DNA of 64,000 bases, taken from contig CAKZLE010000020.1 of the NCBI GenBank assembly GCA_937125225.1, forward strand, positions 434,001-498,000. Direction: 5' to 3'. The stretch comes from an uncultured Spirochaetia bacterium. GTDB taxonomy: Bacteria > Spirochaetota > Spirochaetia > CAKZLE01. The translations under genes and the position numbers were made by a program. Of the stretch, positions 1 through 64,000 are shown one piece after another. The notes beneath the pieces are model-generated. The model saw only the letters and a list, made by a program, of their open reading frames with translations, was not told the DNA's origin and did not search any database. Within the stretch, counting starts at the first letter, position 1; each line of letters starts with the position of its first letter.

Positions 1-538
1 CTTCAGATCTTCTTATCGTGAAGAGTCTTCCGAGACTCAACGTCCCATACCGTGCCCCTTCAGTACAGAAGTATCTGCAGAAGGGTCTATCGATGATCGT
101 TGAGGCGAGAAGGAACAGCGCGAGCAAGATCCATGCTGTGACCGTAATAGATGTGGTCATACCCGAAAGGGAGCCCATGAAGGTCGCATAGGGGGAGCTG
201 AGTATCCCCAGAAATAGTAATCCTGCCATCCCTGCAGCCAAGAGTATATAACGCAGGAAGACGAGAAATCGTTCCACCTTCTCTGGGACTCTCAGTTTTC
301 TACCAAATACCTTGTTACCGGCTCTTCCAAGCCATTCCTGGACGAGACCGAAAGGACAGAGCCATCCACAGAACCAGGAGCCACTCAATAGCGCGATCGC
401 CATGAGTGCAATGGCAACGAAGAAGTCTTTGCCGACAAGGGCCGAGACCGTTGCTGCTAGATAGAGTAGTTGAAAGATGACTCGAAGTCCCCCATACCAG
501 GTTGGCTTCGTCTGAAAGAATCTCTTTTTCTGTCTCAT
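1..538 (-). CDS. 4Fe-4S membrane protein, NapH/YccM-like (C-terminus cut by window edge)
   Basis: The minus frame is open from an ATG at 538 to the window edge (179 codons). The protein starts with a short basic segment and has hydrophobic stretches at about residues 20-50, 85-115 and 125-145. The first cluster motif is WFCGWLCPFGLVQEW, the CxxxCP signature of NapH/NosR/YccM/CcoG membrane ferredoxins, and a second Cys pair (FCRYFC) lies near residue 158. Such proteins pass electrons between the membrane and periplasmic or cytoplasmic partners. It follows the riboswitch-led transporter operon but has its own promoter at 591-619, so it may belong to the next transcription unit. The family is clear; the redox partner is not visible. 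Confidence 0.8.
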   Translation of the reverse strand, partial: MRQKKRFFQTKPTWYGGLRVIFQLLYLAATVSALVGKDFFVAIALMAIALLSGSWFCGWLCPFGLVQEWLGRAGNKVFGRKLRVPEKVERFLVFLRYILLAAGMAGLLFLGILSSPYATFMGSLSGMTTSITVTAWILLALFLLASTIIDRPFCRYFCTEGARYGTLSLGRLFTIRRSE

Positions 539-590
539 ATGGTTCCTGCTTTATATCTAATCTAATTACTCATCTAATATACCATGAGTC

Positions 591-619
591 ATAATAAAAG
601 AGTGTAAAGAGAATGTAAA
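591..619 (-). promoter_or_regulatory. Predicted sigma-70 promoter for the 4Fe-4S membrane protein gene
   Basis: On the minus strand TTTACA (614-619) and TATTAT (591-596) are separated by exactly 17 bases and lie about 55 bases upstream of the ATG at 538. A weak AT-rich inverted repeat (AGATTAA/TTAATCT, 623-642) lies just upstream, after the permease stop codon. Together they suggest separate transcription of the downstream gene. Confidence 0.5.
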
Positions 620-657
620 CAGAGATTAATATTTCTTAATCTTGCAAGATGATAGCA

Positions 658-2685
658 TTAATAGGGTTGTGTTTCTTTGAGTTTATTCTCTCTCAATGGA
701 TTCCTGAATCGATAGAACAGCAGTACGATGATCAGGCAGTTGATGACTGAAGCTGCAGCAAAGAGGTTCCACTGGGGGAAGCCTGAGGCAAGATTTCCGA
801 CTAGGGAGAAGAGTTTGACACTGATCGGGAAGTTATGCTCGGTGTTGATGAACAACAGAGGTGCCATAAAACCATTCCAAGCTGCGATAAAAGCCAGGAG
901 CATATTCACTGCGATGATGGGGAGGCTTAGAGGGAGGAGTATCCTCCTGAAATAGGTCAGTGGGCGAATACCCTCTAACAGAGCCTGTTCTTCGAAAGAG
1001 GCAGGTATCTTCTCCATATAGGAAAGAGAGGTGAACAGGGCTGTGGGTATAGAATGGTTGAGGTAGATCAGGATCAAAGGGATATAGGAATCGATGAGGT
1101 GAAGGCGTCTGAAGAATGCATAGAGTGGGATCAGTGAATGCATCCCCCCGTAGAGTCCAATGATCTGCAGAAAGGTTAGGACGAAGAAGGCTGTCCTGTG
1201 ACCTTTATGGAGAAGACTAAAGGCGGAGGGCAGGATGATCAATGGTAGGAGAATTGCCGTAGCTGTTGAGAGCAGGAGGGTATTGAGGAAGTATCTGAGA
1301 ATATCCTCATCGACTATGATACGAATGAAATTCTCGTAGGTAGGGTATGGTGGGATGATCGAGTCGATATAACTGCTACCGAGACCTGATATACTCAACC
1401 AGATCAAAAGAAAGATGATCAGTGTTGCAGATAGGAGAAAGAGTAAGATCAGGAGTATCGTGATTGATTCATGAAGAAAGGTGACCCCCTTTGAGAGCTG
1501 TAGTCTTTCTCGCAAGGTGAGGAGTCTATCCCTCGTTGAACTTCTATTGGTTATTGAAGGATCGTTCAGCAGAATATAATAGATGAGCAGGGCGAAGAGG
1601 ATCGCGGGAGAGAAACCTTCGAGGAAACCGTATCGTTCGATCGAAAAGATTATCCAGATCGACTGCAATACCAAAATGAGCTTGTAGAGGGCTTTTGAGT
1701 ACAGGGCCGTGAGCCCGTACAGTGCTGCCCAAAGGATTCCTACTGGACCTGCGAAGACGATCTGGCTGATCCCGACAACAAAAGAGGGAGTGAAACCCTC
1801 GATCTTGCCTTTCCGAGAAAAGAACCAGATCAACATCATGGTGAAGACGACACCTGCAAGGATGACAGCATAGGCCGATGAGATACCGAGATCCTCCTGT
1901 GTCTGAAAGATCTCATAGATGAGTATGTCGAGAGTGGTTGTCGCTCCGATGATGAACTTATCGGTGATACCAGAGATCAAGGGTGGGCCACCTGAGGTCA
2001 TCAGATAGATCACATTGAACTCTTTCATGAACTTGATGAAGTTCAGGATACTCAAGACGGTGATCGTTCCTCCTATCTGAGGGAGATAGATCCTGTGGAG
2101 AATCTGTCTGTTATCTGCTCCATCAATGAGGGCGGCCTCTTTAAGATATCTTGAGATCTTACTGAAAGAACCAATGAGGATGAAGGTGGTGAAGGGGACT
2201 GACATCCAGATACTGACCCACAGGGTTGAGAGAAAGGATGCTATCGGGTCGTTAAGCAGGTTTATCTCTAGTCCTGTGAGTAGGGAGAATAGTGATATCC
2301 CCCCGTCTCCATGAAAGAACGATCTCCACAGGGGGACTGCGATATAGACCGGTATCCCCCAGGGGATAAGTAAGGCTATGAACAGGAGTCTTCTCTCTTT
2401 TCGTAGGGAACTCAGTTTCCAGGCAAGGAGCACCGATATACCAAGCCCCAGGGAGGTGTTTGCCGCAGCCCAGAGGAAACTAATATTCACGCTATAGGTA
2501 AATCCTTTATCAGAAAGTAGATAGCGATAATTATCGAGACCCGCAGGAGTACGGATCCCGAAGATGTCATGAAAGAATGAAGAGATCACAGCTTCTCCGA
2601 AGGGGGCTATCCCTGCGATCGCTACGATCATAGCCATGGGGAGGAGCAGCCACCAGCTCGTCAGGAATCTTGTAGGTCTCTTCAT
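658..2685 (-). CDS. Single-chain ABC importer permease (fused MalF- and MalG-type halves)
   Basis: At 675 residues this is about twice a normal sugar-type permease. The N-terminal half (about 1-300) looks like a MalF-type subunit with the cytoplasmic EAA loop reading EAALIDGADNRQILHRIYLP. Three or four extra membrane segments link it at about 300-370. The C-terminal half (about 400-670) looks like a MalG-type subunit with a second EAA loop, EEQALLEGIRPLTYFRRILLP. One polypeptide thus carries both docking loops for the ATPase dimer. It ends the operon 4105-5604, 2696-4066, 658-2685 and starts 10 bases after the lipoprotein stop. No ATPase gene is adjacent, so a shared ATPase is assumed. The substrate is unknown; the Moco-type riboswitch upstream suggests a link to molybdenum/tungsten cofactor status. 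Confidence 0.8.
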   Translation of the reverse strand: MKRPTRFLTSWWLLLPMAMIVAIAGIAPFGEAVISSFFHDIFGIRTPAGLDNYRYLLSDKGFTYSVNISFLWAAANTSLGLGISVLLAWKLSSLRKERRLLFIALLIPWGIPVYIAVPLWRSFFHGDGGISLFSLLTGLEINLLNDPIASFLSTLWVSIWMSVPFTTFILIGSFSKISRYLKEAALIDGADNRQILHRIYLPQIGGTITVLSILNFIKFMKEFNVIYLMTSGGPPLISGITDKFIIGATTTLDILIYEIFQTQEDLGISSAYAVILAGVVFTMMLIWFFSRKGKIEGFTPSFVVGISQIVFAGPVGILWAALYGLTALYSKALYKLILVLQSIWIIFSIERYGFLEGFSPAILFALLIYYILLNDPSITNRSSTRDRLLTLRERLQLSKGVTFLHESITILLILLFLLSATLIIFLLIWLSISGLGSSYIDSIIPPYPTYENFIRIIVDEDILRYFLNTLLLSTATAILLPLIILPSAFSLLHKGHRTAFFVLTFLQIIGLYGGMHSLIPLYAFFRRLHLIDSYIPLILIYLNHSIPTALFTSLSYMEKIPASFEEQALLEGIRPLTYFRRILLPLSLPIIAVNMLLAFIAAWNGFMAPLLFINTEHNFPISVKLFSLVGNLASGFPQWNLFAAASVINCLIIVLLFYRFRNPLRENKLKETQPY

Positions 2686-2695
2686 CTGTCTTTCA

Positions 2696-4066
2696 CTATT
2701 CTATGATCATCCTGCTCACATTCCTTACGGCCTTGATGCCTTCAGGAATCATGAGCGCATCCTGGTCCCAGGCGATGACTAGTGGCTGTTCTCGTTCCGA
2801 GAGTTCGCCTCCATCACCATAGTACATTGCAAGGATGACATCAGTGTTTCCCTCTAACTGTTCGGCAGCTAGGGTGATCGAGAAGCCATCTGCAGCCTCT
2901 ATGGTCACACTCTTATATTCCGGATAATGGCTGAACAGTTCATAGAGGGGGATTCCCATATACTCGATGACTGTATCACTCTTCGAATGGTAGTAGCCTA
3001 CGACACTCTTATGGGTCGTCACTCCACTTTGGATAGTCTGTCTATCGAGGATCTCTGATCCATCAACACTCTCTAAAGTAAGAGTGAAATCCTTGAAAGA
3101 AACATCTTCGATGAAGACCTTCTTGATCATCTTCGCAGATATATGACCGGTTATCTGTGGGTTCTTAGGGCCGACTTTCACCAGTCTCATATATCCGGGG
3201 TCCTCTGGCATATACTCCCCATCTTCGATGAAGGCAAGGATCCAGGTACCATCTGCCTGATCGAGTAGCTGTTGTCCACTATAATCCATCTCATACCCAT
3301 CGGTTGATACTATAGTGACTGTCTGATCTGCAGTCAATGCAATCGTATCTCCGATCAGATCGACTAACTTCACTCCACCCCAGATATGCGAGAAGATGAT
3401 ATCATGCGAGTTCTTGTATTCACCGGTATCTTCGATATAATGAGGATGGGCCTGTAACTCTGCCAGGGTATAGACACTCCTGAGGTCCCCGATCTCAAGG
3501 ATGAATTCGAATCCGTTCTCTTCAAGGACTACCGGGGCAAGAGATAGTTCGATAGTCGTAAGTTCTTTGATCCAGAACTGTCCACCAATCTCTCCGATGA
3601 TCATCGGAGGAGTCTTCTCTCCATCTTGGGACAAGGCGATATATATATCCTCAGAGTCAAATTCTGCTGTATCGAAGGTCGCCGCATAGCCATCAGCAGA
3701 ATTTAGCGTGATATCATATCCACTATCCCATAACTCCTTATCGAAGGTGTAGGGCATGGAGCCGTCAGCATCATCACAGATCGCGATGATAGCAGAGAGG
3801 GGAATAGCCTCATATATTCTGGTCTCTCCCTTCTTCTCAAAGGAAAACTCTCTAAGCATGTCCGGATTGTATTCGATCCACGCATCGATATCTGATTCAT
3901 AGATCTCATCAGACCTGACACCTGTCAAGGTTATCATCCATCCTACACCCTCCGGTGTCGCCTGAGATACCGCATCTACGGTATTCTGTCTCTCTAGACT
4001 GGTACAACTTGAGAGTATGACCAGTGCAATTACTGCTGCTATGAGCATCCATCGCCTATTGTGCAT
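2696..4066 (-). CDS. Lipoprotein with three molybdopterin-oxidoreductase-fold-like repeats
   Basis: The first 21 residues form a lipoprotein signal peptide ending at the lipobox LSSC (Cys21). The remaining 435 residues show three copies of a pattern in which a hydrophobic 'G(V/I)xLxxLx' strand is followed by a 'DGYxxxF/Y' or 'DGFxITL' strand, an 'ILAxxxxGE' turn and a closing 'IxxIxI' strand (roughly 40-180, 190-320 and 325-455). The best copy, the second, contains GGVKLVDLIG, STDGYEMDYS, ILAFIEDGEYM and a YMRLV strand. In known families this resembles the sulfite-oxidase-type molybdopterin-binding fold in forms without the cofactor Cys. It probably sits on the outside of the inner membrane with the solute-binding protein. 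Function is unproven. Confidence 0.65.
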   Translation of the reverse strand: MHNRRWMLIAAVIALVILSSCTSLERQNTVDAVSQATPEGVGWMITLTGVRSDEIYESDIDAWIEYNPDMLREFSFEKKGETRIYEAIPLSAIIAICDDADGSMPYTFDKELWDSGYDITLNSADGYAATFDTAEFDSEDIYIALSQDGEKTPPMIIGEIGGQFWIKELTTIELSLAPVVLEENGFEFILEIGDLRSVYTLAELQAHPHYIEDTGEYKNSHDIIFSHIWGGVKLVDLIGDTIALTADQTVTIVSTDGYEMDYSGQQLLDQADGTWILAFIEDGEYMPEDPGYMRLVKVGPKNPQITGHISAKMIKKVFIEDVSFKDFTLTLESVDGSEILDRQTIQSGVTTHKSVVGYYHSKSDTVIEYMGIPLYELFSHYPEYKSVTIEAADGFSITLAAEQLEGNTDVILAMYYGDGGELSEREQPLVIAWDQDALMIPEGIKAVRNVSRMIIE

Positions 4067-4104
4067 TTTCTACTCCTATTCATTTGTTTTTATATTCTGT
4101 TAGA

Positions 4105-5604
4105 TCATTGATCTGATGAGGCCTGTTCCAAAAGTCTTTCTCCCTGCTTGAGAACTTCCTCAGTCTTCATCTGTCCTGAGAGTGCGAATCTCAGCAACTT
4201 CCACATGATATTCTTATAGGCCGTATAGGCGCTATCAGAGGGTATAACCTTCCCCTGTTCTGTCTGCTTCAGCATCACCTCATAATAGGGCGTGCTGCTT
4301 TCAAGTGCTTTCGAGGAAAAACTGTTTGCCGGTAGTTTATATAGCTCTTTGGAGAATCGATACTGTACATCGAGTCCTGTGAGATAGGATAGAAGGCGGT
4401 AGGCGAGTATCGGGTGGCTCGAATGATGAGTGATCCCGAAGGCTTTGAAGTCGAGCATAGGAGACAGCGGAGTGCTCGTGGCATCATTGATGATCACCGG
4501 TGCGATCTCATAGGGGATTCCAAGCTTCTGGAAATAGGGGATCGAATAGGATGCTGAGTAGATCATAGCTGAACGACCTGAACTGAAGAGTGAGATCATG
4601 GCATCCTTCTCTGTTGGTCGGAAATAGTCTTTCTGATTCAGTTCTACAATATAGTCCAATGCTCTCTTTGTAGGTTCATCGAAGACTGAGATATCTCTAT
4701 TATCTTCGAAGAGTGATTCTTTACCGAAACTGTATTCGAAGGGTAACAGCCAGAATACTGAATAGGCGTTCCAGGTCAATGGAAGGGCGACCTCTGAGCT
4801 CAATTGTGCTGCTAGGGTCTCAAGCTCTGTTAACGTGATCGAATCATGGGAGCTCAGATCGATCAGCTCTGGATTATAAAAGAAAAGCTGAGAATCGCAA
4901 TAGAACGGGAGAGCCCACTGTTTTTCCTGAAGAGAGAAGGCCTGAACCCCTCTCTGATCCAGATCGATCGTGAGTGATTGAGGTAACGGCTGCAGGGCTT
5001 TCGCCTCGACAAGGGAATGGAGCTTACCAGGAGAACTCATGATGATATCTGGAGCACTACCACCTCCCCGTACCACTGAGATCAATCTTGACTCAGGATT
5101 CGGTATATTGAGTACGGTGATATCTATTGCATGGTTTTTACCAAAACGTAGGATCTCCTCTCTCAGCTCATCGGTACCTTCCCAACTGATCCAGATCTCC
5201 AGTTGGTCATCGGCGAGTATCTCACCACTGACATCGATAGAGCCCACATCAGTGAAGATCTGATAGCCTGGGATAAAAAGAGCCAGTTCGGGATCTGAGG
5301 TTAGTAGATAGGAGTGTTCCAAAGTATCTTCAAGGGTCTCGATGCGAAGTGGGATCCCATCGATATTGATCTCCCAAGCCTCGAAGAACAGGGGGAGAAG
5401 TTGGGATAGTACGATTCCCTTCTCCTGTCTGTCACCAGTCAGTTCTTGCGGGAGGGGATAGGACAACTCTGTCAGAACATCGTCTGAGAAGGTCTCAGGC
5501 TGCTTTTGGTTCACTGACACCTCAAGTGCTGAGAGGGATGTTATCCCGATAAAAGAGATCAATATACAGGTGATACTCAAAGAGATCCTTCGTAATGTAA
5601 TCAT
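4105..5604 (-). CDS. Solute-binding protein with an extra N-terminal domain, riboswitch-controlled
   Basis: A signal peptide covers about residues 1-27 (hydrophobic core, ending near SLSALE). Residues about 28-135 form an extra domain (GIVLSQLLPLFFEAWEINID segment) that resembles the repeats in the next gene. Residues about 140-499 are a family-1 (MalE-like) binding protein: ISWEGTDELREEILRFG at the start, APDIIMSSPG, and a late YRLLSYLTG segment. I place the start at the ATG at 5604, which has the Shine-Dalgarno AAGGAAG five to six bases upstream. A GTG at 5622 would extend the frame but lies inside the conserved 3' part of the riboswitch. This is the first gene of an operon with the lipoprotein and fused permease. 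Ligand unknown. Confidence 0.75.
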   Translation of the reverse strand: MITLRRISLSITCILISFIGITSLSALEVSVNQKQPETFSDDVLTELSYPLPQELTGDRQEKGIVLSQLLPLFFEAWEINIDGIPLRIETLEDTLEHSYLLTSDPELALFIPGYQIFTDVGSIDVSGEILADDQLEIWISWEGTDELREEILRFGKNHAIDITVLNIPNPESRLISVVRGGGSAPDIIMSSPGKLHSLVEAKALQPLPQSLTIDLDQRGVQAFSLQEKQWALPFYCDSQLFFYNPELIDLSSHDSITLTELETLAAQLSSEVALPLTWNAYSVFWLLPFEYSFGKESLFEDNRDISVFDEPTKRALDYIVELNQKDYFRPTEKDAMISLFSSGRSAMIYSASYSIPYFQKLGIPYEIAPVIINDATSTPLSPMLDFKAFGITHHSSHPILAYRLLSYLTGLDVQYRFSKELYKLPANSFSSKALESSTPYYEVMLKQTEQGKVIPSDSAYTAYKNIMWKLLRFALSGQMKTEEVLKQGERLLEQASSDQ

Positions 5605-5708
5605 CGCTTCCTTTCCAAACACGGGAAGGGTACCAGTTTCCCAGGTAACCTCTATCGGTCACCATCCATAGCGTGTGCCTTAGGAGTAACTGACTCGGAA
5701 GTTTCTTT
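5605..5708 (-). promoter_or_regulatory. Moco (molybdenum cofactor) riboswitch-like leader RNA
   Basis: Read on the minus strand the leader begins CTTCCGAGTCAGTTACTCC and ends TCCCGTGTTTGGAAAGGAAG, directly before the ATG at 5604. This matches from memory the layout of the Moco RNA motif before E. coli moaA, whose 3' end reads CUCCCGUAUCUGGAAAGGUG. Seen pairings: the outer stem CTTCC/GGAAG, an arm CTAT...ATAG, and an arm GGTTACC...GGTACC with the loop TGGGAAACT. The closing strand GGAAAGGAAG contains the Shine-Dalgarno of the first gene, so folding would hide it and control translation. The motif family senses Moco or its tungsten form. Confidence 0.82.
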
Positions 5709-5716
5709 TCTTCTAC

Positions 5717-5745
5717 AGTGTAGTGTAAGAGTCAGGTATTGGCAA
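5717..5745 (-). promoter_or_regulatory. Predicted promoter of the riboswitch-controlled transporter operon
   Basis: On the minus strand TTGCCA (5740-5745) and TACACT (5717-5722) are 17 bases apart. Transcription starting about 7 bases later would begin at the 5' edge of the Moco-like leader, which fits the riboswitch call. Confidence 0.5.
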
Positions 5746-5807
5746 GGATATAGACCGTAGGAGAGTTCCCTGTTTGAAATCACTCGAATACTGATGAACA
5801 GATCATA

Positions 5808-5836
5808 TGGAAATTGTCGGGTACCTATAGTATTAT
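5808..5836 (+). promoter_or_regulatory. Candidate promoter for the hypothetical gene at 5906
   Basis: TGGAAA (5808-5813) and TATTAT (5831-5836) are separated by 17 bases and face the gene at 5906. The -35 match is only four of six, so this is tentative. Confidence 0.3.
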
Positions 5837-5905
5837 CAGGGGGTGAGGTGAGTGAGATACTCAGAACAATTCACCTAGATAGCCCTAAATGATCAGGAGT
5901 AACCT

Positions 5906-6511
5906 ATGAAAGCAGAAGAACCAGTGCATAAGATCTTTGATTCTATCCCTGGATTAGTCAGGTATGAGCGAATGACTAGAGACCTTCTCGAAGAGGCCTC
6001 CCAGCGAGAGTTTGAGAAGGGGAAGGATCCAAAGAATATCATCTCCTTCTATAATCAGGGAATCAAAGATGCTCTTGAGATGGATCATATCTATATCATT
6101 CTCAAGAATCGTTCCTTCAGATTGCCAGACCGACCGACCTTCTTCCTCGTAGAGCAGGTCAAGAGTGTTGATGAGCAGTTCGAGCATACGACTATCGACG
6201 GGGCTCCCTATAGGATCATCGGGGAAGAGTACCTTGCCCATCTAAATAAGCCAGAGCCTAAGAAACTTCTCTTGGGGGTCATCAGGTATGAAAAAGAGAA
6301 AAGAGAGAGTAACAAGAATCCGGTTTTGATCCTGTTGCCCTCATTACCTTTCAGGGAACTCGAGCTCTATAAAGAATCCCTTGGGATCGACACCATTCAA
6401 TCAGTGTCTCCCTCTTTCGAGACAGATCTATTCATTCGAGAAGAGCTGGGTTTTGAGGTAAGCCCCGACCTTGCGACTTTGATCATCTCTTTCAATGATA
6501 TAAAGGGTTGA
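5906..6511 (+). CDS. Hypothetical cytoplasmic protein, 201 aa
   Basis: I do not recognise a family. The start ATG has a good ribosome site (AGGAG, six bases upstream). The protein is charged, has no signal peptide or membrane segment and no cysteine or obvious catalytic motif. The N-terminal third is helix-rich and acidic/basic (RDLLEEASQREFEKGKDP), the middle is beta-like (IYIILKNRSF, TFFLVEQVKS), and the C-terminus contains PVLILLPSLP and ATLIISFND. It is divergent from the riboswitch operon with about 300 bases between the starts and stands alone, with the mannosidase gene converging on it. It could be a small regulator or a phage-independent orphan; no function is claimed. Confidence 0.7.
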   Translation: MKAEEPVHKIFDSIPGLVRYERMTRDLLEEASQREFEKGKDPKNIISFYNQGIKDALEMDHIYIILKNRSFRLPDRPTFFLVEQVKSVDEQFEHTTIDGAPYRIIGEEYLAHLNKPEPKKLLLGVIRYEKEKRESNKNPVLILLPSLPFRELELYKESLGIDTIQSVSPSFETDLFIREELGFEVSPDLATLIISFNDIKG

Positions 6512-6552
6512 GACTTCCCTGATCAAGATCCAATCCTGTACACTCCTCTCAT

Positions 6553-6591
6553 AAAAAAAGAAGAACCCGATATGTGCTACATACCGGGTTC
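6553..6591 (-). terminator. Rho-independent terminator after the alpha-mannosidase gene
   Basis: A hairpin with arms GAACCCG and CGGGTTC plus an inner TATGT/ACATA extension lies at 6563-6591. On the minus strand it is followed by TTCTTTTTTT. The opposite strand also has a T-poor but A-rich flank (CAAAAAAAC), so it mainly serves the minus-strand gene. Confidence 0.85.
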
Positions 6592-6630
6592 AAAAAAACA
6601 ACTCATTATTATTGGAGGTCTTGGAAAAAC

Positions 6631-9441
6631 CTATTTCTGTATATAGTCGTGAATACGCCTCTGAACTCGAGCTTCATTCAACTGATAACCGAGAGCTCTG
6701 ATAGACTCTTCATGTTTTCGGTTCTTGGTGAGGATCTCTGAGAGTTGAGCCTCTAACGCCGTTCTTCTGTAGAGGGGGTCATCTAGCTTGTCTCTCATAC
6801 TGTCTGCCCGTCTACCTTCATCCTCGATATCCTGAAGAGTCACATAATCGGTATAGGGGAACTGTGAGAAATCTTCTTTGATCACAGCATCCTCTAAAAT
6901 GATCTCTTCTCGTTCACATACGGTAGCAACAGGTCTATTCACGTTCAGTCTGATCGTGAATATCCTTTTTCCTGGTATCTCGAGTGCTATGTCATGAGCA
7001 TCGACTGTGAGATCACTTTCATATTTCTCCCTCAAGTTGTTCATCTCTGCTGAGATGATATCCAATGATGTCCTAAGAACTGCTGAAGTCATCTCCGTTG
7101 AGGTGTTAACTCCTCTGATGATCAGACTCTTACCATCCTCGGATCGCTTACATGCAGTGAGTCTCACGCTGTTGCGATCGTCAGAGATATTGAACCAGGA
7201 GTGGCTACCCGGTAGGACTCCCGCAGAGGGTTTGGTCGATACCGCGATCAATTCATTGTTGAAGGAATCTGCCTTCTGGACGACTCCTGAGTGGGCATCT
7301 CCCGTATGAGGACATACAGCATATTCGAAGGTCATCTCCCTGAGACATTGAGCATCAGGAGTGTAGATCTCAGGACCGGCATCACCGATTCTGGTATTGA
7401 TCTCCTTTGCGATCCAACCGACAGACCTGAAGAGGGTGACTGCGATCGTATCATCCTCGATGATCTGGTATTCAGGGAGCCCCTTGGTAAATACTGCAAG
7501 GCCCTCCTTCTCATCATTCATATCAATGAAGCCGTTGTTATGGAAATAGGTAGAGGGTTTTGCCTCTCTAGCTCCCACGATGACCTTGCTCACATAGTCT
7601 GGAATCTCTGATTCATTATAATCTGCGATATGGATCGGTCTTTCGGTGATATCGAAAGGTGATGAGGCCCAAGAACTCTCAGTGGTGATACCGGTAGGGA
7701 AGAGGACTCTCATCCTGTGATCCTTTACGGTATTTCTCAAAGAGGTCTTACAGGTCACTACCGGTGAGTCTGCTGTGATTGTTATATAATTGGTGACTGG
7801 TACGTTAAGTAGCTCTTCAGACCTCTGGGTATGGCCTTCACAGTCTGAAACGGGCAGATTCATCGTATAGAAGACTTTATAGATGATCTGGTAATCTGAC
7901 TGGGAGTAGATCTCTACTACCGCATCAGTTGCTTCTGAAGTGTATCTTCTATCTACATCGGGGTAGGAGTAGTTATACTCATCTCCGGAATCTCCGGTAT
8001 CTTCGATCAATCCTAGATTCGCATAACTCTTCCCGGTAGCCTTATCAGTCACCGTGAAGGTACCATTAGTTGCAATCGTCACACCGATCAGATCATTCTC
8101 GACCTGTAGTCCATTCACCTTGAGAGATGATTCTGGAGTATCTTCTTCAGTGACGACCCTATATCCCATTGCGGGGATCTCTTTGACATAATAGCTCTTT
8201 TCAGCAGCATAGATGACCTCTGATCTGCTGTAAGGTGCAGTATTGAAGACGATGAGTGCCTCATCTCCAACAATATTCGAGGTATCTATGATACCTGCGA
8301 GCTCTGATGCTGAGTATTCCAATACCGCAGAACCCATAGCAAAGACCTCTCTACCTCGGTTCTCCATATCGGAATGGACATCATCGATACTGACTCCACA
8401 GATGCTGTCATGAGGATGATTCTTCAAGAGAGTCTTCCATGCGAGTGCTATCTGAGGTTGATCGTAGGAGAGTCCACTGAGCCAAGAGAGGGCTGAAAGA
8501 GGTTCTACCTTCTTCTCAAGGAGTCTCTGCATCCTATCATTCTGCTGTTTTAGATAGATTCGAGCAGACATGACACCCGGGAAGACAGAGATGAAACGGC
8601 CATTGTACAGGGGACCCTTCAGTGTTTGTAACTCGGGACTCTCAGCTTTGATAGCTGCGATATAACTGTCGGGGTCTGTCTGGATCGTGGTGAAATCATC
8701 ACCATTGAGCTCTCCATTCTGTATATATGGTTGGATATCATCAGGTACCATCTCCTGGTCATAACCATTCATCATGAGCACATTGGAGGTAGTGGCAAAC
8801 GGTTTGAGCTTGTCAACTTCCGTCTTCATTCGATCATGCATGATGGACTTGTATTCAGCAAGTCTCATGACATTTCGATAGCTGTTGAGAAGGTAGACTG
8901 AGGTCATCTTGGTACCATCTGGTGCCTCCCAGATGAACTCTGAGGTCACATTCTCAGGATCCATGGCAACACCTCTCCAAACGAAGAGTCCTGTCATACC
9001 GCTCTGGGCATGGATCTGTGCTGTTTGGGATATCTGGCCGAAGTTATCCAAGAGCCATCCCGACTCCATACTTCCACCAAGAGCATCTGCTAGAGAGGTG
9101 CCGATCATGATATTCCTTACCAGTGATTCCGCACTGATGAGTTGCCAATCCGGTTGAAGGTAATAGGGGCCAATGGAAAGAGAGTTGCTCTTCACATATT
9201 TTTTAATAGTCCTCTTTGCCTTTGCTACGGACATATCGTTCTTCGACAACTCTTCGAAGTAGTCTTCGATCATCGATAGTTGTCCATCGAGTACGAATTT
9301 GTAATCCGGTTCTTTCTCGATCATAGCAAATAGTCCATCGAAGAAGGGGATGAGCCACTCGTTCGTGTAGGGACTGTTCAAGTACCATTCCCGATCCCAG
9401 TGTGTATGGGATATGATATGGGCGGTATACTGTTTCGACAT
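6631..9441 (-). CDS. Alpha-mannosidase, glycoside hydrolase family 38
   Basis: The 936-residue protein has the GH38 hallmarks. The N-terminal zinc-binding motif HTHWDREW is at residues 12-19. The nucleophile motif is LDNFGQ with Asp132 (PDSFGH in many relatives). The later signature is KNHPHDSICGVSIDDVH near residue 350. The C-terminal half is the usual beta-sandwich region. There is no signal peptide, so it acts in the cytoplasm on imported alpha-mannosides, releasing mannose. It starts from AGGAGT-ATCCC-ATG and follows the ABC importer (9507-12748), separated by a hairpin at 9481-9500 that probably lets part of the transcripts through. The LacI regulator at 12931 probably controls the whole set. 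Bond specificity cannot be read from sequence. Confidence 0.92.
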   Translation of the reverse strand: MSKQYTAHIISHTHWDREWYLNSPYTNEWLIPFFDGLFAMIEKEPDYKFVLDGQLSMIEDYFEELSKNDMSVAKAKRTIKKYVKSNSLSIGPYYLQPDWQLISAESLVRNIMIGTSLADALGGSMESGWLLDNFGQISQTAQIHAQSGMTGLFVWRGVAMDPENVTSEFIWEAPDGTKMTSVYLLNSYRNVMRLAEYKSIMHDRMKTEVDKLKPFATTSNVLMMNGYDQEMVPDDIQPYIQNGELNGDDFTTIQTDPDSYIAAIKAESPELQTLKGPLYNGRFISVFPGVMSARIYLKQQNDRMQRLLEKKVEPLSALSWLSGLSYDQPQIALAWKTLLKNHPHDSICGVSIDDVHSDMENRGREVFAMGSAVLEYSASELAGIIDTSNIVGDEALIVFNTAPYSRSEVIYAAEKSYYVKEIPAMGYRVVTEEDTPESSLKVNGLQVENDLIGVTIATNGTFTVTDKATGKSYANLGLIEDTGDSGDEYNYSYPDVDRRYTSEATDAVVEIYSQSDYQIIYKVFYTMNLPVSDCEGHTQRSEELLNVPVTNYITITADSPVVTCKTSLRNTVKDHRMRVLFPTGITTESSWASSPFDITERPIHIADYNESEIPDYVSKVIVGAREAKPSTYFHNNGFIDMNDEKEGLAVFTKGLPEYQIIEDDTIAVTLFRSVGWIAKEINTRIGDAGPEIYTPDAQCLREMTFEYAVCPHTGDAHSGVVQKADSFNNELIAVSTKPSAGVLPGSHSWFNISDDRNSVRLTACKRSEDGKSLIIRGVNTSTEMTSAVLRTSLDIISAEMNNLREKYESDLTVDAHDIALEIPGKRIFTIRLNVNRPVATVCEREEIILEDAVIKEDFSQFPYTDYVTLQDIEDEGRRADSMRDKLDDPLYRRTALEAQLSEILTKNRKHEESIRALGYQLNEARVQRRIHDYIQK

Positions 9442-9480
9442 GGGATACTCCTAAAATCTTATCTTATTTATATAAAACGA

Positions 9481-9500
9481 AAAGGCTCTTTTGAGCCTTT
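9481..9500 (-). terminator. Intra-operon terminator/attenuator between permease and mannosidase genes
   Basis: AAAGGCTC and GAGCCTTT form a perfect 8-bp stem with a four-base AAAA loop on the minus strand, followed by TCGTTTTATAT. I saw no clear promoter between it and the mannosidase start at 9441, so it most likely reduces rather than stops transcription. Confidence 0.7.
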
Positions 9501-9506
9501 TTACTA

Positions 9507-10460
9507 TTAACCCTTTACTCCACCGTCTGATAGACCGGAGACCATGTTCTTCGACAACATGAAGAAGAAGATGATCACTGGTGCCAGGGTCAACGTAGAG
9601 GCAGCCATGATCCTTGCCCAGATACTATTCTTCGAATAGAACAATGCCTGGATCGCAACAGATAACGTCCTCATATCATTGAAGGGTTTCAAGAATACTG
9701 AAGCATACAGATACTCATTCCATGCGATGATGAAACAGTATACGAATACGGTGATCAATACCGGTCGAGAGAGCGGTACGATGATCTTCAAGATGATTCG
9801 GACTCTACCGTAACCATCTATCAATGCAGCCTCTTCGATTGACTTCGGGATTCCTCTGAAATAGTTACCTAACATATAGAGGGCCAAAGGCAGGGTCTGC
9901 ATGATATAGATCATGATCATATAGATAAAGACTCCGGCTGGGGTCTTGGTGAATCCAAGTGAATTTCCCATCTGATAGAGTGGTACCATGAGTACTACTC
10001 CACCAAGGAGATAGACGAACAACGTTCCTCGCCTGAGGATGTTACCACCTCTGAACTCCATCTTCGCTATGGCATAGGCACTGAATACGGCCAGGGTCAT
10101 AGAGAACATAGTCGCTGTTATCGAAAGAAGGAACGAGTTGAGCATATAGCGCATGAAGGGGAAGGGATTCTTGTTCTCATACTTCTCCATGAGCAGGGTT
10201 CTCTGCTCTTCTGAGAGGTTAGGGTTATCAAGGATAGCCTTGACCGCAGCATTCTGTGTTGCTTCGATCGGTTTGAGCCCCAGGAGTTCCTTATAGGCAT
10301 CAAGACTCGGGTTTTCCGGGATCAAGGATGGGGAGGCCATATCCTGTACATCTTTCAATGATACTGAGATGATCTGCATGAATGGGAACAGACAGAATAA
10401 TACTATACCGATGACTGCTAGTGCGAAGAGCACTTTTCCTAATATGTTTTTTGCTACCAT
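9507..10460 (-). CDS. ABC sugar importer permease, MalG type
   Basis: I place the start at the ATG at 10460 (MVAKNILGKVL), which has AGAAGG about seven bases upstream and overlaps the preceding permease gene by 7 bases. The open frame continues upstream, but that part copies the neighbour's DNA. The 317-residue protein has an N-terminal membrane helix (about 8-30) and a periplasmic insert of about 70 residues rich in Asn/Glu before helix 2. It ends with the binding-protein-dependent transport domain carrying the EAA loop EEAALIDGYGRVRIILKIIVP. It pairs with the MalF-type protein and the binding protein in the same operon to import a mannoside or related oligosaccharide. No ATPase gene accompanies it. 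Confidence 0.88.
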   Translation of the reverse strand: MVAKNILGKVLFALAVIGIVLFCLFPFMQIISVSLKDVQDMASPSLIPENPSLDAYKELLGLKPIEATQNAAVKAILDNPNLSEEQRTLLMEKYENKNPFPFMRYMLNSFLLSITATMFSMTLAVFSAYAIAKMEFRGGNILRRGTLFVYLLGGVVLMVPLYQMGNSLGFTKTPAGVFIYMIMIYIMQTLPLALYMLGNYFRGIPKSIEEAALIDGYGRVRIILKIIVPLSRPVLITVFVYCFIIAWNEYLYASVFLKPFNDMRTLSVAIQALFYSKNSIWARIMAASTLTLAPVIIFFFMLSKNMVSGLSDGGVKG

Positions 10461-11323
10461 TTTAGTACCTTCTTGATATAATAGACGATTCCGATTCCTG
10501 CTAATAGCAGTTGAATCAGTGCTGCAGAACATGCAAGTCCCTGATCGATGACTCCGGAGAATGCTTGCTCGTAGGTGAAGACTGATAAGGTCTTGATCTG
10601 TGGGGAGAGCAGATAGATATCTTCGAATCGGTTCAGGTTCCATATGAGTCTGAGAAGAATAGTCGTTCCCAGTACGAACTCGATCTCAGGAAGTGTGATG
10701 TGCCAGAAGCAAGCCCATTTTCCGGCTCCCTCTATTGATGCAGCTTCATACATCGACTTGTCGATGAGCTGTAATCTAGAAAGGAGCAGGAGATAGGTGA
10801 TCGGGAAGTATTTCCAAGTGGTGAATGCTATGAGCACCCACATGACTGAATCAGGATCACCGATCAGGTTCGTATCAGGACTGATAAGATGCAGAGTGTC
10901 TGCAAATACGAAATTGAATATTCCGTTGACTGGATCGAAGATGAACTGCCATCCGAACACCATCGAGATCACTGGTGCGAAGTAGGGAAGTATGATCAAC
11001 GTTCTTACCAGAGAACGTAACGGGAACTTTTGATTCATCAGCAGGGCAGTTCCTAGTCCAAGTAATGTGGACCCGGCAACTGAACCTACTAAGAATATGA
11101 ATGTTGTCCAGATAGAAGCATAGTAGTTCGGGTTGGTAAGAAGATTCTTATAATTACCTAAACCGATGAATGTCTTACTCCCATCTAAACGAACTTCAAA
11201 GAAACTCAAGAAAAGATTGAGGAAGGTAGGGTATGCAATAAGAATACCTATCACAAGAACCGCTGGGGCAACTAAACCCCATGCAAGCCTTTCCTCTTTT
11301 CTAGCTGCTAACCCTATAGCCAT
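10454..11323 (-). CDS. ABC sugar importer permease, MalF/UgpA type
   Basis: The 289-residue protein has about six membrane segments; the first is at about residues 13-38 (GLVAPAVLVIGILIAYPTFL). The EAA loop is EAASIEGAGKWACFWHITLP. This is the standard length for the smaller MalF-like subunits that lack the large periplasmic loop. It starts 25 bases after the binding-protein stop and overlaps the MalG-type gene by 7 bases, consistent with translational coupling. Together they form the heterodimeric channel of a sugar importer. The substrate is inferred from the downstream GH38 mannosidase. Confidence 0.88.
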   Translation of the reverse strand: MAIGLAARKEERLAWGLVAPAVLVIGILIAYPTFLNLFLSFFEVRLDGSKTFIGLGNYKNLLTNPNYYASIWTTFIFLVGSVAGSTLLGLGTALLMNQKFPLRSLVRTLIILPYFAPVISMVFGWQFIFDPVNGIFNFVFADTLHLISPDTNLIGDPDSVMWVLIAFTTWKYFPITYLLLLSRLQLIDKSMYEAASIEGAGKWACFWHITLPEIEFVLGTTILLRLIWNLNRFEDIYLLSPQIKTLSVFTYEQAFSGVIDQGLACSAALIQLLLAGIGIVYYIKKVLKW

Positions 11324-11347
11324 ATCCTCAATCCTCCTCTCGTATGA

Positions 11348-12748
11348 TTAGTTTTCTAAAAGTCTCTTGATCTCTTTCTCAAGATTAGCGATCTCATCGT
11401 CGATGTCTTTGTCTTCGATAGTCACGTTATAGAGCATCTGACCAACAAGGTTCTTTGCAAGGATCGAAGCTGATTCTGGGAAGAGGCTCTCACCAGTCTT
11501 CAGGAAGTCCTGCATAGCACCGAGTCCACCAGCGATCTCATTGATCTTAGCTTTACCATAGTTAGCATATACACCCTTAGGGTCATTGATGAACTGGTCG
11601 CTTTCGATGACTGAAGTCTTCATAGCGAGCATTCCACCAGGTGCGACGTGCAGGTATGGGATATAGTTCTCATCTGACAGGAAGAACTCAGCAAGTCTCT
11701 GTGTTGCTGCAGTCTTTGCTGCATCTTCTGATTTCAGGACGCTCAAAGTCATGATCTCACCGTAACCTGATGATTCAGTGTTAGAGATCAGTGGTACGAA
11801 TGCAGTGTTCTTTACGAGGTTTGAGTCGAATGTCCCACCACCAAGGTCAGAGAAGTTCTCTGAGGTAAGTGATGATGCTGCGACTTCTGCTAGAGAGAGG
11901 TCATCCATGATATATGTTGAGTAATAGAACATTGCCATCTTTCCCTGAATGTAGTAATCACGTGCTCTCCAAGTCTGTGGTCCTGGAGGAGTGAATTCTG
12001 ATAGAGCTTTGTAGTATTCAACAGCTTCTTTGAATTCAGGTGATGTAACTGCAAGGTTACCCTCTGCATCGAAAAGGTGTGCATCATTAGCTGTCGCTAA
12101 GTGAGTGAATGTCTGCTGTGTATAGTTCTCAGGTTTTGTACCGATGAGGATACCATACTGTTTGTTTGCTGGATCATTGAAGTACTCAGCAGCCTTTAGG
12201 ATGTTCTCCCAAGTGTTTGGCGCTTCAAGTCCTGCTTCTTCGAACCAGTCCGTTCTGTACCAGATTCCCTGTGCTGCAAAATGGAAAGGAACACCGAAGT
12301 AGCTTCCATCACCCATCTGTACGTTGTTCAGTGATCCTGGGAAGAAACTATCAGCTCCAACTGAGTTGATGATGGCTTTGTTAGCAGAAGAATCAACGAT
12401 ATTATCTACATTATAGCTCATTGCATAGAATGCTGAGGTCTCGATGAGGTTAGGTCTGTTTGCCTTTCCTGCAGCTGCAAGCTGAGTTGAGAACTCATTG
12501 TCTTCTACTGGGAGCATGGTAACCTTGATATCGGGATTGAGTAGTTGGAATACATCAAGTAAAACCTGAATCTGTTCCTGTCTCTCACTCTGAGTCTGTC
12601 GTGTCCAAAACTGGATCTCTACTGGTTCTGCTGGTGTTGCTACTTCTGGTGCAGCCTCTACTGCTTCCTGCTGTCCACCTGCGAATACGTTACTGAAACT
12701 GGTAAGTAACAGTAATGCAACTACTAGAAGGGTAATGCCTTTCTTCAT
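11348..12748 (-). CDS. Extracellular sugar-binding protein, family 1
   Basis: The N-terminus is a signal peptide (MKKGITLLVVALLLLTSFSNVFA) followed by GGQQEA, the Gly-Gly-x-Glu junction common on spirochaete binding proteins. A Pro/Ala/Glu-rich linker follows to about residue 42. The mature protein has the family-1 pattern: IQFWTRQTQSERQEQIQ, RPNLIETSAFY, YFGVPFHFAAQGIWYRTDWF and a C-terminal helical region. It is first in the operon with the two permeases and the mannosidase, read from a promoter at 12814-12842 with LacI-type operators. A mannose-containing glycan is the likely ligand, by context only. Confidence 0.88.
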   Translation of the reverse strand: MKKGITLLVVALLLLTSFSNVFAGGQQEAVEAAPEVATPAEPVEIQFWTRQTQSERQEQIQVLLDVFQLLNPDIKVTMLPVEDNEFSTQLAAAGKANRPNLIETSAFYAMSYNVDNIVDSSANKAIINSVGADSFFPGSLNNVQMGDGSYFGVPFHFAAQGIWYRTDWFEEAGLEAPNTWENILKAAEYFNDPANKQYGILIGTKPENYTQQTFTHLATANDAHLFDAEGNLAVTSPEFKEAVEYYKALSEFTPPGPQTWRARDYYIQGKMAMFYYSTYIMDDLSLAEVAASSLTSENFSDLGGGTFDSNLVKNTAFVPLISNTESSGYGEIMTLSVLKSEDAAKTAATQRLAEFFLSDENYIPYLHVAPGGMLAMKTSVIESDQFINDPKGVYANYGKAKINEIAGGLGAMQDFLKTGESLFPESASILAKNLVGQMLYNVTIEDKDIDDEIANLEKEIKRLLEN

Positions 12749-12766
12749 GAATAATCTCCTCTTTTT

Positions 12767-12842
12767 TGTGCAAAAAGTAAATATTAGTTTGCACTATAAT
12801 TTATCTTGTTTGCACGATAACATGTAAATTTTCAGTTGTCAA
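12767..12842 (-). promoter_or_regulatory. Promoter and LacI-type operators of the mannoside importer operon
   Basis: On the minus strand TTGACA (12837-12842) and TATCGT (12814-12819) are 17 bases apart. The direct repeats GTTTGCAC(T/G)ATAA at 12787-12799 and 12808-12820 lie 21 bases apart, two helical turns, and the upstream one overlaps the -10. A palindromic site TTTTG-TG-CAAAA lies at 12765-12776. The shared half-site TGCAAA/TTTGCA fits a LacI-family repressor, presumably the divergent gene at 12931. Confidence 0.6.
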
Positions 12843-12861
12843 ATAAATATTTAAAAAAATC

Positions 12862-12907
12862 TTGCTTTATTTTCACATTGACAGTATTATGAATTGTGCA
12901 ACTTGCA
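12862..12907 (+). promoter_or_regulatory. Promoter and operator of the LacI-family gene
   Basis: TTGCTT (12862-12867) and TATTAT (12885-12890) are 17 bases apart. Just downstream the perfect palindrome TGCAA-C-TTGCA (12897-12907) has the same half-site as the operators of the divergent operon, which suggests autoregulation. Confidence 0.45.
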
Positions 12908-12930
12908 TAAAATACAACAAGGATAATTGC

Positions 12931-13899
12931 ATGATTACTATAACAGATGTAGCCAATCACTGTGGGGTGAGTATTTCCACAGTCTCTAGAGTCCTCAATG
13001 GGAATCCCAGAATCAGTAGAGAAAGAACCGAACAGGTCTTGAAAGCTGTTAAGGAGTTAGGTTATACACCGATACGGAAGACGAGGAAGACAAAGAGGAA
13101 TGATGAGATCATCCTAGTCATGCCCAACCCCTCATTATATACATTAGGAACGACGATTAAGGATATAACCATTACTCTTCAGCAGGTCGATTACGATATA
13201 AGGATAGTCAATCTCCATTTTGAGAGGCTCATCACAAAAGATATCGCCTCTGATCTCTGTGATAAGAATGCTGCTGGAATCATCATCTATGGTTGTAGCG
13301 TCCCTCTTGATGCTGCAAAAGTGTTCTATGAGAGGAATGTCCCTACCGTCGTACAGCAGGGGCATACGAGCAATCTAGTCTCGATCTGTGTCAATAACTA
13401 TTCCGGTATGAGAGACTCTCTGTCCTATGTCCTCTCTAGAGGATACAAGAGAGTCGGCTTCGTCGGTTGGGAGAAGACTGATTTTAATATCCAGGAGCGG
13501 GTAGACAGTTTTAAGAATATGCTTACCAGTGCAGATCTGGAACCTGATATGATCAGTCTTCGTCGCTTGAACATCGAGGGTGGTTATGACGCTATGAAAG
13601 AGATGATGAACACCTATGAACCGGAGGCTGTCGTCTTCTCTGCTGATATCATGGCCTATGGTGGACTGAAATATCTTCGAGAACAGGGACTGCGTATGAA
13701 AGATGATGTGGGGATCATTGGCTTTGATGATGCCTATCTCTCTGAGGTGATAGGATTGACCACCATGTATCAGTTGCTCGAGGAGAATGTGAATCTTGTC
13801 ATTGAGAACCTGATGGCAATGATCGAACAGGATACGGTCTTTGAGGCAAAAGAGGTTCAGCTCACACCTAGATTGGTGGTACGAAACTCCCTGAGATAG
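12931..13899 (+). CDS. LacI-family transcriptional regulator
   Basis: The real start is the ATG at 12931 (MITITDVANHCGVSISTVSR), which has AAGGA nine bases upstream and puts the helix-turn-helix at the very N-terminus; an upstream in-frame ATG would add about 23 unrelated residues. The DNA-binding headpiece is followed by the hinge RVLNGNPRISRERTEQVLKA. A periplasmic-binding-protein-like effector domain follows (about 60-322), with VGIIGFDDAYLSE near the end. It faces away from the mannoside importer operon across a 180-base region with matching operators. It probably represses that operon and responds to a sugar or sugar phosphate. Confidence 0.9.
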   Translation: MITITDVANHCGVSISTVSRVLNGNPRISRERTEQVLKAVKELGYTPIRKTRKTKRNDEIILVMPNPSLYTLGTTIKDITITLQQVDYDIRIVNLHFERLITKDIASDLCDKNAAGIIIYGCSVPLDAAKVFYERNVPTVVQQGHTSNLVSICVNNYSGMRDSLSYVLSRGYKRVGFVGWEKTDFNIQERVDSFKNMLTSADLEPDMISLRRLNIEGGYDAMKEMMNTYEPEAVVFSADIMAYGGLKYLREQGLRMKDDVGIIGFDDAYLSEVIGLTTMYQLLEENVNLVIENLMAMIEQDTVFEAKEVQLTPRLVVRNSLR

Positions 13900-13908
13900 C
13901 TTCTATCT

Positions 13909-14811
13909 CTAATGAGACCCTCTGATGGTCCCTCGTGATTCTCTGAAACCTCTCGGAGAGATCCCGAGCAGCTTCTTGAAACTCCTGCTGTAATCTGAGG
14001 GATTACTGAAATCGAACAGATACCCGATATCTGCTATCGTTGATTCTGGATGGGTCAGGAGATAGTCTGCAGAACTCTGGATCCTTCTCTCTAGACAGTA
14101 TCCGGTGATACTCATCTGGTATCTCTTCTCGAAGAGTCTTCGTAGTGTCCTTTCACTTGTTGATGCATAATCGGCTATCTCATTAATCGTAAGTCTCCTC
14201 CTGCAATTATCATGTATGAAATAGATCGCCATCTGTAGCCTTGAATCGATAGATTCAGTGGGGATTTCTATATGGTGTAGAGCTGATGCCGAGATGACCG
14301 TTGCCAGAATATTCTCGATACAGGATCTTGTAAGGAGTTCCCACCGTGATATAGGTTTGATCTCCGATACATTATGCATGAAGGCGAATAGGGGGGCCAT
14401 ATCGCCACAATCAGGGGTGATCATCCTATGGGCTGTGATGAAATTGCCGATATAGGTGGAATAGAGCTCATCAGAGCCTATGATCACTGTATCCTTGAAG
14501 TTGAACGAGATGAAATGGATCTTCAGGTGATCAGTGATGTCAGAGATGATCTCATGAACCTTAAAGGGGTCTGCGATGAACAGGTCCCCAGAGTTCACAG
14601 GATATTCCCTATTGTCATACAGGAAAGTCCCTTTTCCCTCCAGGACCAAACAGGCCTCGAAATATGAGTGTTCATGGAGATTGTTTCGACCTCCTGCAAA
14701 GTCAATAAAGGTTCCCATACTGACCCAGGTATCCCATCCTCCTATGGTGATATTCCCATAGTATCTGTTCTTTAGCGCATATGTATTAAACAGGTCTGTC
14801 CGATTTTGCAT
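13909..14811 (-). CDS. AraC-family regulator with N-terminal cupin
   Basis: Residues about 25-130 form a cupin-like sensing domain (HEHSYFEACLVLEGKGTFLY, then VNSGDLFIADPFKVHEI). Residues about 190-290 hold two helix-turn-helix units: LTINEIADYASTSERTLRRLFEKRY, and STIADIGYLFDFSNPSDYSRSFKKLLGISPRGFR. The overall 300 residues is typical for this class. It converges with the LacI gene (10 bases between stops) and is divergent from the URO-D family gene at 14894 with only 82 bases between starts, so it probably controls that gene. The effector is unknown. Confidence 0.88.
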   Translation of the reverse strand: MQNRTDLFNTYALKNRYYGNITIGGWDTWVSMGTFIDFAGGRNNLHEHSYFEACLVLEGKGTFLYDNREYPVNSGDLFIADPFKVHEIISDITDHLKIHFISFNFKDTVIIGSDELYSTYIGNFITAHRMITPDCGDMAPLFAFMHNVSEIKPISRWELLTRSCIENILATVISASALHHIEIPTESIDSRLQMAIYFIHDNCRRRLTINEIADYASTSERTLRRLFEKRYQMSITGYCLERRIQSSADYLLTHPESTIADIGYLFDFSNPSDYSRSFKKLLGISPRGFRESRGTIRGSH

Positions 14812-14893
14812 ACTATTTGTCCGTTCTATCTCTCGTAATTACCACGAATAGCTTTAAGATATAGACCATAACTATAATGCAGGGAGCAAGGAA

Positions 14894-16111
14894 ATGACAA
14901 GTAGAGAACGGGTAGTCAGGACACTGAACTTCAAAGAATCCAAGGCGATTGACCTCGGTGGGATGCTCTCCACCGGTATCAGCTGTTTTGCCTATCCAAG
15001 ACTCGTGGAGGCTCTTGGTTTGTCGTATCGAAGACCTCGGGTCCATGACATCCATCAGATGCTTGCACTGCCAGACAGTGATGTCCTCGATGTACTCGAT
15101 TGTGATGTGGTCACCGTCCATCTTGATTGGTGGACTAATGCTTTCACAGAGGATCAGCAGTGGTATCCTTTTGATTTCGGTGGTCGACTAGAGGCTCTAG
15201 TTCAGCATCCACAACGGTTTGCTGTACTTGAAGATGGTTCAGTGACCTATGAGGATAACAGAGGTTCCCTGATCATGCCCCCTTCGAGTTTTGTCTTCAA
15301 CGAACAGCACGGTGGTCAGCCGTTAGATCTCTTCAGTCTCGATGCTCCAAAAGAATCGTTGGAGGAGATCGAAGCACAGCTACGGGCATCTCAGTTCACT
15401 GATGAACAGCTCGATTCGATAGAGTCCTTCTGCAGGAAAGTAAGGACCTCAACCGATCGGGCCGTCTTCTTCAATGGTGTCCCGATGGGACTCAAGTATC
15501 GTGGAGGGATGGCCGCCTGGTCGATGATCTGTCTGACAGAGCCTGATTATGTTAAAGAGGTCCATGAGTTGATCACTACTTATAGGATAAGAGATTATGA
15601 GCAACTCATCCCGAGAATCGCTCCCTATGTCGATGTATTCATGACCAATTCAGATGATCAGGGAACTCAGAATGCCCCGATCATGCCACCACAGACCTTC
15701 ACCGACCTCTATGTTCCCTATTACCGGAGAATGAACGATGCGATTCATCAGAATGCACCTCAGATGAAGACCTTCCTCCACTCCTGTGGTGCCATCTACT
15801 CACTGCTCGAGGCTGTGATAGCCTCGGGGTTCGATGTGATCAATCCTGTTCAATGGACAGCCGGAGGGCATTCCTATCACGAGTGGAAAGACCTCAGTAG
15901 AGGAAGACTCGTTCTATGGGGTGGGGGAATCAATAGTCAGGGGACCTTACCCCTAGGGACTCTTGAAGAGATCGCCTGTGAGACTGCAGAGGTCGTCAAA
16001 TACCTGAGAACAGATGGTGGGTTCGTCTTCAACTCTATCCATAACATCCTTGCAGAGATCGAACCTCAGAAGGTCATCACCATGTATGAGGCGGCAGGTA
16101 GGAGCTTTTGA
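14894..16111 (+). CDS. Uroporphyrinogen decarboxylase-family protein (methyltransferase-like)
   Basis: The 405-residue protein has the URO-D superfamily layout rather than that of a haem-pathway enzyme. It begins MTSRERVVRTLNFKE and has a VFMTNSDDQGTQNAPIMPPQTF segment. The HSCG motif (FLHSCGAIYSLLEAVIASG) is followed by FDVINPVQWTAGG. In MtaA/CmuA-type relatives the His and Cys of this motif bind zinc. These relatives move methyl groups or act on O-methylated compounds. It lacks the haem-enzyme N-terminal signature that I would expect. The gene is divergent from the AraC gene at 13909 and its stop touches the stop of a second URO-D gene. Substrate unknown. Confidence 0.8.
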   Translation: MTSRERVVRTLNFKESKAIDLGGMLSTGISCFAYPRLVEALGLSYRRPRVHDIHQMLALPDSDVLDVLDCDVVTVHLDWWTNAFTEDQQWYPFDFGGRLEALVQHPQRFAVLEDGSVTYEDNRGSLIMPPSSFVFNEQHGGQPLDLFSLDAPKESLEEIEAQLRASQFTDEQLDSIESFCRKVRTSTDRAVFFNGVPMGLKYRGGMAAWSMICLTEPDYVKEVHELITTYRIRDYEQLIPRIAPYVDVFMTNSDDQGTQNAPIMPPQTFTDLYVPYYRRMNDAIHQNAPQMKTFLHSCGAIYSLLEAVIASGFDVINPVQWTAGGHSYHEWKDLSRGRLVLWGGGINSQGTLPLGTLEEIACETAEVVKYLRTDGGFVFNSIHNILAEIEPQKVITMYEAAGRSF

Positions 16112-17167
16112 TCAGTACCCTCGTATCTCCCGAACAGTAGAGATCATCGCTTCGAAGTTCTCAGCGGGTACATAGTCAGAGACCTGGTTCCCGGTCCCTA
16201 CGGCAATCCCTCTTTTTCCTTGTAGGGGTTCTAGGGTTTGAATGATATAGTCTCTGATCTCAGATACTGATGATCTGCATACGACATCCATATCAAAACC
16301 ACCGAAATTCCCGATCCTATCCCCATATTCCTCAACCCAGGTAGAAAAAGGTGCTATGACATCCTCATTGGAGTGTTTTGCATCGATTCCTGCTATTTCG
16401 ATGATCTCCTCCATGACAGGGAAGATACAACCACAAGAGTGGAGGAGAAAGGGCTTCCTTGAACGATGAATAGTATCAATGATCTTCTTGTACTGTGGGA
16501 TGATATGTTCACTTATGACTGTAGGATTCAATAGAGGGGCGCTCTTGAATCCCAGATCATCACCGAATCTTCCTACTGCGAGGATGTCTCCATACTCTGA
16601 GAGGAACCGTTTCCAGATATTCAGGAGGGTATCTCCGAGCTTTACCCATAATGCATTGAAGAGTTCTAGATGGTCTACTTGAAGGTAGGCGAGTTCGGTG
16701 AAGGGTACGAAGTCCTGAATCGTCTCAAAGACCCCATTACCTACGCCTCCGATGATCTTCATCCCTTGGGGCAGGGTCTCTTTTATCGCTTCGAAATAGA
16801 TTGCGAATCTATCGAAATAGCGATCTTCCAGGGTATCCCAGGGATAGGTCTCAAAAGATCGCTGATCTGTGATGATACTAGGGGCTCTTCCTAACAGACC
16901 CTCACCTCCCTGGATGAGTTCAGTGAAACAACCTTCAAAGGAATAGGCATCATACCCATAGGCTATATGAAAATCTGCAATGATCGAGAAGAGGTCTCTT
17001 AGTGATTGGCGGTCCCTTGAATCATACAGGCTATCAAGATCCTTACCGGTAAGTTCACTGATGATCTTTCTATTGATGGAATGCTCATATAATGGAAAGG
17101 GAGAAGTCTCTCTATTCTGTGCAGCTGCTGCGATCCTCTGATAGTCGGGTGTGAATGAACTGTTCAT
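16112..17167 (-). CDS. Second uroporphyrinogen decarboxylase-family protein
   Basis: I place the start at the ATG at 17167, seven bases after AAGGAG; another ATG at 17173 is too close to that site. The 351-residue protein shares the superfamily pattern: a central VGRFGDDLGFKSAPLLNPTV segment, then LLHSCGCIFPVMEEIIEIAG with the zinc-type HSC motif, followed by IDAKHSNEDV. It is clearly divergent from the neighbour at 14894 and about 50 residues shorter, so it is not a recent copy. The two genes converge with no gap between stops. It is divergent from the AraC gene at 17274. Likely a cytoplasmic methyltransferase or decarboxylase of unknown substrate. Confidence 0.78.
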   Translation of the reverse strand: MNSSFTPDYQRIAAAAQNRETSPFPLYEHSINRKIISELTGKDLDSLYDSRDRQSLRDLFSIIADFHIAYGYDAYSFEGCFTELIQGGEGLLGRAPSIITDQRSFETYPWDTLEDRYFDRFAIYFEAIKETLPQGMKIIGGVGNGVFETIQDFVPFTELAYLQVDHLELFNALWVKLGDTLLNIWKRFLSEYGDILAVGRFGDDLGFKSAPLLNPTVISEHIIPQYKKIIDTIHRSRKPFLLHSCGCIFPVMEEIIEIAGIDAKHSNEDVIAPFSTWVEEYGDRIGNFGGFDMDVVCRSSVSEIRDYIIQTLEPLQGKRGIAVGTGNQVSDYVPAENFEAMISTVREIRGY

Positions 17168-17192
17168 GACCATACTCCTTATAGTAATGATT

Positions 17193-17252
17193 ATATTGCT
17201 TACTAAGATGAATAGTTATGTGAATATTGCTTAAAAATAAGAAAATATTGCT
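17193..17252. promoter_or_regulatory. Three ATATTGCT repeats in a divergent regulatory region
   Basis: The octamer ATATTGCT occurs in the same orientation at 17193-17200, 17224-17231 and 17245-17252 within the 106-base gap between the URO-D gene and the divergent AraC gene. The spacings are 31 and 21 bases (about three and two helical turns). Direct repeats at helical spacing are typical AraC-family binding sites. Confidence 0.45.
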
Positions 17253-17273
17253 ATTTTGGTGTATTATGAATCT

Positions 17274-18089
17274 ATGATAGCTAGAGAACCCTATGGGATG
17301 AGATATGAGGAAAGAGGTCTGACAAGGAGTGAACCTGTCAGATATCACAGATCGGAGTACCTGCAGGCGAGCTCCTTGAGGATGCATTATCACAGTAGTC
17401 TCGAGATAAATATCTGCCACGATGTATCAGGGGTAATCAATATCGAAGGTCGGACTATCCCCCTTGAGAGTTGTCGCTGCATCTGCCTTTTTCCCAATGT
17501 CCTTCATTCCTACCAGATCGAGGGGCATGGTGGTTCGATCGAGGTTCTTCATATTGCAATGGACAGACTCCTCTTCATCAACGGAGAAGAACTTCTAGGA
17601 AGGCTCTCTCATGCAAATACTTCGGTAATACTCGAAGACCAAGGGACCTCTGAGATCAGTAGACTCATGCAGGAGATAGCGACAGCTTCAGATCTGAAGA
17701 GAGGGAGTGCGATATTCAGTCTGGTTGGCCTGCTATCCCAAAAGAGTTCGAAGAACTATCAACGTGATGGCGATTCCTTCCTTCATAAGATCCTGACCTA
17801 TGCAGAGACACACTACCATGGGCATATCTCACTAGAAGGGGCTGCGAAAGAGTTGAATATGAGCAGATTCCACTTTGCAAGGAAGTTCAAGCAGAAGAGT
17901 GGTTCGACCTTCATGGAGTATATCCAGAATCTTAGACTGGAGAATAGTCTGTTACTCCTAGATGAAGGGTATAATGTCACTGAAGCTGCACATGCTTCAG
18001 GTTTTGAGGATATATCGTACTTCATCAAGCGATTCAGGCTTCAGTTTGGTATGACACCGGGGAAATATACTGCAAATAGTAGGCTTTAA
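17274..18089 (+). CDS. AraC-family regulator
   Basis: An N-terminal cupin-like region (RMHYHSSLEINICHDVSG, then PLESCRCICLFPNVLHSYQIEG) precedes the AraC DNA-binding pair at about 175-270: HISLEGAAKELNMSRFHFARKFKQK, and NVTEAAHASGFEDISYFIKRFR. The start is uncertain: I chose the ATG at 17274, but no good ribosome site precedes it, and a TTG at 17256 or an ATG at 17298 are possible. It is divergent from the second URO-D gene across three ATATTGCT repeats and mirrors the AraC/URO-D pair at 13909-16111. Confidence 0.85.
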   Translation: MIAREPYGMRYEERGLTRSEPVRYHRSEYLQASSLRMHYHSSLEINICHDVSGVINIEGRTIPLESCRCICLFPNVLHSYQIEGHGGSIEVLHIAMDRLLFINGEELLGRLSHANTSVILEDQGTSEISRLMQEIATASDLKRGSAIFSLVGLLSQKSSKNYQRDGDSFLHKILTYAETHYHGHISLEGAAKELNMSRFHFARKFKQKSGSTFMEYIQNLRLENSLLLLDEGYNVTEAAHASGFEDISYFIKRFRLQFGMTPGKYTANSRL

Positions 18090-18149
18090 AGTGTTTTAAA
18101 TAGCTTTTGTTAAGATTTGTTAATATAACTGTCGAGTTTGACAAATACA

Positions 18150-18158
18150 TGATATAAT
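18150..18158 (+). promoter_or_regulatory. Extended -10 promoter of the phosphate transport operon
   Basis: TGATATAAT is a perfect -10 hexamer with the upstream TG of an extended -10 element, 24 bases before the ATG at 18182. No convincing -35 is seen at the right distance. Confidence 0.45.
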
Positions 18159-18181
18159 CAGGATAGGAGTGATTAATAGGT

Positions 18182-18823
18182 ATGTTCTTTAATAAATCAG
18201 CACAACTAGAGGCACAGATAGATTCTATGCTCGATGACATCTCTCAGGCTGCTATCCTGTTCCATGCAGCAATAGGAGAGTATCTTGATGGTAACTGGGA
18301 TAATTTCAACGAACGACTGGAACGAGTCGGTAAACTGGAGTCCGATGTAGATGTGAAAAGAAGAGATATCAGGACTAAACTCTATACGAAGATGCTCATC
18401 CCTGAATCCCGTGGGGATGTCCTGAGTCTATTGGAGAATATCGATAATGTCATAGATCTCACAAAAGATGTCCTTCAGGAGATCAGAGTCGAAAGACCAG
18501 AGATCCCTGAAGATCTCAAATCTGATTATCTGAAGTTGGCAGAGGCCTCCAAAGAGGCAATGAACTATACAGTACTCGCTGCAAGGACCTTCTTTAGAGA
18601 GGTTCATCTGATCAATGACTACATTAACAAGACCTTCATCTATGAACATGAGGCAGACGTATTTGAAAGACAGATAAAGGAGAAGGTCTTCCTCCTTGAG
18701 GATATGGACCTTGCGCATAAGATGCAGCTACGGGACTTCTCGATCCATATAGCGAGTGTATCTGATGAATCTGAATCTGTGTGTGAGCGACTCTCGGTAG
18801 CTGCGATAAAAAGAACGATCTAG
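18182..18823 (+). CDS. DUF47 family PhoU-like protein
   Basis: The 213-residue, all-helical protein has the DUF47 pattern, distantly related to PhoU: FFNKSAQLEAQIDSMLDDIS at the start, DVKRRDIRTKLYTKMLIPESRGD in the middle, and LLENIDNVIDLTKDVLQE. The acidic/His-rich positions of such proteins bind metal ions. It is the first gene of a pair with the PiT transporter that starts 14 bases after its stop, the arrangement usual for PhoU-like regulators of low-affinity phosphate uptake. It probably acts in the cytoplasm to restrain the transporter. Confidence 0.9.
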   Translation: MFFNKSAQLEAQIDSMLDDISQAAILFHAAIGEYLDGNWDNFNERLERVGKLESDVDVKRRDIRTKLYTKMLIPESRGDVLSLLENIDNVIDLTKDVLQEIRVERPEIPEDLKSDYLKLAEASKEAMNYTVLAARTFFREVHLINDYINKTFIYEHEADVFERQIKEKVFLLEDMDLAHKMQLRDFSIHIASVSDESESVCERLSVAAIKRTI

Positions 18824-18837
18824 GATAGGGAGCAGAA

Positions 18838-19884
18838 ATGATTACAGTCTTGGTGTTCCTATCTAGCGGGCTCTTCTTAGGTTGGTCTCTTGGGGCGAAT
18901 GATGCAGCGAACATCTTCGGAACCGCTGTCGGTTCAAAGATGATCAAATTCAGGGATGCTGCGATCGTCGGTAGTATCTTCGTCATCTTGGGAGCCGTCA
19001 TCAGTGGGGCAGGGGCCTCCCATAGTCTAGGAAAGCTCGGTGCGATAACCCAACTCCCGGGAGCCTTCATCGTGGCCTTCTCCGCAGGTTTTACCGTCTA
19101 TTGGATGACAAGACTGAAACTACCGGTATCAACCTCGCAAGCTATCGTCGGGGCGATCATCGGCTGGAACTTCTTCTCAGGTAATCAAACAGACTTGCAG
19201 ACACTCTCAAAGATCGTGATGACCTGGGTATTGTGTCCTGTTCTGGCTGCAGGATTCTCTTTCTCCTTATATTTTTTGGTCAGGTCTATCCTACAGCGAT
19301 GTAAGCTCCATATGATCAGACAAGACTCCCTCACAAGATTCCTTTTGATCATCACTGGTGCCTTTGGAGCCTATAGCCTTGGTGCGAACAATATCGCTAA
19401 TGTCATGGGTGTATTCATCCCAGTGGCCCCTTTCTCTGATATAAACCTCTTTGGCTCAATCACCCTGAACAGCACCCAGGTTCTCTTCTTCATCGGAGGG
19501 CTCTCCATAGCCGTAGGGATCATCACGTACTCAAAGAGAGTGATGCTGACTGTAGGAAAGGGGATATTCAAACTCTCTCCGGTAACTGCCTTCATCGTAG
19601 TCCTTTCGAGTTCCCTAGTACTGTTTCTCTTTGCTTCTCAAGGACTGAAAGATTGGATGATCTCAGTAGGATTGCCATCATTCCCTTTGATCCCGGTTTC
19701 CAGTTCCCAAGCTGTCGTAGGTGCCGTATTAGGTATCGGTCTCGCTAAATCAGGTAGGAACATCAACCTGCGGATCATAGGAAAGATCAGCATGGGTTGG
19801 ATCTCTACTCCCATCGCTGCTGGGGTGATCTCCTTCATTCTTCTGTTTGTCATGCAGAATCTATTCTTGCAGCAAGTCTTCTAA
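18838..19884 (+). CDS. PiT-family inorganic phosphate transporter
   Basis: The 348-residue membrane protein has the paired family signatures in inverted halves: LGWSLGANDAANIFGTAVGS near residue 20 and YSLGANNIANVMGVF near residue 180. Each half also has the matching PVSTSQAIVGAIIG and PVSSSQAVVGAVLG motifs. About ten membrane helices are visible. It would take up phosphate (or metal-phosphate) with cations. Short PiT forms like this are usual in bacteria paired with DUF47 proteins, as here. Confidence 0.93.
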   Translation: MITVLVFLSSGLFLGWSLGANDAANIFGTAVGSKMIKFRDAAIVGSIFVILGAVISGAGASHSLGKLGAITQLPGAFIVAFSAGFTVYWMTRLKLPVSTSQAIVGAIIGWNFFSGNQTDLQTLSKIVMTWVLCPVLAAGFSFSLYFLVRSILQRCKLHMIRQDSLTRFLLIITGAFGAYSLGANNIANVMGVFIPVAPFSDINLFGSITLNSTQVLFFIGGLSIAVGIITYSKRVMLTVGKGIFKLSPVTAFIVVLSSSLVLFLFASQGLKDWMISVGLPSFPLIPVSSSQAVVGAVLGIGLAKSGRNINLRIIGKISMGWISTPIAAGVISFILLFVMQNLFLQQVF

Positions 19885-19960
19885 AGTTGAATTTATCTCT
19901 TAGCTAGTTTGTAAAAACTCTTCTCTTCATATAATCATGCAGTTGAATAATTGTTGTTTT

Positions 19961-19969
19961 TGGTATAAT
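19961..19969 (+). promoter_or_regulatory. Extended -10 promoter of the rhodanese genes
   Basis: TGGTATAAT is a perfect -10 with an extended TG, 43 bases before the ATG at 20013. The AT-rich repeat ATTCAAGAATATT follows directly. Confidence 0.45.
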
Positions 19970-20012
19970 ATTCAAGAATATTATAAAAAGTTTTTATTCA
20001 AGTGGTTCAAAG

Positions 20013-20399
20013 ATGACAAAGAAGCTCCTTATTATGCTATATATTGCCGGTATTGCAATATTAGCACTCAATGCAGTAGGTTCCAAAGAGGTCCCTGTAG
20101 ACTATGCTAAACCCGATCAACTCTTCAAATTGATTCAAACCCAGAGTGAACCCTATCTCATCATCGATATTAGATACCCAGTGAAGTATAACAAAGGTCA
20201 TATCCCTACAGCGGTGAACATTCCCTTGAGTGATCTTTGTGGGAATCCACCGGCTGTCGATGAAGATATGGTGATCATTGTCTGTAGTACCCATCCTGAG
20301 AACTCAAGAGAGGCGGTGAACCTGCTAAAAGATCTAGGTTATACCCGTGTGTTCAATTTCTGTGAGATCCTCAAGTGGTCTTATGAGCTTGAATACTGA
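20013..20399 (+). CDS. Exported rhodanese-like protein lacking the catalytic cysteine
   Basis: A hydrophobic signal segment (about 4-21) ends near NAVGSKE, like the Gly-x-x-Glu junctions on local binding proteins. The rest is one rhodanese domain: LIIDIRYPVKYNKGHIPTAVNIP is the CH2A-like part. In the active loop the sequence is IIVCSTHPENS, where the paralogue 77 bases downstream reads IIVYCRSGNRS. The position of the catalytic Cys92 is Ser, with a Cys one residue earlier. It is therefore probably not a standard sulfurtransferase and may bind a partner. The two genes are a clear tandem duplication. Confidence 0.8.
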   Translation: MTKKLLIMLYIAGIAILALNAVGSKEVPVDYAKPDQLFKLIQTQSEPYLIIDIRYPVKYNKGHIPTAVNIPLSDLCGNPPAVDEDMVIIVCSTHPENSREAVNLLKDLGYTRVFNFCEILKWSYELEY

Positions 20400-20475
20400 T
20401 CGATCTGTTAATAATCCAAATAAAAGTAGACGAAAATAGTCAAGTATAATTATATTTATCTCAGGAGTAAAAACT

Positions 20476-20862
20476 ATGAGAAAGATACTATATATCATGA
20501 TGAGTATCCTTTTGTTTGCTGGTGTAACTTTGAGTGCTGCCGGTAGCAAAGAGGATACTGTGGATTATACGAAACAGGACCAACTATTCGAACTCATACA
20601 GAATCAAAGTGAACCACACCTGTTATTGGATGTCAGAACAGTGTCTGAATATAATCAGGGGCATATCCCAACAGCTGTGAATCTCTCAGTAACCGATATT
20701 GATAGGATGCCTCCGGCAGTTGCAAAAGACTCACTGATCATTGTCTATTGCAGATCGGGTAATCGTTCAGCGACCGCTAAGAAGATCTTGGAGAGTCTAG
20801 GATATACACAGGTTGTAGATTTCGGCGGTATCAATCGATGGGATTTTGAACTCGAGACCTGA
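20476..20862 (+). CDS. Exported single-domain rhodanese
   Basis: Signal segment at about 4-22 (ending SAAGSKED), then a full rhodanese domain with LLLDVRTVSEYNQGHIPTAVNL and the active loop YCRSGNRS (Cys92), which would carry sulfur as a persulfide. The ribosome site is CAGGAG, six to seven bases before the ATG. About half of the residues match the upstream paralogue, including the whole GHIPTAVN stretch. Both would work outside the cytoplasmic membrane. Substrate is unknown; thiosulfate or protein persulfides are possible. Confidence 0.87.
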   Translation: MRKILYIMMSILLFAGVTLSAAGSKEDTVDYTKQDQLFELIQNQSEPHLLLDVRTVSEYNQGHIPTAVNLSVTDIDRMPPAVAKDSLIIVYCRSGNRSATAKKILESLGYTQVVDFGGINRWDFELET

Positions 20863-20872
20863 TCGAGTAAGG

Positions 20873-20890
20873 TCCCTACCAGAGTAGGGA
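20873..20890. terminator. Hairpin downstream of the rhodanese genes (weak terminator)
   Basis: TCCCTAC and GTAGGGA form a perfect 7-bp stem with a short loop, 11 bases after the rhodanese stop, between convergent genes. No T-tract follows on either strand, so termination is uncertain. Confidence 0.3.
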
Positions 20891-21011
20891 ACAAGGGAAA
20901 TAAGCGCTCTATACTTCTTGATCTCACTGCCCAAAGGTAATTTCTTCCATGAAATTGCATCTGGCCTATGGTGTGACTCTTATGTTCCCTTTATTCGCCT
21001 AGCATCACATC

Positions 21012-22295
21012 CTAAAAAGAAAATGCCTCAAAATGTATCTGTCTTGATTGAATACCCATTTCTGAGAAGGCCTCCATAAGGATTCCTCTGACACCAGGAG
21101 AGGAACACAGATAATAGTTGTAATCTAATGGGGTACTGATCTTCTGCTCAAAGTAATTTCGAGAGAAGAGGATATGGTCCTCTTCGAATATCTGGATGTT
21201 CAGGCTGAGGTTCTCGAACTCATTTGAGATTCTTTGGAGTATATCCTCTATCAGGAGCTCTTCTCTGGAGTTCACCGCAAGGAAACAGAGTATCTTTTGT
21301 TGTGACTGATGCTCTTTGAGATCCTGTAGAAGACTCAAGATCGGTACGATACCGATTCCAGAACCGATTAGACAGACCTTTCCCTTGGTATAATCGGGAA
21401 TGAAATTCCCAAATCCTCCATTGATCTTGGCAATACTTCCGAGTGGGATGTCCTTGATCCCCTGTGTATAATCCCCTAGATCCTTGATCGCTAAGGATAC
21501 GTGCCCAGCTGACGGTGATGAGAGGAAAGAGAAGGGGTGTTCCTCTTTGGTAGTATCTTTACCTACCCACCTAAGATAGCCGAACTGGCCAGACCGGTAG
21601 GTAATCCTGTTACCAGGTTGTATTTCTGTGAAAGTGAGAATAGTTGTTCCCTGGTATTGTTCTGATGAGGTAAGTACCAACTTGGGGAGGAATACTTTGC
21701 GAAACTTACTATAGAGGAAGAGTCCTATCACCAATATAGGATATATCAGGGGGACGAGTCTATTGAAGGTAAAACTGCCGTCGATGACCCCAGCCTCACG
21801 TATATGGAGAAAGGCGCCGATCGCAAGAAGGACAAAGAGGTAACCATGGAGGAGTTTTAGCTTATCATAGGAGGCTAGGTGTTCTTTATGAAGTCTCTTC
21901 AATAGGAAACTACGAAACCTGCGGACTCCCGGTGCTTCGATCCAAAGGATAGACAGGAGATAGAGGATCGTGAACAGGCCCAGAAGGATCCAGGTCAGAA
22001 GATCTATATATTTCCCGATGAGTATCTTGTATGCACCATGAGAATATATTGCGGTTATGATGAACGTTCCGCTGATCACATGAAATTTGACTATCTTGTC
22101 ATAGGGGATCCATCTCTGCAGCCAGGGGAGTTTCGTGGTGATCAGAATATGGTTGAGGATGAAGAAATAGCTGAAGATAGAGAATAGATAGTTTATCGTA
22201 TCGAGGACCCCGAAGAAGGGGAGGTCTAGAAGAAAGAGGATAAAGACCGTTGAGGGTAAGAGGATATAGAGGAGTACACACAGTAGTATCATCAT
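21012..22295 (-). CDS. Ferric-reductase-like membrane flavoprotein
   Basis: The N-terminal 220 residues hold about six membrane helices with paired His residues on helices (KFHVISGTFI, IYSHGAYKI, KLLHGYLF, GAFLHIREAG), as in haem-binding ferric reductase/NADPH oxidase domains. Residues about 225-330 form a ferredoxin-reductase-type FAD domain (SGQFGYLRW, EEHPFSFLSSP). Residues about 330-427 form the NAD(P)-binding domain (VCLIGSGIGIVPILSLL, then YLCSSPGVRGILMEAF). It would pass electrons from NAD(P)H across the membrane. It is last in a three-gene operon after a small exported protein and a b561-like protein and starts 3 bases after the previous stop. Confidence 0.82.
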   Translation of the reverse strand: MMILLCVLLYILLPSTVFILFLLDLPFFGVLDTINYLFSIFSYFFILNHILITTKLPWLQRWIPYDKIVKFHVISGTFIITAIYSHGAYKILIGKYIDLLTWILLGLFTILYLLSILWIEAPGVRRFRSFLLKRLHKEHLASYDKLKLLHGYLFVLLAIGAFLHIREAGVIDGSFTFNRLVPLIYPILVIGLFLYSKFRKVFLPKLVLTSSEQYQGTTILTFTEIQPGNRITYRSGQFGYLRWVGKDTTKEEHPFSFLSSPSAGHVSLAIKDLGDYTQGIKDIPLGSIAKINGGFGNFIPDYTKGKVCLIGSGIGIVPILSLLQDLKEHQSQQKILCFLAVNSREELLIEDILQRISNEFENLSLNIQIFEEDHILFSRNYFEQKISTPLDYNYYLCSSPGVRGILMEAFSEMGIQSRQIHFEAFSF

Positions 22296-22298
22296 TGG

Positions 22299-22775
22299 CT
22301 AGAGTTTCTCCCTGATAAGTTCGAATACCTTTGTAGCCCACTGTTTATGCATCGTCTTGACGGGGGTACTCTTCTTATACTGAGAGGCTGCCGAGATCTC
22401 GTCGACACCATACAGGGAATCGAGTTCATCGGTCGCCTCAACGAAGATCTCATTTCCTCTTGAATAAAGATTCACAAGGATCAGAGAATCTTTATTATCT
22501 GAGGAGGCGATGAAGGATTCGATACGGGGATCGATCCCTTCACTCAAACCTGAATTGAGCATGATGATAATCTGTTCGTTCCCTTTTAGCTTATTGAAGC
22601 CTGCAGCATATTTCACACTTAGGTCCTGTTTCTGTTGCTTGGCCTCTGATTTGATGAAGCTGCCAGCTTCCAGGTTTGTCTCGCTTCTGTCAAGATAGAG
22701 TATAGTGACCTTCTCCGCTGAGAATGCCATAGTGGTTAAGATAAGAAAGATAGCGATACATAAGATTCGTTTCAT
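22299..22775 (-). CDS. Small exported protein, possibly flavodoxin-like
   Basis: A signal peptide (MKRILCIAIFLILTTMAFSA) is followed by 138 residues with alternating hydrophobic strands: KVTILYLDRSETNLEAGSFI, EQIIIMLNSG and SLILVNLYSRG. That alternation resembles a flavodoxin or thioredoxin-fold alpha/beta domain, but I do not see a firm FMN loop. The ribosome site AAGGAGA lies six bases before the ATG. The gene sits in the operon between the b561-like and ferric-reductase-like genes, so a redox carrier outside the membrane is a reasonable guess. Confidence 0.6.
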   Translation of the reverse strand: MKRILCIAIFLILTTMAFSAEKVTILYLDRSETNLEAGSFIKSEAKQQKQDLSVKYAAGFNKLKGNEQIIIMLNSGLSEGIDPRIESFIASSDNKDSLILVNLYSRGNEIFVEATDELDSLYGVDEISAASQYKKSTPVKTMHKQWATKVFELIREKL

Positions 22776-22785
22776 AAGAGTCTCC

Positions 22786-23283
22786 TTAATTCTGTCGTTG
22801 TAAGAGAACCGATAATCCCATCAGTCCTGTCCCGATCCCCCCGAGCCATGGATGGGGATCTGACTCATTGGCAAGACCAGCAGAGACCATGAGGACTCCA
22901 CCTGCTATTCCCATGAGGATATGGATGTTGTCTATAGTGAATAACCCTTCAGAGGTCTCTAGTCTATCTCCAAAGTTGAGAAAGCCCACACCGATATTCA
23001 AGGCAGCTGCTGTAGCCGCTGCAGTACCGACTGCTCCATGAAGATCTTCATCAACATCGAATAGGTCTGGTGATAGGAGACCTGCTGTCAACCCCAATGC
23101 GACTGCACTATAACCGAGAATATCATGTGTCGTCGATAGAAGGTGATAACCATCAGGACCTTCAAGATATTCAGTGATCGATTCAAAGAATGGTAATCTC
23201 TCGATCTCCTCTGTAGAGGCGAGAAGCGAGACCGAACCTATAAGTGAAAAGATCAATATGATTGATAGAACCTTATATCTCAT
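22786..23283 (-). CDS. Small membrane protein with four helix histidines, b561-like
   Basis: The start is the ATG at 23283, preceded by GGAGG at six bases; the frame is open further upstream but without a ribosome site. After a signal-like helix (about 3-22) there are four more hydrophobic segments. Each carries one His at its edge: THDILGYSAV, LHGAVGTAA, IHILMGIAGG and PHPWLGGIG. Spaced His residues on successive helices are the pattern of di-haem cytochrome b561-like proteins. It is the first gene of the operon with the exported protein and the ferric-reductase-like protein. No sequence family was recognised with certainty. Confidence 0.55.
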   Translation of the reverse strand: MRYKVLSIILIFSLIGSVSLLASTEEIERLPFFESITEYLEGPDGYHLLSTTHDILGYSAVALGLTAGLLSPDLFDVDEDLHGAVGTAAATAAALNIGVGFLNFGDRLETSEGLFTIDNIHILMGIAGGVLMVSAGLANESDPHPWLGGIGTGLMGLSVLLQRQN

Positions 23284-23702
23284 AGTTTCCTCCGTAAAAA
23301 AATGGGTGATAGCTAAAGAAGATATCCCACTGGGTTTACCTAGAGTATACCACTTACCGCACCAAAGACTTAATATATTTGGTGATAAATGATGTAATCT
23401 TCCAAAATCGCACACATACCTTAAGGTCTTTATGAGACCGATGCTCTTTATCTCAGTACTACAAGTGTTTCTGGAGTATACTAGAGACAGAAGATTCATA
23501 GGGTTAATTATCTGCTATATCATGTAATACGATATGTATGCATATGTAATAGGTTGGCATGACTCATTATAACTGATATATTTTGATTATAAACAAGTTA
23601 TGACTGTGCAAATCTTAAGTATGCTGGTATACTTTCTTTCAAGAATGCTGATGTTCCTCAAGGAGAGCATCATCATTTCCTAAGAAAAGGAGATTCTGAA
23701 TC
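23284..23702. other. 419-base intergenic region between divergent genes
   Basis: This AT-rich gap separates the b561-like operon (minus) from the HAD gene (plus). On the plus strand an extended -10 element TGGTATACT lies at 23625-23633, about 70 bases before the HAD start. The direct ribosome site is AAAAGGAG before 23703. Several palindromic AT words (TATGCATA, ATATGTATGCATATG) occur near 23533-23548. I see no gene and no known riboswitch. Confidence 0.5.
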
Positions 23703-24353
23703 ATGTTTAGTGTAGCTCTATTTGATTTTGATGGGACTTTAGCACAGACTGATACGCTGCACCTGGCCTGCTGGAATAGGGTCCTCAATAGATATGAGAT
23801 CCGACTGACTGAGGACTTTTATATCACCTATTGTGTTGGTGTCCTCTCCCCTAAGGTAGCTGCCCTCATCAAGCAGAATTATCCCATGATAGAAGAATCT
23901 GTTGAAGAGATTGCTAATCTCAAAGACCAGTTCTTCTCTGATTTCATCCAGACCAATCGAGTCCCCATCTTACCGGGGGTTCGGGAGATCTTAGATCTAC
24001 TCAAGAGAAACAGGTTCAAGTTGGGAATAGTATCTGGACTCGAGGAGTCTTCGATCAGTAAGATACTCTATGACCAGCAGCTCGATTCATATTTTCAGAT
24101 CATCTCTTCTCGAGAGAACATCGAGAATGGGAAGCCCTCTCCTGAAGGTTACCTCTATGCTCTTGAGAGGTTTCAGGTTGAGGGAGCCTCTGCGATCGCA
24201 TTCGAAGATACGAAGAGTGGGGTAAGGGCTGCAAAAGCTGCAGGTATCGTCACCTTTGCGATCCTGCAGTCTCAAACGAGACAACATGATCTTTCCTCTG
24301 CTGACTTCATATGCAGGGATCTGTTTGAAGCGATCAAGGTGCTGAGCTCCTAG
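23703..24353 (+). CDS. HAD-family phosphatase, beta-phosphoglucomutase-like
   Basis: The 216-residue protein has the HAD motifs in order. Motif I is LFDFDGTLAQTD (Asp8 nucleophile, Asp10). Motif II is LGIVSGLEES. The motif III lysine is in ENGKPSPEGY, and motif IV is AFEDTKSGVRAAKAAG. The helical cap between about 15 and 90 places it with beta-phosphoglucomutase/phosphoglycolate-phosphatase-like enzymes (subfamily IA). It would remove phosphate from, or isomerise, a sugar phosphate. It stands alone on the plus strand and its 3' end overlaps the convergent QueG-like gene by 20 bases. Confidence 0.87.
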   Translation: MFSVALFDFDGTLAQTDTLHLACWNRVLNRYEIRLTEDFYITYCVGVLSPKVAALIKQNYPMIEESVEEIANLKDQFFSDFIQTNRVPILPGVREILDLLKRNRFKLGIVSGLEESSISKILYDQQLDSYFQIISSRENIENGKPSPEGYLYALERFQVEGASAIAFEDTKSGVRAAKAAGIVTFAILQSQTRQHDLSSADFICRDLFEAIKVLSS

Positions 24354-25257
24354 TCTTATTTTGTGCATGCCTATATGCGATAGTGACATTCCTTTTGAAG
24401 ATATCGAAGGGAATATCGGTATTGAATCTACCTAATTGTTTCAAATACTCCTCCTCACTCATGCGTGTAAGTGCTTCTAATGAGAAGAGTTTCTCATAAT
24501 GGGGTATCCTCTTTCTGAATTCCAAGGTCCATGGAGTCTCTAATGGGTGAAGAAGATGTCCTCTGTTCCAGGGACAGGTCTGCTGACACACCTCACAGTC
24601 TCCGACACGATTACCCAGCTTCTTCTCACCCTCGTCTGACAAACCTTCAACCTGTAGCTGGTAGGAGAGGCATTTTCGCGTATCAAGACTGAACTCAGTA
24701 TGGAGAGCCCCCATAGGACAGGCCTCACGGCACTGGGAACAGTGGCCACATCGGTTCTTCTCTATCTTCGTATTCGGTTCGAGCTCTGCATCGGTGATGA
24801 TACCCCCCAGTGCGAGGAAGGTACCGAACTTCCTCGTGATCAGCAGGGTATGTTTTCCCTGCCAGCCAAGGCCTGCTCTCACTGCGGCAAGTTTGAGAGG
24901 GATGCTCGAGGTCTCTTCACGTGAACTGTCACAGATCTCAGCTCTATAGCCTTCAGCTCTTAGATGATCTCGTAAGGGTTTCAACGGTTTTATCACATCC
25001 AGAAAGAACTCAGACAGGTATAATCTACTCGTTCTCCCTAAGGCTGGGTCATCCCAAGCCGGCAGGGTCATTCCCCCGATATAGATCCCTGTGATAATGA
25101 GTGAAGAGGCCTTCTTCACCGTATTCGCAGGATCGATCCTCTTGGAATCTTTCCACTGATAATCAGTGAAAGGTGCCGCATCAGTGAACCCTATGGTATC
25201 GATGGATTGCTCAGCCGCGATCGATCGTATCCGTTCTTCTAACATACTATTCTTCAT
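24334..25257 (-). CDS. QueG-like epoxyqueuosine reductase family iron-sulfur protein
   Basis: The protein has two 4Fe-4S signatures near the middle: CGHCSQCREACPMGAL with a following CLSYQLQ, and CEVCQQTCPWNRG. The N-terminal part (IDTIGFTDAAPF, AAVRAGLGWQGKHTLLI) matches the cobalamin-binding QueG layout. QueG reduces epoxyqueuosine to queuosine in tRNA. The 307 residues is at the short end, so it may lack the C-terminal HEAT-type extension seen in some forms. The start is ambiguous: ATG at 25257 (overlapping the GNAT gene by 11 bases) or ATG at 25245; I used 25257. Confidence 0.82.
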   Translation of the reverse strand: MKNSMLEERIRSIAAEQSIDTIGFTDAAPFTDYQWKDSKRIDPANTVKKASSLIITGIYIGGMTLPAWDDPALGRTSRLYLSEFFLDVIKPLKPLRDHLRAEGYRAEICDSSREETSSIPLKLAAVRAGLGWQGKHTLLITRKFGTFLALGGIITDAELEPNTKIEKNRCGHCSQCREACPMGALHTEFSLDTRKCLSYQLQVEGLSDEGEKKLGNRVGDCEVCQQTCPWNRGHLLHPLETPWTLEFRKRIPHYEKLFSLEALTRMSEEEYLKQLGRFNTDIPFDIFKRNVTIAYRHAQNKTRSSAP

Positions 25258-25687
25258 TCTGTACCCACCTGTTACGATAGGTGAGATCCTCACGTACCGT
25301 GAAACCCTTCGATTCCCAGAAACCATTACCAAGTTCATTGTCTGCATAGACGACGAGAGCTGCCTTATTGATCCCCTCCTGTTTGAGAGCTGTGAGGACG
25401 GTATCCAACAGCCGGGATCCATACCGCTTATTACGATACTCCGTATCGACTACCATATGGTAGATATAGGCTCTTCGCCCATCATGGCCACAGAGGATGA
25501 CACCAGCGGCTCTCTCTCCATCAGTGAGGATGAAGTTTGTATGTGGGTTTCTCTTGAGGAACTTATCTATTCCCTCTCGAGTGTCATCTACAGAGCGTAG
25601 ACCCATTCCCGGTGTTCTCTTCCACAGTGCGAATATGCTCTCATAATCTTCGATGGTCAATGATCGTATCTCAATCGTGCTTTTCAT
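25247..25687 (-). CDS. GNAT-family N-acetyltransferase
   Basis: The 146-residue protein has the acetyl-CoA-binding motif A (YHMVVDTEYRNKRYGSRLLDTVL) and motif B (AALVVYADNELGNGFWESKGF). It begins with IEIRSLTIEDYESIFALWK, a usual start for the RimI/YpeA group. It would transfer an acetyl group to an amine of a small molecule or protein. It overlaps the QueG-like gene by 11 bases, so they are probably transcribed together. Confidence 0.87.
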   Translation of the reverse strand: MKSTIEIRSLTIEDYESIFALWKRTPGMGLRSVDDTREGIDKFLKRNPHTNFILTDGERAAGVILCGHDGRRAYIYHMVVDTEYRNKRYGSRLLDTVLTALKQEGINKAALVVYADNELGNGFWESKGFTVREDLTYRNRWVQNEE

Positions 25688-25731
25688 ATCTGTTCAGTAT
25701 CTGAAGAAATCTGAATAATTGCAAGAAGAAT

Positions 25732-26670
25732 CTAGAACAAAGGGAGCTGTTTGAGTTTGAAGGATTTGATGCTCTTCCCTGTGATGATGGCATCAGGGGA
25801 AGGCTGTCCTATGAGGATAGGTGAATGTGGGTCATGGAGTCTTCTCCGATTGAGGGCTTTCTCTTCGTTTGATACGGCATAACAGTAGATACAACCATGA
25901 GTACAGCAGTCATAGGTCCCAATATCGAGGTTATCGATACAGCGACAGGCTATTCTTTGATTAGGATCAGCTTTTGCCTCTATGGAGCAACCTAACAGCT
26001 CTTCAATGAGTACCTGATCGATACAGGCGCCATGTTCGATGCCAAAGGAAGAGAGATCTATATCCTCTGCACAGCTGGAGAGTCTTAACCCGTACTGATC
26101 TGCGATGGAGGTAAGACCTTTTGAGAGTCTATGGATATTCTCCAATGAGAGTTGGTAGTCAATGGACTCCCGAGTTCGGTTATGGACTGATCTGTAAAGG
26201 TCAACAAAGCTGATCACACATCTATTGGTAAAGGGATGAAGTCTCTCTACCATCTTCCTGAATGCTCTCAGATGATAATCGATCGTCAGTTCACTACTGA
26301 TGATGATCGGATCGTATCTCCAGATAGTCCTCTTCCTGCCGATCTGCCCACTCAAGGTAATGAAGCTCTTGATGACCTCATCTTTAGCAGGAAGGGCTTT
26401 CTCTATAGCAGATCCATAGGGGGTGATTGTGATCTGAAAATAGTAGGGAAACCCGAGTTCATCGATCTCCTTGAGAAGGGGGAGAATAGGTCTAGGATCC
26501 TTTGTCCAGAAGACTATCATGTCCACAGTCTCAGGAGAGAGTTCTATGCGCGTATAGCGGTGAGGGTTCCTAGGATTCTGGACTAACACGAATCCGGCTC
26601 TCAGGCGCTCGAGGAACCACCTAGGATAGAGGGCTGGGATATCTGTTCTCTTACTTGCACTGATGATCAT
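25732..26670 (-). CDS. DUF1848 family protein with C-terminal Cys cluster
   Basis: The 312-residue protein starts MIISASKRTDIPALYPRWF and continues with VLVQNPRNPHRYTRIELSPE and MIVFWTKDPRP, the pattern of the DUF1848 family. A C-terminal CCTHGCIYCYA motif carries a CxxxCxxC spacing like that of a radical-SAM 4Fe-4S cluster, but at the end instead of near the start. Another Cys pair (ACRC) lies about 15 residues earlier. Family function is unknown to me. It lies upstream of the GNAT gene in the same orientation and 11 bases after the AdaB stop. Confidence 0.8.
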   Translation of the reverse strand: MIISASKRTDIPALYPRWFLERLRAGFVLVQNPRNPHRYTRIELSPETVDMIVFWTKDPRPILPLLKEIDELGFPYYFQITITPYGSAIEKALPAKDEVIKSFITLSGQIGRKRTIWRYDPIIISSELTIDYHLRAFRKMVERLHPFTNRCVISFVDLYRSVHNRTRESIDYQLSLENIHRLSKGLTSIADQYGLRLSSCAEDIDLSSFGIEHGACIDQVLIEELLGCSIEAKADPNQRIACRCIDNLDIGTYDCCTHGCIYCYAVSNEEKALNRRRLHDPHSPILIGQPSPDAIITGKSIKSFKLKQLPLF

Positions 26671-26681
26671 CGTAGCGGTAC

Positions 26682-27164
26682 CTAACGCGGAATGAAGGTA
26701 TTATGTTCTTCAAGGTCTAATAGGCCTCTTTTCATTTCAAGGCCTCCTGCATAACCGACGAGTGACTTATTGGCACCGATGACCCGATGGCAGGGGACGA
26801 TGATGAAGATAGGGTTTCGGTTATTTGCCATACCTACCGCACGGGAGGCCTTCTCGTTCCCTATGGCCTTCGCGATCTCCTTATAACTTCTCGTCTGTCC
26901 ATACGGAATGTCACAAAGGGCCTTCCAGACTCTCTTCTGAAAATCGGTCCCATGGAGTTCTAAAGGGATGGTGAAGTCTCTGCGGGAACCTGAAAGATAC
27001 TCACCAAGCTGTTGAGCTACCAGAACGTGGAGAGGGTTCTCTGTGGTTTCCTGTACGTGTGCAGGGACTAGCTGTAGGGAGAGCAGCGCATGACTAGTAC
27101 ATGCAATCTGAATGATTCCATAGAGGCATCGAAAGTATGAGTAGGTTGGATGGGTATCATTCAT
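26682..27164 (-). CDS. ogt: Methylated-DNA--protein-cysteine methyltransferase (AdaB/Ogt)
   Basis: I place the start at the ATG at 27164, which has AAGGAGA eight bases upstream and overlaps the AdaA-like gene by 8 bases. The 160-residue protein carries the alkyl-acceptor motif PCHR (Cys125) within IIVPCHRVIGANKSLVGYAGGLEMK and the DNA-binding helix KALCDIPYGQTRSYKEIAKA. It repairs O6-methylguanine by irreversible transfer to Cys. It is coupled to AdaA, so the functions of a single E. coli Ada protein are split over two genes, as in some Gram-positive bacteria. Confidence 0.93.
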   Translation of the reverse strand: MNDTHPTYSYFRCLYGIIQIACTSHALLSLQLVPAHVQETTENPLHVLVAQQLGEYLSGSRRDFTIPLELHGTDFQKRVWKALCDIPYGQTRSYKEIAKAIGNEKASRAVGMANNRNPIFIIVPCHRVIGANKSLVGYAGGLEMKRGLLDLEEHNTFIPR

Positions 27165-27717
27165 AAGTCTTATCTCCTTTATCCTTTCTGAAACGATTCG
27201 GCGTAGTACCTGTGGTTCTCTTGAATATTCTGTAGAAGGTCGAGAGGGAGGTGAAACCGGTATCCCAAGCGATCTCGATGATCGGGGCGTCACTATCTGT
27301 CAAGGCGGTCTTGGCCGCATCGAGCCGTCTGTTCTGCAGGTATGCTGAGACAGTCATATGGTACTGCTCTTTGAAGAGTTCGCATAGACGATGCTCTGAG
27401 AGTCCTGATGTACTGAACTTCTGAGTCAATTCGTCGGGATCTCGATAAAAGGTATCGAGGAGCTTTTTGACTCTCTGTGCCTCCTGAGCAGCTGGTTCAT
27501 AGGATACAAGATCTGGTCTGCAACGTTTGCAGGGACGAAACCCTGCGTCGATCGCTTCCTCTGGTGTAGAGAAGAAGAGGGTGTTGTCCCTATTGGGGAC
27601 TCTTGAGCTACAGGAGGGTCTACAGAAGATACCGGTAGTCTTCACCGCATAGTAGAATCTTCGGTCATAGTTGGAGTCATTCGATTGTACTGCAATCCAT
27701 TTCTCATCATCAGTCAT
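27157..27717 (-). CDS. adaA: AdaA-type regulator with Cys4 zinc domain and AraC domain
   Basis: Residues 1-70 form the Ada N-terminal zinc domain: GIFCRPSCSSRVPNRDN with Cys32 and Cys36, then GFRPCKRCRPD with Cys63 and Cys66. One Cys accepts a methyl group from DNA methylphosphotriesters. Residues about 90-180 hold an AraC DNA-binding domain (HRLCELFKEQYHMTVSAYLQ, then IIEIAWDTGFTSLSTFYRIFK). It ends at Glu186, and the AdaB gene starts within its last codons. On methylation it should activate its own operon. Confidence 0.92.
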   Translation of the reverse strand: MTDDEKWIAVQSNDSNYDRRFYYAVKTTGIFCRPSCSSRVPNRDNTLFFSTPEEAIDAGFRPCKRCRPDLVSYEPAAQEAQRVKKLLDTFYRDPDELTQKFSTSGLSEHRLCELFKEQYHMTVSAYLQNRRLDAAKTALTDSDAPIIEIAWDTGFTSLSTFYRIFKRTTGTTPNRFRKDKGDKTYE

Positions 27718-27812
27718 ACCTCACTATACCATGATTCTCAGAACGATTTCTTCTCAATATCATACATCTTATTCAGTGAGGGCTAGAATTCCGAGGAAAT
27801 GAAGATTGCTGG

Positions 27813-27860
27813 TAAAAATGAGAAAGGGATGAAGCCTGTATAGACAGAATTCATCCCTTT
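27813..27860 (-). terminator. Rho-independent terminator of the ribose-type importer operon
   Basis: AAAGGGATGAA and TTCATCCCTTT form a perfect 11-bp stem at 27823-27860. On the minus strand it is followed by CTCATTTTTACC. It lies 25 bases downstream of the ATPase stop. Confidence 0.85.
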
Positions 27861-27884
27861 GATTGGTAGAGCATAGACGAGGAG

Positions 27885-29381
27885 TTAGCAGACTTTGACT
27901 GCTGCTCTCATGATCTCTTCCTGGTCGAATTCATCACGATTGAACTCTCCGGTGATACTACCTTCGTGCATGACGAGTATTCGGTCTGATGATCCCATGA
28001 CCTCTGGGAGTTCTGAGGAGATGAGGATGATGGAGAGACCTTCATCTGCAAGTTCTGTTATGATCCTATGCACCTCTGCCTTTGCCCCGACATCGATCCC
28101 TCGTGTAGGTTCATCGAGAATGAGGATATTAGGCTCGATTGCAAGTGACTTTCCAAGAACGACCTTCTGCTGGTTCCCACCACTGAGATTCTTGATTGCC
28201 TGGAACATCGAGGGAGTCTTGATACTCAACTGGTCGATATAACCGCTGGTGATCGTCTTCTCCTGTCCCTTATCGAGGAAGATGCCAAGTCTCTTCACCT
28301 TGTCGTGAATACTCATGGTAAGGTTGTTCTTGATTGACATCTCTAAGATCACTGCCTCTTCTTTTCTGTTCTCAGGAACATAGGCTATACCAGCCTTCAC
28401 TGCGTCAGCAGGTTGTTTGATATCGAGTCTCTTCCCGTTCATATAGAACTCGCCGGAGTTCTTTTTCACTCCACCATAGATGAGTTTCATCAATTCTGTA
28501 CGTCCTGCACCTACAAGACCTGCAAAACCAAGGATCTCTCCTTTGTGAAGTTTGAAAGATGCATCTTTGATCATTGGGGGGCCACTCACTCCTTTTACCT
28601 CGAACAATACTTCCGTGCCGGGAGGAGTCGTTCTATGGGTATACAAAGATGATAGTTCTCTTCCTACCATCAGTGAGATCAATAGATCATGATTCGCATC
28701 TTTCGTATCGATTGATTTTATATTCGTACCATCTCGAAGAACTACGACCCTGTCTGTGATCTCCATGACCTCTTCGAGTTTATGAGAGATGAACACGATC
28801 GAAATACCGTTCTCCTTGAGTTTTCTCATGATGACGAACAACTGCTCGATCTCTTTACTTGAAAGAGAGGAGGTAGGTTCATCCATGATGAGGATCTTCG
28901 GGTTCGAGATAAGGGCTTTGATGATCTCGACCATCTGCTGTGTCGCGATGGGGAGATTGCTGAGAGTGTGCCTCGGGTCGATATCGAGACCGAGTTGGTT
29001 GATGAACTTACCTGACTCTTTGATCATCAGTTTATGATTGATGAACCCAGCTTTTGTCTTAGGCTCTGAACCCAGATAGATATTCTCTGCAACGGTGAGG
29101 TTCGGGCATAGGTTGAGTTCCTGGAAGATCATCTTGATCCCATCATGTCCGGCATCGTGGGTGCCTTTGTAGTGTTTGACTGATCCCTCCATGGTGAATT
29201 CTCCACCATACTCAGGATAGACACCGGTAAGGACCTTCATCAAGGTTGATTTACCTGCTCCGTTCTCACCGAGCAGACAGACTATCTCACCTCTTTTGAT
29301 ATCGAGATCAACATCTGTAAGGGCTTTTACCCCTCCGAAGTGTTTCGTTATCTTCTTCATTTCCACCAGATTGGTTTCCAT
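27885..29381 (-). CDS. Sugar ABC importer ATPase, RbsA type (double ATPase)
   Basis: The 498-residue protein has two ATPase modules in tandem. The first has GENGAGKST (Walker A, about 38-46) and ILIMDEPTSSLSS; the second has GLVGAGRTE, LSGGNQQKVVLGKSLA and NILILDEPTRGIDVGAK. The degenerate second Walker A is normal for RbsA/MglA/XylG proteins. It energises uptake through the RbsC-type permease in front of it; the stop of that gene and this start overlap by one base (TAATG). Substrate is a monosaccharide, identity unknown. Confidence 0.93.
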   Translation of the reverse strand: METNLVEMKKITKHFGGVKALTDVDLDIKRGEIVCLLGENGAGKSTLMKVLTGVYPEYGGEFTMEGSVKHYKGTHDAGHDGIKMIFQELNLCPNLTVAENIYLGSEPKTKAGFINHKLMIKESGKFINQLGLDIDPRHTLSNLPIATQQMVEIIKALISNPKILIMDEPTSSLSSKEIEQLFVIMRKLKENGISIVFISHKLEEVMEITDRVVVLRDGTNIKSIDTKDANHDLLISLMVGRELSSLYTHRTTPPGTEVLFEVKGVSGPPMIKDASFKLHKGEILGFAGLVGAGRTELMKLIYGGVKKNSGEFYMNGKRLDIKQPADAVKAGIAYVPENRKEEAVILEMSIKNNLTMSIHDKVKRLGIFLDKGQEKTITSGYIDQLSIKTPSMFQAIKNLSGGNQQKVVLGKSLAIEPNILILDEPTRGIDVGAKAEVHRIITELADEGLSIILISSELPEVMGSSDRILVMHEGSITGEFNRDEFDQEEIMRAAVKVC

Positions 29382-30334
29382 TAGTTACTCCTTCGGTTCT
29401 TCATTACATCTACAATAGCGGCTATGATGATGATAGTACCCATAACGAATGTCTGCCAGTATACTGATACCTTCATAAGAACGAGACCATTTCTGATGAC
29501 ACCCATGATCGCACCACCGATGATGAGACCGAGGACTGTACCTGAACCACCTGCTAAGGAGGTACCACCGATCACGGCAGCGGCTATGGCATCCATCTCC
29601 CAGCCCTCTCCGGCTGTAGATTGTGCTGATGAGAATCTTGCTACCAGGAGGATTCCTGTGATAGAGGCGAAGAGTGCTCCGATGACGTAGGTCTGAAGTT
29701 TGACCTTCTTGACATCTACACCTGAGAGACGAGTAGCTTCCTCATTTCCACCAATGGCAAGAACTCTTCTCCCAAAGATAGTCTTATTGAGGATGATATA
29801 GGATATGATCGCGATAATGATCATGATGATTACTGAAGTAGGTATACCCATGAAAGATCCCTGACCGAATGCGATGAATCCAGGATCGATCTTTGAGACT
29901 GGCCAACCTTTAGTGATGATCCATACAGCACCACGTGCCATACTCATCATTCCCAGGGTGACGATGAAGGCGGCGACTCCGACATAGGATACGAGGTATC
30001 CATTGATAAGGCCGATGAATGCACCTGCTATGAGTCCGAAAAGGATCGCAAGCAGGGGATTGACGCCGAGTTCCATACATTTACCGGTTACGACACCAGC
30101 TAAAGCGATGACTGATCCGACTGAAAGGTCGATTCCACCTGTCAGGATGATGAAGAAAACTCCAAGACCTGCGATGACTACATAGGAGACCTGTCTGGCT
30201 ACCAGATAGAGGTTTCTTCCGGACATGAACTTAGGTGCGATTATAGTGATGACCAGCATGATCAGAATCAATGCCAACAGAATAGCTGATTCTTTGAAGC
30301 TGCCCATTTTTTTCAAAATACTCTTTTCTTTCAC
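29381..30334 (-). CDS. Sugar ABC importer permease, RbsC type
   Basis: The 317-residue membrane protein has about nine hydrophobic segments and the RbsC-type motifs: GGIDLSVGSVIALAGVVTGK near residue 65, NEEATRLSGVDVKKVKLQTYV near 200 and AAAVIGGTSLAGGSGTVLGLIIGG near 255. It forms the channel of the ribose-class importer with the ATPase that follows and the binding protein upstream. It starts about 255 bases after the binding-protein gene, with a stable hairpin between the two. Confidence 0.92.
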   Translation of the reverse strand: MKEKSILKKMGSFKESAILLALILIMLVITIIAPKFMSGRNLYLVARQVSYVVIAGLGVFFIILTGGIDLSVGSVIALAGVVTGKCMELGVNPLLAILFGLIAGAFIGLINGYLVSYVGVAAFIVTLGMMSMARGAVWIITKGWPVSKIDPGFIAFGQGSFMGIPTSVIIMIIIAIISYIILNKTIFGRRVLAIGGNEEATRLSGVDVKKVKLQTYVIGALFASITGILLVARFSSAQSTAGEGWEMDAIAAAVIGGTSLAGGSGTVLGLIIGGAIMGVIRNGLVLMKVSVYWQTFVMGTIIIIAAIVDVMKNRRSN

Positions 30335-30522
30335 GGTTATTCTCCATTTGTTACACTATCCCAAACCATGTATTTGACTAGTCCTTCGTTCCTGTTCCTT
30401 CCACGGGGGTGGTGTAGAGATCAGGAAACAGAAGATGTCACCTATGTCCTCATAAGTTTGATCGAACCATTTGCTCGGATGCGGGGGATAAGCATGTACA
30501 TATAATAATTTATCTAAGATGG

Positions 30523-30547
30523 CAGGCTGAAGAGAACCTTCAGCCTG
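30523..30547 (-). promoter_or_regulatory. Intercistronic RNA hairpin after the binding-protein gene
   Basis: CAGGCTGAAG and CTTCAGCCTG make a perfect 10-bp stem with a five-base loop about 45 bases after the binding-protein stop. There is no strong T-tract, so it more likely protects the binding-protein transcript or causes partial termination than full stop. Confidence 0.6.
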
Positions 30548-30589
30548 TCTTATTGATAGGATCCTATCGGGTAGGAGCCTCAGTTCATA

Positions 30590-31540
30590 CTAGTTGAAGA
30601 AGTTCTTCATCTCTGCCATGTATGTATCAGCATTGTCTTTGTTTACAACGAGAACACCGGTGTTCTGAACCTGTTCTACGCTTTCGCCATTGTTTGCTGC
30701 AAGAAGAGTCTCGATTGATAACCAACCCATGTTGTAGGTCTTCTGTACGAGACAGAAATCTACTGTTCCCTCTTTGATTGCAAGAAGTGTGTCTTCGAGG
30801 TCATCGAATCCAGCGATGAGGATATCATCAGTCTTTCCCTGCTGTTTAACGACTGTCGCTGCACCAGGTGCACAGAGTGCTGAGATTCCGAAGAATGCAT
30901 CGATGTCACTGTAGGTCTGCATAAGAGCTTCGACGTTGTTCACTGTATCAGAGATGTTACCTTTGGTATCATTTACTTCGAGGATATTGATTCCTGAACC
31001 TTCAAGAGCTTTCTTGAATCCAGCAGTTCTCTGGTTGAGGTTTGTTGCTCCAAGACCACCCTGAAGGATGACGATGTTATCACCTTTGTTCAGTCTTTTT
31101 ACCATCTCTTCACCTGCTGCATAACCAGCATCTTCGTTTACCGTTCCAACATAAGAGAGAGCTGAAGTAGAAGGGGCAGCGGCATCAAAGGTGATTACCT
31201 TGATTCCTGCTTCCATAGCCTCTTTGATAACTGCGATAAGTCCTGCATCATCAAGAGCTGAGATAGCGATACCATCAACGTCCTGAGCGATAAGGTCTTC
31301 GATTACTTTTACCTGAAGTGAGATATCGAATTTAGCTGGAGCTACATAGTCCACTTCGATTCCATATTTTGCGCCGGCATCTTTGAAACCTTCATAACAT
31401 GGTTCATAATATGGGTGAACACCTTTTGGTACCATTACGAATTCCATAGTACCGTCATCTTCTGTCTGTCCACTTGCGAATGCTGTTGATCCAGCAAAAA
31501 TAAGAGCGATCGTCAATAAAGCTAAAACAATTTTTTTCAT
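30590..31540 (-). CDS. Sugar-binding protein, RbsB type
   Basis: The signal peptide (MKKIVLALLTIALIFAGSTAFA) ends before SGQTEDDG. The mature part has the type-1 periplasmic-binding-protein pattern: MEFVMVPKGVHPYYEPCYEG, DGIAISALDDAGLIAVIKEA, NEDAGYAAGEEMVKRL, and ILIAGFDDLEDTLLAIKEG. It delivers a sugar to the RbsC/RbsA-type partners downstream. It is preceded on the same strand by a SorC regulator gene. Mature Cys residues are few and not at a lipobox. Confidence 0.92.
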   Translation of the reverse strand: MKKIVLALLTIALIFAGSTAFASGQTEDDGTMEFVMVPKGVHPYYEPCYEGFKDAGAKYGIEVDYVAPAKFDISLQVKVIEDLIAQDVDGIAISALDDAGLIAVIKEAMEAGIKVITFDAAAPSTSALSYVGTVNEDAGYAAGEEMVKRLNKGDNIVILQGGLGATNLNQRTAGFKKALEGSGINILEVNDTKGNISDTVNNVEALMQTYSDIDAFFGISALCAPGAATVVKQQGKTDDILIAGFDDLEDTLLAIKEGTVDFCLVQKTYNMGWLSIETLLAANNGESVEQVQNTGVLVVNKDNADTYMAEMKNFFN

Positions 31541-31890
31541 TTAAGAAACCTCCGATTAATTTACTATTTTATATGCAGGTTCTATGCCAACTAACAAAAC
31601 CTGTTGTTAATCTATATTATATAAAGATATAATTCAGTAAGTAGTTAATTAACAAAATGCATAACATTTTCCATTATGATACAAAATGAGTAAAAGTGTG
31701 TAATATTGTGAACCTGATGACACAACTGCGAAACAGAGGGTAACAGTTCATCAGGATCTTGAACAGATGGATCTCAACATATTCTTTTACGAGTTTCTCC
31801 ATGTTGTCTTAAGGTGTGATCGATAAGAACATTCTTTAGAGCAGGGGATTGAGATAATCAAAGATAGGGGGGGGTGGGAGTTGGACCTGG
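31541..31890. promoter_or_regulatory. 350-base region before the RbsB-type gene, with promoter
   Basis: On the minus strand TTGTTA (31592-31597) and TATAAA (31568-31573) are 18 bases apart and about 30 bases before the binding-protein start. The palindrome AACAA-aacctg-TTGTT (31593-31608) overlaps the -35, a possible site for the SorC regulator. The remainder is AT-rich, without a gene, and ends in a run of eight G at 31867-31874 next to the regulator stop. Confidence 0.4.
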
Positions 31891-32832
31891 TTATAGGGTA
31901 GAGACTAACTCTGTAGCGACTCGTTCATCTGTGATGAGGGTGGTAAGGTGGTTCCCTTTCAAGGAGGCTCTGATAGCCTCTACCTTATCGATACCACAGG
32001 CGATGCCGACTCGTTCAGGGATCTTCAGAAGATCATCGAAGGCGATACCGATGATTCGTCTGTTTATCGAAATATCCATATAGTTGCCAGCCTCGTCATA
32101 ACTGTATCCACAGATATGTCCGATAGCACCGGCCTTCTGGATCTTCTCAGCCTCTTCGTAGGAGAGAAACCCTGAGCGGACTAGAGCACTGCTCTCGGGT
32201 GCATTGGAACTTAATCCGACAAAGGCGATATCGATTGATTTTGTCTTCGAAAGGGTCTTCTCTATACTCGGTTCATGGACAAGCAGATCCTTGATGATGC
32301 TGTTCTTCACGACTACCGGACACTGGATAGGGTAATAATCTGCATGAAGGGTCTTTGAGAGGTCTCTTGCGAGCTCTGAGCCATCATATTGGGGATTGGT
32401 CGCACCTAGACCACCCATGAGTTGGATGATCCCTGCCTGAGAGAGTTGATGGGGTCTCATCTGATGGACCATCTGGTAGAGGGTAGTCCCCCATGCGATA
32501 CCGATCTGGATACCGTCTTTGAGCATAGAGTCTGTCAGGTTGGCAGCTGCGGCTCCGATTCGACTGAGAAGAGAGGTCTCATCATCCTCTGAGGGGATGA
32601 CGATGACATCTTTCAGACCATAGGCCTTCTTGAGCTGTTCACCGATAGCGGTCGTCATCGGTGATCCATCCTGGATACGGATCTCGACTATTCCCATCTC
32701 TTTACATTTCTTCAGGATATTGGAGACTGTAGGACGTGAAAGACTGAACTCTTTAGCTATCTGCTGTTGAGATTTCTCATCAATATAGTATCTTCTAGCG
32801 ATCTGTATATATTGATCTCGTCTTCTATTCAC
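31891..32832 (-). CDS. SorC/DeoR-family sugar regulator
   Basis: I place the start at the GTG at 32832 (VNRRRDQYIQIARRYYID), which has GGAGG six bases upstream; an ATG 12 codons earlier has no ribosome site. Residues about 8-50 form a helix-turn-helix (KSQQQIAKEFSLSRPTVSNILKKCKE). Residues about 55-313 are the sugar-phosphate-binding domain (IGIAWGTTLYQMV, YYPIQCPVVV, DIAFVGLS, ACGIDKVEAIRASLKG). It lies directly upstream of the RbsB-type operon and downstream of the dehydrogenase operon on the same strand. It probably controls the importer. Confidence 0.87.
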   Translation of the reverse strand: MNRRRDQYIQIARRYYIDEKSQQQIAKEFSLSRPTVSNILKKCKEMGIVEIRIQDGSPMTTAIGEQLKKAYGLKDVIVIPSEDDETSLLSRIGAAAANLTDSMLKDGIQIGIAWGTTLYQMVHQMRPHQLSQAGIIQLMGGLGATNPQYDGSELARDLSKTLHADYYPIQCPVVVKNSIIKDLLVHEPSIEKTLSKTKSIDIAFVGLSSNAPESSALVRSGFLSYEEAEKIQKAGAIGHICGYSYDEAGNYMDISINRRIIGIAFDDLLKIPERVGIACGIDKVEAIRASLKGNHLTTLITDERVATELVSTL

Positions 32833-32881
32833 GTATTGCCTCCATGTTTGGATAATATCTCTTTTCACTGATGTGAATCAA

Positions 32882-32955
32882 GAGAAAACTCGAACCTGCC
32901 TCTCCTATTCCCCGAATGATCAGCAGGTTCGAGTCTGCCGGTGAGAGTACACCGG
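32882..32955 (-). terminator. Two tandem hairpins after the lpd gene, the second terminator-like
   Basis: On the minus strand CCGGTG/CACCGG (32938-32955) is followed by a 12-bp perfect stem ACTCGAACCTGC/GCAGGTTCGAGT (32888-32934) with a 23-base loop and then TTTTCTC. This probably ends the 2-oxoacid dehydrogenase operon before the SorC gene. Confidence 0.65.
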
Positions 32956-32967
32956 ACTTCAAGAATA

Positions 32968-34377
32968 TCAGGAGCGAGGAGGTAGGTGCATGCAGGCTTT
33001 CAGACAATCTGCTGAAGCCTCCATGAATGCCTCCCCGATCGTTGGGTGTCCATGAACACATTCTGCGACTTCGTGTACGGTTATCTCCATAGCCATGAGT
33101 ACTGCCGCCTCATTGATGATCTCAGAGGCATTATGTCCGACGATGTGTACTCCAAGGATCTGACCATACTGTCTATCAGCGATGACCTTGACGAAACCTT
33201 CAGGAGTACCGGTGGCAAGAGCTCTTCCGTTTGCAGCTAATGGGAACTTCCCGATAGTCACATCATACTTGGCCTTTGCCTCATCCTCATTGAGTCCTAC
33301 ACATCCGACTTCAGGTACTGAATAGACCACTGATGGTACGGCACTGAGGTCTGCCTTCTCTTTCTTCGAATCAGTGAGCTTCAGATATGAGCAGGCATTG
33401 AGTGCTGACTTCTCACCCATCTTATAGGCTGCATGGGCGAGCATCTTCTTACCGTTGATATCACCGATAGCATATACTCCGGGTAGATTGGTCTCCCCGA
33501 AGTCATTGACGACGACTTTTCCCCGTTCTATCTCTAGTTCATCCATTCCGATACAGGAGAGGTCTGAACCTCTTCCGATCGATAGGAGTGCCAGATCTGA
33601 CTGCAGTATCGTACCGTCTGATAGTTCAAGATCGAGCATATCATCATGTTCGACGATCTTCTCTAACTTCACACCGGTATTGATCGAGATTCCAAGGCCT
33701 TTGAGCTCTTTGGTCATAGTCTGTGAGACCTCTCTATCCATGAAGGGTAGGATGCTCTTATCAAGTTCTACGACAGAGACCTCAGAACCGAAGGAGTGGA
33801 AGATGAGTCCCATCTCGATCCCGATAACACCACCACCGATGACCGTAAGTCGTTTCGGTATGGTCTCGAGATCGAGGATCTCATCACTAGTGAGTACTCG
33901 TGGGGATTCTACTCCAGGGATCGGTATCTTGATGGCTTTTGAACCACCGGCGAGTATCACCGCTTTTGTCTCTATGATCTCTTTCCCATCGATCTCTACC
34001 TGAGTAGGGCTGATCATCTTTCCTGTCCCATTGATGATCGTGACACCATTACTGAGAAGGAGACTTTTCACGCCACCTGTCAGTTTCCTTACGACCTTGT
34101 TCTTGCCTTTTACCGCCTTCTTCATATCGATGGAGGTGCTCGGGTCGGTGATGGTGATGCCTCGGTCTGCGAACTTCTGCAGTTCAAGCAGCATCTCAGC
34201 ACTCTTTAGGTAATATTTAGTGGGTATACAGCCTCGGTTGAGGCAGGTACCACCGACTACATCTTTCTCGATGATCACAGTAGATGCTCCGCATCTCGCA
34301 GCCTGAATGGCTGCGACATAGCCGGCAGGGCCACCACCGATCACCACGATATCTGCATTTCTTTTCTTTTCAGCCAT
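32968..34377 (-). CDS. lpdA: Dihydrolipoamide dehydrogenase (E3)
   Basis: The start is the ATG at 34377 (MAEKKRNADIVVIGGGPAG) with AAGGAA seven bases upstream. FAD-binding GGGPAGY is at about residues 14-20, and the redox disulfide is GGTCLNRGCIPTK. The NAD-binding GGGVIGIEMG lies in the centre, and the C-terminal dimer domain ends in HGHPTIGEAFMEA with the catalytic His. It reoxidises lipoamide and reduces NAD. It is the last gene of the E1 alpha, E1 beta, E2, E3 operon. Confidence 0.95.
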   Translation of the reverse strand: MAEKKRNADIVVIGGGPAGYVAAIQAARCGASTVIIEKDVVGGTCLNRGCIPTKYYLKSAEMLLELQKFADRGITITDPSTSIDMKKAVKGKNKVVRKLTGGVKSLLLSNGVTIINGTGKMISPTQVEIDGKEIIETKAVILAGGSKAIKIPIPGVESPRVLTSDEILDLETIPKRLTVIGGGVIGIEMGLIFHSFGSEVSVVELDKSILPFMDREVSQTMTKELKGLGISINTGVKLEKIVEHDDMLDLELSDGTILQSDLALLSIGRGSDLSCIGMDELEIERGKVVVNDFGETNLPGVYAIGDINGKKMLAHAAYKMGEKSALNACSYLKLTDSKKEKADLSAVPSVVYSVPEVGCVGLNEDEAKAKYDVTIGKFPLAANGRALATGTPEGFVKVIADRQYGQILGVHIVGHNASEIINEAAVLMAMEITVHEVAECVHGHPTIGEAFMEASADCLKACMHLPPRS

Positions 34378-34399
34378 GGTTGGTTCCTTATCTATTCTC

Positions 34400-35689
34400 T
34401 TAGACGAGAAGGGTGAGTGGTGCTTCAAGATAGTCTCTGATGGTCTTCAGGAATACCGAAGATTCAGCGCCATCGACGACACGATGATCATATGTGAGGC
34501 TCAATCCCATGATCTGTCTCTCAACAAGCTCTCCTGCTACAAACTTAGGAGTCGCTTCGATCGCACAGACTCCAAGGATACCAGCCTCTGGTGGGTTGAT
34601 GATCGGTGAGAATGAACTCACTCCAAACATACCGATATTCGAAATACTGAAGGTCGCCCCATACAGGTCATCCGGTTGTAATCTTCCCTCTCTTCCGGCA
34701 ACAGCCAATGCTTTTGCCTTATTCGAGAGATTGGTCAGACTCATCATATCTGCTTGAGGGATCACCGGTACGATGAGTCCCTTTGGTGTGGCTACAGCCA
34801 TACCGAGATTGATGGAGCCCTTATAGATCAGTGCATCTCCATCGAGAGTAGAGTTCATTCGTGGAACATCTTTCAATGCTCTTGCGACTGCCATCAGGAC
34901 GAAGTCATTGATGGTGATCTTGGTCTCGATAGAACTGTTTATCTGCTTTCTCAAGTTCAGGAGTTCGGTCACATCAGCTTTCATATTGGAGGTGACGCTC
35001 GGAATCTGCTGAGTACTCTCAAGAAGTCTCTTTCCGGTGATCTGCTGGATCTTGGTCAGAGGGACTCTTGTGTCTTCTGCAACGGTAGTCATAGGAGTCA
35101 TTGTTTTCTGAGGTAGGTCACCTGAGAAGATCTTACCGTTATGTCCGCTTCCATTGATCGTTGAGAGGTCGGTTCCCTGTTCTGCCGCAATTCGAGCTGC
35201 AAGAGGAGTAGCTGTGACACTCGGTAGGGCAAGGACATCACGTTCTCTGATCTCACCGAACTGTCCTGAAGGTTTCACACTCTCTAAAGAGATATTTCTC
35301 TCAGCTGCGACTCTTTTCGCTGCCGGAGTAGATCGAAGGTCTGAACTGATCACAGCAGGAATCACTTCCTGAGTCTCTATCTTCACCTCTGAATCTGCGA
35401 CCTCTCCTGTAGCCTTGGCTGCAGGTGCTGCTGCTTGGGGGATCTCTTCTCCCTCTTCTCCGATCCAGGCGATCGGAAGAGTCACTGCGACGGTCGTTCC
35501 TGCCTCATATACCAGACTCAGGAGTGTTCCCTCTTCGTCAGCTTCAAGCTCCATGGTCGACTTGTCAGTCTCGATCTCAGCAAGGATATCTCCCTTCTCG
35601 ATCTTGTCACCGACACTCTTGAACCATTCTATGATAACGCCTTCTTCCATTGCCATGCCGGTCTTGGGCATGATGATAGCTTCTGCCAT
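34400..35689 (-). CDS. Dihydrolipoamide acyltransferase (E2) with two E3/E1-binding domains
   Basis: Residues 1-80 are the lipoyl domain with the ETDKSTMELEA motif (Lys43 lipoylated). An acidic linker (EIPQAAAPAAKA) follows. Two small peripheral-subunit-binding domains sit in tandem: STPAAKRVAAERNISLESVKPSGQ, and TPLAARIAAEQGTDLSTINGSGHNGKI. The catalytic domain (about 205-429) ends in SLTYDHRVVDGAESSVF with the active His and Asp. Most bacterial E2 proteins have one such binding domain. It is the third gene in its operon; the acyl group (pyruvate or acetoin derived) is not decided by sequence. Confidence 0.92.
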   Translation of the reverse strand: MAEAIIMPKTGMAMEEGVIIEWFKSVGDKIEKGDILAEIETDKSTMELEADEEGTLLSLVYEAGTTVAVTLPIAWIGEEGEEIPQAAAPAAKATGEVADSEVKIETQEVIPAVISSDLRSTPAAKRVAAERNISLESVKPSGQFGEIRERDVLALPSVTATPLAARIAAEQGTDLSTINGSGHNGKIFSGDLPQKTMTPMTTVAEDTRVPLTKIQQITGKRLLESTQQIPSVTSNMKADVTELLNLRKQINSSIETKITINDFVLMAVARALKDVPRMNSTLDGDALIYKGSINLGMAVATPKGLIVPVIPQADMMSLTNLSNKAKALAVAGREGRLQPDDLYGATFSISNIGMFGVSSFSPIINPPEAGILGVCAIEATPKFVAGELVERQIMGLSLTYDHRVVDGAESSVFLKTIRDYLEAPLTLLV

Positions 35690-35698
35690 GATCTTCTC

Positions 35699-36679
35699 CT
35701 AAAGCAGTTCTCGAACTGCTGCTGTGATCTTCTCTTCTGTAGGTACCACGAGTGCTTCGAGGTTAGGGTTGTAGGGGATAGGGACGTCCAATCCGCCGAG
35801 TCTCTTCACGGGAGCATCGAGGTAGAAGAATGCATCACTATCTACGATAGTGCTTGCGAGCTCTCCTCCGTAACCACCGGTCTGACAGGCCTCATGTACG
35901 ACTAATACCTTACCAGTCTTCTTTGCCGATTCGATAAGACATTCCTTGTCGAGAGGTACGAGAGTCCTGACATCGATGACCTCGATATCGACACCCTCAC
36001 TAGCGAACTTCTCAGCTACTTCAAGGCTTCTCTGTACCATTCTACCGTAGGTCACGATGGTCACATCCTTTCCTTCTCGTTTGATATCTGCCTTTCCCAA
36101 TGGGATGATATAGTCGTCTTCGACCTCAGGTACTTCACCTTTCGATCGGTAGAGGAGTTTCTGTTCGATGAAGACGACAGGGTTGTTATCGAGCATCGAG
36201 GCTTTGAGAAGACCCTTTGCATCATATGGAGTCGATGGGATAACGACTTTCAATCCTGGTACGTGACAGACCCAGGCTTCAAGGGACTGACTGTGCTGTT
36301 CAGCAGCACCGGTCCCTGATCCACCAGGTGTTCTGAGTACCATGGGTACTGCAGCCTGTCCACCGAACTGGAATCGGTTCTTTGCTGCCTGATTGGCAAG
36401 CTGTTCCATCGCGAGGGTGATGAAGTCACTGAACATGATCTCGACTATCGGTCTAAGACCGGTCATCGCAGCTCCAGCTGCACAACCTGTTATGACCAAC
36501 TCGGAGATAGGGGTATCTTTCACCCGATCATCACCGAACTCTTCGAACATTCCTCGTGATACACCGAAGGCACCACCGTACACTCCGATATCCTCTCCCA
36601 TGAATACGATATTCTCGTCTTTTCTCATCTCTTCGCTCATCGCTTCATTGATGGCCTGTGCATATGTTATGGTTCTCAT
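35699..36679 (-). CDS. 2-oxoacid dehydrogenase E1 beta subunit
   Basis: The 326-residue protein starts [18 protein letters not shown] and has [38 protein letters not shown] and [17 protein letters not shown], standard for E1 beta of pyruvate or acetoin dehydrogenase. It forms an alpha2-beta2 thiamine-diphosphate enzyme with the gene 10 bases upstream. The C-terminal [20 protein letters not shown] is typical of this family. Cytoplasmic. Confidence 0.94.
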
Positions 36680-36688
36680 TATTCTCTC

Positions 36689-37648
36689 CTAGTCTGCATA
36701 GACATCATCAAAGATGTCTTCGATCTTTGGTTCAGGACTTGCCTCAGCATACGCTACGGCATTCTCAATATCCTGTTTTGCACTCTTATCGATAGCTTTG
36801 ATCTGTTCTGCAGTGAACATACCACTTTCGATGAGGAACTCTCTATGTCGTTTGATCGGACATTTCTCTTTCCATTCATTGACCTCTTCTTTGGATCTGT
36901 AGAGCTGTGCATCACTCTTTGAGTGGCCCATCCATCTGTAGGTGTTGAGTACCATGAGCATCGGTCCGTTCTTCTGGACATATTTCTTCGCTTTTTTGGT
37001 CTCTTCATAGATGTTGACGACATCATTACCATCTAGTGCGATACCCTTCATCCCATAGCCTGAAGCTCGAACTGAGATGTCAGAGATAGCCATAGATTTC
37101 TTCACCGAGGTAGACATACCGTAGAGGTTGTTCGTACAGACGAACAGTACCGGTAGTTTCCAGGCTGCAGCGAGGTTCAATGATTCATGGAACGCACCCT
37201 CGTTTGAGGCTCCGTCACCGAAATAACATACGGTGATATTATCACTCTTCTTATATTTCTGAGAGAAGGCAGCACCAGTCGCAATAGGAAGTCCTCCACC
37301 GACGACACCGTTAGCACCAAGAGAGCCAACTGAGAAATCAGCGATGTGCATACACCCACCTTTTCCTTTACAGTAGCCAGTCTCTTTTCCCAAGAACTCA
37401 GCCATCATTCGGTTGATATCCATGTTCTTTCCGATACCCTGGTTATGACCTCTATGTGTCTGAAGGATATAATCCTCGACCTCTAGGGCTGAACTCACGC
37501 CAATACCTGTAGCCTCTTCACCAATACAGAAGTGAGCGGTCCCGTGGACCTTTCCCTGTATAAATAGCTTTGCTGCTTTTTCTTCGAATTCACGGCATTG
37601 AACCATCTTCGTGTAGAGTTCTTCATGTGTCTCTTTTGGAAGTCCCAT
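36689..37648 (-). CDS. 2-oxoacid dehydrogenase E1 alpha subunit
   Basis: The 319-residue protein has the family features: HFCIGEEATGIGVSSAL, the thiamine-diphosphate Mg motif CYFGDGASNEGAFHESLNLAA (GDG...N), and YRWMGHSKSD. Length and gene order (alpha, beta, E2, E3) match AcoABCL or PdhABCD of Gram-positive type; acetoin versus pyruvate cannot be told apart, and there is no AcoR-type gene next to it. It is the first gene after a strong promoter with a palindromic operator. Confidence 0.93.
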   Translation of the reverse strand: MGLPKETHEELYTKMVQCREFEEKAAKLFIQGKVHGTAHFCIGEEATGIGVSSALEVEDYILQTHRGHNQGIGKNMDINRMMAEFLGKETGYCKGKGGCMHIADFSVGSLGANGVVGGGLPIATGAAFSQKYKKSDNITVCYFGDGASNEGAFHESLNLAAAWKLPVLFVCTNNLYGMSTSVKKSMAISDISVRASGYGMKGIALDGNDVVNIYEETKKAKKYVQKNGPMLMVLNTYRWMGHSKSDAQLYRSKEEVNEWKEKCPIKRHREFLIESGMFTAEQIKAIDKSAKQDIENAVAYAEASPEPKIEDIFDDVYAD

Positions 37649-37687
37649 ACTAAAGCTCCTTATCTCTTATAAATCTATGTGTATTTA

Positions 37688-37703
37688 TTTGATTACAATC
37701 AAA
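37688..37703 (-). promoter_or_regulatory. Palindromic operator in the dehydrogenase promoter
   Basis: TTTGATT-AC-AATCAAA is a perfect inverted repeat, apart from its two central bases, that begins about 10 bases downstream of the -10 element at 37714-37719. A repressor bound here would block the operon. Its core ATTACAAT occurs inverted (ATTGTAAT) at 37742-37749, next to the -35. Confidence 0.5.
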
Positions 37704-37713
37704 CTATGGTGCC

Positions 37714-37742
37714 AATATAGTAGAGAATATTTGGTTTGTCAA
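37714..37742 (-). promoter_or_regulatory. Promoter of the 2-oxoacid dehydrogenase operon
   Basis: On the minus strand a perfect TTGACA (37737-37742) and TATATT (37714-37719) are exactly 17 bases apart, about 65 bases before the E1 alpha start. Confidence 0.65.
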
Positions 37743-37763
37743 TTGTAATATATAAAAATAATA

Positions 37764-37782
37764 TCTTTACAAATGTAATGTT
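37764..37782. promoter_or_regulatory. 19-base element shared with the SDR promoter at 51143
   Basis: TCTTTACAAATGTAATGTT here is identical over 19 bases to 51143-51161. It contains the inverted repeat TTAC-AAAT-GTAA. At this site it lies between divergent promoters of the dehydrogenase operon and the kinase gene, so it is probably a binding site for a regulator. Confidence 0.5.
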
Positions 37783-37826
37783 TTCAGGTGCTTGATGAGC
37801 TTAACTCTTTAAATATATAAAAATAC

Positions 37827-37857
37827 TTTGACATATGTTATGATATATGTGAATATT
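37827..37857 (+). promoter_or_regulatory. Promoter of the kinase/SorC operon with conserved operator
   Basis: TTTGACATATGTTATG here recurs exactly at 40738-40753, in both cases containing a TTGACA -35. The -10 candidate AATATT (37852-37857) is 18 bases downstream. The shared 16 bases, with the palindrome ACATATGT, suggest one regulator for both operons. Confidence 0.5.
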
Positions 37858-38044
37858 GATAAACGAAAAAAATTGTATGAGCTACAACTCTTCAACAATC
37901 CCTAGGGAATCTGGTTCTCCAGAACTCTCGATGCTACTCTATATAATCTGTTTAGATTATATAGACCTCTACGATCAGCTGTAGACGAAGAATGGTTGTA
38001 AATCATCATACAGGACCCTATATTTCATATGAGGAGGAAAACAC
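37858..38044 (+). promoter_or_regulatory. Structured 5' leader of the kinase gene
   Basis: This leader of about 185 bases is gene-free and rich in inverted repeats. These are the palindrome TCCCTAGGGA (37899-37908), a small hairpin GTTCT-cc-AGAAC, and a perfect 11-bp hairpin CTATATAATCT-GTTT-AGATTATATAG (37939-37964). A possible closing pair CTACA (37882-37886) with TGTAG (37980-37984) encloses them. I recognise no known riboswitch class. The ribosome site GAGGAGG precedes the ATG at 38045. Confidence 0.4.
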
Positions 38045-39538
38045 ATGGATTGTTTTCTTGGTTTAGATAATGGTGGGAGTGTCACGAAGGCGGCACTGTT
38101 TGACAGTAAGGGAAAGGAGCTTGGTGTAGGCTCTGTGAATATAGCTATGAAATACCCGAGCCCGGGATTCACCGAAAGAGATATCGATATGCTCTGGGAA
38201 GCCAACATGGAGGCGATACGGATCGTCCTGAAGAAGAGTGGTGTGAACCCTGAAGATATCAAGGGGATCTCCGTGACCGGTTATGGGAATGGAATGATCA
38301 TGATCGATGAGGAGGGAAACGCCCTCTATGATGCGATCATCTCGACAGACTCACGGGCACAAGATATCGTGGACGGTTGGTATGCAGATGGAACCTTCGA
38401 GAAGCTCTTTGGCTATACGAAGCAGTCTATCTGGGCCGCACAACCGGTATCACTTCTCTCTTGGTTCAAGGAACATGACCCCGAGGTGGTGAAGAGGACT
38501 CGTTGGGTTCTGATGGTGAAGGATTATATACGCTATAAACTCACCGGAGAGGTATTCGCAGAACTCAGTGATTATTCTGGTACGAACAGTGTGGATCTTA
38601 CTACCGGTACCTATAATGAGGAGATCTTCGAACTTCTTGGTCTTTCCGATTGCATGGATAAGTTCCCCCCCTTAGTGCTCGCTACTGACCTGTGTGGATC
38701 TGTTACCGCTGAGGTCGCGCAACAGACCGGATTGAAGGAGAGTACTCCTGTTTCAGGAGGTCTTTTCGATATTCATGCCAGCTGCTACGCTTCTGGTATC
38801 ACCTCAGAGGGGATGCTTTCCTGTGTGGCAGGTACCTGGACGATCAATCAGATGCTCAGCCGAACTCCCAGTGAGAACATCGACATCTTCATGAACAGCC
38901 GTTCCCCGATAGATGGTCTGACTCTCGTTACTGAGGCATCGCCTACCTCTGCATCGAATCTTGAATGGTTCATCAAAGAGAATATGGGGCTCCGTAAACA
39001 GGAGATCTTAGGAAAGGGAGAGGACTTCTACAAATACTGTGAAGAGCAGATGCGTTCTGTCACTGAAGATTCAGAGTTACTCTTTCTACCGTTCCTCTAT
39101 GGATGTAATGTCAAAGGGAATATGAAAGCGGCCTTCTGGGGGCTGGAAAGTTGGCATGAACAGCGACATATGCTCAAAGCGATCCACGAAGGAATCCTTT
39201 TCTCAACACGAATGCATGTGGAACGATTATGTGAGGGAGGGAAGAAACCTACCTTCTGTCGACTTGCAGGTGGGCCTGCTCGATCAAAATACTGGGTAGA
39301 ACTCTATGCCAATGTTCTGCAGATACCTGTGGAGGTAGTCACGGTATCTGAGATGGGTGCTCTCGGTGCTGCTATGACTGCAGCCGTTGCGACAGGCTAC
39401 TATCCAAATATGAGAGAGGCTGCACAGAGCATGGTCACCACCGGTGCGCTCATCGAGCCTGATTCCTCTATTGCCTCAACCTTGGATGCCTCTTATAATA
39501 GATATGTCCGATTGATAAACGCCTGTTCTGATAGGTAA
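38045..39538 (+). CDS. lyxK: FGGY-family carbohydrate kinase, L-xylulose/3-keto-L-gulonate kinase-like
   Basis: The 497-residue protein begins CFLGLDNGGSVTKAALFDSKG (phosphate 1 loop) and continues PGFTERDIDMLWEANM. It has SVTGYGNGMIMID, LSTDSRAQ-like ISTDSRAQDIV, PVSLLSWFKEHDPEV and the ATP region SGGLFDIHASC and RLAGGPARSKYWVELYAN. The order and words match E. coli LyxK (L-xylulose kinase, which also phosphorylates 3-keto-L-gulonate) better than xylulokinase or glycerol kinase. The downstream UlaD/UlaE genes support that. It is followed after 33 bases by a SorC regulator. Substrate preference is inferred. Confidence 0.82.
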   Translation: MDCFLGLDNGGSVTKAALFDSKGKELGVGSVNIAMKYPSPGFTERDIDMLWEANMEAIRIVLKKSGVNPEDIKGISVTGYGNGMIMIDEEGNALYDAIISTDSRAQDIVDGWYADGTFEKLFGYTKQSIWAAQPVSLLSWFKEHDPEVVKRTRWVLMVKDYIRYKLTGEVFAELSDYSGTNSVDLTTGTYNEEIFELLGLSDCMDKFPPLVLATDLCGSVTAEVAQQTGLKESTPVSGGLFDIHASCYASGITSEGMLSCVAGTWTINQMLSRTPSENIDIFMNSRSPIDGLTLVTEASPTSASNLEWFIKENMGLRKQEILGKGEDFYKYCEEQMRSVTEDSELLFLPFLYGCNVKGNMKAAFWGLESWHEQRHMLKAIHEGILFSTRMHVERLCEGGKKPTFCRLAGGPARSKYWVELYANVLQIPVEVVTVSEMGALGAAMTAAVATGYYPNMREAAQSMVTTGALIEPDSSIASTLDASYNRYVRLINACSDR

Positions 39539-39571
39539 TAAATACAGGTATATCCTGTAAAAGGTGCGATA

Positions 39572-40528
39572 ATGGCAAAATATGAGATCGAATTGATGGT
39601 GAATGTGGCACAGATGTACTACAACAATGGGTTGAAGCAGGAAGAGATCGCCAAGCGAGTGAATGTCTCCCGATCATCCATATCCCTTATCCTCTCTGAA
39701 GCAAGAGAGCAGGGGGTCGTAGAGATCAATGTGCGTGATCCAAGAAAGAACAACAGTATCATCGCAGACAAGTTCGAACAGAGGTTCAACCTCAAAAAAT
39801 GTATTATCGTACCTACCTCCATCAAAGAGAGGGATATGCTACTCCATATGGTAGCAAGACGTGCGGTGGATGTGTTCAACCAGGAGTTGAGCAAAGGGGC
39901 AACTGTTGGAATCGCCTGGGGTGAGACCTGTCAGAAGTTCATGGATGAGTACAACTCGAATGATGAGGAATTCGATAATCTGAGAGTCGTACCACTGATC
40001 GGTTCGAGTAACCGATCACTCGAACGATACCAGATGAACGAGGTCGTACGACAGTTCGCCTTGAAACTCAACGGTACTCCCCACTTCATCCATGCTCCTG
40101 CTTTCCCGCTAGATATCAGAGACTTCGAGCTCTATGCCGGAAGCTCCTCCATGCAGATGATCCAGAGACTCTGGGACGAAGTCGACATCGCGCTGATCTC
40201 CATCGGTGCTCCACCTCAGGAGTATAGAGATGGGATCGCTGAGATCATCGAACGGGGAGAGGATAGAGCAGCTCAGATTCGTGATAAGGCAGTAGGGGAT
40301 CTCTGTGCACGTTTCTTCGATCAGGAGGGCTCCTTCATCCGTGATGACATCTTTGCCTCGACGATAGCCATACCGGTAGAGAGCCTTGAGAAGGTGAAGA
40401 CCTGTATAGGGGTCGTCAGCGGAATAGAGAAGGCCAGTTCGATCATCGGAGGATTACGTACAGGACTCATCGATGTACTCGTCACAGACCAGTATACTGC
40501 AGAGCAGGTACTTAAACTCCTAGAATAG
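39572..40528 (+). CDS. SorC-family sugar regulator
   Basis: Residues about 8-50 form the helix-turn-helix (LKQEEIAKRVNVSRSSISLILSEAREQG). The effector domain (about 55-318) has VGIAWGETCQKFMDE, VVPLIGSSNRS, DIALISIGAPP, IGVVSGIEKASSIIGGLRTG and VTDQYTAEQVLKLL. It is translated with the kinase and probably binds the repeated TTTGACATATGTTATG operators before the kinase (37827) and the ascorbate-type operon (40738), responding to a phosphorylated intermediate. A terminator follows. Confidence 0.87.
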   Translation: MAKYEIELMVNVAQMYYNNGLKQEEIAKRVNVSRSSISLILSEAREQGVVEINVRDPRKNNSIIADKFEQRFNLKKCIIVPTSIKERDMLLHMVARRAVDVFNQELSKGATVGIAWGETCQKFMDEYNSNDEEFDNLRVVPLIGSSNRSLERYQMNEVVRQFALKLNGTPHFIHAPAFPLDIRDFELYAGSSSMQMIQRLWDEVDIALISIGAPPQEYRDGIAEIIERGEDRAAQIRDKAVGDLCARFFDQEGSFIRDDIFASTIAIPVESLEKVKTCIGVVSGIEKASSIIGGLRTGLIDVLVTDQYTAEQVLKLLE

Positions 40529-40558
40529 ACCGCTTGTCAAATAGTACGTAGTAATATA

Positions 40559-40591
40559 AACACCAGGGGAGATCCTCTTGGTGTTTTTTTT
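40559..40591 (+). terminator. Rho-independent terminator after the SorC gene
   Basis: AACACCA and TGGTGTT form the stem, extended inside by GGGGA/TCCTC pairing, followed by eight T. It separates the kinase/SorC unit from the next operon. Confidence 0.9.
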
Positions 40592-40737
40592 GCGTTTCTC
40601 AGTTTGAATACCCCCGGATCTTCAAGCAACTCGTTAACCAGACAGTCGGTATGACTTTGTTCTAGACCTCTTCTAATAGCATATGCTATATAAAGTTAGC
40701 TGTTGAGTATTATTTGTAACAAAAGTTATAAATTATG

Positions 40738-40767
40738 TTTGACATATGTTATGGACAATGTTAGTAT
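40738..40767 (+). promoter_or_regulatory. Promoter of the 3-keto-L-gulonate operon with SorC-type operator
   Basis: TTGACA (40739-40744) and TAGTAT (40762-40767) are 17 bases apart, 36 bases before the first gene. The -35 lies in TTTGACATATGTTATG, identical to 37827-37842, and the similarity continues weakly downstream (ATGTTAGTATTTAT versus ATGTGAATATTGAT). Confidence 0.55.
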
Positions 40768-40802
40768 TTATCCAACCCTAAGAAATCGTATTGGAGATGG
40801 TA

Positions 40803-41441
40803 ATGTTTGAGAAAGAAAAGAGAGCAATAATCGATGCCGCACTGGCAATGAAAGAATATAGACTGATCGCGTTATCAGGCGGAAATGTGAGTTTGAAGAT
40901 CGATGATGGACACATCCTCGTCACCCCATCTGGAATGGGCTACGAGGGGATGGTAGAAGATGACATTATCGTTGTCGATATAGATGAGAACGTCGTCGAG
41001 GGTGAGAGAAGACCCTCTGTAGATACAACAGCACTGCTGTATATCTATAAGAACATGCCAGAGGTAAAAGCTGTCATTCATACCCACCAGGTATATGCGA
41101 CTGCAGTCGGACTCATTGGAGATAAACTCCCATGTGCCGTGACTACTCTAGCTAATGCTACCCTTGGTGAGATCACTGTAGCTCCCTACAGTTCAGCAGC
41201 CTCCTTGGAGATGGGAATCGAATCGGTTGAGAACCTCAATGGAAAGCGTGCTGTTATCCTGAAGAATCATGGAGTCATCACGGTCGGAGGGACGCTGAAA
41301 GAGGCCCTTTATGCTGCTGTATATCTTGAAGATGCAGCGAAGACCTACCTGGTTGCAAGATCAGTAGGTGAAGTATCGATCCTCGATGAGGAACAGGTAC
41401 AGGTCGCTGTCGATGTATTTAGCAACTACGGCCAAAAATAG
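40803..41441 (+). CDS. Class II aldolase/L-ribulose-5-phosphate 4-epimerase family protein
   Basis: I place the start at the ATG at 40803, six bases after GGAG; earlier TTG/ATG codons sit on the ribosome site. The 212-residue protein has the class II aldolase fold: LSGGNVSLKIDDGHILVTPSG, the metal ligands VIHTHQVYATAVG (two His), and KNHGVITVGGTLKEALYAAVYLED. Its length lies between fuculose-phosphate aldolase and AraD. With UlaD/UlaE downstream, the 4-epimerase step from L-ribulose-5-P to D-xylulose-5-P is the best pathway guess, but aldolase activity is possible. Confidence 0.8.
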   Translation: MFEKEKRAIIDAALAMKEYRLIALSGGNVSLKIDDGHILVTPSGMGYEGMVEDDIIVVDIDENVVEGERRPSVDTTALLYIYKNMPEVKAVIHTHQVYATAVGLIGDKLPCAVTTLANATLGEITVAPYSSAASLEMGIESVENLNGKRAVILKNHGVITVGGTLKEALYAAVYLEDAAKTYLVARSVGEVSILDEEQVQVAVDVFSNYGQK

Positions 41442-41452
41442 TAGGTAAGAGA

Positions 41453-41476
41453 GACGGTCTCATAACACAGACCGTC
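41453..41476 (+). promoter_or_regulatory. Intercistronic hairpin before ulaE
   Basis: GACGGTCT and AGACCGTC form a perfect 8-bp stem with an eight-base loop between the aldolase-type and UlaE-type genes, followed by TTCTTC. Probably an RNA-stability or attenuation element. Confidence 0.45.
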
Positions 41477-41504
41477 TTCTTCAATGATAGAAGGTTACAT
41501 AAAC

Positions 41505-42353
41505 ATGAATATTAATGATTACCCCTTTGGTCTCTATGAAAAGGCCCTACCTGCGCACTTTTCCTGGACCGAACGGATGGAGACAGCAAAAGCAGCAGGT
41601 TACTCCTTCATCGAGATATCGATTGATGAGAGTGACGAACGATTGGAACGACTTCAGTGGGACAGCCAGAAGAGGCAGGAGATCGTCGCCCTCCAGAGAG
41701 AGACTGGAATCAGATTGCAGAACATGTGTCTCAGTGGACACAGACGGTATCCTATCGGGACGACCGATCTTGATATTCAGGCGACTGGAATGAAGCTGAT
41801 GTACGATGCGATCGATTTTGCCGTCGATACCGGGATCCGAGTCATCCAGCTTGCAGGGTATGATGCTACAGTAGGTGAAGAGAGTACCGAGGTGACTGCA
41901 GCGAATTTTGCAAGGAATCTTGCAGTAAGTGTCGAATATGCAGCAGCAAAGGGTGTGGTCCTTGCTATTGAGAATATGGGAGTCCTCTTCATGGATTCTG
42001 TCACCAAGGCTATGAAATATGTGGATGCGATAAGATCTCCCTACCTTCAGGTCTACCCTGATATCGGGAATCTAGATGCCATGAATCATATGATCGATTC
42101 AGAGCTTAGAGCCGGAATCGGACATATCGTCGGTATCCATATCAAGGATACACAGGAGGGCATCGTAAGAAGAATACCCTTCGGTGAGGGGAGAGTCGAT
42201 TTCATCCGTGCCTTCAAGACGATCAAGTCCATCGGCTATGCTGGACCGCTATTAGTCGAGATGTGGGCCGATGATAGACCTGATACCTGTGATGAGATCG
42301 TTCAGGCTAAGAGGTGGATCGAAGAGAAGATGCAACTTGCCTGGGAACTATAG
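41505..42353 (+). CDS. ulaE: L-xylulose-5-phosphate 3-epimerase (UlaE/SgbU)
   Basis: The start is the ATG at 41505, nine bases after AGAAGG. The 282-residue TIM-barrel protein contains PFGLYEKALPAHFSWTERM, FIEISIDESDERLERLQW, NMCLSGHRRYPIGTTD, IENMGVLFMDS, YPDIGNLDAMNH and GAGRVDF-like GEGRVDFIRAF. These words match UlaE/SgbU closely. It converts L-xylulose-5-P to L-ribulose-5-P, the step after UlaD. Confidence 0.93.
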   Translation: MNINDYPFGLYEKALPAHFSWTERMETAKAAGYSFIEISIDESDERLERLQWDSQKRQEIVALQRETGIRLQNMCLSGHRRYPIGTTDLDIQATGMKLMYDAIDFAVDTGIRVIQLAGYDATVGEESTEVTAANFARNLAVSVEYAAAKGVVLAIENMGVLFMDSVTKAMKYVDAIRSPYLQVYPDIGNLDAMNHMIDSELRAGIGHIVGIHIKDTQEGIVRRIPFGEGRVDFIRAFKTIKSIGYAGPLLVEMWADDRPDTCDEIVQAKRWIEEKMQLAWEL

Positions 42354-42369
42354 AGTAAGGGAGAAGAGA

Positions 42370-43029
42370 ATGGAGAAGAAGCTACCAGAACTACAATTAG
42401 CCTTGGACTATGTGAGTCTACCCTCTGCAATCGCAATGGCTGCATTGGTGAAGGACTATGTTGATATCATCGAAGTGGGGACACCCCTGGTGAAGGCTGC
42501 TGGAATGGCTGCCGTATCTGCGATCAAAGAGGTCTGTCCCAATAACAGAGTCCTTGCAGATGTGAAGACCCCCGATGTAGGAGCACTTGAGGCTCAGATG
42601 TCCTTCGATGCCGGTGCCGATATCATGACTGTCATCCAGGGAGCACCTTTGGAGACTGTCAAAGATGCATTAGAGACTGCAAAGAAGAACAACAAAGAGA
42701 TGCTCATCGAACTTACCGGAGTGAGAGATCTTTCCGTGATGGCTCCAAAATGGAGAGAGCTCGGTGTGGAATGGCTCGTATACCATCGAGAATGGGATGC
42801 TCAGGCTCATGGACTTGACTGGGGTGAGGAACATTTCAAAGAGATCAGAGAACTGATCGATATGGGATTCAAACTCACGATCACCGGTGGACTCACTCCA
42901 GAGCTGATTCCCCTATTCAAAGGAATCTCTGCAGGTAGAGTCATCGCAGGTCGAGCTATCCATGCCTCAGAGGATCCGATAGCTGCAGCAAAGGCAATCA
43001 GAAAGGCTATTGAAGAGACCTGGAGTTGA
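42370..43029 (+). CDS. ulaD: 3-keto-L-gulonate-6-phosphate decarboxylase (UlaD/SgbH)
   Basis: The start is the ATG at 42370 after GGGAGAAGAG. The 219-residue barrel has LQLALDYV, DIIEVGTPLV, the catalytic DxKxxD segment LADVKTPDVGA, IELTGVRDLS, VYHREWDAQAHGLDWGE and FKLTITGGLTPELIPLFKGI, all as in UlaD. It removes CO2 from 3-keto-L-gulonate-6-P to give L-xylulose-5-P. It starts 17 bases after the ulaE stop. It strongly suggests that the imported substrate enters the L-ascorbate/gulonate branch. Confidence 0.95.
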   Translation: MEKKLPELQLALDYVSLPSAIAMAALVKDYVDIIEVGTPLVKAAGMAAVSAIKEVCPNNRVLADVKTPDVGALEAQMSFDAGADIMTVIQGAPLETVKDALETAKKNNKEMLIELTGVRDLSVMAPKWRELGVEWLVYHREWDAQAHGLDWGEEHFKEIRELIDMGFKLTITGGLTPELIPLFKGISAGRVIAGRAIHASEDPIAAAKAIRKAIEETWS

Positions 43030-43060
43030 TTCCGACGCAATATAATAAGAGAGGCAATTT

Positions 43061-43555
43061 ATGAAGACTGTTTCTAGGCAGGAGCTCACATTGGAGGGCT
43101 TCAAGAAATACGGTTATTTTCAGAATATGATCGATCCTAAAGAGGTGAAGATCGGTAGTGCACCGATAGAGTTCTTTCGAGATTTGGTCCCCTTGAGACT
43201 TGATAGCGGAAGGGTCCCCATGATCAGTGTTAACCGAGTTGAGCGACGCGAGTTGATCATCAATGTTGGTGAATATCATGATAGTACTGCTGAAGGCTTG
43301 ATGCCTATCGATGGGGATGTTCTGATGTTCGTCGCTCCTGCAACAGCAGGAGGAGAGTGGAGTAGCGACTCTGTCGAGGTGTTCGAAGTGCCCAAAGGGA
43401 CCTTTGTCTCTTTGAATCCCGGTGTATGGCACCATGGCTGTTTCGCTGCTGACAGTGATGCCGTGAACCTGCTCATCGCACTGCCCGAGAGGACCTATCA
43501 GGTGGACTGTATCGTGAAAGAGCTCAGCTGTGAAGAACAGCTCCAAATAATCTAA
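43061..43555 (+). CDS. AllA-like (ureidoglycolate lyase-like) cupin protein
   Basis: The 164-residue beta-rich protein resembles the AllA family in its C-terminal half: DVLMFVAPATAGGE, VEVFEVPKGTFVSLNPGVWHHGCFAADSDAVNLLIALPE. The GVWHH words match the metal-binding His region of AllA. There are no other purine-degradation genes here, so a role in ureide metabolism is unlikely; it may process a sugar acid. It lies between ulaD and the binding-protein gene in the same operon. Family is likely; function is unknown. Confidence 0.7.
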   Translation: MKTVSRQELTLEGFKKYGYFQNMIDPKEVKIGSAPIEFFRDLVPLRLDSGRVPMISVNRVERRELIINVGEYHDSTAEGLMPIDGDVLMFVAPATAGGEWSSDSVEVFEVPKGTFVSLNPGVWHHGCFAADSDAVNLLIALPERTYQVDCIVKELSCEEQLQII

Positions 43556-43605
43556 GGCTTTAAACAGCGGCACTTGAGTGCTCTGTAAAAAATAAGGAGA
43601 TATGA

Positions 43606-44697
43606 ATGAAAAATTCGAAGAAGAATCTTGTACTCGTAGTACTTTCCGTACTGGTTATCTGTTCTCTGCTGTTCGTCACCGGCTGCAGCGCTAAAGAAGA
43701 ACCTGTTGCCGCAGCACCTGCAGCAGTTGCAACAGAGGAAGTTGAGAAGTCCCCATTTGAGGGTGACCCATCAGAGACCTATTACATGTGTGTCATGGTC
43801 TCAGGTGTAGAGTACTGGTTCCCAGTATATGAGATGATGAAAGAGGCTGGTCAGCAGCTTGGTGTTGATACCGTCTACACAGGAACTCCTGAATATGACA
43901 TCAACAAACAACTTGCAGTGTTCGAACAGATCCTTGCAAAGAAACCAGCAGGTATCCTCCTTCACCCAATGAACCCAGATGCATTCATCGAACCTATCAA
44001 CCGAGCGGCTGAGATGGGAATCCCTGTTGTGACATTCGCAGCAGACTCACCAAACTCAGACAGAGTATCTTACATCACTTCAGATAATGCTCGTGAAGGT
44101 AGAATCGCAGCTGATACTATCGCTGCTGATATGGGCTTCAAGGGAGAGGTCGCAGTCTTAGAGAATCCAGGACAGGACAACCATGATAAGAGAATCAAGG
44201 CTTTCATCGACCAGATCGAAGCTGAATATCCAGATATGGAAGTCGTAGCTCGAGCAGCGACTAACCAGGATCCTAACAAAGCCTATACAGCTGTTCAGAC
44301 CATGATGCAGGCTCATCCAAACCTCGGTGGTATCTTCATGCCAGAAGCAAGTTCAGCAATGGGTGCTGCTCAGGCGACTAAAGAGGCAGGAACTGGTGTC
44401 AGAGTCATGTGCTGTGATGTTAATGCAAAAGTTCTTGATATGATCAAAGCGGGAGACATCTTCGCATCTCTTAACCCTAACCAGGGTGTACAGGGATACT
44501 TCGGAATGCTCATGCTCTATCTTGCTAACCATAGCGATATGATCGAACCGATGAATGACTATGAGAAAGCTGGATACAACCCAATGGGAATCCCTCTTGT
44601 TGATAATGGTCTTACGGTAGTTACTGCAGAGAATGCAGATTTCTTCTACTGGGACGATTACCTCGAAAAACGAGGAACCAAGGGAATCAACGAATAA
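43606..44697 (+). CDS. Sugar-binding lipoprotein, RbsB type
   Basis: A lipoprotein signal ends at the lipobox VTGC (Cys27), followed by an Ala/Glu/Val linker to about residue 45. The mature domain has the type-1 binding-protein pattern: YYMCVMVSGVEYWFPVYEMM, KPAGILLHPMNPDAFIEPIN, DNAREGRIAADTIA, GIFMPEASSAMGAAQATKE and VMCCDVNAKVLDMIKAG. It is the first gene of the importer set with the RbsA- and RbsC-type genes. It would capture the compound fed to the UlaD pathway, perhaps a keto-gulonate or L-xylulose. The AAGGAGA ribosome site lies seven bases upstream. Confidence 0.9.
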   Translation: MKNSKKNLVLVVLSVLVICSLLFVTGCSAKEEPVAAAPAAVATEEVEKSPFEGDPSETYYMCVMVSGVEYWFPVYEMMKEAGQQLGVDTVYTGTPEYDINKQLAVFEQILAKKPAGILLHPMNPDAFIEPINRAAEMGIPVVTFAADSPNSDRVSYITSDNAREGRIAADTIAADMGFKGEVAVLENPGQDNHDKRIKAFIDQIEAEYPDMEVVARAATNQDPNKAYTAVQTMMQAHPNLGGIFMPEASSAMGAAQATKEAGTGVRVMCCDVNAKVLDMIKAGDIFASLNPNQGVQGYFGMLMLYLANHSDMIEPMNDYEKAGYNPMGIPLVDNGLTVVTAENADFFYWDDYLEKRGTKGINE

Positions 44698-44714
44698 ATA
44701 TTACATGAGATTTG

Positions 44715-44740
44715 AGCTGTACAGCGAAAGCTGTACAGCT
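44715..44740 (+). promoter_or_regulatory. Stable intercistronic hairpin with GAAA tetraloop
   Basis: AGCTGTACAGC-GAAA-GCTGTACAGCT is a perfect 11-bp hairpin with a GNRA tetraloop, directly after the binding-protein stop. It has no T-tract. It probably protects the binding-protein part of the mRNA from 3' decay so that it is made in excess. Confidence 0.75.
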
Positions 44741-44756
44741 GACTATGGAGGATTCC

Positions 44757-46268
44757 TTGAGTAGTGAAGTAGTTTTAGCAGTACAGGGTATCGTGAAGGA
44801 CTTTCCGGGTACGAGAGCTCTTGATGGTGTGGATCTTGATCTGCACAAGGGTGAGATCCTTGCCCTAGTAGGGGAGAATGGAGCTGGAAAATCAACATTG
44901 ATGAATATCATCGATGGGGTATTACAACCTAATGAGGGAAAGATACGTATCAATGGTGAAGAGGTCGTCCTCCATACACCACTAGATGCCCAGAGGTATG
45001 GTATCGGGTTCGTACATCAGGAGATAGCACTCTGCCAGCACGTGAGTGTTGCCGAGAATATCTTCATGGCAGAACTCAACACCTCAAAGAAGAGTCTAGT
45101 CAACTATAATGACCTGTACAAAAGAGCAGCGGAGATCTTAGCTCCCTTAGGAGCAGTCGATCCTAAGAAGAGAGTCAATGAGTTATCGATCTCGAATCAA
45201 CAGATCGTAGAGATCGCTAAGGCTTTATCTCTTGACTGTAAGATCCTGATCCTCGATGAACCGACTGCAGCCCTTACCGAATCAGAGACAGATGCTCTGT
45301 TTAAGATCATGCAGGATCTGAAGGCAAAGGGAATCAGTATCATCTATATCAGCCATAGAATGGCAGAGATCTTCTCGCAATGTGATCGGGTATCAATCCT
45401 GCGTGATGGAGTATATTGCGGATCACTCAATATCGCTGAGACAGACTCGAAAGAGGTCGTCAGTAAGATGGTCGGACGTGAGATCACCAATCTGTATCCT
45501 CCAAAGTTTCAAGGAGACTGTACAAAGGAAGAAGAGTTGCTTCGGGTTCAGGGGTTCACTGATGGGTTTCGTTTCAACGATATCTCATTCACCCTGCATC
45601 AGGGAGAGATTCTCGGTTTCTCTGGTCTCATAGGAGCTGGACGTTCTGAGGTGATGAAAGCGATCTGTGGACTTCATCCTAAGATCGGAGGCTCTGTAGC
45701 CTTCGCGGGTGAACAGATCAGTATCAGCCATTATGAGGATGCGATACAACGAGGTATCGTATATCTCACTGAAGATAGAAAAGTCGAAGGGGTCTTCCTC
45801 GATCTTTCGATCAGGAAGAATATCTCGGCACTGAAGATTGATCAGGTCTCTACGAATGGTCTTGTCGATAGACACAAGGAGAATGGACTCTCCGATGAGT
45901 ATGCTGCGAAGCTGAATATCAAATGTGCCTCGACGACACATGATGTATCCTCCTTGAGTGGTGGTAACCAGCAGAAAGTCCTATTGGCAAAACTCCTATC
46001 GATCAGACCGAAGGTGATCATATTAGATGAACCGACACGGGGAATCGATGTCGGAGCTAAATCAGAGATCCATAAGTTGATCCGTAATCTTGCGAACGAG
46101 GGAATCGGCATCATCATGATCTCCTCAGAGTTGCCGGAGTTGATCGGTTTGAGTGATAGAGTACTCGTCATGCATGAGGGTGATTCCTGTGGGATCATCT
46201 GCGGTGACGATATCAATGAGAAGAAAATAATTCATATGGCTTCAGGTTTGGAGAAGGTGGGAGTATGA
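44757..46268 (+). CDS. Sugar ABC importer ATPase, RbsA type
   Basis: I place the start at the TTG at 44757, five bases after a perfect GGAGG; an ATG at 44745 has no ribosome site. The 503-residue protein has two ATPase modules: GENGAGKST with KILILDEPTAAL, and GLIGAGRSEVMKAI with LSGGNQQKVLLAKLLS and VIILDEPTRGIDVGAK. It drives uptake through the RbsC-type permease whose ATG overlaps its stop (ATGA). A signal peptide is absent as expected. Confidence 0.92.
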   Translation: MSSEVVLAVQGIVKDFPGTRALDGVDLDLHKGEILALVGENGAGKSTLMNIIDGVLQPNEGKIRINGEEVVLHTPLDAQRYGIGFVHQEIALCQHVSVAENIFMAELNTSKKSLVNYNDLYKRAAEILAPLGAVDPKKRVNELSISNQQIVEIAKALSLDCKILILDEPTAALTESETDALFKIMQDLKAKGISIIYISHRMAEIFSQCDRVSILRDGVYCGSLNIAETDSKEVVSKMVGREITNLYPPKFQGDCTKEEELLRVQGFTDGFRFNDISFTLHQGEILGFSGLIGAGRSEVMKAICGLHPKIGGSVAFAGEQISISHYEDAIQRGIVYLTEDRKVEGVFLDLSIRKNISALKIDQVSTNGLVDRHKENGLSDEYAAKLNIKCASTTHDVSSLSGGNQQKVLLAKLLSIRPKVIILDEPTRGIDVGAKSEIHKLIRNLANEGIGIIMISSELPELIGLSDRVLVMHEGDSCGIICGDDINEKKIIHMASGLEKVGV

Positions 46269-47269
46269 GTGAGAATATGACAGTAAAGAATAATAGTGTG
46301 TTATCCACACTAGGTAATGTGTTCACAAAAGTAAAGAGTTTCAGGGAGGGGACACTGATTCTGATCATCTTGGCAGTATGTGTGATCATGAGTTTTCTCT
46401 CTCCCTATTTCATGACCTGGGGTAACTGGAGAGCGATCTTTCTCTCTTTCTCTACAGAAGGTATCGTAGTCGTCGGTATGACAGTCATGCTCATCATCGG
46501 AGGTATAGACCTCTCTGTCGGAGCGGTGATGTGTCTCGCCATGTGTGTTGCAGGAAGATTATTCCTCATGGGAATGAATCCCTGGCTCGCTAGTATCATT
46601 GCCTTGGCCGTAAGTGCCGGTGTGGGTGCTATCATGGGCTATTTCGTGACGAAGATCGGTCTGGTGCATTTCATCACAACTCTGGCGTTTCTTGGAATCG
46701 CAAGAGGGTCTTGTTATGTCTTGACTCAAGGTTCTCCCTTGTCTCTATTCACCCTGCCTGCATCGTTCAAGTTCATCGGTCAGGGCTCTGTTGGACCATT
46801 CCCTTTCATCATCATCATCTTCCTAATCATAGTCATCTTCAGTGATTTCATGGTAAGAAAGTCTTCGATCATGAGAAAGGTCTTCTATACAGGTAGTAAT
46901 GAGAAGGCAGCTCTTTTCTCAGGAATCAGAGTCAACAAGATAAAACTCGGTGTGAGTGTACTCTGTTCCTCATTAGCAGGACTTGCCGGGATCATCTACA
47001 TGTCTCGTTTTGGTGCTGCGACTCCTGGTTTCGGTGTTGGTCTTGAGATGACTACTATCTCAGCTGCCGTGATCGGTGGTGCGAGTCTAAATGGTGGTGA
47101 GGGTACGGTCCTAGGATCGATCCTTGGTGTTGCTCTCCTATCGATCATTACGAGTTCGCTGATCCTTCTAGATGTGTCTGTATACTGGCAGGACCTCGTT
47201 AAGGGTCTGATCCTCCTCTTTGCCGTATCAGTCGATCATTTCCAACATGCAAAGAAGATGAAAGCATAA
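46265..47269 (+). CDS. Sugar ABC importer permease, RbsC type
   Basis: The 334-residue membrane protein begins with a cytoplasmic stretch of about 30 residues and has about eight to ten hydrophobic segments. Family motifs are VMLIIGGIDLSVGAVMCLAM, NEKAALFSGIRVNKIKLGV and ISAAVIGGASLNGGEGTVLGSILG. It overlaps the ATPase gene by four bases. It ends the operon; a bidirectional hairpin follows at 47348. Confidence 0.92.
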   Translation: MSENMTVKNNSVLSTLGNVFTKVKSFREGTLILIILAVCVIMSFLSPYFMTWGNWRAIFLSFSTEGIVVVGMTVMLIIGGIDLSVGAVMCLAMCVAGRLFLMGMNPWLASIIALAVSAGVGAIMGYFVTKIGLVHFITTLAFLGIARGSCYVLTQGSPLSLFTLPASFKFIGQGSVGPFPFIIIIFLIIVIFSDFMVRKSSIMRKVFYTGSNEKAALFSGIRVNKIKLGVSVLCSSLAGLAGIIYMSRFGAATPGFGVGLEMTTISAAVIGGASLNGGEGTVLGSILGVALLSIITSSLILLDVSVYWQDLVKGLILLFAVSVDHFQHAKKMKA

Positions 47270-47347
47270 TCATTGGTTGAATAGTCGTAGGATAGGGGTT
47301 CCCTGTCATGCAGCTTTAATGTAAATAGATCCTACTCCTTTTGTTTC

Positions 47348-47374
47348 AGACCTGATCTTGAAAAGATCAGGTCT
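47348..47374. terminator. Bidirectional terminator between convergent operons
   Basis: AGACCTGATC and GATCAGGTCT make a perfect 10-bp stem with a seven-base loop between the RbsC-type stop (47269) and the response-regulator stop (47381). Plus-strand tail is GTCTATTT; minus-strand tail is GAAACAAAAG, so it serves mainly the plus strand. Confidence 0.65.
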
Positions 47375-47380
47375 GTCTAT

Positions 47381-48754
47381 TTAAGAGTCGATATCGTATT
47401 TTCTGAGTTTATTATAGAGGGTCTTCCTGCTGATATTCAGAGCCTTTGCCGTATAGGACTTATTGAAGCTGTGATCCTTGAGGGCCTCTAATATGGTGTT
47501 CTTCTCGATCTCTCCGACTGATATCGTCGTTGAACTAGCACTGGGATTCTGCCTCTGACCATCTACACGGATAGGTCTGAGCAGTAGATCCTCATAGGTG
47601 AATTCTTTCTTCTCTGGATGGAGTAATAACACCGATTCGATCACATGCTTTAACTCCCGAATATTCCCATGCCAGGGATAATTCTGCATTTTTGATATAG
47701 CCTCTTTAGTGAAGTTTGCTCTATCCCTACAGTAATAGCTACAGAAGTAATCAAGAAAGAAATCTACGAGCAGTGGTACATCCTCTGTCCGATCTCTTAA
47801 GGGCGGGAGGACCATCTCGATACCACTGAGACGATAATAGAGGTCTGCCCTGAAGTTCTTCTGTCCTACCATCTCTCTGAGGTCCTTATTGGTGGAGGAG
47901 ACGATCCTCGCCTCGAAAGGTATCTGCTTGATTCCTCCTAGCCTCTCAAAGGATCGCTCTTCTATGACTCGTAACAGTTTTGATTGCAGAGCAAAACTCA
48001 TATCTCCGATCTCATCAAGATAGAGAATTCCTTTACCTGCGAGTTCGAACTTACCAACCTTCCGCTTATCGGCACCGGAGAAGGCCCCCTTCTCATGGCC
48101 GAAGAGTTCACTCTCTAGGAGGTCTCCGGGAATTGCAGCACAGTTGATAGCGAAATAGGGTTCCTCATTCCTGTTCGAACGGGAGTGAATCTCACGAGTG
48201 AACATCTCTTTTCCGGTACCGCTCTCTCCGAGGATCATGACAGGCATGTTCGCATCTGCGACCTTGTCGATGATCTCGAGGAGTCTCTTCACCTGTGCAT
48301 TGGCAGTCACCACCCCACCGTCTCTGATATCTGACATCTCAGTGTGAGGGCTCTGATTGATTTTTTGGTGTTTATCAGGGGTACTCTGGTGTTTCTGAGC
48401 CGCTGAGGCCTGATCAAGGATCTCTTGGATCTCATTGTTGTTGAAGGGTTTGCACAGATAGTCATTAGCACCATGCTTCATAGCCTCAACTGCTGTCTCG
48501 ACCGAGGAGAAGGCGGTGATCACATAGATCTTCGTCTTGATCTCGCCGACTCTCTTCAGTATCTCGATACCGCTGATATCACCGAGCTTCAGATCTATGA
48601 ATGCGATATCATAGGTATTCTTCTTCAGTAGTTCTACTGCCTGAGTACCTGTTGCAACGGTGTCTACCTCATGTCCCTCTATCCTGACGATGGTCTTAAG
48701 ACCTTCTCTCAAGCCCTCTTCATCATCGCAGACTAGTACCTGTAACTTACACAC
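47381..48754 (-). CDS. NtrC-family sigma-54-dependent response regulator
   Basis: The 457-residue protein starts with a GTG that overlaps the kinase gene by 8 bases. The receiver domain (1-120) has the acidic pair Asp10-Asp11 and the phosphoacceptor Asp54 (AFIDLKLGD) with KPF near 103. The AAA+ domain (about 150-385) has GESGTGKEMFT (Walker A), the sigma-54 contact loop GAFSGADKRKVG (a GAFTGA variant), and YLDEIGDM (Walker B). A Fis-type helix-turn-helix ends the protein (NKSYTAKALNISRKTLYNKLRKY). It activates sigma-54 promoters when phosphorylated by the partner kinase. Target genes are not evident in the window. Confidence 0.94.
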   Translation of the reverse strand: MCKLQVLVCDDEEGLREGLKTIVRIEGHEVDTVATGTQAVELLKKNTYDIAFIDLKLGDISGIEILKRVGEIKTKIYVITAFSSVETAVEAMKHGANDYLCKPFNNNEIQEILDQASAAQKHQSTPDKHQKINQSPHTEMSDIRDGGVVTANAQVKRLLEIIDKVADANMPVMILGESGTGKEMFTREIHSRSNRNEEPYFAINCAAIPGDLLESELFGHEKGAFSGADKRKVGKFELAGKGILYLDEIGDMSFALQSKLLRVIEERSFERLGGIKQIPFEARIVSSTNKDLREMVGQKNFRADLYYRLSGIEMVLPPLRDRTEDVPLLVDFFLDYFCSYYCRDRANFTKEAISKMQNYPWHGNIRELKHVIESVLLLHPEKKEFTYEDLLLRPIRVDGQRQNPSASSTTISVGEIEKNTILEALKDHSFNKSYTAKALNISRKTLYNKLRKYDIDS

Positions 48755-50882
48755 TCTTGGTATCTCCCTCGGAAATCAGGGGTAGGGTTACCGTGAAGGT
48801 AGAACCGACACCCAATTCACTTGTGACTGATATTGATCCTGCATGCCTCTTGATGATCTGTTTCGAGACTGCTAGTCCGAGTCCCATACCTTCATCTCCC
48901 TTCTCAGAGAAGAAGTCGTCGAATATATGGTATTGGATCTCATCTGCCATCCCGGTTCCGTTATCAGTGATATTCACATCGACATGGTCCTCATCAGCTA
49001 TTAGGGAGACATGTACCTCTCCCTTCTTATCTGTTGGGATGGCCTGGATCGCATTGTTTATGATATTGAAGAAGACCTGCTTGAGCTGGTCCCGGTCTCC
49101 ATGGACGAATAGGGCTGTATCAACGACCGGGGTGAAACTCGCTTCGATATCTTTTCTCAGGAATTTGAGTTCGAACAGTGAACAGACCTGCTGTATGAGT
49201 TCATTCATACTGATGATCTTATACTCAGAGCTCTGAGTCTTCCCATAATCGAGAAGAGAGCGTATGAGTTTGTTCACCCGAGTGATCTCACTCTCCATCC
49301 TCGAGAGGAAGATCTCCTTCTGTTCTTCACTGAGTTTTCCCGTCTGAAGGAGTTGCACGTGGTTGAGGAGGATCCCCATGGGGTTATTGATCTCATGTGC
49401 CATGGCCGCTGAGAGCTTTCCGACGACCGCGAGTCTCTCGGATTGGATTATTGCTCTCTCCATCTGCACGTTCTCGGTGATGTTCAGGATGACGAAGATG
49501 ATACCTGATCTGGTCTCTCCTGTTCTTAAAGGGAACATCTCTACCGCATAGGTAGAACCCTCCCAGTTGATCTCATCGGTCTTGATATGCTCTGAGGAGT
49601 CGTTGAACTGTTTGATGTATCGGTTGATATAGTCTCGATTATCTGAGAAGAACTTGATCCTGAACAGATCATGTTCATAGATGATATCCTGGGCTGTTTG
49701 AAGAAGTTCCTTCTTACCACTGTCGTTGACGAGTTTCACGATGTTATCGTTATCTACGATCACCACGCTGACTAGTAGGATATTGAAAACAGCCTCTATA
49801 TAGCTGTTGATCATAGCTAAAGTGGTGTTTCGATCCTCGAGGATCGTACGATTCTTCGCTATGGTGTTGATCATAGAGTTGAAAGAGGTATAGAGGAGGC
49901 CGAACTCATCCTTTCTACTAGTCGTCTCTATCTGGTAGGTATAGTCGTTCTTACTGATGCTTGCAGCCCCATCAGAGAGGGGGACTAGATCGTTGATGAG
50001 GTTACGTCCCCAGATCGTGAGGATGATAGCGGGGAAGAACATCCCGAACACGCAGATCCCAAGGAGGATCATGATCTCACGCCCCAAACCCCTCAACAGG
50101 GATTCCTGTTGTCTGATGATATAGATATCTAGTGGGATCGAATCTTCGAGCAGTTTCTCCCGATAGAACACATACTGAGTATCGTCGATTCGATGGGAGA
50201 AGTAGTTGTCCTCCTCGGTAGTGAAAGATGGATCGAAATCTTTGAAGGTAGAAAGTAGTACCTCCTGATTACGTACGATCACCAGATCTAGTTCATACTG
50301 GTCAGCGATACGTTTAACATAGGAGGAGTCCATCCGGTTCCGGATGAGCATCATACCGACGATAGAGCCCTCGAGGAAGATAGGGTATTTAGTGATCATG
50401 AAGATCGCATTGTTGAAGAACTCATAATGGATAGAGGCTTTACTGTTCTCTATCTTACTGTAACTCTTTGACATGTTAAGATCATCTCCGAAGGAGACGA
50501 TCTTCTCATAGGTATCATCATCTACCCGATAGATTCCCACTGAATCGAAGGAACTGGTGATCAGATAATCGTTGAGTGTGCTCTCAAGAATCTGAAGATC
50601 ATAGTCGAGCGATTGAGAACCCATGAAGTCCCAGTACTTAGAATAGATATAGACCTTGTCCTTGATATATTTCTCACCGGCTAGAGTCTTCGCACTCTCT
50701 AGGGTCTCTTGTTCGAAGGTCAGGATCTCATTCTGTACCAGATGGAAACTGTTCTCGAGTCCGATCCTCTTTGTCTGATTGTTCGTAGAGCTATAGAGGA
50801 TGATGACGAAGGCCAAGGAGATCAGCGTGGGGATGAGGATGACTGCTATCGATATAAGATATAACTTGTTTTTTAGTTTCAT
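48747..50882 (-). CDS. Membrane sensor histidine kinase with extracytoplasmic and PAS-like domains
   Basis: The 711-residue protein has a membrane helix at about 8-30, an extracytoplasmic sensor of about 240 residues (Cache-like words such as SFDSVGIYRVDDD and IFMITKYPIFLEGSIVGMMLIR), and a second helix at about 270-292. A HAMP-like linker follows, then a PAS-like segment (VSVVIVDNDNIVKLVND, 375-470). The kinase core has the H-box SAAMAHEINNPMGIL with the phosphorylated His near 490, an N-box IINNAIQAI, and G-boxes DNGTGM and GMGLGLAVSKQI. It pairs with the NtrC-type regulator downstream. Ligand unknown; a sugar acid or carboxylate is likely for this class. Confidence 0.92.
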   Translation of the reverse strand: MKLKNKLYLISIAVILIPTLISLAFVIILYSSTNNQTKRIGLENSFHLVQNEILTFEQETLESAKTLAGEKYIKDKVYIYSKYWDFMGSQSLDYDLQILESTLNDYLITSSFDSVGIYRVDDDTYEKIVSFGDDLNMSKSYSKIENSKASIHYEFFNNAIFMITKYPIFLEGSIVGMMLIRNRMDSSYVKRIADQYELDLVIVRNQEVLLSTFKDFDPSFTTEEDNYFSHRIDDTQYVFYREKLLEDSIPLDIYIIRQQESLLRGLGREIMILLGICVFGMFFPAIILTIWGRNLINDLVPLSDGAASISKNDYTYQIETTSRKDEFGLLYTSFNSMINTIAKNRTILEDRNTTLAMINSYIEAVFNILLVSVVIVDNDNIVKLVNDSGKKELLQTAQDIIYEHDLFRIKFFSDNRDYINRYIKQFNDSSEHIKTDEINWEGSTYAVEMFPLRTGETRSGIIFVILNITENVQMERAIIQSERLAVVGKLSAAMAHEINNPMGILLNHVQLLQTGKLSEEQKEIFLSRMESEITRVNKLIRSLLDYGKTQSSEYKIISMNELIQQVCSLFELKFLRKDIEASFTPVVDTALFVHGDRDQLKQVFFNIINNAIQAIPTDKKGEVHVSLIADEDHVDVNITDNGTGMADEIQYHIFDDFFSEKGDEGMGLGLAVSKQIIKRHAGSISVTSELGVGSTFTVTLPLISEGDTKSV

Positions 50883-51229
50883 GGATTTCCTATTGTTGCG
50901 AACCGTGGTTCGAATGCAAAAAGATTAACATATTTTTACTGTTTCATCTAGAGCGACTCTTTACTGATAGGAGGTGAGAAAAGGGGATGAAAGAGGGGTA
51001 TCTGTAGTGGATCGCATCTCTGAATCCAGAGAGAACGGTATTTATCCTCTTTTTACGGTAATCCATGAATATTCAAAAATATACAAATTGAAGCATAAAA
51101 AACGATATAGATTTTATATATGAAAAAATATTATATTTTAAGTCTTTACAAATGTAATGTTATATTCTACAATACTTACACATTGCAAATAAAAAGAAAA
51201 AATTATGTATTATTCCGAAGGAGAATCAA
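50883..51229. promoter_or_regulatory. Divergent regulatory region, kinase and SDR genes
   Basis: The 347-base gap holds the palindrome CGAACC-GT-GGTTCG (50899-50912) just before the kinase start. It also holds the element TCTTTACAAATGTAATGTT (51143-51161), which overlaps the SDR promoter. That promoter is TTTACA (51145-51150) and TACAAT (51168-51173), 17 bases apart. The centre has the small inverted repeat CTCTG-aatc-CAGAG. No gene is seen. Confidence 0.55.
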
Positions 51230-51979
51230 ATGGCCGAATCAATGAAGGGTAAAGTAGCCCTGATCTCAGGAGCAGCGTCAGGTTTCGCTAAAGCTACTGC
51301 AGAAGTCTTCGCTAATGAGGGAGCATGTGATCTACTGCTCATGGACATCAATGCAGACGGACTCGCTGCAACGGTAAAAGAGTGTGAGAAGGGTGGCGTG
51401 AAAGTCATCAGCATGCTCGGAGACGTGACAAAATCATCGACTTTCGAGAAAGCATTGGAGATCATCGAAGCTGAATGGGGAAAACTAGATTTCCTCATCA
51501 ACTATGCCGGTGGAGCAGTTCGACTCGCAGATGTCGAAGAACAGGATGATGCGACTATCGAAAAGACCTTCGCACTCAATACCTACAGTGCTATGTACAG
51601 CTGTAGAACATTCACACCTATGATGAAGAAACAGGGTTATGGAAAGATGATCAATGTCTCAAGTGTATGTGACAGAAGATCATGGCCAGGTTGGAACATC
51701 TACTCTGCAGCAAAAGCTGCCGTGAATGCATTCTCAAAATGTCTCTACACAGAGCTAAGACCTCATGGTGTTGGCGTGACTCTCATCGTTCCTGGTGGAT
51801 CGAACACAGGCTTCCAGTCAGGTGACAATGGTGTAGATAAGTTCGAATGGGATGAAGACTATGCAGTACGTCCAGAGCACTTCGCAGATATGGTATACCA
51901 GATCTGTTCACTGACCAAGGGTGGAGTCGCATCAGAACTCTGTCTGTATGGACTCGCACAGGACATCAGCGGATTCTAG
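51230..51979 (+). CDS. Short-chain dehydrogenase/reductase (SDR)
   Basis: The 249-residue protein has the classical SDR motifs: VALISGAASGFAKATAEVF (NAD(P)-binding loop), DVTK, INYAGG (NNAG site, second Asn replaced by Tyr), MINVSSVCDRRS with the catalytic Ser and YSAAKAAVNAF with the Tyr-xxx-Lys pair. A following VPGGSNTGF is the usual PG motif. It would reduce or oxidise a sugar, polyol or keto acid. Its promoter carries the 19-base element found before the kinase/dehydrogenase operons, so it is probably in the same regulon. A terminator follows. Confidence 0.88.
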   Translation: MAESMKGKVALISGAASGFAKATAEVFANEGACDLLLMDINADGLAATVKECEKGGVKVISMLGDVTKSSTFEKALEIIEAEWGKLDFLINYAGGAVRLADVEEQDDATIEKTFALNTYSAMYSCRTFTPMMKKQGYGKMINVSSVCDRRSWPGWNIYSAAKAAVNAFSKCLYTELRPHGVGVTLIVPGGSNTGFQSGDNGVDKFEWDEDYAVRPEHFADMVYQICSLTKGGVASELCLYGLAQDISGF

Positions 51980-52015
51980 GTCAAACTTGAATAGCAGTTG
52001 TAATTAGCCGATAAG

Positions 52016-52063
52016 TATGGTTTCATGTATCTAGTGATTAGATATATGAGCCATATTTTTTTT
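52016..52063 (+). terminator. Rho-independent terminator after the SDR gene
   Basis: TATGG-ttt-CAT...TATCTA pairs with TAGATA...ATG-ag-CCATA, with the central loop GTGAT, and is followed by eight T (52056-52063). Confidence 0.85.
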
Positions 52064-52083
52064 AGAACTGATAAGGAAAGCGA

Positions 52084-52860
52084 TTGAGCATGGACGACAA
52101 GAAATATATCATACCCAACCTGTACCGAGCTATGAACCTCATAGAGATCCTCTCTGATTATCCTGAAGGCTGGAGTATCTCCCAGCTAGCTGAGGAGATG
52201 GATATACCTACCAATAGTGTGTTCAGGATCCTGAAGACCCTCGTAGACAAGGGGTATGTCGTGCAACGTCAGAAGAGTTATCTTCTCACGAGTAAACTCT
52301 ACCATGTGGGCGCCAAGATCTATGAAGAGAGCTCCCTACTCGAACGGGTACTCCCTCATATGAGGGCACTACGGGATGAGACGAAAGAGACGGTGGTCGT
52401 AGGGGTACTCCATGATGCGATGGGTGTTGTCTTAGAACAGACTCCAGGTTTGTTTCCTGTAAAGGTCGTAGTGGAGATCGGGTATCAGTTCCCTCTCTAT
52501 TGTACCGCCCCGGGAAAATCCTTCTTAGCCCATCTTCCGATCCATGAGCGGAAAGAGCTGCTAGCAGACTGTAGCTATGAGGCAAAGACAAAACATACGA
52601 TCACATCCTATGATGCTATGGCGATCGAACTCTCCGGCATCTCAAGACTTGGTTATTCTATAGACCTCGAAGAGTCGGACTATCATGTGAACTGTGTCAG
52701 CTCTCCTATCCTCAATATGCAAAGACGACCGATCGCTGCCCTGTGGATCACCGCTCCTAAGAATCGGTTGACTAAAAGCAGATGTAAGACTGTCGGTGAA
52801 CTGCTTAAACGACATACTGATGAGATCTCTGCGGAAATGGGGTTCTCACCCCTCTCCTAG
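52084..52860 (+). CDS. IclR-family transcriptional regulator
   Basis: Residues about 8-70 form a winged helix-turn-helix (LYRAMNLIEILSDYPEGWSISQLAEEMDIPTNSVFRILKTL). The effector domain ends the protein (TVVVGVLHDAMGVVLEQTPG, YCTAPGKSFLAHLP, YSIDLEESDYHVNCVSSPIL, RRPIAALWIT). The start is between a TTG at 52084, five bases after AAGGAA, and an ATG at 52090; I used the TTG because of spacing. Likely ligand is a small acid or aromatic. It lies between the SDR gene and the convergent YghZ gene, so it may regulate either. Confidence 0.88.
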   Translation: MSMDDKKYIIPNLYRAMNLIEILSDYPEGWSISQLAEEMDIPTNSVFRILKTLVDKGYVVQRQKSYLLTSKLYHVGAKIYEESSLLERVLPHMRALRDETKETVVVGVLHDAMGVVLEQTPGLFPVKVVVEIGYQFPLYCTAPGKSFLAHLPIHERKELLADCSYEAKTKHTITSYDAMAIELSGISRLGYSIDLEESDYHVNCVSSPILNMQRRPIAALWITAPKNRLTKSRCKTVGELLKRHTDEISAEMGFSPLS

Positions 52861-52872
52861 ACTCCAGAACCC

Positions 52873-53865
52873 CTATGTTACGATCCTTATGATCTCTTCT
52901 AACTCTTCATCAGAGAACTCAAGATTCTTCTGTACCTCAACGCAATCCTCGATCTGACTCACTTTACTCGCACCGATCAACACTGAGGTCGTCTCCTCAT
53001 GTCTGAGATTCCAGGCAAGAGCCATCTGGGCGAGGGACTGATCACGTCTTTGAGCGATCTCGTCGAGAGCTTGCAGCCTATTCACAGTCTTCTCATCGAT
53101 ACTCGAAGAGTTCAGGAATATCGAACCCGATGCAGCTCTAGAATCTTTGGGGATCTCATGAAGATATTTTGAGGTGAGCATACCTTGAGCGAGGGGAGAG
53201 AAGGTGATGCATCCCACCTGTTCTGAACCCTGGACTGTCAACAGTCCATCTTCTATCTGTCTCTGGAACATGTTGTACTTCACCTGATGGATCAGACAAG
53301 GGGTCCCGAGTTCTTTGAGGATGTCGAAGGCCCTCTTTGCATCCTGTGGGTCATAGTAGTTGGAAATACCGACATAGAGAGCCTTTCCCGATCGTACGAT
53401 CTGATCGAGAGCTGACATGGTCTCTTCCAATGGGGTATCGGGATCTCTTCGGTGGTGGTAGAAGATATCAACATAATCGAGACCCATACGTTTGAGACTC
53501 TGATCAAGCGAGGCTATAAGGTATTTTCTTGAACCGAAGTCCCCATAGGGACCCGGCCACATTCCGTAACCTGCCTTTGTAGAGATGATGAGCTCATCTC
53601 TGTAGGGGCGAAGATCCTGATCGAGTATCTTCTTGAAGTTCTCTTCGGCACTTCCTGGAGGAGGCCCATAGTTGTTTGCCAGATCAAAGTGGGTGATCCC
53701 AAGATCGAAGGCTCTTCTAGCCATCTGACGACTCGTATCATAGTTCGTCATATCACCGAAATTATGCCAGAGTCCCAATGAGACCAATGGGAGCTTTATT
53801 CCTGAATTTCCGCATCTTCTATACTGCATGTGATCATATCGCTTCGAATCTGCACAATAGTCCAT
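52873..53865 (-). CDS. yghZ: Aldo/keto reductase, YghZ type (L-glyceraldehyde-3-phosphate reductase-like)
   Basis: The 330-residue protein matches E. coli YghZ over its full length: RYDHMQYRRCGNSGIKLP, SLGLWHNFGD, HFDLANNYGPPPGSAEENF with catalytic Asp/Tyr, STKAGYGMWPGPYG, SLKRMGLDYVDIFYHHR and VLIGASKVSQIEDCV. It would reduce L-glyceraldehyde-3-P or other small aldehydes with NADPH. It begins at the family start and converges with the IclR gene. The PFK gene lies upstream, 120 bases away. Confidence 0.92.
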   Translation of the reverse strand: MDYCADSKRYDHMQYRRCGNSGIKLPLVSLGLWHNFGDMTNYDTSRQMARRAFDLGITHFDLANNYGPPPGSAEENFKKILDQDLRPYRDELIISTKAGYGMWPGPYGDFGSRKYLIASLDQSLKRMGLDYVDIFYHHRRDPDTPLEETMSALDQIVRSGKALYVGISNYYDPQDAKRAFDILKELGTPCLIHQVKYNMFQRQIEDGLLTVQGSEQVGCITFSPLAQGMLTSKYLHEIPKDSRAASGSIFLNSSSIDEKTVNRLQALDEIAQRRDQSLAQMALAWNLRHEETTSVLIGASKVSQIEDCVEVQKNLEFSDEELEEIIRIVT

Positions 53866-53925
53866 AATCCTACCTCTTAGGTAATACGTTAGCAGGTATG
53901 GCTCAATAATGAAAGAAGAAATCGC

Positions 53926-53975
53926 TCACTTCGCCTCACTTCGCCTACCCATCGGAGAAAAAGGAGTGGGCAGGC
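53926..53975. repeat. Tandem 10-base repeat next to a hairpin
   Basis: TCACTTCGCC occurs twice without a gap (53926-53945). Directly beside it GCCT-A-CCCA and TGGG-C-AGGC can form a hairpin (53943-53975) after the phosphofructokinase stop. There is no T-tract close by, so a terminator role is uncertain. Confidence 0.4.
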
Positions 53976-53985
53976 TGAGAGTCCA

Positions 53986-55146
53986 TCAATCAAGAAAGGA
54001 GACATACTCTTCGAGTTCTGGTTCTATCAACGGAGAGAGCCACGTCCTAAAGGCTTCTGAGATATCATATCCTCCATCAGAGAAGTAGATCTCTCTCATC
54101 CTCTTTGCTTCGATCACGGAATCATCTATCTTGACCATCTCTATGTGTGATGCATAGGGACTATCACTGTCACGGACGATAGAGGCCATCATGGCTGTCT
54201 TTCCTTCAGTGACTGCGGTAACCGCTTTTCTTCCACACTGTATGGCCTCATCACGATCGATGGAACTCATCCATCGTGCCGAGGCCCGACCAAGGATCCC
54301 CGGCTTCTCACTACGTGCCTTGATTCCCAGCTTCTTGGTGATCAACTGTGCGAGGTGTGAGGAGACATCACCGAAATAGGTGCTTCTCCCGACCTCGTAG
54401 ATCGGCTCTACGATAGGTGAGCCATCAGCATATCTGAGCCCTTCACTGGCAACGACCACAACACCCTGTTTCTCCTCATAGAGTCTTTTTATCCTTGAGA
54501 GGAACTCCTCTTCATCGAAGGAGTTCTCAGGACAGAGGATCATATGGGGAGCCTCTCCTGAGGACTTTCGTGCAAGGACTGATGAGGCGGTGAGCCATCC
54601 TGAATCACGACCGAAAGATTCGATCACTACCACATGAATAGCAAGACCTTTGACGTCCTGTGCAGCTTCTGCCACAGATCCAGCGAGGTATCTTGCAGCT
54701 GATGCGAATCCAGGACTGTGATCGGTCTTTGAGAGGTCATTATCCATCGTCTTCGGTATCCCGCATACTTTGATACCTGAAGCCTCACAGGCTATAGCCA
54801 GCTTTCTACAGGTATCCATCGTACCGTTTCCACCGGTCATGAGGACATACCCGACATCATGAGTGAGGAGAATATCTTTCATGGTCGCATAATGTTCGGC
54901 TTCTAGGTGATCACGACCGGTCCCAATAGCTGACCCCGGTGTATGGAGCAGTATCTCCAACTGCTGGGATGTGCTGTCAGTCAGATCTATGATCTGATCT
55001 TTAAGAAGTCCCCCCGTCCCGCGTGCTGCTGCGAGGATTCGGTCTACCTCGTTATTATTTCTCGCTTCGATGATCGCTCCATAGAGTGATGCATTGATCA
55101 CTGCAGTGGGAGCCCCACCATGTATGAATAGGATGTTCTTCATCAT
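53986..55146 (-). CDS. Pyrophosphate-type 6-phosphofructokinase family protein
   Basis: The 386-residue protein has the PFK layout: HGGAPTAVINASLYG, GSAIGTGRD, TGGNGTMDTCRKL (105-115) and the catalytic PKTMDNDL (131-138). The latter two carry Lys132 and Asn107 where ATP enzymes have Gly and Asp, which is a mark of pyrophosphate-dependent forms. Later sites are ESFGRDSGWLTA and SSEGLRYADG-like ASEGLRYADG. It starts with ATG 55146 after AGGAA, and has a promoter at 55229-55258. It would make fructose-1,6-bisphosphate; PPi use is inferred. It may be in an operon with the YghZ-type gene. Confidence 0.88.
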   Translation of the reverse strand: MMKNILFIHGGAPTAVINASLYGAIIEARNNNEVDRILAAARGTGGLLKDQIIDLTDSTSQQLEILLHTPGSAIGTGRDHLEAEHYATMKDILLTHDVGYVLMTGGNGTMDTCRKLAIACEASGIKVCGIPKTMDNDLSKTDHSPGFASAARYLAGSVAEAAQDVKGLAIHVVVIESFGRDSGWLTASSVLARKSSGEAPHMILCPENSFDEEEFLSRIKRLYEEKQGVVVVASEGLRYADGSPIVEPIYEVGRSTYFGDVSSHLAQLITKKLGIKARSEKPGILGRASARWMSSIDRDEAIQCGRKAVTAVTEGKTAMMASIVRDSDSPYASHIEMVKIDDSVIEAKRMREIYFSDGGYDISEAFRTWLSPLIEPELEEYVSFLD

Positions 55147-55573
55147 TCTGTATTCCTCATCTGATCATTAGCCTGTTTTAGTCAGTACCGTATCTATAAC
55201 ACCACACCAGGTGGAAGTGAATAGAGTAATCATATGTTATTCTTAACGGTTCAATCAACAGTCCTGTTATCCCAGTAGACGGGAGTCATCGGGATGAGGA
55301 TGATATATTACTGAGAGTGGTGCTGAGAACCTGACTTTAAAGGGGATGATATCGATGGTTTATAAAAAGCTCCTTAATCAATACCCACTCAAAAATTATT
55401 AAAGGTGGAACTTCGTGATAGAGAAGATTTACATTTCTATAGAATAATATCGGTGAAGAATCGTGAAAAGGCTTTCAAGTTATTTGATACTGTTTCAAAA
55501 AAGTAACCCTCTGTGATATAGTTTGATTAGCATATAACGTACTTATAAAAGATATCAGTATCAGGAGTGTCTC
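55147..55573. promoter_or_regulatory. Divergent gap, phosphofructokinase and AsmA-like genes
   Basis: The 427-base gap holds the minus-strand promoter TTGATT (55253-55258), 18 bases, TATGAT (55229-55234) for the phosphofructokinase gene. On the plus strand an extended -10-like TGATATAGT lies near 55518, before the gene at 55574. The remainder is AT-rich with no gene. I see no known RNA motif. Confidence 0.4.
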
Positions 55574-56740
55574 ATGGCAAGAGGAAGAGTCCCATTCATC
55601 ATAAATCTATTCACCATAATCATCATATTAGCTGTTATAGTCCTCATTGGTATCAGTGTATTGAATAATACGGTAGAGGATCAGTTAGCGAAGCAGTTCG
55701 ATTCTTTTCTCTCATCAGCCGGGATCACCGATTCTCAAGGATATGATGAGATAGAATCAGATGCAGTGAATGGTACCATAGCTCTGAAAGGTGTGAGCTT
55801 TGATCTTGAAGAGCAGAATCTTACGCTCAAGGCTGATACGATACAGATCAGAGTCATTCCCTCAGAAGTCGTCGGTATGGCCGTCAATAAGAAATCTGGG
55901 GCTATCAGCCAAGCCCGGGTCCTTGGTGATATGATAGAACTCTCAGTACCTGATTCTGATGTATCCACCAAGATGTCCAGTATGGATCTCACCGTCTTTG
56001 GAGATGTAGGACAGTCCCAGATTAGTAGAGGTGATGTGACTATCACCGGTGCTGATGGGATCGTGAACGATCTTGCTATCAAGAGTGTAGAACAGGGGAT
56101 CGATGCAACCTTCGAGACTATAGATTTCAATGCTACAGGTGACTTTTCTATGGATGCCCTCTCTAATAATAGTGCAAGTATCTCAGAGGCACAGGTATCT
56201 ATCGAGAACCTTACCTCTAGATCGGAGACGGGAGTGATCACAAAGATAGGGACTTTGGATGCGACCGTATCTGGTGATGTGAGTCAGGAACTCACAGAGG
56301 GGGATCTGACGGTACTCTTCAAGAAGCCGAACTCTGTCCAGCTGACTATGAAAGATTCAGTGATCTCAGTAGATCCTGCCTCATTAGCAGATGTCGAGAT
56401 GATGGGCTTCGAGTCCATGCTCGGAGGCTTTCTACAGGATATCACCATCGAAGAACTTACCCTTGATATGGAGACCACCCCGGAAACTGTGAATATAAAG
56501 AGTCTTGATGTTATCTCTGATATCCTGACAGGTTCAGGGAACTTTCAGGCTAACCTGGATGAGGCCTTCCTGATGGAGGAGGTCAATCTTACCCTTGATG
56601 TGGAGACCCTCAATCCTGAGATCAGCATGATGATCTCTCCGATATTCGCATTCATGGGTAATCCCATCCCTCAAGATGAACCCTTCACCTTCAACTATTC
56701 AATCGATGCAGAGGGTGTGATGCAGATGCTCATCGAGTAG
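55574..56740 (+). CDS. Membrane-anchored AsmA-like beta-repeat protein
   Basis: A single membrane helix at about 9-29 (FIINLFTIIIILAVIVLIGI) leads into 355 residues of repeated beta-strand pattern of alternating polar and hydrophobic residues. Examples are NGTIALKGVSFDLEEQNLTL, VTITGADGIVNDLAIKSV, VSIENLTSRSETGVIT and EELTLDMETTPETVNIKSLD. The pattern resembles AsmA/TamB-type lipid-transfer proteins and their C-terminal repeat. There are no Cys and no catalytic motif. It is alone between the phosphofructokinase and the sulfatase operon and may act in the periplasm in envelope lipid movement. I did not recognise a named family. Confidence 0.6.
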   Translation: MARGRVPFIINLFTIIIILAVIVLIGISVLNNTVEDQLAKQFDSFLSSAGITDSQGYDEIESDAVNGTIALKGVSFDLEEQNLTLKADTIQIRVIPSEVVGMAVNKKSGAISQARVLGDMIELSVPDSDVSTKMSSMDLTVFGDVGQSQISRGDVTITGADGIVNDLAIKSVEQGIDATFETIDFNATGDFSMDALSNNSASISEAQVSIENLTSRSETGVITKIGTLDATVSGDVSQELTEGDLTVLFKKPNSVQLTMKDSVISVDPASLADVEMMGFESMLGGFLQDITIEELTLDMETTPETVNIKSLDVISDILTGSGNFQANLDEAFLMEEVNLTLDVETLNPEISMMISPIFAFMGNPIPQDEPFTFNYSIDAEGVMQMLIE

Positions 56741-57103
56741 ACTGAGAGACTCTTTATACTAAGGTAAATCCTCTTTAAATATCGTGAGATTTTAAAACTC
56801 TCTACATAGATGCTCAATATTCTTCCTACCTTTTCCAAAGAAGGATGAAAGTGTGAGAGAATGCAATAATAATACGATAAAAATATATCAAAACTATAAA
56901 AATCACGTATAATTAACTCTTAAAGAGGTGAATAATGGAAATAATTATAGTTTAATCGGTTTTTTTTGTAGTGGCTTGCTCAAATATCCCATCCTATAAT
57001 TCTATTATCGTAACTGATCAATACGAAAAAGTGCCTATTTTCAAAGATAGGGGAGTTAGAAAGGCTCAAAAACTGAGTCAAAAGGTAAAAAAGAGGTAAT
57101 TAT
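56741..57103 (+). promoter_or_regulatory. Leader of the sulfated-sugar importer operon, with a mini-ORF
   Basis: The 363-base region has TATAAT at 56908-56913 and again at 56995-57000. A six-codon reading frame MEIIIV (56935-56955) has its own GAGGTG ribosome site and is followed by eight T (56960-56967). Arms ATTAACT (56912-56918) and AGTTTAAT (56949-56956) could pair around the mini-ORF. Downstream are two small hairpins (CCTAT/ATAGG and GGCTC/GAGTC). It may work as an attenuator; no known riboswitch was recognised. Confidence 0.4.
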
Positions 57104-58381
57104 ATGAAACGTAAATGGATGATGGTTCTATTTTTGTTAGTCTGTGTCTCAATGGCGTTATTCGCTGGTGGAGATCAGGAGAAAGATGGACAGGATGAGA
57201 AGGTGACTTTGAAGTTGTGGAGAATGGGAACTCAAGAGAACTGGGTAACTTATACAAAATCCTTTATTGCAGATTTTGAAGCGACTCATCCCAATATAGA
57301 GGTGGAATATGAGTATATGCCACCAGTGGATCTTCCCCAGAAGCTCAATACTGCATTTGTCGCTGGAATCGGACCTGACATCATAGGATGTAGTATTCAA
57401 CATACTTCAGAATATGCTGCAAAGGGAAAATTTTTGGAACTCGATGATTATGTGGATAACTGGGCTGCTAAAGATGACGTAATGGAATCTATGCTCAATA
57501 CAGCATATTTCAATGACAACTACTATGCACTAGCTTATCATCCAGACCCCTATGTGTTCGTATATAGAAAAGACCTGTTCAGAAAAGCTGGTCTAGACCC
57601 CGAAGACCCACCAGAGAGTTGGGAAGAACTTCTTGAAGTAGCTCCACAACTCACAGAACGTGATGGTGAGATCGTTACTCGAGCAGGATTCCTCATGCCG
57701 ATCGATGACTTCCTGACCTTCGTACCATTCGCAGTGATGAACGGCGCCTCATATATCAGTGATGACAATATGCCAACCTTCAATCAGCCAGAATGGGTTG
57801 AGGCTTTAGAAGTACTCACCAAATTGGTAAAAGATGAGAGAGTGACTATCGAGACTACCAATAACATGGAATGGACTACCTCCTCCTTCGCAAAGGGTAA
57901 TGCTGCGATCGCTCAGGTCAATTCTACGATGGTCGATACTTTTAAGAAGAGTTATCCAGAACTGAAAGACGATGTTGGCTTCTTCGCGATCGAAAGAGAA
58001 CGAAAAAGTAACTGGAATGGTGCATGGTTATTTGCGATCAGTGCAGATTCAAAACACCCAGATGAGGCCTTTGAGTTCATCAGTGAATGGTTCTCACCTG
58101 AAGCTATGTGGAACATGTATGAAGCTACCGGTAACCTACCAGTTTTGAAGAGTCTTGAAGAGAGATTCTCAGCTGTAGACCCTGAGCTCAACAGTGCTCT
58201 GTTCTCAGGTGTCGAACATGGACTTGGTAACCCCCTCGTTCCTTGGGCTACCTTGCAGATCGCTGCTATAAGAAAAGCGATGGGAGAGGCCTTCTATGGT
58301 GAGAAAACACCAAAACAGGCTCTTGAAGATAACTATGAACTGCTTCTAAATGAGATGAAAGAAGCAGGATACCTAGATTAA
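57104..58381 (+). CDS. Extracellular sugar-binding protein, family 1
   Basis: The signal peptide (MKRKWMMVLFLLVCVSMALFA) ends before GGDQEKDGQ, the spirochaete-type junction. The mature domain has VTLKLWRMGTQENWVTY, GPDIIGCSIQHTSEYA, YALAYHPDPYVFVYRKDLFRKAG, WEELLEVAPQL, NAAIAQVNSTMV and FAISADSKHPDEAFEFISEW. It starts an operon of binding protein, two permeases, sulfatase and regulator. The ligand is inferred to be a sulfated saccharide or similar because of the cytoplasmic sulfatase. Confidence 0.9.
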   Translation: MKRKWMMVLFLLVCVSMALFAGGDQEKDGQDEKVTLKLWRMGTQENWVTYTKSFIADFEATHPNIEVEYEYMPPVDLPQKLNTAFVAGIGPDIIGCSIQHTSEYAAKGKFLELDDYVDNWAAKDDVMESMLNTAYFNDNYYALAYHPDPYVFVYRKDLFRKAGLDPEDPPESWEELLEVAPQLTERDGEIVTRAGFLMPIDDFLTFVPFAVMNGASYISDDNMPTFNQPEWVEALEVLTKLVKDERVTIETTNNMEWTTSSFAKGNAAIAQVNSTMVDTFKKSYPELKDDVGFFAIERERKSNWNGAWLFAISADSKHPDEAFEFISEWFSPEAMWNMYEATGNLPVLKSLEERFSAVDPELNSALFSGVEHGLGNPLVPWATLQIAAIRKAMGEAFYGEKTPKQALEDNYELLLNEMKEAGYLD

Positions 58382-58389
58382 TCCTTAAA

Positions 58390-58414
58390 GACCGGCAGGG
58401 TTCTCCTGCCGGTC
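58390..58414 (+). promoter_or_regulatory. Intercistronic hairpin between binding protein and permease genes
   Basis: GACCGGCAGG and CCTGCCGGTC form a perfect 10-bp stem with a five-base loop, nine bases after the binding-protein stop. The tail ATCGATTTTC is a weak T-tract. Probably limits permease expression relative to the binding protein. Confidence 0.7.
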
Positions 58415-58436
58415 ATCGATTTTCACTGGAGAGATT

Positions 58437-59333
58437 ATGCCGAAACATCGATTACTGAAGAGACATCAATATGCTGATAATGGGGCAGGACATCTTATGA
58501 TCCTTCCTTGTTATATTATCTATCTACTATTCGTACTGCTACCGGTACTGATGTCTGTATGGTACAGCTTCAGAAGCTATGACCTGTTCACAAAGAATGA
58601 CTTTGTTGGACTGAAGAACTATATACGTCTCGTTACTGATCCGCTATTCATCAGATCAGTGAAGAATACGCTCTACTATGCTGTAGGAACTATAATCCCT
58701 CAGCTGGGTATTGGACTGCTCTTAGCTGCTGGACTCAATCGAAGGATCAGAGGGAAAGAGGTCTTGAGACTTGCTTTCTATCTTCCTTATCTTGTTTCGA
58801 TGGTCTCTGTATCCATGTTATGGCTCTGGATCTACGATCCTGCAACAGGTGTCCTCAACTCGTTACTCAAGAGTATCGGGATGTCTCCGAGAAGATGGTT
58901 ATTCGATCAGCAGTTAGCTCTCAAGTCTTTAATGGCTATGGGGATCTGGAAGATGGTCGGATACAATATGGTGCTGTTCCTCGCTGGTCTACAGCAGATT
59001 CCTCAGCATCTGTATGAAGCTGCTGAGATCGATGGGATATCACCCTACAGACAGTTCCTTCATATCACCTTCCCATTATTACAGCCGACGACGTTCTTCT
59101 TATTCATCATCAATTCGATCCAATCGTTCGCAGTCTTTGAACAGGTGAATATCATGACCTCCGGTGGGCCGAACAATGCTACTACTACCATAGTTCATCA
59201 GTTGTATACCCGAGGTTTTGTCAACTACCAGATGGGGTACGCCAGCAGTATGGGAGTCGTACTGTTGATCTTTACCATGATACTGACTTTGCTGAATTTC
59301 CGATACGGCAAAGAAGGTAATGATCTACTATAG
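58437..59333 (+). CDS. ABC sugar importer permease, MalF/UgpA type
   Basis: The 298-residue protein has six membrane segments, the first at about 22-45 (ILPCYIIYLLFVLLPVLMSVWY). The EAA loop is YEAAEIDGISPYRQFLHITFP, and the family words IRSVKNTLYYAVGT and LNSIQSF-like INSIQSFAVFEQVNIMTSGG are present. It pairs with the MalG-type gene that starts 11 bases after its stop. No ATPase is in the cluster. Confidence 0.9.
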   Translation: MPKHRLLKRHQYADNGAGHLMILPCYIIYLLFVLLPVLMSVWYSFRSYDLFTKNDFVGLKNYIRLVTDPLFIRSVKNTLYYAVGTIIPQLGIGLLLAAGLNRRIRGKEVLRLAFYLPYLVSMVSVSMLWLWIYDPATGVLNSLLKSIGMSPRRWLFDQQLALKSLMAMGIWKMVGYNMVLFLAGLQQIPQHLYEAAEIDGISPYRQFLHITFPLLQPTTFFLFIINSIQSFAVFEQVNIMTSGGPNNATTTIVHQLYTRGFVNYQMGYASSMGVVLLIFTMILTLLNFRYGKEGNDLL

Positions 59334-59344
59334 GAGTACAGGAC

Positions 59345-60217
59345 GTGATACAGACTAGATCAAATGATTATAAGAACTTATTGATAACCTTCGGACTGGT
59401 AGTGCTTGCACTCATGGTCATATTCCCCTTCTTCCTGATGATCTCAGGATCATTGAAGACGGAGGCAGAGATCAACAGTAGTGTACTGAAGTTACTACCT
59501 GAGACACCACAGTTCGGCAACTATCTACGAGCCTTCGAGCAGGGGCCCTGGGGACGTTGGTTCCTTAACTCTCTGATCGTGACCCTGACGACGACTATCG
59601 TCAGTCTGGTCATCAATTCGATGGCAGGCTTCGCCTTTGCACGGCTTACTTTCTTTGGTAGGGATTTCTTCTTCTATACCGTTCTGTTAGGGCTTATGGT
59701 TCCTCCTCAGCTTACCATACTCCCGACGTTCATCATCATGAAGAAGATTCCATTAGCTGGTGGGAATGATATTCTTGGTGCGGGTGGAACAGGACTGATC
59801 AACACCTATGGTGGATTGATGCTGCCGATCTTTGCCGGAGCCTTTGGGATATTCCTCTGTAGGCAGTTCTTTTTGAACTTCCCCAAATCCTTAGATGATG
59901 CAGCAAAGATCGATGGATGTAGTGTCTCTCGAGTGTATCGACAGATATATCTGCCCAACAGTGGTGCACTTCTCATGAGCCTTGGTGTCCTGAAGGGAAC
60001 CTACTCCTGGAATGACTATATCTGGCCTTTGGCAATCATCCAATCAGAGAAGATGATGACAGTCCAATTGGGACTCTCTCGGTTTAGAGATGCGATGATC
60101 ACCTGGGAGACGCTACTTGCTGCGACCTTTATCGTGATGCTCCCTATGGTCATTCTCTTTCTCGTAGCACAGAAGTATCTGGTAGCTGGTCTCGTAACAT
60201 CAGGAATGAAGGAGTAA
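59345..60217 (+). CDS. ABC sugar importer permease, MalG type
   Basis: The 290-residue protein starts at a GTG (59345) eight bases after AGGAG. The N-terminal helix (about 10-32) is FGLVVLALMVIFPFFLMISGSLK, and the EAA-like loop is LDDAAKIDGCSVSRVYRQIYLP, in which the usual Glu is Asp. It is the second subunit of the importer. It ends with a TAA directly before the sulfatase ribosome site, so the genes are tightly linked. Confidence 0.9.
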   Translation: MIQTRSNDYKNLLITFGLVVLALMVIFPFFLMISGSLKTEAEINSSVLKLLPETPQFGNYLRAFEQGPWGRWFLNSLIVTLTTTIVSLVINSMAGFAFARLTFFGRDFFFYTVLLGLMVPPQLTILPTFIIMKKIPLAGGNDILGAGGTGLINTYGGLMLPIFAGAFGIFLCRQFFLNFPKSLDDAAKIDGCSVSRVYRQIYLPNSGALLMSLGVLKGTYSWNDYIWPLAIIQSEKMMTVQLGLSRFRDAMITWETLLAATFIVMLPMVILFLVAQKYLVAGLVTSGMKE

Positions 60218-60223
60218 CACAAC

Positions 60224-61642
60224 ATGTCAGTACGTAGTCTTCCCAATGTGATCCAGATCGTTGTTGATGATATGGGATATGGAGATGTAGGGACCTTCAA
60301 TGAGGGGCTTACTTCAACTCCCGGGATCAACGAACTCTTAGCAGAGAGTCGTTGTTTTTCACAAGCCTATGCTGCATCTCCGGTATGTAATCCCTCTCGG
60401 GCAGCTCTTATGACCGGTAGGTATCCGATGAGAACCGGATCGGTAGATACTCTGGAGTGGCGGGGACTTGAGCGGCTCGCACTTCGTGAGACCACCGCGG
60501 GGGATCTCTACAAAGCTGCCGGTTATGCTACAGGATTGATAGGTAAATGGCATCTAGGTGCCTTTGATAACAGGTATCATCCAAAAGCAAGAGGGTTTGA
60601 TGAGACTGTATGTTTCAGAGGGGGTATGCATGATTATTATGATTGGCGTCTAGAATATGATCATACCATCAAGAGGGCTGACGGAAGGTATCTGACAGAT
60701 CTCTGGACTGATGAGGCTGTCTCATTCCTTCAGAGACATAAAGATGGCCCATTCTTTCTCCATCTCGCCTATAACGCCCCGCACACCCCTCTACAAGTCC
60801 CTGAAGAGGAGTTGAGACCCTTCTTGGGTAAAGCGGGGATCAATCCAGCTGTAGCGACACTCTATGCTATGCTCAGTCGTCTCGATAAGGGGATTTCTAG
60901 AGTACTTGAGACGGTAAGAAAGTTGGGAATCGAAGATAATACGATCATCATGTTCACTAGTGACAATGGTCCGCAATTCGACAATGGTACAAGAAATGGT
61001 GGAGATGAGAACAATGAATCACTAGAACGATTCAATTGTGGTCTACATGGTTCAAAGGGTTCTGTTTGGGAGGGTGGTATCAAAGTCCCTCTCTCGATCA
61101 AATGGCCCGAAGGGATCAAAGGAGGGACTTGCTGTGATCAAATGGTCCACTTTGTTGATATTCTACCGACTTTGATGTCTCTGTGTGATATCAAGCAACC
61201 TGAATCACCTCTCCCTATAGATGGTTTGGATTTCTCCTGTCACTGCAAAGGCGAGAACAGTGAGTTATCAGAACGTACACGCTTCTGGCAATGGAACCGC
61301 TATACACCGGTCCCCCGATGCAATACCGCTATCAGAGAGGGAGATTGGAAACTCGTAGTCCCAGAGATCCCTGAGGCCATGACCGTCTTTGATGCTCACC
61401 ATCTGAAGACCTCTATGTACGAACCTGAATATTTCATCGATAATGGTATCATAACAGATCAGGATCCCCATCGAGAACTCTCAGCTCCTCTGGAACCAGA
61501 ACTGTACTCGATAGGTGATGATCCTGGTGAATTGAAAGACTTGGCAGCTGAACACCCTCAACGGGTCGCACGGATGTTGAGTTCTCTCGATAGCTGGTAT
61601 GAACAGGTTTCAACAGATTATAGGACTGCTAGAGGAGAATAG
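60224..61642 (+). CDS. Type I sulfatase (formylglycine type), cytoplasmic
   Basis: The 472-residue protein has the sulfatase signature SPVCNPSRAALMTGRYP: Cys55-x-Pro-Ser-Arg is the site of oxidation to formylglycine. Metal ligands are DD near 15-16 and FTSDNGPQF later. KWHLG and HTPLQVP are further family words. No signal peptide precedes it, so it should act in the cytoplasm on the imported substrate, releasing sulfate. An activating enzyme (anSME or FGE type) is needed and is not in the window. It starts seven bases after the permease stop and is followed directly by the regulator gene. Confidence 0.92.
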   Translation: MSVRSLPNVIQIVVDDMGYGDVGTFNEGLTSTPGINELLAESRCFSQAYAASPVCNPSRAALMTGRYPMRTGSVDTLEWRGLERLALRETTAGDLYKAAGYATGLIGKWHLGAFDNRYHPKARGFDETVCFRGGMHDYYDWRLEYDHTIKRADGRYLTDLWTDEAVSFLQRHKDGPFFLHLAYNAPHTPLQVPEEELRPFLGKAGINPAVATLYAMLSRLDKGISRVLETVRKLGIEDNTIIMFTSDNGPQFDNGTRNGGDENNESLERFNCGLHGSKGSVWEGGIKVPLSIKWPEGIKGGTCCDQMVHFVDILPTLMSLCDIKQPESPLPIDGLDFSCHCKGENSELSERTRFWQWNRYTPVPRCNTAIREGDWKLVVPEIPEAMTVFDAHHLKTSMYEPEYFIDNGIITDQDPHRELSAPLEPELYSIGDDPGELKDLAAEHPQRVARMLSSLDSWYEQVSTDYRTARGE

Positions 61643-63367
61643 ATGAACACAAAGTTCTCACAGGATATGGAATCGCTCTATTCGAATGATGAGATCTTCA
61701 TCCTATGGGATCATCATGGGAAAGATGTGATTCCCCCAAGACCTGAACTCCCATCTCTCTTTCCTGAGACCGATGCCAGACACTGGTATGATCTAGAATA
61801 TGTTGGGATCGACTCAACCAAGTTACCAATGCCGTTCTCAGATACTATGGGAGCGAAAGGGAAACGGACTATCGCGATCCTTCCCTGTAAGCATCCCTAC
61901 CATCTCTCCTTCGCTGAGAGTATGCAGGAGACCTCAGAGACTTTCGGGATGTATGTCAAGATCCTCTATGGGGATGCAACCTATGAGAGTATCGATAGAC
62001 TCGTTGATGAAGCGATCGCTGAGAAACCTGATCTGATCTTCCTCAACCCCTCCTTCATGAAAGAGAGTCCTGAACTATTCAAAAGGATCTATCATAATCA
62101 TATACCGGCTATAGCCTGTAATATGATCCCTGATGCAGATGCTTTTCAATATTTCCTGTCATGGACAGGACCTGATGCATGGGGAGAGACGAGACTTCTT
62201 GCCAGGAAACTTGCCGATCTTATGAAGGGAAAGGGTGGGTATGCGATCATTCAGCATTCACCTGAGAACTCGACCTTCTATTCACGGACCTGGTCAGTGA
62301 TCACAGAACTCCATGATCAATACCCTGATATGGAGTTACTGGCTAAAAAGAGTTCTCATGTTGATGTAGAGCAGACTGAGAAGCTGGTATCTCATTGGAT
62401 CGATACCTATGGTAGTAAATTAAAAGGTATCGTCAGTTGTGATGATGATTATGTCATGCGGGGTATCATCAAATCTCTTGATAAGAAAGGACGAAACGAT
62501 ATTATCTGTGTCTCCAATGGTAGTACAAAAGTAGGTATGGATTTTCTGAGAAAGGGGAATATCGATGCGATGTGCCTCAAGTCTCCTATTGTAGATGGGG
62601 CGACACCTGTAAAGATCGCTGTTGACTGGTTCAATGGTCTTAAGATACAACCTATGGTCTATCTTCCAAAACACATCATCACTCGTGATGATGTGGATGA
62701 TATGTTCTTAAGTAATTATGAGATCAAGAAGATCGGGTTGAACACCTTGATGCAGGTGATCCAGGATGGTCAGGAGGACCAGCTAGAGAGGATCTTTCAG
62801 ACCTTCTATGAGAAGTTCAGAAAGAGCAGGGTGGTCTCTTTAGAGTATTTCAGGGGTTTTACTATTGATTTCATATCTGGTCTGTTAGGTATCATGAAGA
62901 GCTATGATATAAACATCGAACAACTCATAGGTACCTATGAGAATCTCTTCAAGAATCTCTTCATGCAGAAGACTGTAGAGAATACGTTGAGTTGGTTATT
63001 CAAACTTTCCAAGGACCTTCAGCAGGAGATCATGAGAAAACATAACAGGACCTCAAAGATAGATAGAGTAATGCAATATATCAATGCGAACTTCACAAAA
63101 CCTTTGAGCCTGAAGATCCTAGCACAAGAGTTCTCCTTGACCTCAAAGCATCTTGGTCAGGAGATTACTAAAGCAACGGGGATGAGATTCAATGACTACC
63201 TAGCCTATAAACGCATTGAGACTGCTAAAGAGCTTCTTGCCAAGACCTCATTCACGACTCTGGAGATTGCAGAGCGTATTGGTTTCTCCAATCCGAACTA
63301 CTTCTATACCGTCTTCAAGAAGTATGAGGGATGTTCTCCGAAACAGTATCGGAGTCATGGGGAGTAG
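61643..63367 (+). CDS. AraC-family regulator with fused periplasmic-binding-protein-like sensor
   Basis: The 574-residue protein has three parts. Residues about 70-340 resemble a cytoplasmic sugar-binding-protein fold (KRTIAILPCKHPYHLSFAESM, DLIFLNPSFM, GIVSCDDDYVMRGIIKSLD, DIICVSNGSTKVGMDFLRKG). Residues about 345-465 are helical. Residues about 475-574 are an AraC DNA-binding domain (LKILAQEFSLTSKHLGQEITKATG, then TLEIAERIGFSNPNYFYTVFKKYEG). This is the XylR-like sensor/AraC architecture. It starts at the base after the sulfatase stop and ends the operon. It probably binds the imported sugar and activates the operon. Confidence 0.85.
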   Translation: MNTKFSQDMESLYSNDEIFILWDHHGKDVIPPRPELPSLFPETDARHWYDLEYVGIDSTKLPMPFSDTMGAKGKRTIAILPCKHPYHLSFAESMQETSETFGMYVKILYGDATYESIDRLVDEAIAEKPDLIFLNPSFMKESPELFKRIYHNHIPAIACNMIPDADAFQYFLSWTGPDAWGETRLLARKLADLMKGKGGYAIIQHSPENSTFYSRTWSVITELHDQYPDMELLAKKSSHVDVEQTEKLVSHWIDTYGSKLKGIVSCDDDYVMRGIIKSLDKKGRNDIICVSNGSTKVGMDFLRKGNIDAMCLKSPIVDGATPVKIAVDWFNGLKIQPMVYLPKHIITRDDVDDMFLSNYEIKKIGLNTLMQVIQDGQEDQLERIFQTFYEKFRKSRVVSLEYFRGFTIDFISGLLGIMKSYDINIEQLIGTYENLFKNLFMQKTVENTLSWLFKLSKDLQQEIMRKHNRTSKIDRVMQYINANFTKPLSLKILAQEFSLTSKHLGQEITKATGMRFNDYLAYKRIETAKELLAKTSFTTLEIAERIGFSNPNYFYTVFKKYEGCSPKQYRSHGE

Positions 63368-63376
63368 GGATTGTGG

Positions 63377-64000
63377 TTAAGAAGTCAGATATCGATAGAT
63401 ATCTCCTTTGACAGGATGCTTTAGTTTGAATTGGAAATTAACAATTGGTAATATGACTTTATCATCATTCTCAATAGTTGTTTGTTCTACAAATCCAGGG
63501 ATATATTCGAGATCCCCTATATAATAATGACTTTCACCTTCATCTTCACTTTTCTTTATAAAAAGCGATATTTTTAATCCTGAGTCTATTTGCTTCATTA
63601 TTTTTTCAGGTTCTGTTGAACTCAATTTTATACTGTTTCTGGTCATCCATGAGAACCATTCGGGGTCTAGGAACTTATCATCATAATCAATTCTGGATTC
63701 TACCTCATCATGTTTGTTATAGGTTACGAAGATAGGACAGGTGTTATGTTTGATCTTATAGCCATAGATAGTGGAACTCTCATCCTTATCCCAATGGAGG
63801 AGTTTACAGGCATCTTTTCTAGAATATTTATTATAAAGTTTAAGATCATGATTCAATCGGCCAACGAGATTATGGGTCTCATAGTTGTGAAGGCCAAAAT
63901 TGAGCACATCCAAACATTCCTCTTTGTAAATAGGTGATTTGAGTAGTTCACCAAACTCATCAGTTCTCCTGATAATCTCATTCTCAACACGGATATATGT
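63377..64000 (-). CDS. C-terminal part of a helicase-type protein (DUF3427), cut by window edge
   Basis: The minus frame ends at 63377 and stays open to the window edge, so the real start lies outside; an internal TTG at 63913 is not a start. The visible 207 residues contain YSRKDACKLLHWDKDESSTIYGYKIKHNTCPIFVTYNKHD, FSWMTRNSIKLSS, and ISLFIKKSEDEGESHYYIGDL. This is the DUF3427 domain found at the C-terminus of DEAD-like helicases that also have a phospholipase-D-type nuclease domain. The gene converges with the AraC regulator, 9 bases away. Confidence 0.8.
   Translation of the reverse strand, partial: TYIRVENEIIRRTDEFGELLKSPIYKEECLDVLNFGLHNYETHNLVGRLNHDLKLYNKYSRKDACKLLHWDKDESSTIYGYKIKHNTCPIFVTYNKHDEVESRIDYDDKFLDPEWFSWMTRNSIKLSSTEPEKIMKQIDSGLKISLFIKKSEDEGESHYYIGDLEYIPGFVEQTTIENDDKVILPIVNFQFKLKHPVKGDIYRYLTS

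Follow-up and report, generated by a model that had tools for sequence, protein, structure and literature searches.

A riboswitch-associated ABC importer operon of Spirochaetia as a candidate salvage system for the tungsten/molybdenum pterin cofactor

The window, a stretch of 64,000 nucleotides from the genome of an uncultured Spirochaetia bacterium (97% complete), carries three genes of an operon on the minus strand, in the order substrate-binding protein (4105..5604), lipoprotein (2696..4066), and fused MalF-MalG-type ABC permease (658..2685), the last with two BPD_transp_1 domains in one chain. The binding protein, 499 aa long from an ATG at 5604, consists of a signal peptide, an N-terminal domain and a MalE-like domain (Pfam SBP_bac_8, Foldseek), and the lipoprotein ORF of 456 aa has a lipobox cysteine at residue 21 followed by three PF00174-like repeats; an ORF check found the coordinates given for these two genes in the first-pass annotation to be correct. 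The gene order is kept across many spirochaete families, with contig ends cutting the operon in a minority of loci, and no homologues were found in plasmid records. No gene for a MalK-type ATPase was found within the operon or nearby. At one locus (L036, genome G120) the operon is followed by genes for MobA, FdhD and formate dehydrogenase, and at two others (L032 and L042, genomes G109 and G015) it adjoins a gene for the tungsten-type enzyme aldehyde:ferredoxin oxidoreductase (AOR), a gene that in G109 sits under a second riboswitch.

Ahead of the binding-protein gene, at 5592..5712 on the minus strand, is a Moco/Tuco riboswitch aptamer that scored 59 bits against the RF01055 covariance model (gathering score 36), so that the Moco-type riboswitch named in the first-pass annotation is real. 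A whole-genome search found this to be the only copy in the window genome, and RF01055 lies just upstream of the operon in at least 23 loci, the Rfam scan having covered part of the distant loci. The positions of stem P3 are deleted from the window aptamer in the cmscan alignment, and the aligned copies that we examined, read by eye, likewise have a short P2-P4 joint of only a few nucleotides, which places them with the P3-less Moco RNAs of the tungsten-cofactor type. That class was defined, and its correlation with the tungsten cofactor reported, by Regulski et al. (PMC2408646), who found genes of tungsten-cofactor metabolism in 17 of the 19 organisms whose Moco RNAs lack P3; the same study showed that Moco riboswitches can stand ahead of molybdate transporter genes (ModABC) and also precede genes of enzymes that use the cofactor. 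The conserved 3' portion of the aptamer contains the Shine-Dalgarno-like sequence GGAAAGGA (5609..5616, minus strand), 4 nt upstream of the binding-protein ATG, and a conserved GGAAAGGA is found a few nucleotides ahead of the start codon in most of the aligned copies as well. Since the motif is this close to the start codon in the window and in most copies, the bound ligand probably occludes the ribosome-binding site, and judging by sequence the riboswitch probably exerts translational control in which the ligand-bound state is OFF.

The three repeats of the lipoprotein (repeat 1, residues 43-175, 3542..3940; repeat 2, residues 183-322, 3101..3520; repeat 3, residues 324-456, 2699..3097; all on the minus strand) were proposed from the letters of the sequence, and profile-profile comparison with hhalign bore this out, giving probabilities of 99.8% for repeats 1 and 3, 98.0% for repeats 2 and 3, and 97.8% for repeats 1 and 2. 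The window lipoprotein matches PF00174 (Oxidored_molyb) at 29.1 bits, above the curated cut-off of 24, and each of the 29 aligned relatives matches it with E <= 0.01; repeat 2 is the closest to that family. Foldseek searches with the AF2 model (pLDDT 86) returned the sulfite dehydrogenase fold and PruR (7kos, 7rkb, 7kom), the PruR match extending over about 146 residues at TM 0.67-0.74 by target length and a Foldseek E of about 1e-5. The profile alignment to SorA retains the arginine of the SorA motif GYxLRLV and the lysine of VKH, both of which contact the cofactor phosphate in sulfite oxidases. The lipoprotein of one family (f17) has about two units.

The metal-ligating cysteine of sulfite oxidase-type molybdoenzymes is missing, as the first-pass annotation had noticed: no column among the 29 aligned lipoproteins holds a cysteine at the catalytic position. 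Apart from the lipobox, the one place where cysteine recurs in the family is a Cys/CxxC site of repeat 3, and this site precedes the strand that, by predicted secondary structure, would bear the sulfite-oxidase cysteine, from which we conclude that the catalytic residue is absent. We had considered the repeat-3 cysteine itself as a candidate for that residue and rejected it, as it sits before strand 3 in the model and as the repeat-3 profile gave weak matches to the PDB, none of them covering this cysteine. The lipoprotein thus shares the fold of the sulfite oxidase/dehydrogenase family (PF00174; SorA 2ca4, YedY 1xdq), with a PF00174 score above the cut-off, but differs in its tandem repeats, in lacking the catalytic cysteine, and in showing no sign of being an enzyme. 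It also has much in common with PruR of the PruR-DcpA system, a periplasmic protein of sulfite-oxidase fold that has lost the metal-ligating cysteine and binds pterins (PMC13259868); both are exported, both have the fold, and both are without the catalytic cysteine, and PruR crystals hold pterin (7rkb with neopterin). PruR, however, has one domain and acts as a signal to DcpA, whereas the operon described here is that of a transporter, in which the lipoprotein bears three such domains in tandem and the binding protein a related one, with a binding protein and a permease as neighbors in place of DcpA or a DTB regulator.

The cysteine site of repeat 3 also bears on the possibility of a redox function, with the lipoprotein a relative of the GEGP diheme proteins and the operon a module for electron transfer or metal reduction. 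The diheme_GEGP model NF041762 is matched by 26 of the 29 relatives, a CxxCH is present in repeat 3 of nine relatives, and in the window genome genes for NapH-like and FMN-binding proteins come after the operon. The window lipoprotein, however, scores 32.7 bits against a cut-off of 300 for NF041762, far below membership, and has no CxxCH, with TTH where relatives have CH or CxxCH; the remaining 20 sequences of the alignment do not have the motif in full. The other loci listed do not show the NapH/FMN-binding pair next to the operon, and a redox role would leave the permease unexplained, so that we regard this reading as extremely improbable.

The binding protein was modeled by AF2 with a pLDDT of 92.5, and MalE and MBP-fusion entries filled all listed rows of its Foldseek search, which therefore bears on the MalE-like part and not on the N-terminal domain (about residues 26-133; 5206..5529, minus strand). 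A Pfam scan found no PF00174 match in the binding proteins. The profile of this domain nevertheless matched lipoprotein repeat 2 with a probability of 76% and a score of 32.8, compared to a maximum of 21.8 among 300 column-shuffled controls; the match to repeat 3 was also above all 300 controls, that to repeat 1 was not, and the predicted order of strands and helices is alike in the domain and the lipoprotein repeats. We conclude from these profiles that the relation of the domain to the repeats is real but distant. The earlier suggestion that the binding protein carries one related unit ahead of its MalE-like part is therefore upheld by the profile match and similar strand order, and is not joined by a direct structural match; the outcome in which the folds proved unrelated did not arise for the lipoprotein repeats, and for the binding-protein domain the case is one of profile and strand order.

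With a binding protein of MalE fold and two BPD_transp_1 units, the operon has the makings of a MalEFG-type carbohydrate importer, which it resembles in its MalE-like binding protein and its MalF/MalG-type permease domains. It departs from MalEFG in that the permease halves are fused, the binding protein has an extra N-terminal domain, there is a partner lipoprotein and a Moco riboswitch, and the operon contains no ATPase gene.

The distribution of the operon was surveyed in 148 genomes of the class, with PF02730 as the marker for AOR. The operon was present in 20 of the 148 genomes, and AOR was present in all 20 of these carriers. By a strict definition of AOR, the operon occurred in 20 of 57 AOR-positive genomes versus 0 of the 91 others (Fisher p = 4e-10), and among genomes without MoaC it occurred in 8 of 15 that were AOR-positive versus 0 of 76 (p = 8e-8); because the genomes are related, both p values are optimistic. 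A further 16 unique spirochaete carriers came from searching across the class and from scanning GTDB species genomes, with duplicates recognized by shared loci and coordinates, and AOR was found in 15 of these. In all, AOR is present in 35 of 36 spirochaete carriers. The window genome has one AOR copy, with AFOR_N and AFOR_C domains and a CxxCxxxC motif.

Many of the carriers lack genes of cofactor biosynthesis. Eight of the first 20, the window genome included, had no matches to MoaA, MoaC or MoeA, the absence of MoaA being a result for these eight; the search that found none of the three in the window genome was of an assembly that is 97% complete. Among the added carriers MoaC and MoeA were both absent from 11 and both present in 5, so that over all 36 carriers both are absent from 19, giving the pattern of an auxotroph with an importer (cofactor used, biosynthesis missing), and MoaC is present in the other 17, 16 of which also have MoeA. 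Incompleteness of the assemblies would account for 2.6 losses among the 24 genomes of known completeness, compared to the 10 seen (p = 4e-5, assuming independence), and mapping the absent state onto the permease tree takes 4-7 changes, which indicates that the pattern arose repeatedly. Within AOR-positive genomes the operon was not significantly linked to the absence of MoaC (8/15 versus 12/42, p = 0.12), and five genomes (G001, G040, G062, G114 and G127) have AOR while MoaC and the importer are both absent. Two points are thus firm: the operon goes with AOR, and many carriers are without the pathway genes tested. Retention of AOR after the loss of MoaC and MoeA suggests that a pterin cofactor is taken up, and a cofactor-sensing RNA in a cell with no match to MoaA, MoaC or MoeA is understandable if the cofactor is acquired from the surroundings.

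The 17 of 36 carriers that retain MoaC show that the importer is not for auxotrophs only, and, since most of them also keep MoeA, these cells could finish precursors. Import of a metal-free precursor, such as molybdopterin, cyclic pyranopterin or another pterin, to be completed by the remaining enzymes, would also fit the likeness of the cysteine-less fold to that of PruR, a binder of metal-free pterins. The enzyme that inserts the metal, MoeA, is nonetheless absent from the same 19 carriers as MoaC, and we consider precursor import quite unlikely. The pocket of PruR itself is described as probably too small for Moco (PMC13259868), which counts against the import of finished cofactor.

Relatives of the lipoprotein are also found in archaea, which lends independent support to uptake of the cofactor. 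Two single-contig archaeal chromosomes, CP070736 and CP070748 (G397 and G398), encode a lipoprotein relative and AOR, with no matches to MoaC, MoeA or SBP_bac_11. In CP070736 (locus L089) the lipoprotein relative adjoins an ECF importer whose S component (PF09819) is fused to PF00174, together with EcfA and EcfT, and in CP070748 (L090) the neighborhood is similar by gene order and includes a second PF00174 match. As in the spirochaete operon, the domain here accompanies an importer in organisms with AOR and without MoaC or MoeA, but ECF importers are an unrelated transporter type, making this a parallel solution. In two ANME-type archaea the lipoprotein relative is beside the tungstate transport genes WtpABC (WtpA and WtpC were identified at L087, and L088 is alike by gene order). 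Among these archaeal genomes, G395 keeps MoaC and MoeA, and G396 has MoeA with no match to MoaC. The domain is thus an accessory that accompanies several unrelated importers connected with the use of molybdenum or tungsten.

The Wtp neighborhood leaves room for a metal-uptake reading, in which the operon would import tungstate or molybdate in place of ModABC or TupABC and the pterin-fold domains would only regulate or sense. Such a role would agree with the presence of Moco riboswitches ahead of some molybdate transporter genes (PMC2408646), a trait that ModABC can share with the operon, and with the archaeal lipoprotein homologues that adjoin WtpABC. It is hard to reconcile with the 19 carriers that lack MoaC and MoeA, in which bare metal would have no known route to the cofactor, a setting in which the operon is nevertheless kept. 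In both family and fold the binding protein resembles MalE, and it is of a different family from those of ModABC, TupABC and WtpABC, and pterin-fold-type domains are on both exported proteins. In some carriers, moreover, another protein scores strongly for SBP_bac_11 (ModA-type); the window genome has three SBP_bac_11 hits, all with low scores and generic in size. As a marker for molybdate uptake PF13531 performed poorly, catching many generic ABC binding proteins, and only strong hits to it were counted as ModA-like. Taken with these points, oxyanion import appears unlikely.

A role in importing a substrate of AOR (an aldehyde, an acid or a sugar-like compound), merely co-regulated with the cofactor supply, would account for the MalE-like fold and the strict co-occurrence with AOR, and Moco RNAs do precede genes of cofactor-using enzymes. 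It would leave unexplained why sulfite-oxidase-type domains are in both exported proteins and why the domain recurs with ECF and Wtp importers, and AOR copies per genome range from one to a dozen against a single operon. We judge this very improbable.

We consider it likely that the operon is an ABC importer by which the cell salvages from its surroundings the tungsten/molybdenum pterin cofactor itself or something very near its finished form. The genomic evidence weighs most for this reading. In the mechanism that we propose, the cysteine-less sulfite-oxidase/PruR-type domains of the lipoprotein would capture the cofactor reversibly through its pterin part, and the lipoprotein would pass it to the MalE-like binding protein, where the related N-terminal domain may dock or pre-bind it. 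The fused MalF-MalG permease is predicted from its domains to move the cofactor into the cell, presumably with an ATPase encoded elsewhere. When the cofactor is plentiful, the P3-less riboswitch would hide the Shine-Dalgarno sequence and shut off translation. The imported cofactor would serve AOR, which is kept while many carriers have lost MoaC and MoeA. The first-pass annotation had proposed an exported capture device with domains that hold a pterin or a partner protein, under a Moco-type riboswitch, and this idea gains support from the PruR/sulfite dehydrogenase fold, the ABC permease gene, and the pattern of AOR kept and MoaC and MoeA lost. More broadly, we lean toward the view that there is dedicated uptake of finished cofactor, in which cysteine-less domains of sulfite-oxidase fold have been reused as receptors on MalEFG-type ABC importers, on ECF importers, and possibly on Wtp importers.

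The transport machinery itself is of an ordinary ABC type, so that the operon would belong with known kinds of ABC cofactor importer, and it is the substrate and the receptor domains that would be new. No described bacterial importer of Moco or molybdopterin was found in the open-access literature, which is weak evidence of novelty as most subscription journals and preprints are outside it. The nematode C. elegans takes up bacterial Moco and distributes Moco by unknown means (PMC9793310). Many prokaryotes encode molybdenum or tungsten enzymes without a complete cofactor route, and a 2018 survey left open whether novel parts of the biosynthetic route or enzymes free of metal account for this (PMC6147048). 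If our reading is true, salvage by an importer would offer a third explanation of incomplete cofactor routes, and a fragile cofactor would be exchanged between microbes. The genome pattern supplies named operons and candidate auxotrophs for direct testing, and, if the reading holds, some microbes whose tungsten or molybdenum enzymes look like orphans would be salvagers that rely on their neighbors for the cofactor.

The first helix of lipoprotein repeat 3 closes with a CVSCH (CxxCH) motif in nine relatives (L066, L068, L070, L072, L073, L075, L078, L081 and L085), the second Cys alone is retained in 11 others, including archaea, and both have been lost from the window lipoprotein. In the relatives, these residues could form a haem, disulfide or metal site. 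In family f17 (loci L047, L048 and L049) the lipoprotein is 274-290 aa long and contains just two or so repeats; within L049, hydrogenase- or Nuo-like genes seem to be close by. At two loci of ANME-type archaea (L087 and L088), tungstate Wtp transporter genes are adjoined by two PF00174-type proteins, as well as by a metallophosphoesterase-domain protein.

In the window's genome the permease gene is followed, on the minus strand, by genes for two proteins, a NapH-like ferredoxin membrane protein and one with an FMN-binding domain (window 2-538 and L030:9398-10538); neither was seen next to the operon at the remaining listed loci. Encoded directly after the permease in L034 (7091-7591) and L036 (13259-13768) is a small P-loop NTPase (PF03266), for which a MobB-like role is possible; MobA is also nearby in both genomes.

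Aldehyde:ferredoxin oxidoreductase (AOR) was present, with both the biosynthesis marker MoaC and the importer absent, in G001, G040, G062, G114 and G127, the last a 68% complete assembly. These genomes can be read as having an orphan AOR, another importer, or assembly gaps.

Besides this operon, the window contains two others of the MalEFG type (9507-12748 and 57104-60217). They too have no adjacent ATPase gene, which suggests that a shared ATPase is encoded elsewhere in the genome.

Follow-up and report, generated by a model that had tools for sequence, protein, structure and literature searches.

A Moco/Tuco-class riboswitch leads a MalE-MalFG-type importer operon of spirochaetes, probably for uptake of finished molybdenum or tungsten cofactor

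Riboswitches of class RF01055, described by Regulski et al. (2008; PMC2408646), are known to control moa operons, modABC, molybdenum and tungsten enzymes and other genes of the molybdenum cofactor (Moco). For the E. coli moa operon, that paper reports control at the level of translation and holds that the RNA senses Moco and not its precursors; since repression works there without MobA, the sensed compound is held to be Mo(W)-MPT (PMC2408646). A subtype lacking stem P3 was linked by the same authors to the tungsten cofactor, and two P3-lacking RNAs are given there as lying 5' of putative sulfite oxidases of S. wolfei (PMC2408646).

Other described systems come close to the locus reported here in their protein parts. 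PruR has been described as a periplasmic pterin binder without a Mo-ligating cysteine, with a pocket probably too small for Moco (PMC13259868). ModABC, TupABC and WtpABC are ABC importers, and ModABC and TupA-like systems can be controlled by a Moco riboswitch. BtuCDF-type importers represent riboswitch-linked uptake of a finished cofactor. Importers of the MalE-MalF-MalG (CUT1) type use MalE-type solute-binding proteins (SBPs), most of which bind sugars and other organic compounds.

We know of no bacterial Moco transporter, and none was found in the open-access literature searched for Moco transport, uptake and auxotrophy. "Molybdenum cofactor transporters" are mentioned in passing for a fungal genome (PMC13315312), and Moco cross-feeding has been suggested for anammox bacteria from gene content, the available part of that text giving no transporter (PMC10116762). 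Work on C. elegans demonstrates that organisms can pass Moco to one another and raises membrane crossing as a question (PMC9793310). In a 2018 survey of almost 5900 organisms, several hundred showed a partial molybdenum trait, in most cases because molybdoproteins were present while the Moco pathway was incomplete. As possible explanations of these orphans, the authors offered Mo-independent forms or as yet undescribed parts of the pathway (PMC6147048). The categories of RNA-controlled coenzyme uptake in the available part of another source are B12, thiamin, riboflavin, queuosine and folate; Moco is not among them there (PMC3766115).

The stretch of DNA analysed here (the window) comprises 64,000 nucleotides of an uncultured Spirochaetia bacterium, the genome of which (3.43 Mb, 36 contigs) is 97.26% complete and 4.52% contaminated. 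On its minus strand, the covariance model of RF01055 gave a full-length match at 5712-5592 (59 bits, gathering score 36, E 1.3e-11, model positions 1-135), the sole Rfam match at gathering level in the 64-kb window and the one RF01055 match in the whole genome. A chance motif as the source of this leader is ruled out by such a score. The initial annotation had placed a Moco-type riboswitch at 5605-5708, inside this match (feature 5592..5712), and had named a cmsearch with RF01055 as the check; the outcome, above threshold, bears the claim out. The closing stem P1 is formed by CTTCC (5' strand, 5697..5701, minus strand), identified from the covariance alignment and the sequence, and by GGAAG within GGAAAGGAAG (5607..5616, minus strand), which also comprises the Shine-Dalgarno of the first gene, that of an SBP. 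This overlap agrees with the proposed hiding of the Shine-Dalgarno, which ligand-driven closure of P1 would bring about. A terminator-like site was searched for in the leader stretch and none was found, which fits translational control. A promoter had been reported as well: its placement is right, but the site is weak, because the TTGCCA-17-TACACT site (5717..5745, minus strand; 9 of 12 consensus bases) is one of two sigma-70-like sites in a stretch where 0.8 are expected by chance.

The SBP gene (4105..5604, minus strand) encodes an extracytoplasmic protein of 499 aa with a predicted MalE fold and, at about residues 25-130, an additional region near the N-terminus. An in-frame GTG at 5622 was rejected as its start, the position of the Shine-Dalgarno pointing instead to the ATG at 5604. 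The protein matches PF13416 (E 6.8e-20), and its best NCBIfam model is MalE, below cut-off; no ModA-, TupA- or WtpA-type profile occurs among the matches to E 1. Its AlphaFold2 model (pLDDT 90.3) resembles, in Foldseek, the MBP/MalE structures 2gha_B (TM-score by target 0.86) and 3puy_E (0.83). An SWEG motif is invariant in the family, and profile comparison of the N-terminal region with a SUOX-like domain gave a probability of 50.7 over only 18 columns.

The following gene (2696..4066, minus strand) codes for a lipoprotein of 456 aa with a weak match to PF00174, the molybdopterin-binding oxidoreductase family of sulfite-oxidase fold (E 8.5e-7). In its AlphaFold2 model (pLDDT 81.7) the order of domains is uncertain because pTM is 0.41. 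Compared as models, residues 327-456 superpose on PruR 7kom (Z 15.9, rmsd 2.4, 125 aligned) and residues 181-322 on PruR 7kp2 (Z 15.7, rmsd 2.6, 133 aligned); a SUOX-type fold is present in the model by comparison with 3hbg, the sulfite oxidase of chicken (Z 14.9, rmsd 2.8, 138 aligned), the closest single-domain structures being PruR. The lipoprotein is therefore predicted, on modelled structure, to carry pterin-binding-type domains. No invariant or nearly invariant cysteine was found across 14 aligned lipoproteins, so that it is hardly an enzyme of the sulfite-oxidase family, and this role was rejected. With PruR (PDB 7KOM, 7KP2, 7RKB) the lipoprotein shares, compared by fold, the domain type, export and the absence of a conserved Mo-ligating cysteine, but it is a multi-domain lipoprotein in a transport operon, whereas PruR is the partner of a c-di-GMP enzyme.

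The third gene (658..2685, minus strand) specifies a permease of 675 aa with two BPD_transp_1 (PF00528) stretches, in which the MalF model fits best on residues 44-286 and the MalG model on 461-658, both below cut-offs. A MalFG-type fusion recurs in the relatives. Both the MalE/MalFG-type, not ModA-like, importer and the proteins resembling molybdopterin-fold domains that the initial annotation had read from this operon are thus recovered by profile and fold. Beyond the permease, 1..538 (minus strand) belongs to the gene of a NapH-type 4Fe-4S membrane protein, which runs past the window edge and is followed there by a gene for an FMN-binding protein. In 15 related loci, several of limited length, tblastn gave no match to the NapH-type gene at E 1e-3 or better, and the two genes, seen in this operon only and outside the conserved core, were not retained as parts of the system. 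An ABC ATPase is not encoded in the window operon, and visual inspection of related loci showed none 3' of the permease in the same orientation; in one of these (L042) ABC ATPase genes adjoin on the opposite strand. Compared with MalE-MalF-MalG importers, with which it shares the MalE fold of the SBP and a BPD_transp_1 permease containing both halves, the operon differs in the fused MalF-MalG, the N-terminal region and SWEG of the SBP, the SUOX-fold lipoprotein, the Moco riboswitch and the missing ATPase.

How constant this arrangement is was examined in two collections. When one genome per species (84,980 species) was scanned with three aligned SBPs (two peptide patterns), 15 loci resulted, all from spirochaete MAGs by record title. 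At 14 of them an RF01055 match above cut-off immediately precedes the SBP gene in the same orientation, and the fifteenth (L045) is untestable because its contig starts inside the SBP gene. In a phylum sample of 392 genomes the SBP alignment matches five at E up to 1e-30 (the window genome, G322, G349, G371 and G374), all five with RF01055 directly 5' of the SBP gene. Length and match show L046 (G405) to be the contig of G371; counted once, it leaves 19 distinct loci, SBP relatives being present in 18 genomes besides that of the window. A riboswitch stands directly 5' of the SBP gene at 18 of 18 testable loci, followed by the lipoprotein gene (17/17) and the permease gene (15/15) wherever the contig extends that far, so the operon that the initial annotation had suggested looking for in other spirochaetes is there. 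We refer to these three genes as the cassette. A plain sugar importer was discarded as an explanation: the SBP fold is MalE-like, yet the riboswitch stays with the SBP at every testable locus.

Leaders of the cassette share further traits. Stem P3, characteristic of the Moco-type and not the Tuco-type subclass, falls on gapped positions in the alignment of the window riboswitch and is absent by eye in 16 of 16 aligned leaders (of 18). P1 pairing is found in 97 of 118 cells when 17 of the 18 leaders are counted, G374 being left out as its core did not fit the search pattern. At 15 of 16 loci inspected, that of the window included, a conserved G(G/A)AAAGG is followed by a start codon at a distance of 2 to 10 bases; L034 has no ATG, GTG or TTG at this distance, and we suspect that its SBP starts with CTG. 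In its full-length match, its P3-lacking form and its likely translational control, the leader resembles described members of the class, from which it differs in its target, an importer of the MalE-MalFG kind accompanied by a lipoprotein of SUOX fold (PMC2408646). The P3-lacking RNAs of S. wolfei are possibly related to the cassette leaders. We infer that the window riboswitch would bind Moco or Tuco, the presumed ligand of its P3-less variant, and repress the downstream gene.

The 17 cassette genomes then known and 14 controls were searched for MoaA (PF06463), MoaC (PF01967) and MoeA (PF03453). Each of the three was detected in the same five cassette genomes (G349, G392, G393, G396, G401) and in 11 of 14 controls; these profile searches found none of them in the other 12 cassette genomes, the window genome included. 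With G322 and G374 added, MoaC is present in 7 of 19 cassette genomes, and hence the cassette is not strictly tied to auxotrophy.

These absences bear on the possibility that molybdate or tungstate is the cargo, the cassette being a MalE-type substitute for ModABC or TupABC. It can appeal to the known control of modABC by Moco riboswitches (PMC2408646) and to TupA-like proteins that are first genes under such riboswitches in spirochaetes of our own set (L008, L009, L022, L030; all below curated cut-off). Without MoaA, MoaC and MoeA, however, the oxyanion would be useless by the known route in 12 of 17 hosts; the SBP is of MalE and not ModA/TupA type by profile and fold; and G349 possesses TupABC-like genes besides, together with moeA, moaA and moaC, under another Moco riboswitch, from which it follows that the cassette is not its sole source of tungsten. 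Uptake of a metal oxyanion is thus argued against, and we consider it quite improbable. From ModABC, TupABC and WtpABC the cassette differs both in its SBP class and in being present where the known route cannot make Moco.

The same absences could be artefacts, caused by gaps in the MAGs or by divergence of the genes, the cassette having some other Moco-linked role such as periplasmic handling of the cofactor. The moa genes are clustered, so that a single assembly gap could remove all three; three of the five MoaA positives exceed the cut-off, and MoaA C-terminal domains score weakly (27.7-40 bits); and completeness figures are lacking for 15 of the 17 genomes (G392-G406), with G405 identical by contig to G371, which is 95% complete. 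Divergence is nevertheless not a likely cause, as MoaC and MoeA reach 106.8-186 bits in the five positive genomes, and MoaC is still absent from the window genome (97%), G371 (95%) and G231, a genome without the cassette (99%). We regard an artefact as improbable.

The dinucleotide-binding domain of bis-MGD enzymes (PF01568) was detected in 13 of the 17 cassette genomes, ten of which belong to the 12 that are Moa-minus; in the other two Moa-minus genomes, G399 and G400, neither moa genes nor PF01568 was found, and no use for Moco came to light. All ten Moa-minus genomes with PF01568 encode a MobA-like protein (62-118 bits), as against none in G399 and 35.4 bits in G400, by a model that is unspecific (14 of 14 controls positive, all matches in cassette genomes below the curated cut-off); for the MobA-like proteins of G397, G403, G406 and the window genome, the best models are MobA or MobA/MobB. 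G397 carries, one after another, genes for formate dehydrogenase (866.8 bits with TIGR01591, cut-off 666.25), MobA and FdhD, and in G403 and G406 a formate dehydrogenase above cut-off is followed by a MobA-domain protein. The window genome has PF00384 and PF01568 and lacks PF06463, PF01967 and PF03453; its molybdoenzyme is a 686-aa DmsA/YnfE-like protein with relatives at 40-46% identity in G402, G404 and G398. A PF02592 transporter gene adjoins this enzyme in both the window genome and G402, which speaks against contamination. Judged by gene content, the window organism seems to be a Moco auxotroph with an orphan molybdoprotein of the type defined in PMC6147048.

Variety among these enzymes argues against the idea of an organic cargo, either substrate or product of a Moco enzyme (e.g. 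a sulfoxide or glycan), with uptake switched together with the cofactor supply. The idea draws on the sugars and other organic compounds usually bound by MalE-type SBPs and on the control of Moco enzymes by Moco riboswitches. But the enzymes vary (DmsA/YnfE-like in the window genome and G398, formate dehydrogenase in G397, G403 and G406), whereas cassette and switch are constant; two Moa-minus genomes have no PF01568 match; and repression by the cofactor would stop substrate uptake just when the enzyme is active. It is very improbable in our estimation.

The chief rival, suggested by the likeness of the lipoprotein to PruR, is import of a pterin that is a precursor or a breakdown product, such as metal-free molybdopterin or cPMP, and would be finished by the cell. 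The resemblance, seen in models, is to a binder of small pterins, whose pocket is described as too small for Moco (PMC13259868). Against this rival stands the lack of MoeA, the protein of metal insertion, in the same 12 genomes, so that the known route would give these cells no way to complete metal-free molybdopterin, as well as the view that the riboswitch senses Moco, not precursors (PMC2408646). Import of a precursor is unlikely in our view.

Association of the cassette with MoaC loss was also examined statistically. MoaC occurs in 145 and PF01568 in 142 of the 392 genomes sampled from the phylum; in the class, PF01568 is present in 31 genomes, 26 of them with MoaC. When the genomes of the species scan and the evenly drawn phylum sample, two different samplings, are pooled, MoaC loss among PF01568 genomes amounts to 10/15 with the cassette versus 3/26 without it (p = 0.00047); in the evenly drawn sample alone the figures are 2/5 versus 3/26 (p = 0.17), which is not significant. 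The MoaC-less PF01568 genomes of the class that lack the cassette are G231, G330 and G365. On a tree of the SBPs (18 rows; G406/L047 left out as too short) the moa label needs five changes, at least three of them forced by starred branches, and its clustering is not distinguishable from shuffles (155/500 and 166/500 as low, for two groups). These patterns suggest that moa and cassette separate repeatedly, in the manner of salvage systems that are essential to some hosts and supplementary to others.

A survey of riboswitches over the phylum, with stricter filters by which weak matches are lost, yielded 54 RF01055-bearing genomes. Of these, 42 have a completeness of 90% or more and a contamination of 5% or less, and MoaC was detected in 39 of the 42. 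The other three, namely the window genome, G371 and G231, contain one RF01055 match each. This sole Moco switch found stands before an ABC importer in every one of them: the cassette in the window genome and G371, an importer of unrelated kind in G231. Three further MoaC-less genomes with the riboswitch (G162, G216, G225) are under 90% complete. In G231 a riboswitch with a P3-like hairpin leads a FecCD permease (297.1 bits; the closest NCBIfam model is BtuC, below cut-off). Next to the permease come an ATPase and a PF01497 binding protein, then an FMN reductase and, before it, an NTPase of family PF03266, a family that is also represented 3' of the cassette in G396. The mobA gene is divergent from these genes, and the end of a PF01568 enzyme lies within 11 kb. 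The window importer, being of the MalEFG type, differs from it and from BtuCDF in permease family; the likeness lies in a riboswitch linked to apparent uptake of finished cofactor. From 27 riboswitch loci other than the cassette, ten with recognisable first genes were selected and profiled; they show the usual targets of the class, namely two MoaA, one MoeA, four TupA-like, two AOR-like and one formate dehydrogenase, most below curated cut-offs.

Taken together, the operon is probably an ABC importer of finished, metal-loaded Moco (Mo or W form), repressed by its own cargo and feeding Moco-auxotrophic spirochaetes. The uptake or salvage of the cofactor, a pterin or a Mo/W complex that the initial annotation had put forward is supported, as a prediction, by the pairing with the switch, the loss of Moa proteins and the PruR folds. 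With MoaA, MoaC and MoeA missing and MobA kept, the compound to be supplied would be Mo(W)-MPT, as sensed by the E. coli riboswitch. We infer cargo, direction, ATPase and order of steps as follows. The lipoprotein, through its PruR/SUOX-type domains, may capture or shield the pyranopterin outside the membrane, and the MalE-fold SBP would then take the ligand. The fused permease would move it in, powered by an ATPase shared with other importers, after which MobA would add GMP and a cytosolic DMSO-reductase-family enzyme or formate dehydrogenase would receive the cofactor. High intracellular Moco would bind the leader, close P1 over the Shine-Dalgarno and stop translation of the importer. The lability of Moco in air counts against import of finished Moco. 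So do several observations made above: the pocket size of PruR, the operon without ATPase, MoaC in seven cassette genomes, the 15 genomes without a completeness figure, the lack of significance in the phylum sample alone, the absence of PF01568 from G399 and G400, the three MoaC-less PF01568 genomes of the class without the cassette, and the unspecific MobA matches.

For spirochaetes as a group, we lean towards a dedicated importer of the mature Mo/W cofactor, repressed by its cargo through the riboswitch, in members devoid of moaA, moaC and moeA that run bis-MGD enzymes on the cofactor of others, and towards at least one unrelated importer, of BtuC type, that was convergently placed behind a riboswitch of this class in a further spirochaete without MoaC. 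Riboswitch class and importer superfamily are known; target and role are new within the open-access literature searched. Import of Moco would be one answer to the puzzle of orphan molybdoproteins (PMC6147048), and an importer marked by a riboswitch makes the question of transfer across membranes directly testable. If our reading is true, Moco would be an exchanged "vitamin" of anoxic communities, to be added to the cofactors that microbes share.

A Moco riboswitch with a P3-like hairpin (locus L123, G231:C65:72000-84733, 10188-10320, minus strand) was identified in a genome that is 99% complete and devoid of both MoaC and the cassette. Downstream of this riboswitch lie genes for a FecCD/BtuC-type ABC importer, a PF03266 NTPase and an FMN reductase, with mobA divergent from these riboswitch-led importer genes. 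It is possible that this importer represents a second predicted class of Moco importer.

In a cassette genome that does possess MoaC, a single Moco riboswitch precedes TupABC-like genes and genes for MoeA, MoaA, MoaC, a MOSC protein and a MoCF_biosynth protein (locus L053, G349:C1:94000-110000); the MoaA is short (277 aa), its C-terminal domain being weak. Syntrophomonas wolfei is reported to carry Moco RNAs without P3 upstream of putative sulphite oxidases (PMC2408646). The latter may be kin of the cassette lipoprotein and not enzymes.

A 201-aa gene (window 5906-6511, plus strand) is divergent from the operon, and its product has no Pfam or NCBIfam match in searches to E 1. A protein of glycoside hydrolase family 38, 936 aa long (window 6631-9441), adjoins a second MalEFG-type importer (window 9507-12748), an interval containing no ATPase gene. 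The last genes of the operon, found at its end only in the window's genome, encode NapH-type 4Fe-4S and FMN-binding proteins (window 1-538 and locus L002, 13398-14538); conceivably, these have a redox role and keep the cofactor reduced.

A PF03266 NTPase occurs at one locus of each importer type, following the FecCD-type importer of G231 (L123, 6679-7212) and the MalEFG-type cassette of another MoaC-bearing genome, G396 (locus L037, 7091-7594). The imported cofactor may be the substrate of this NTPase.
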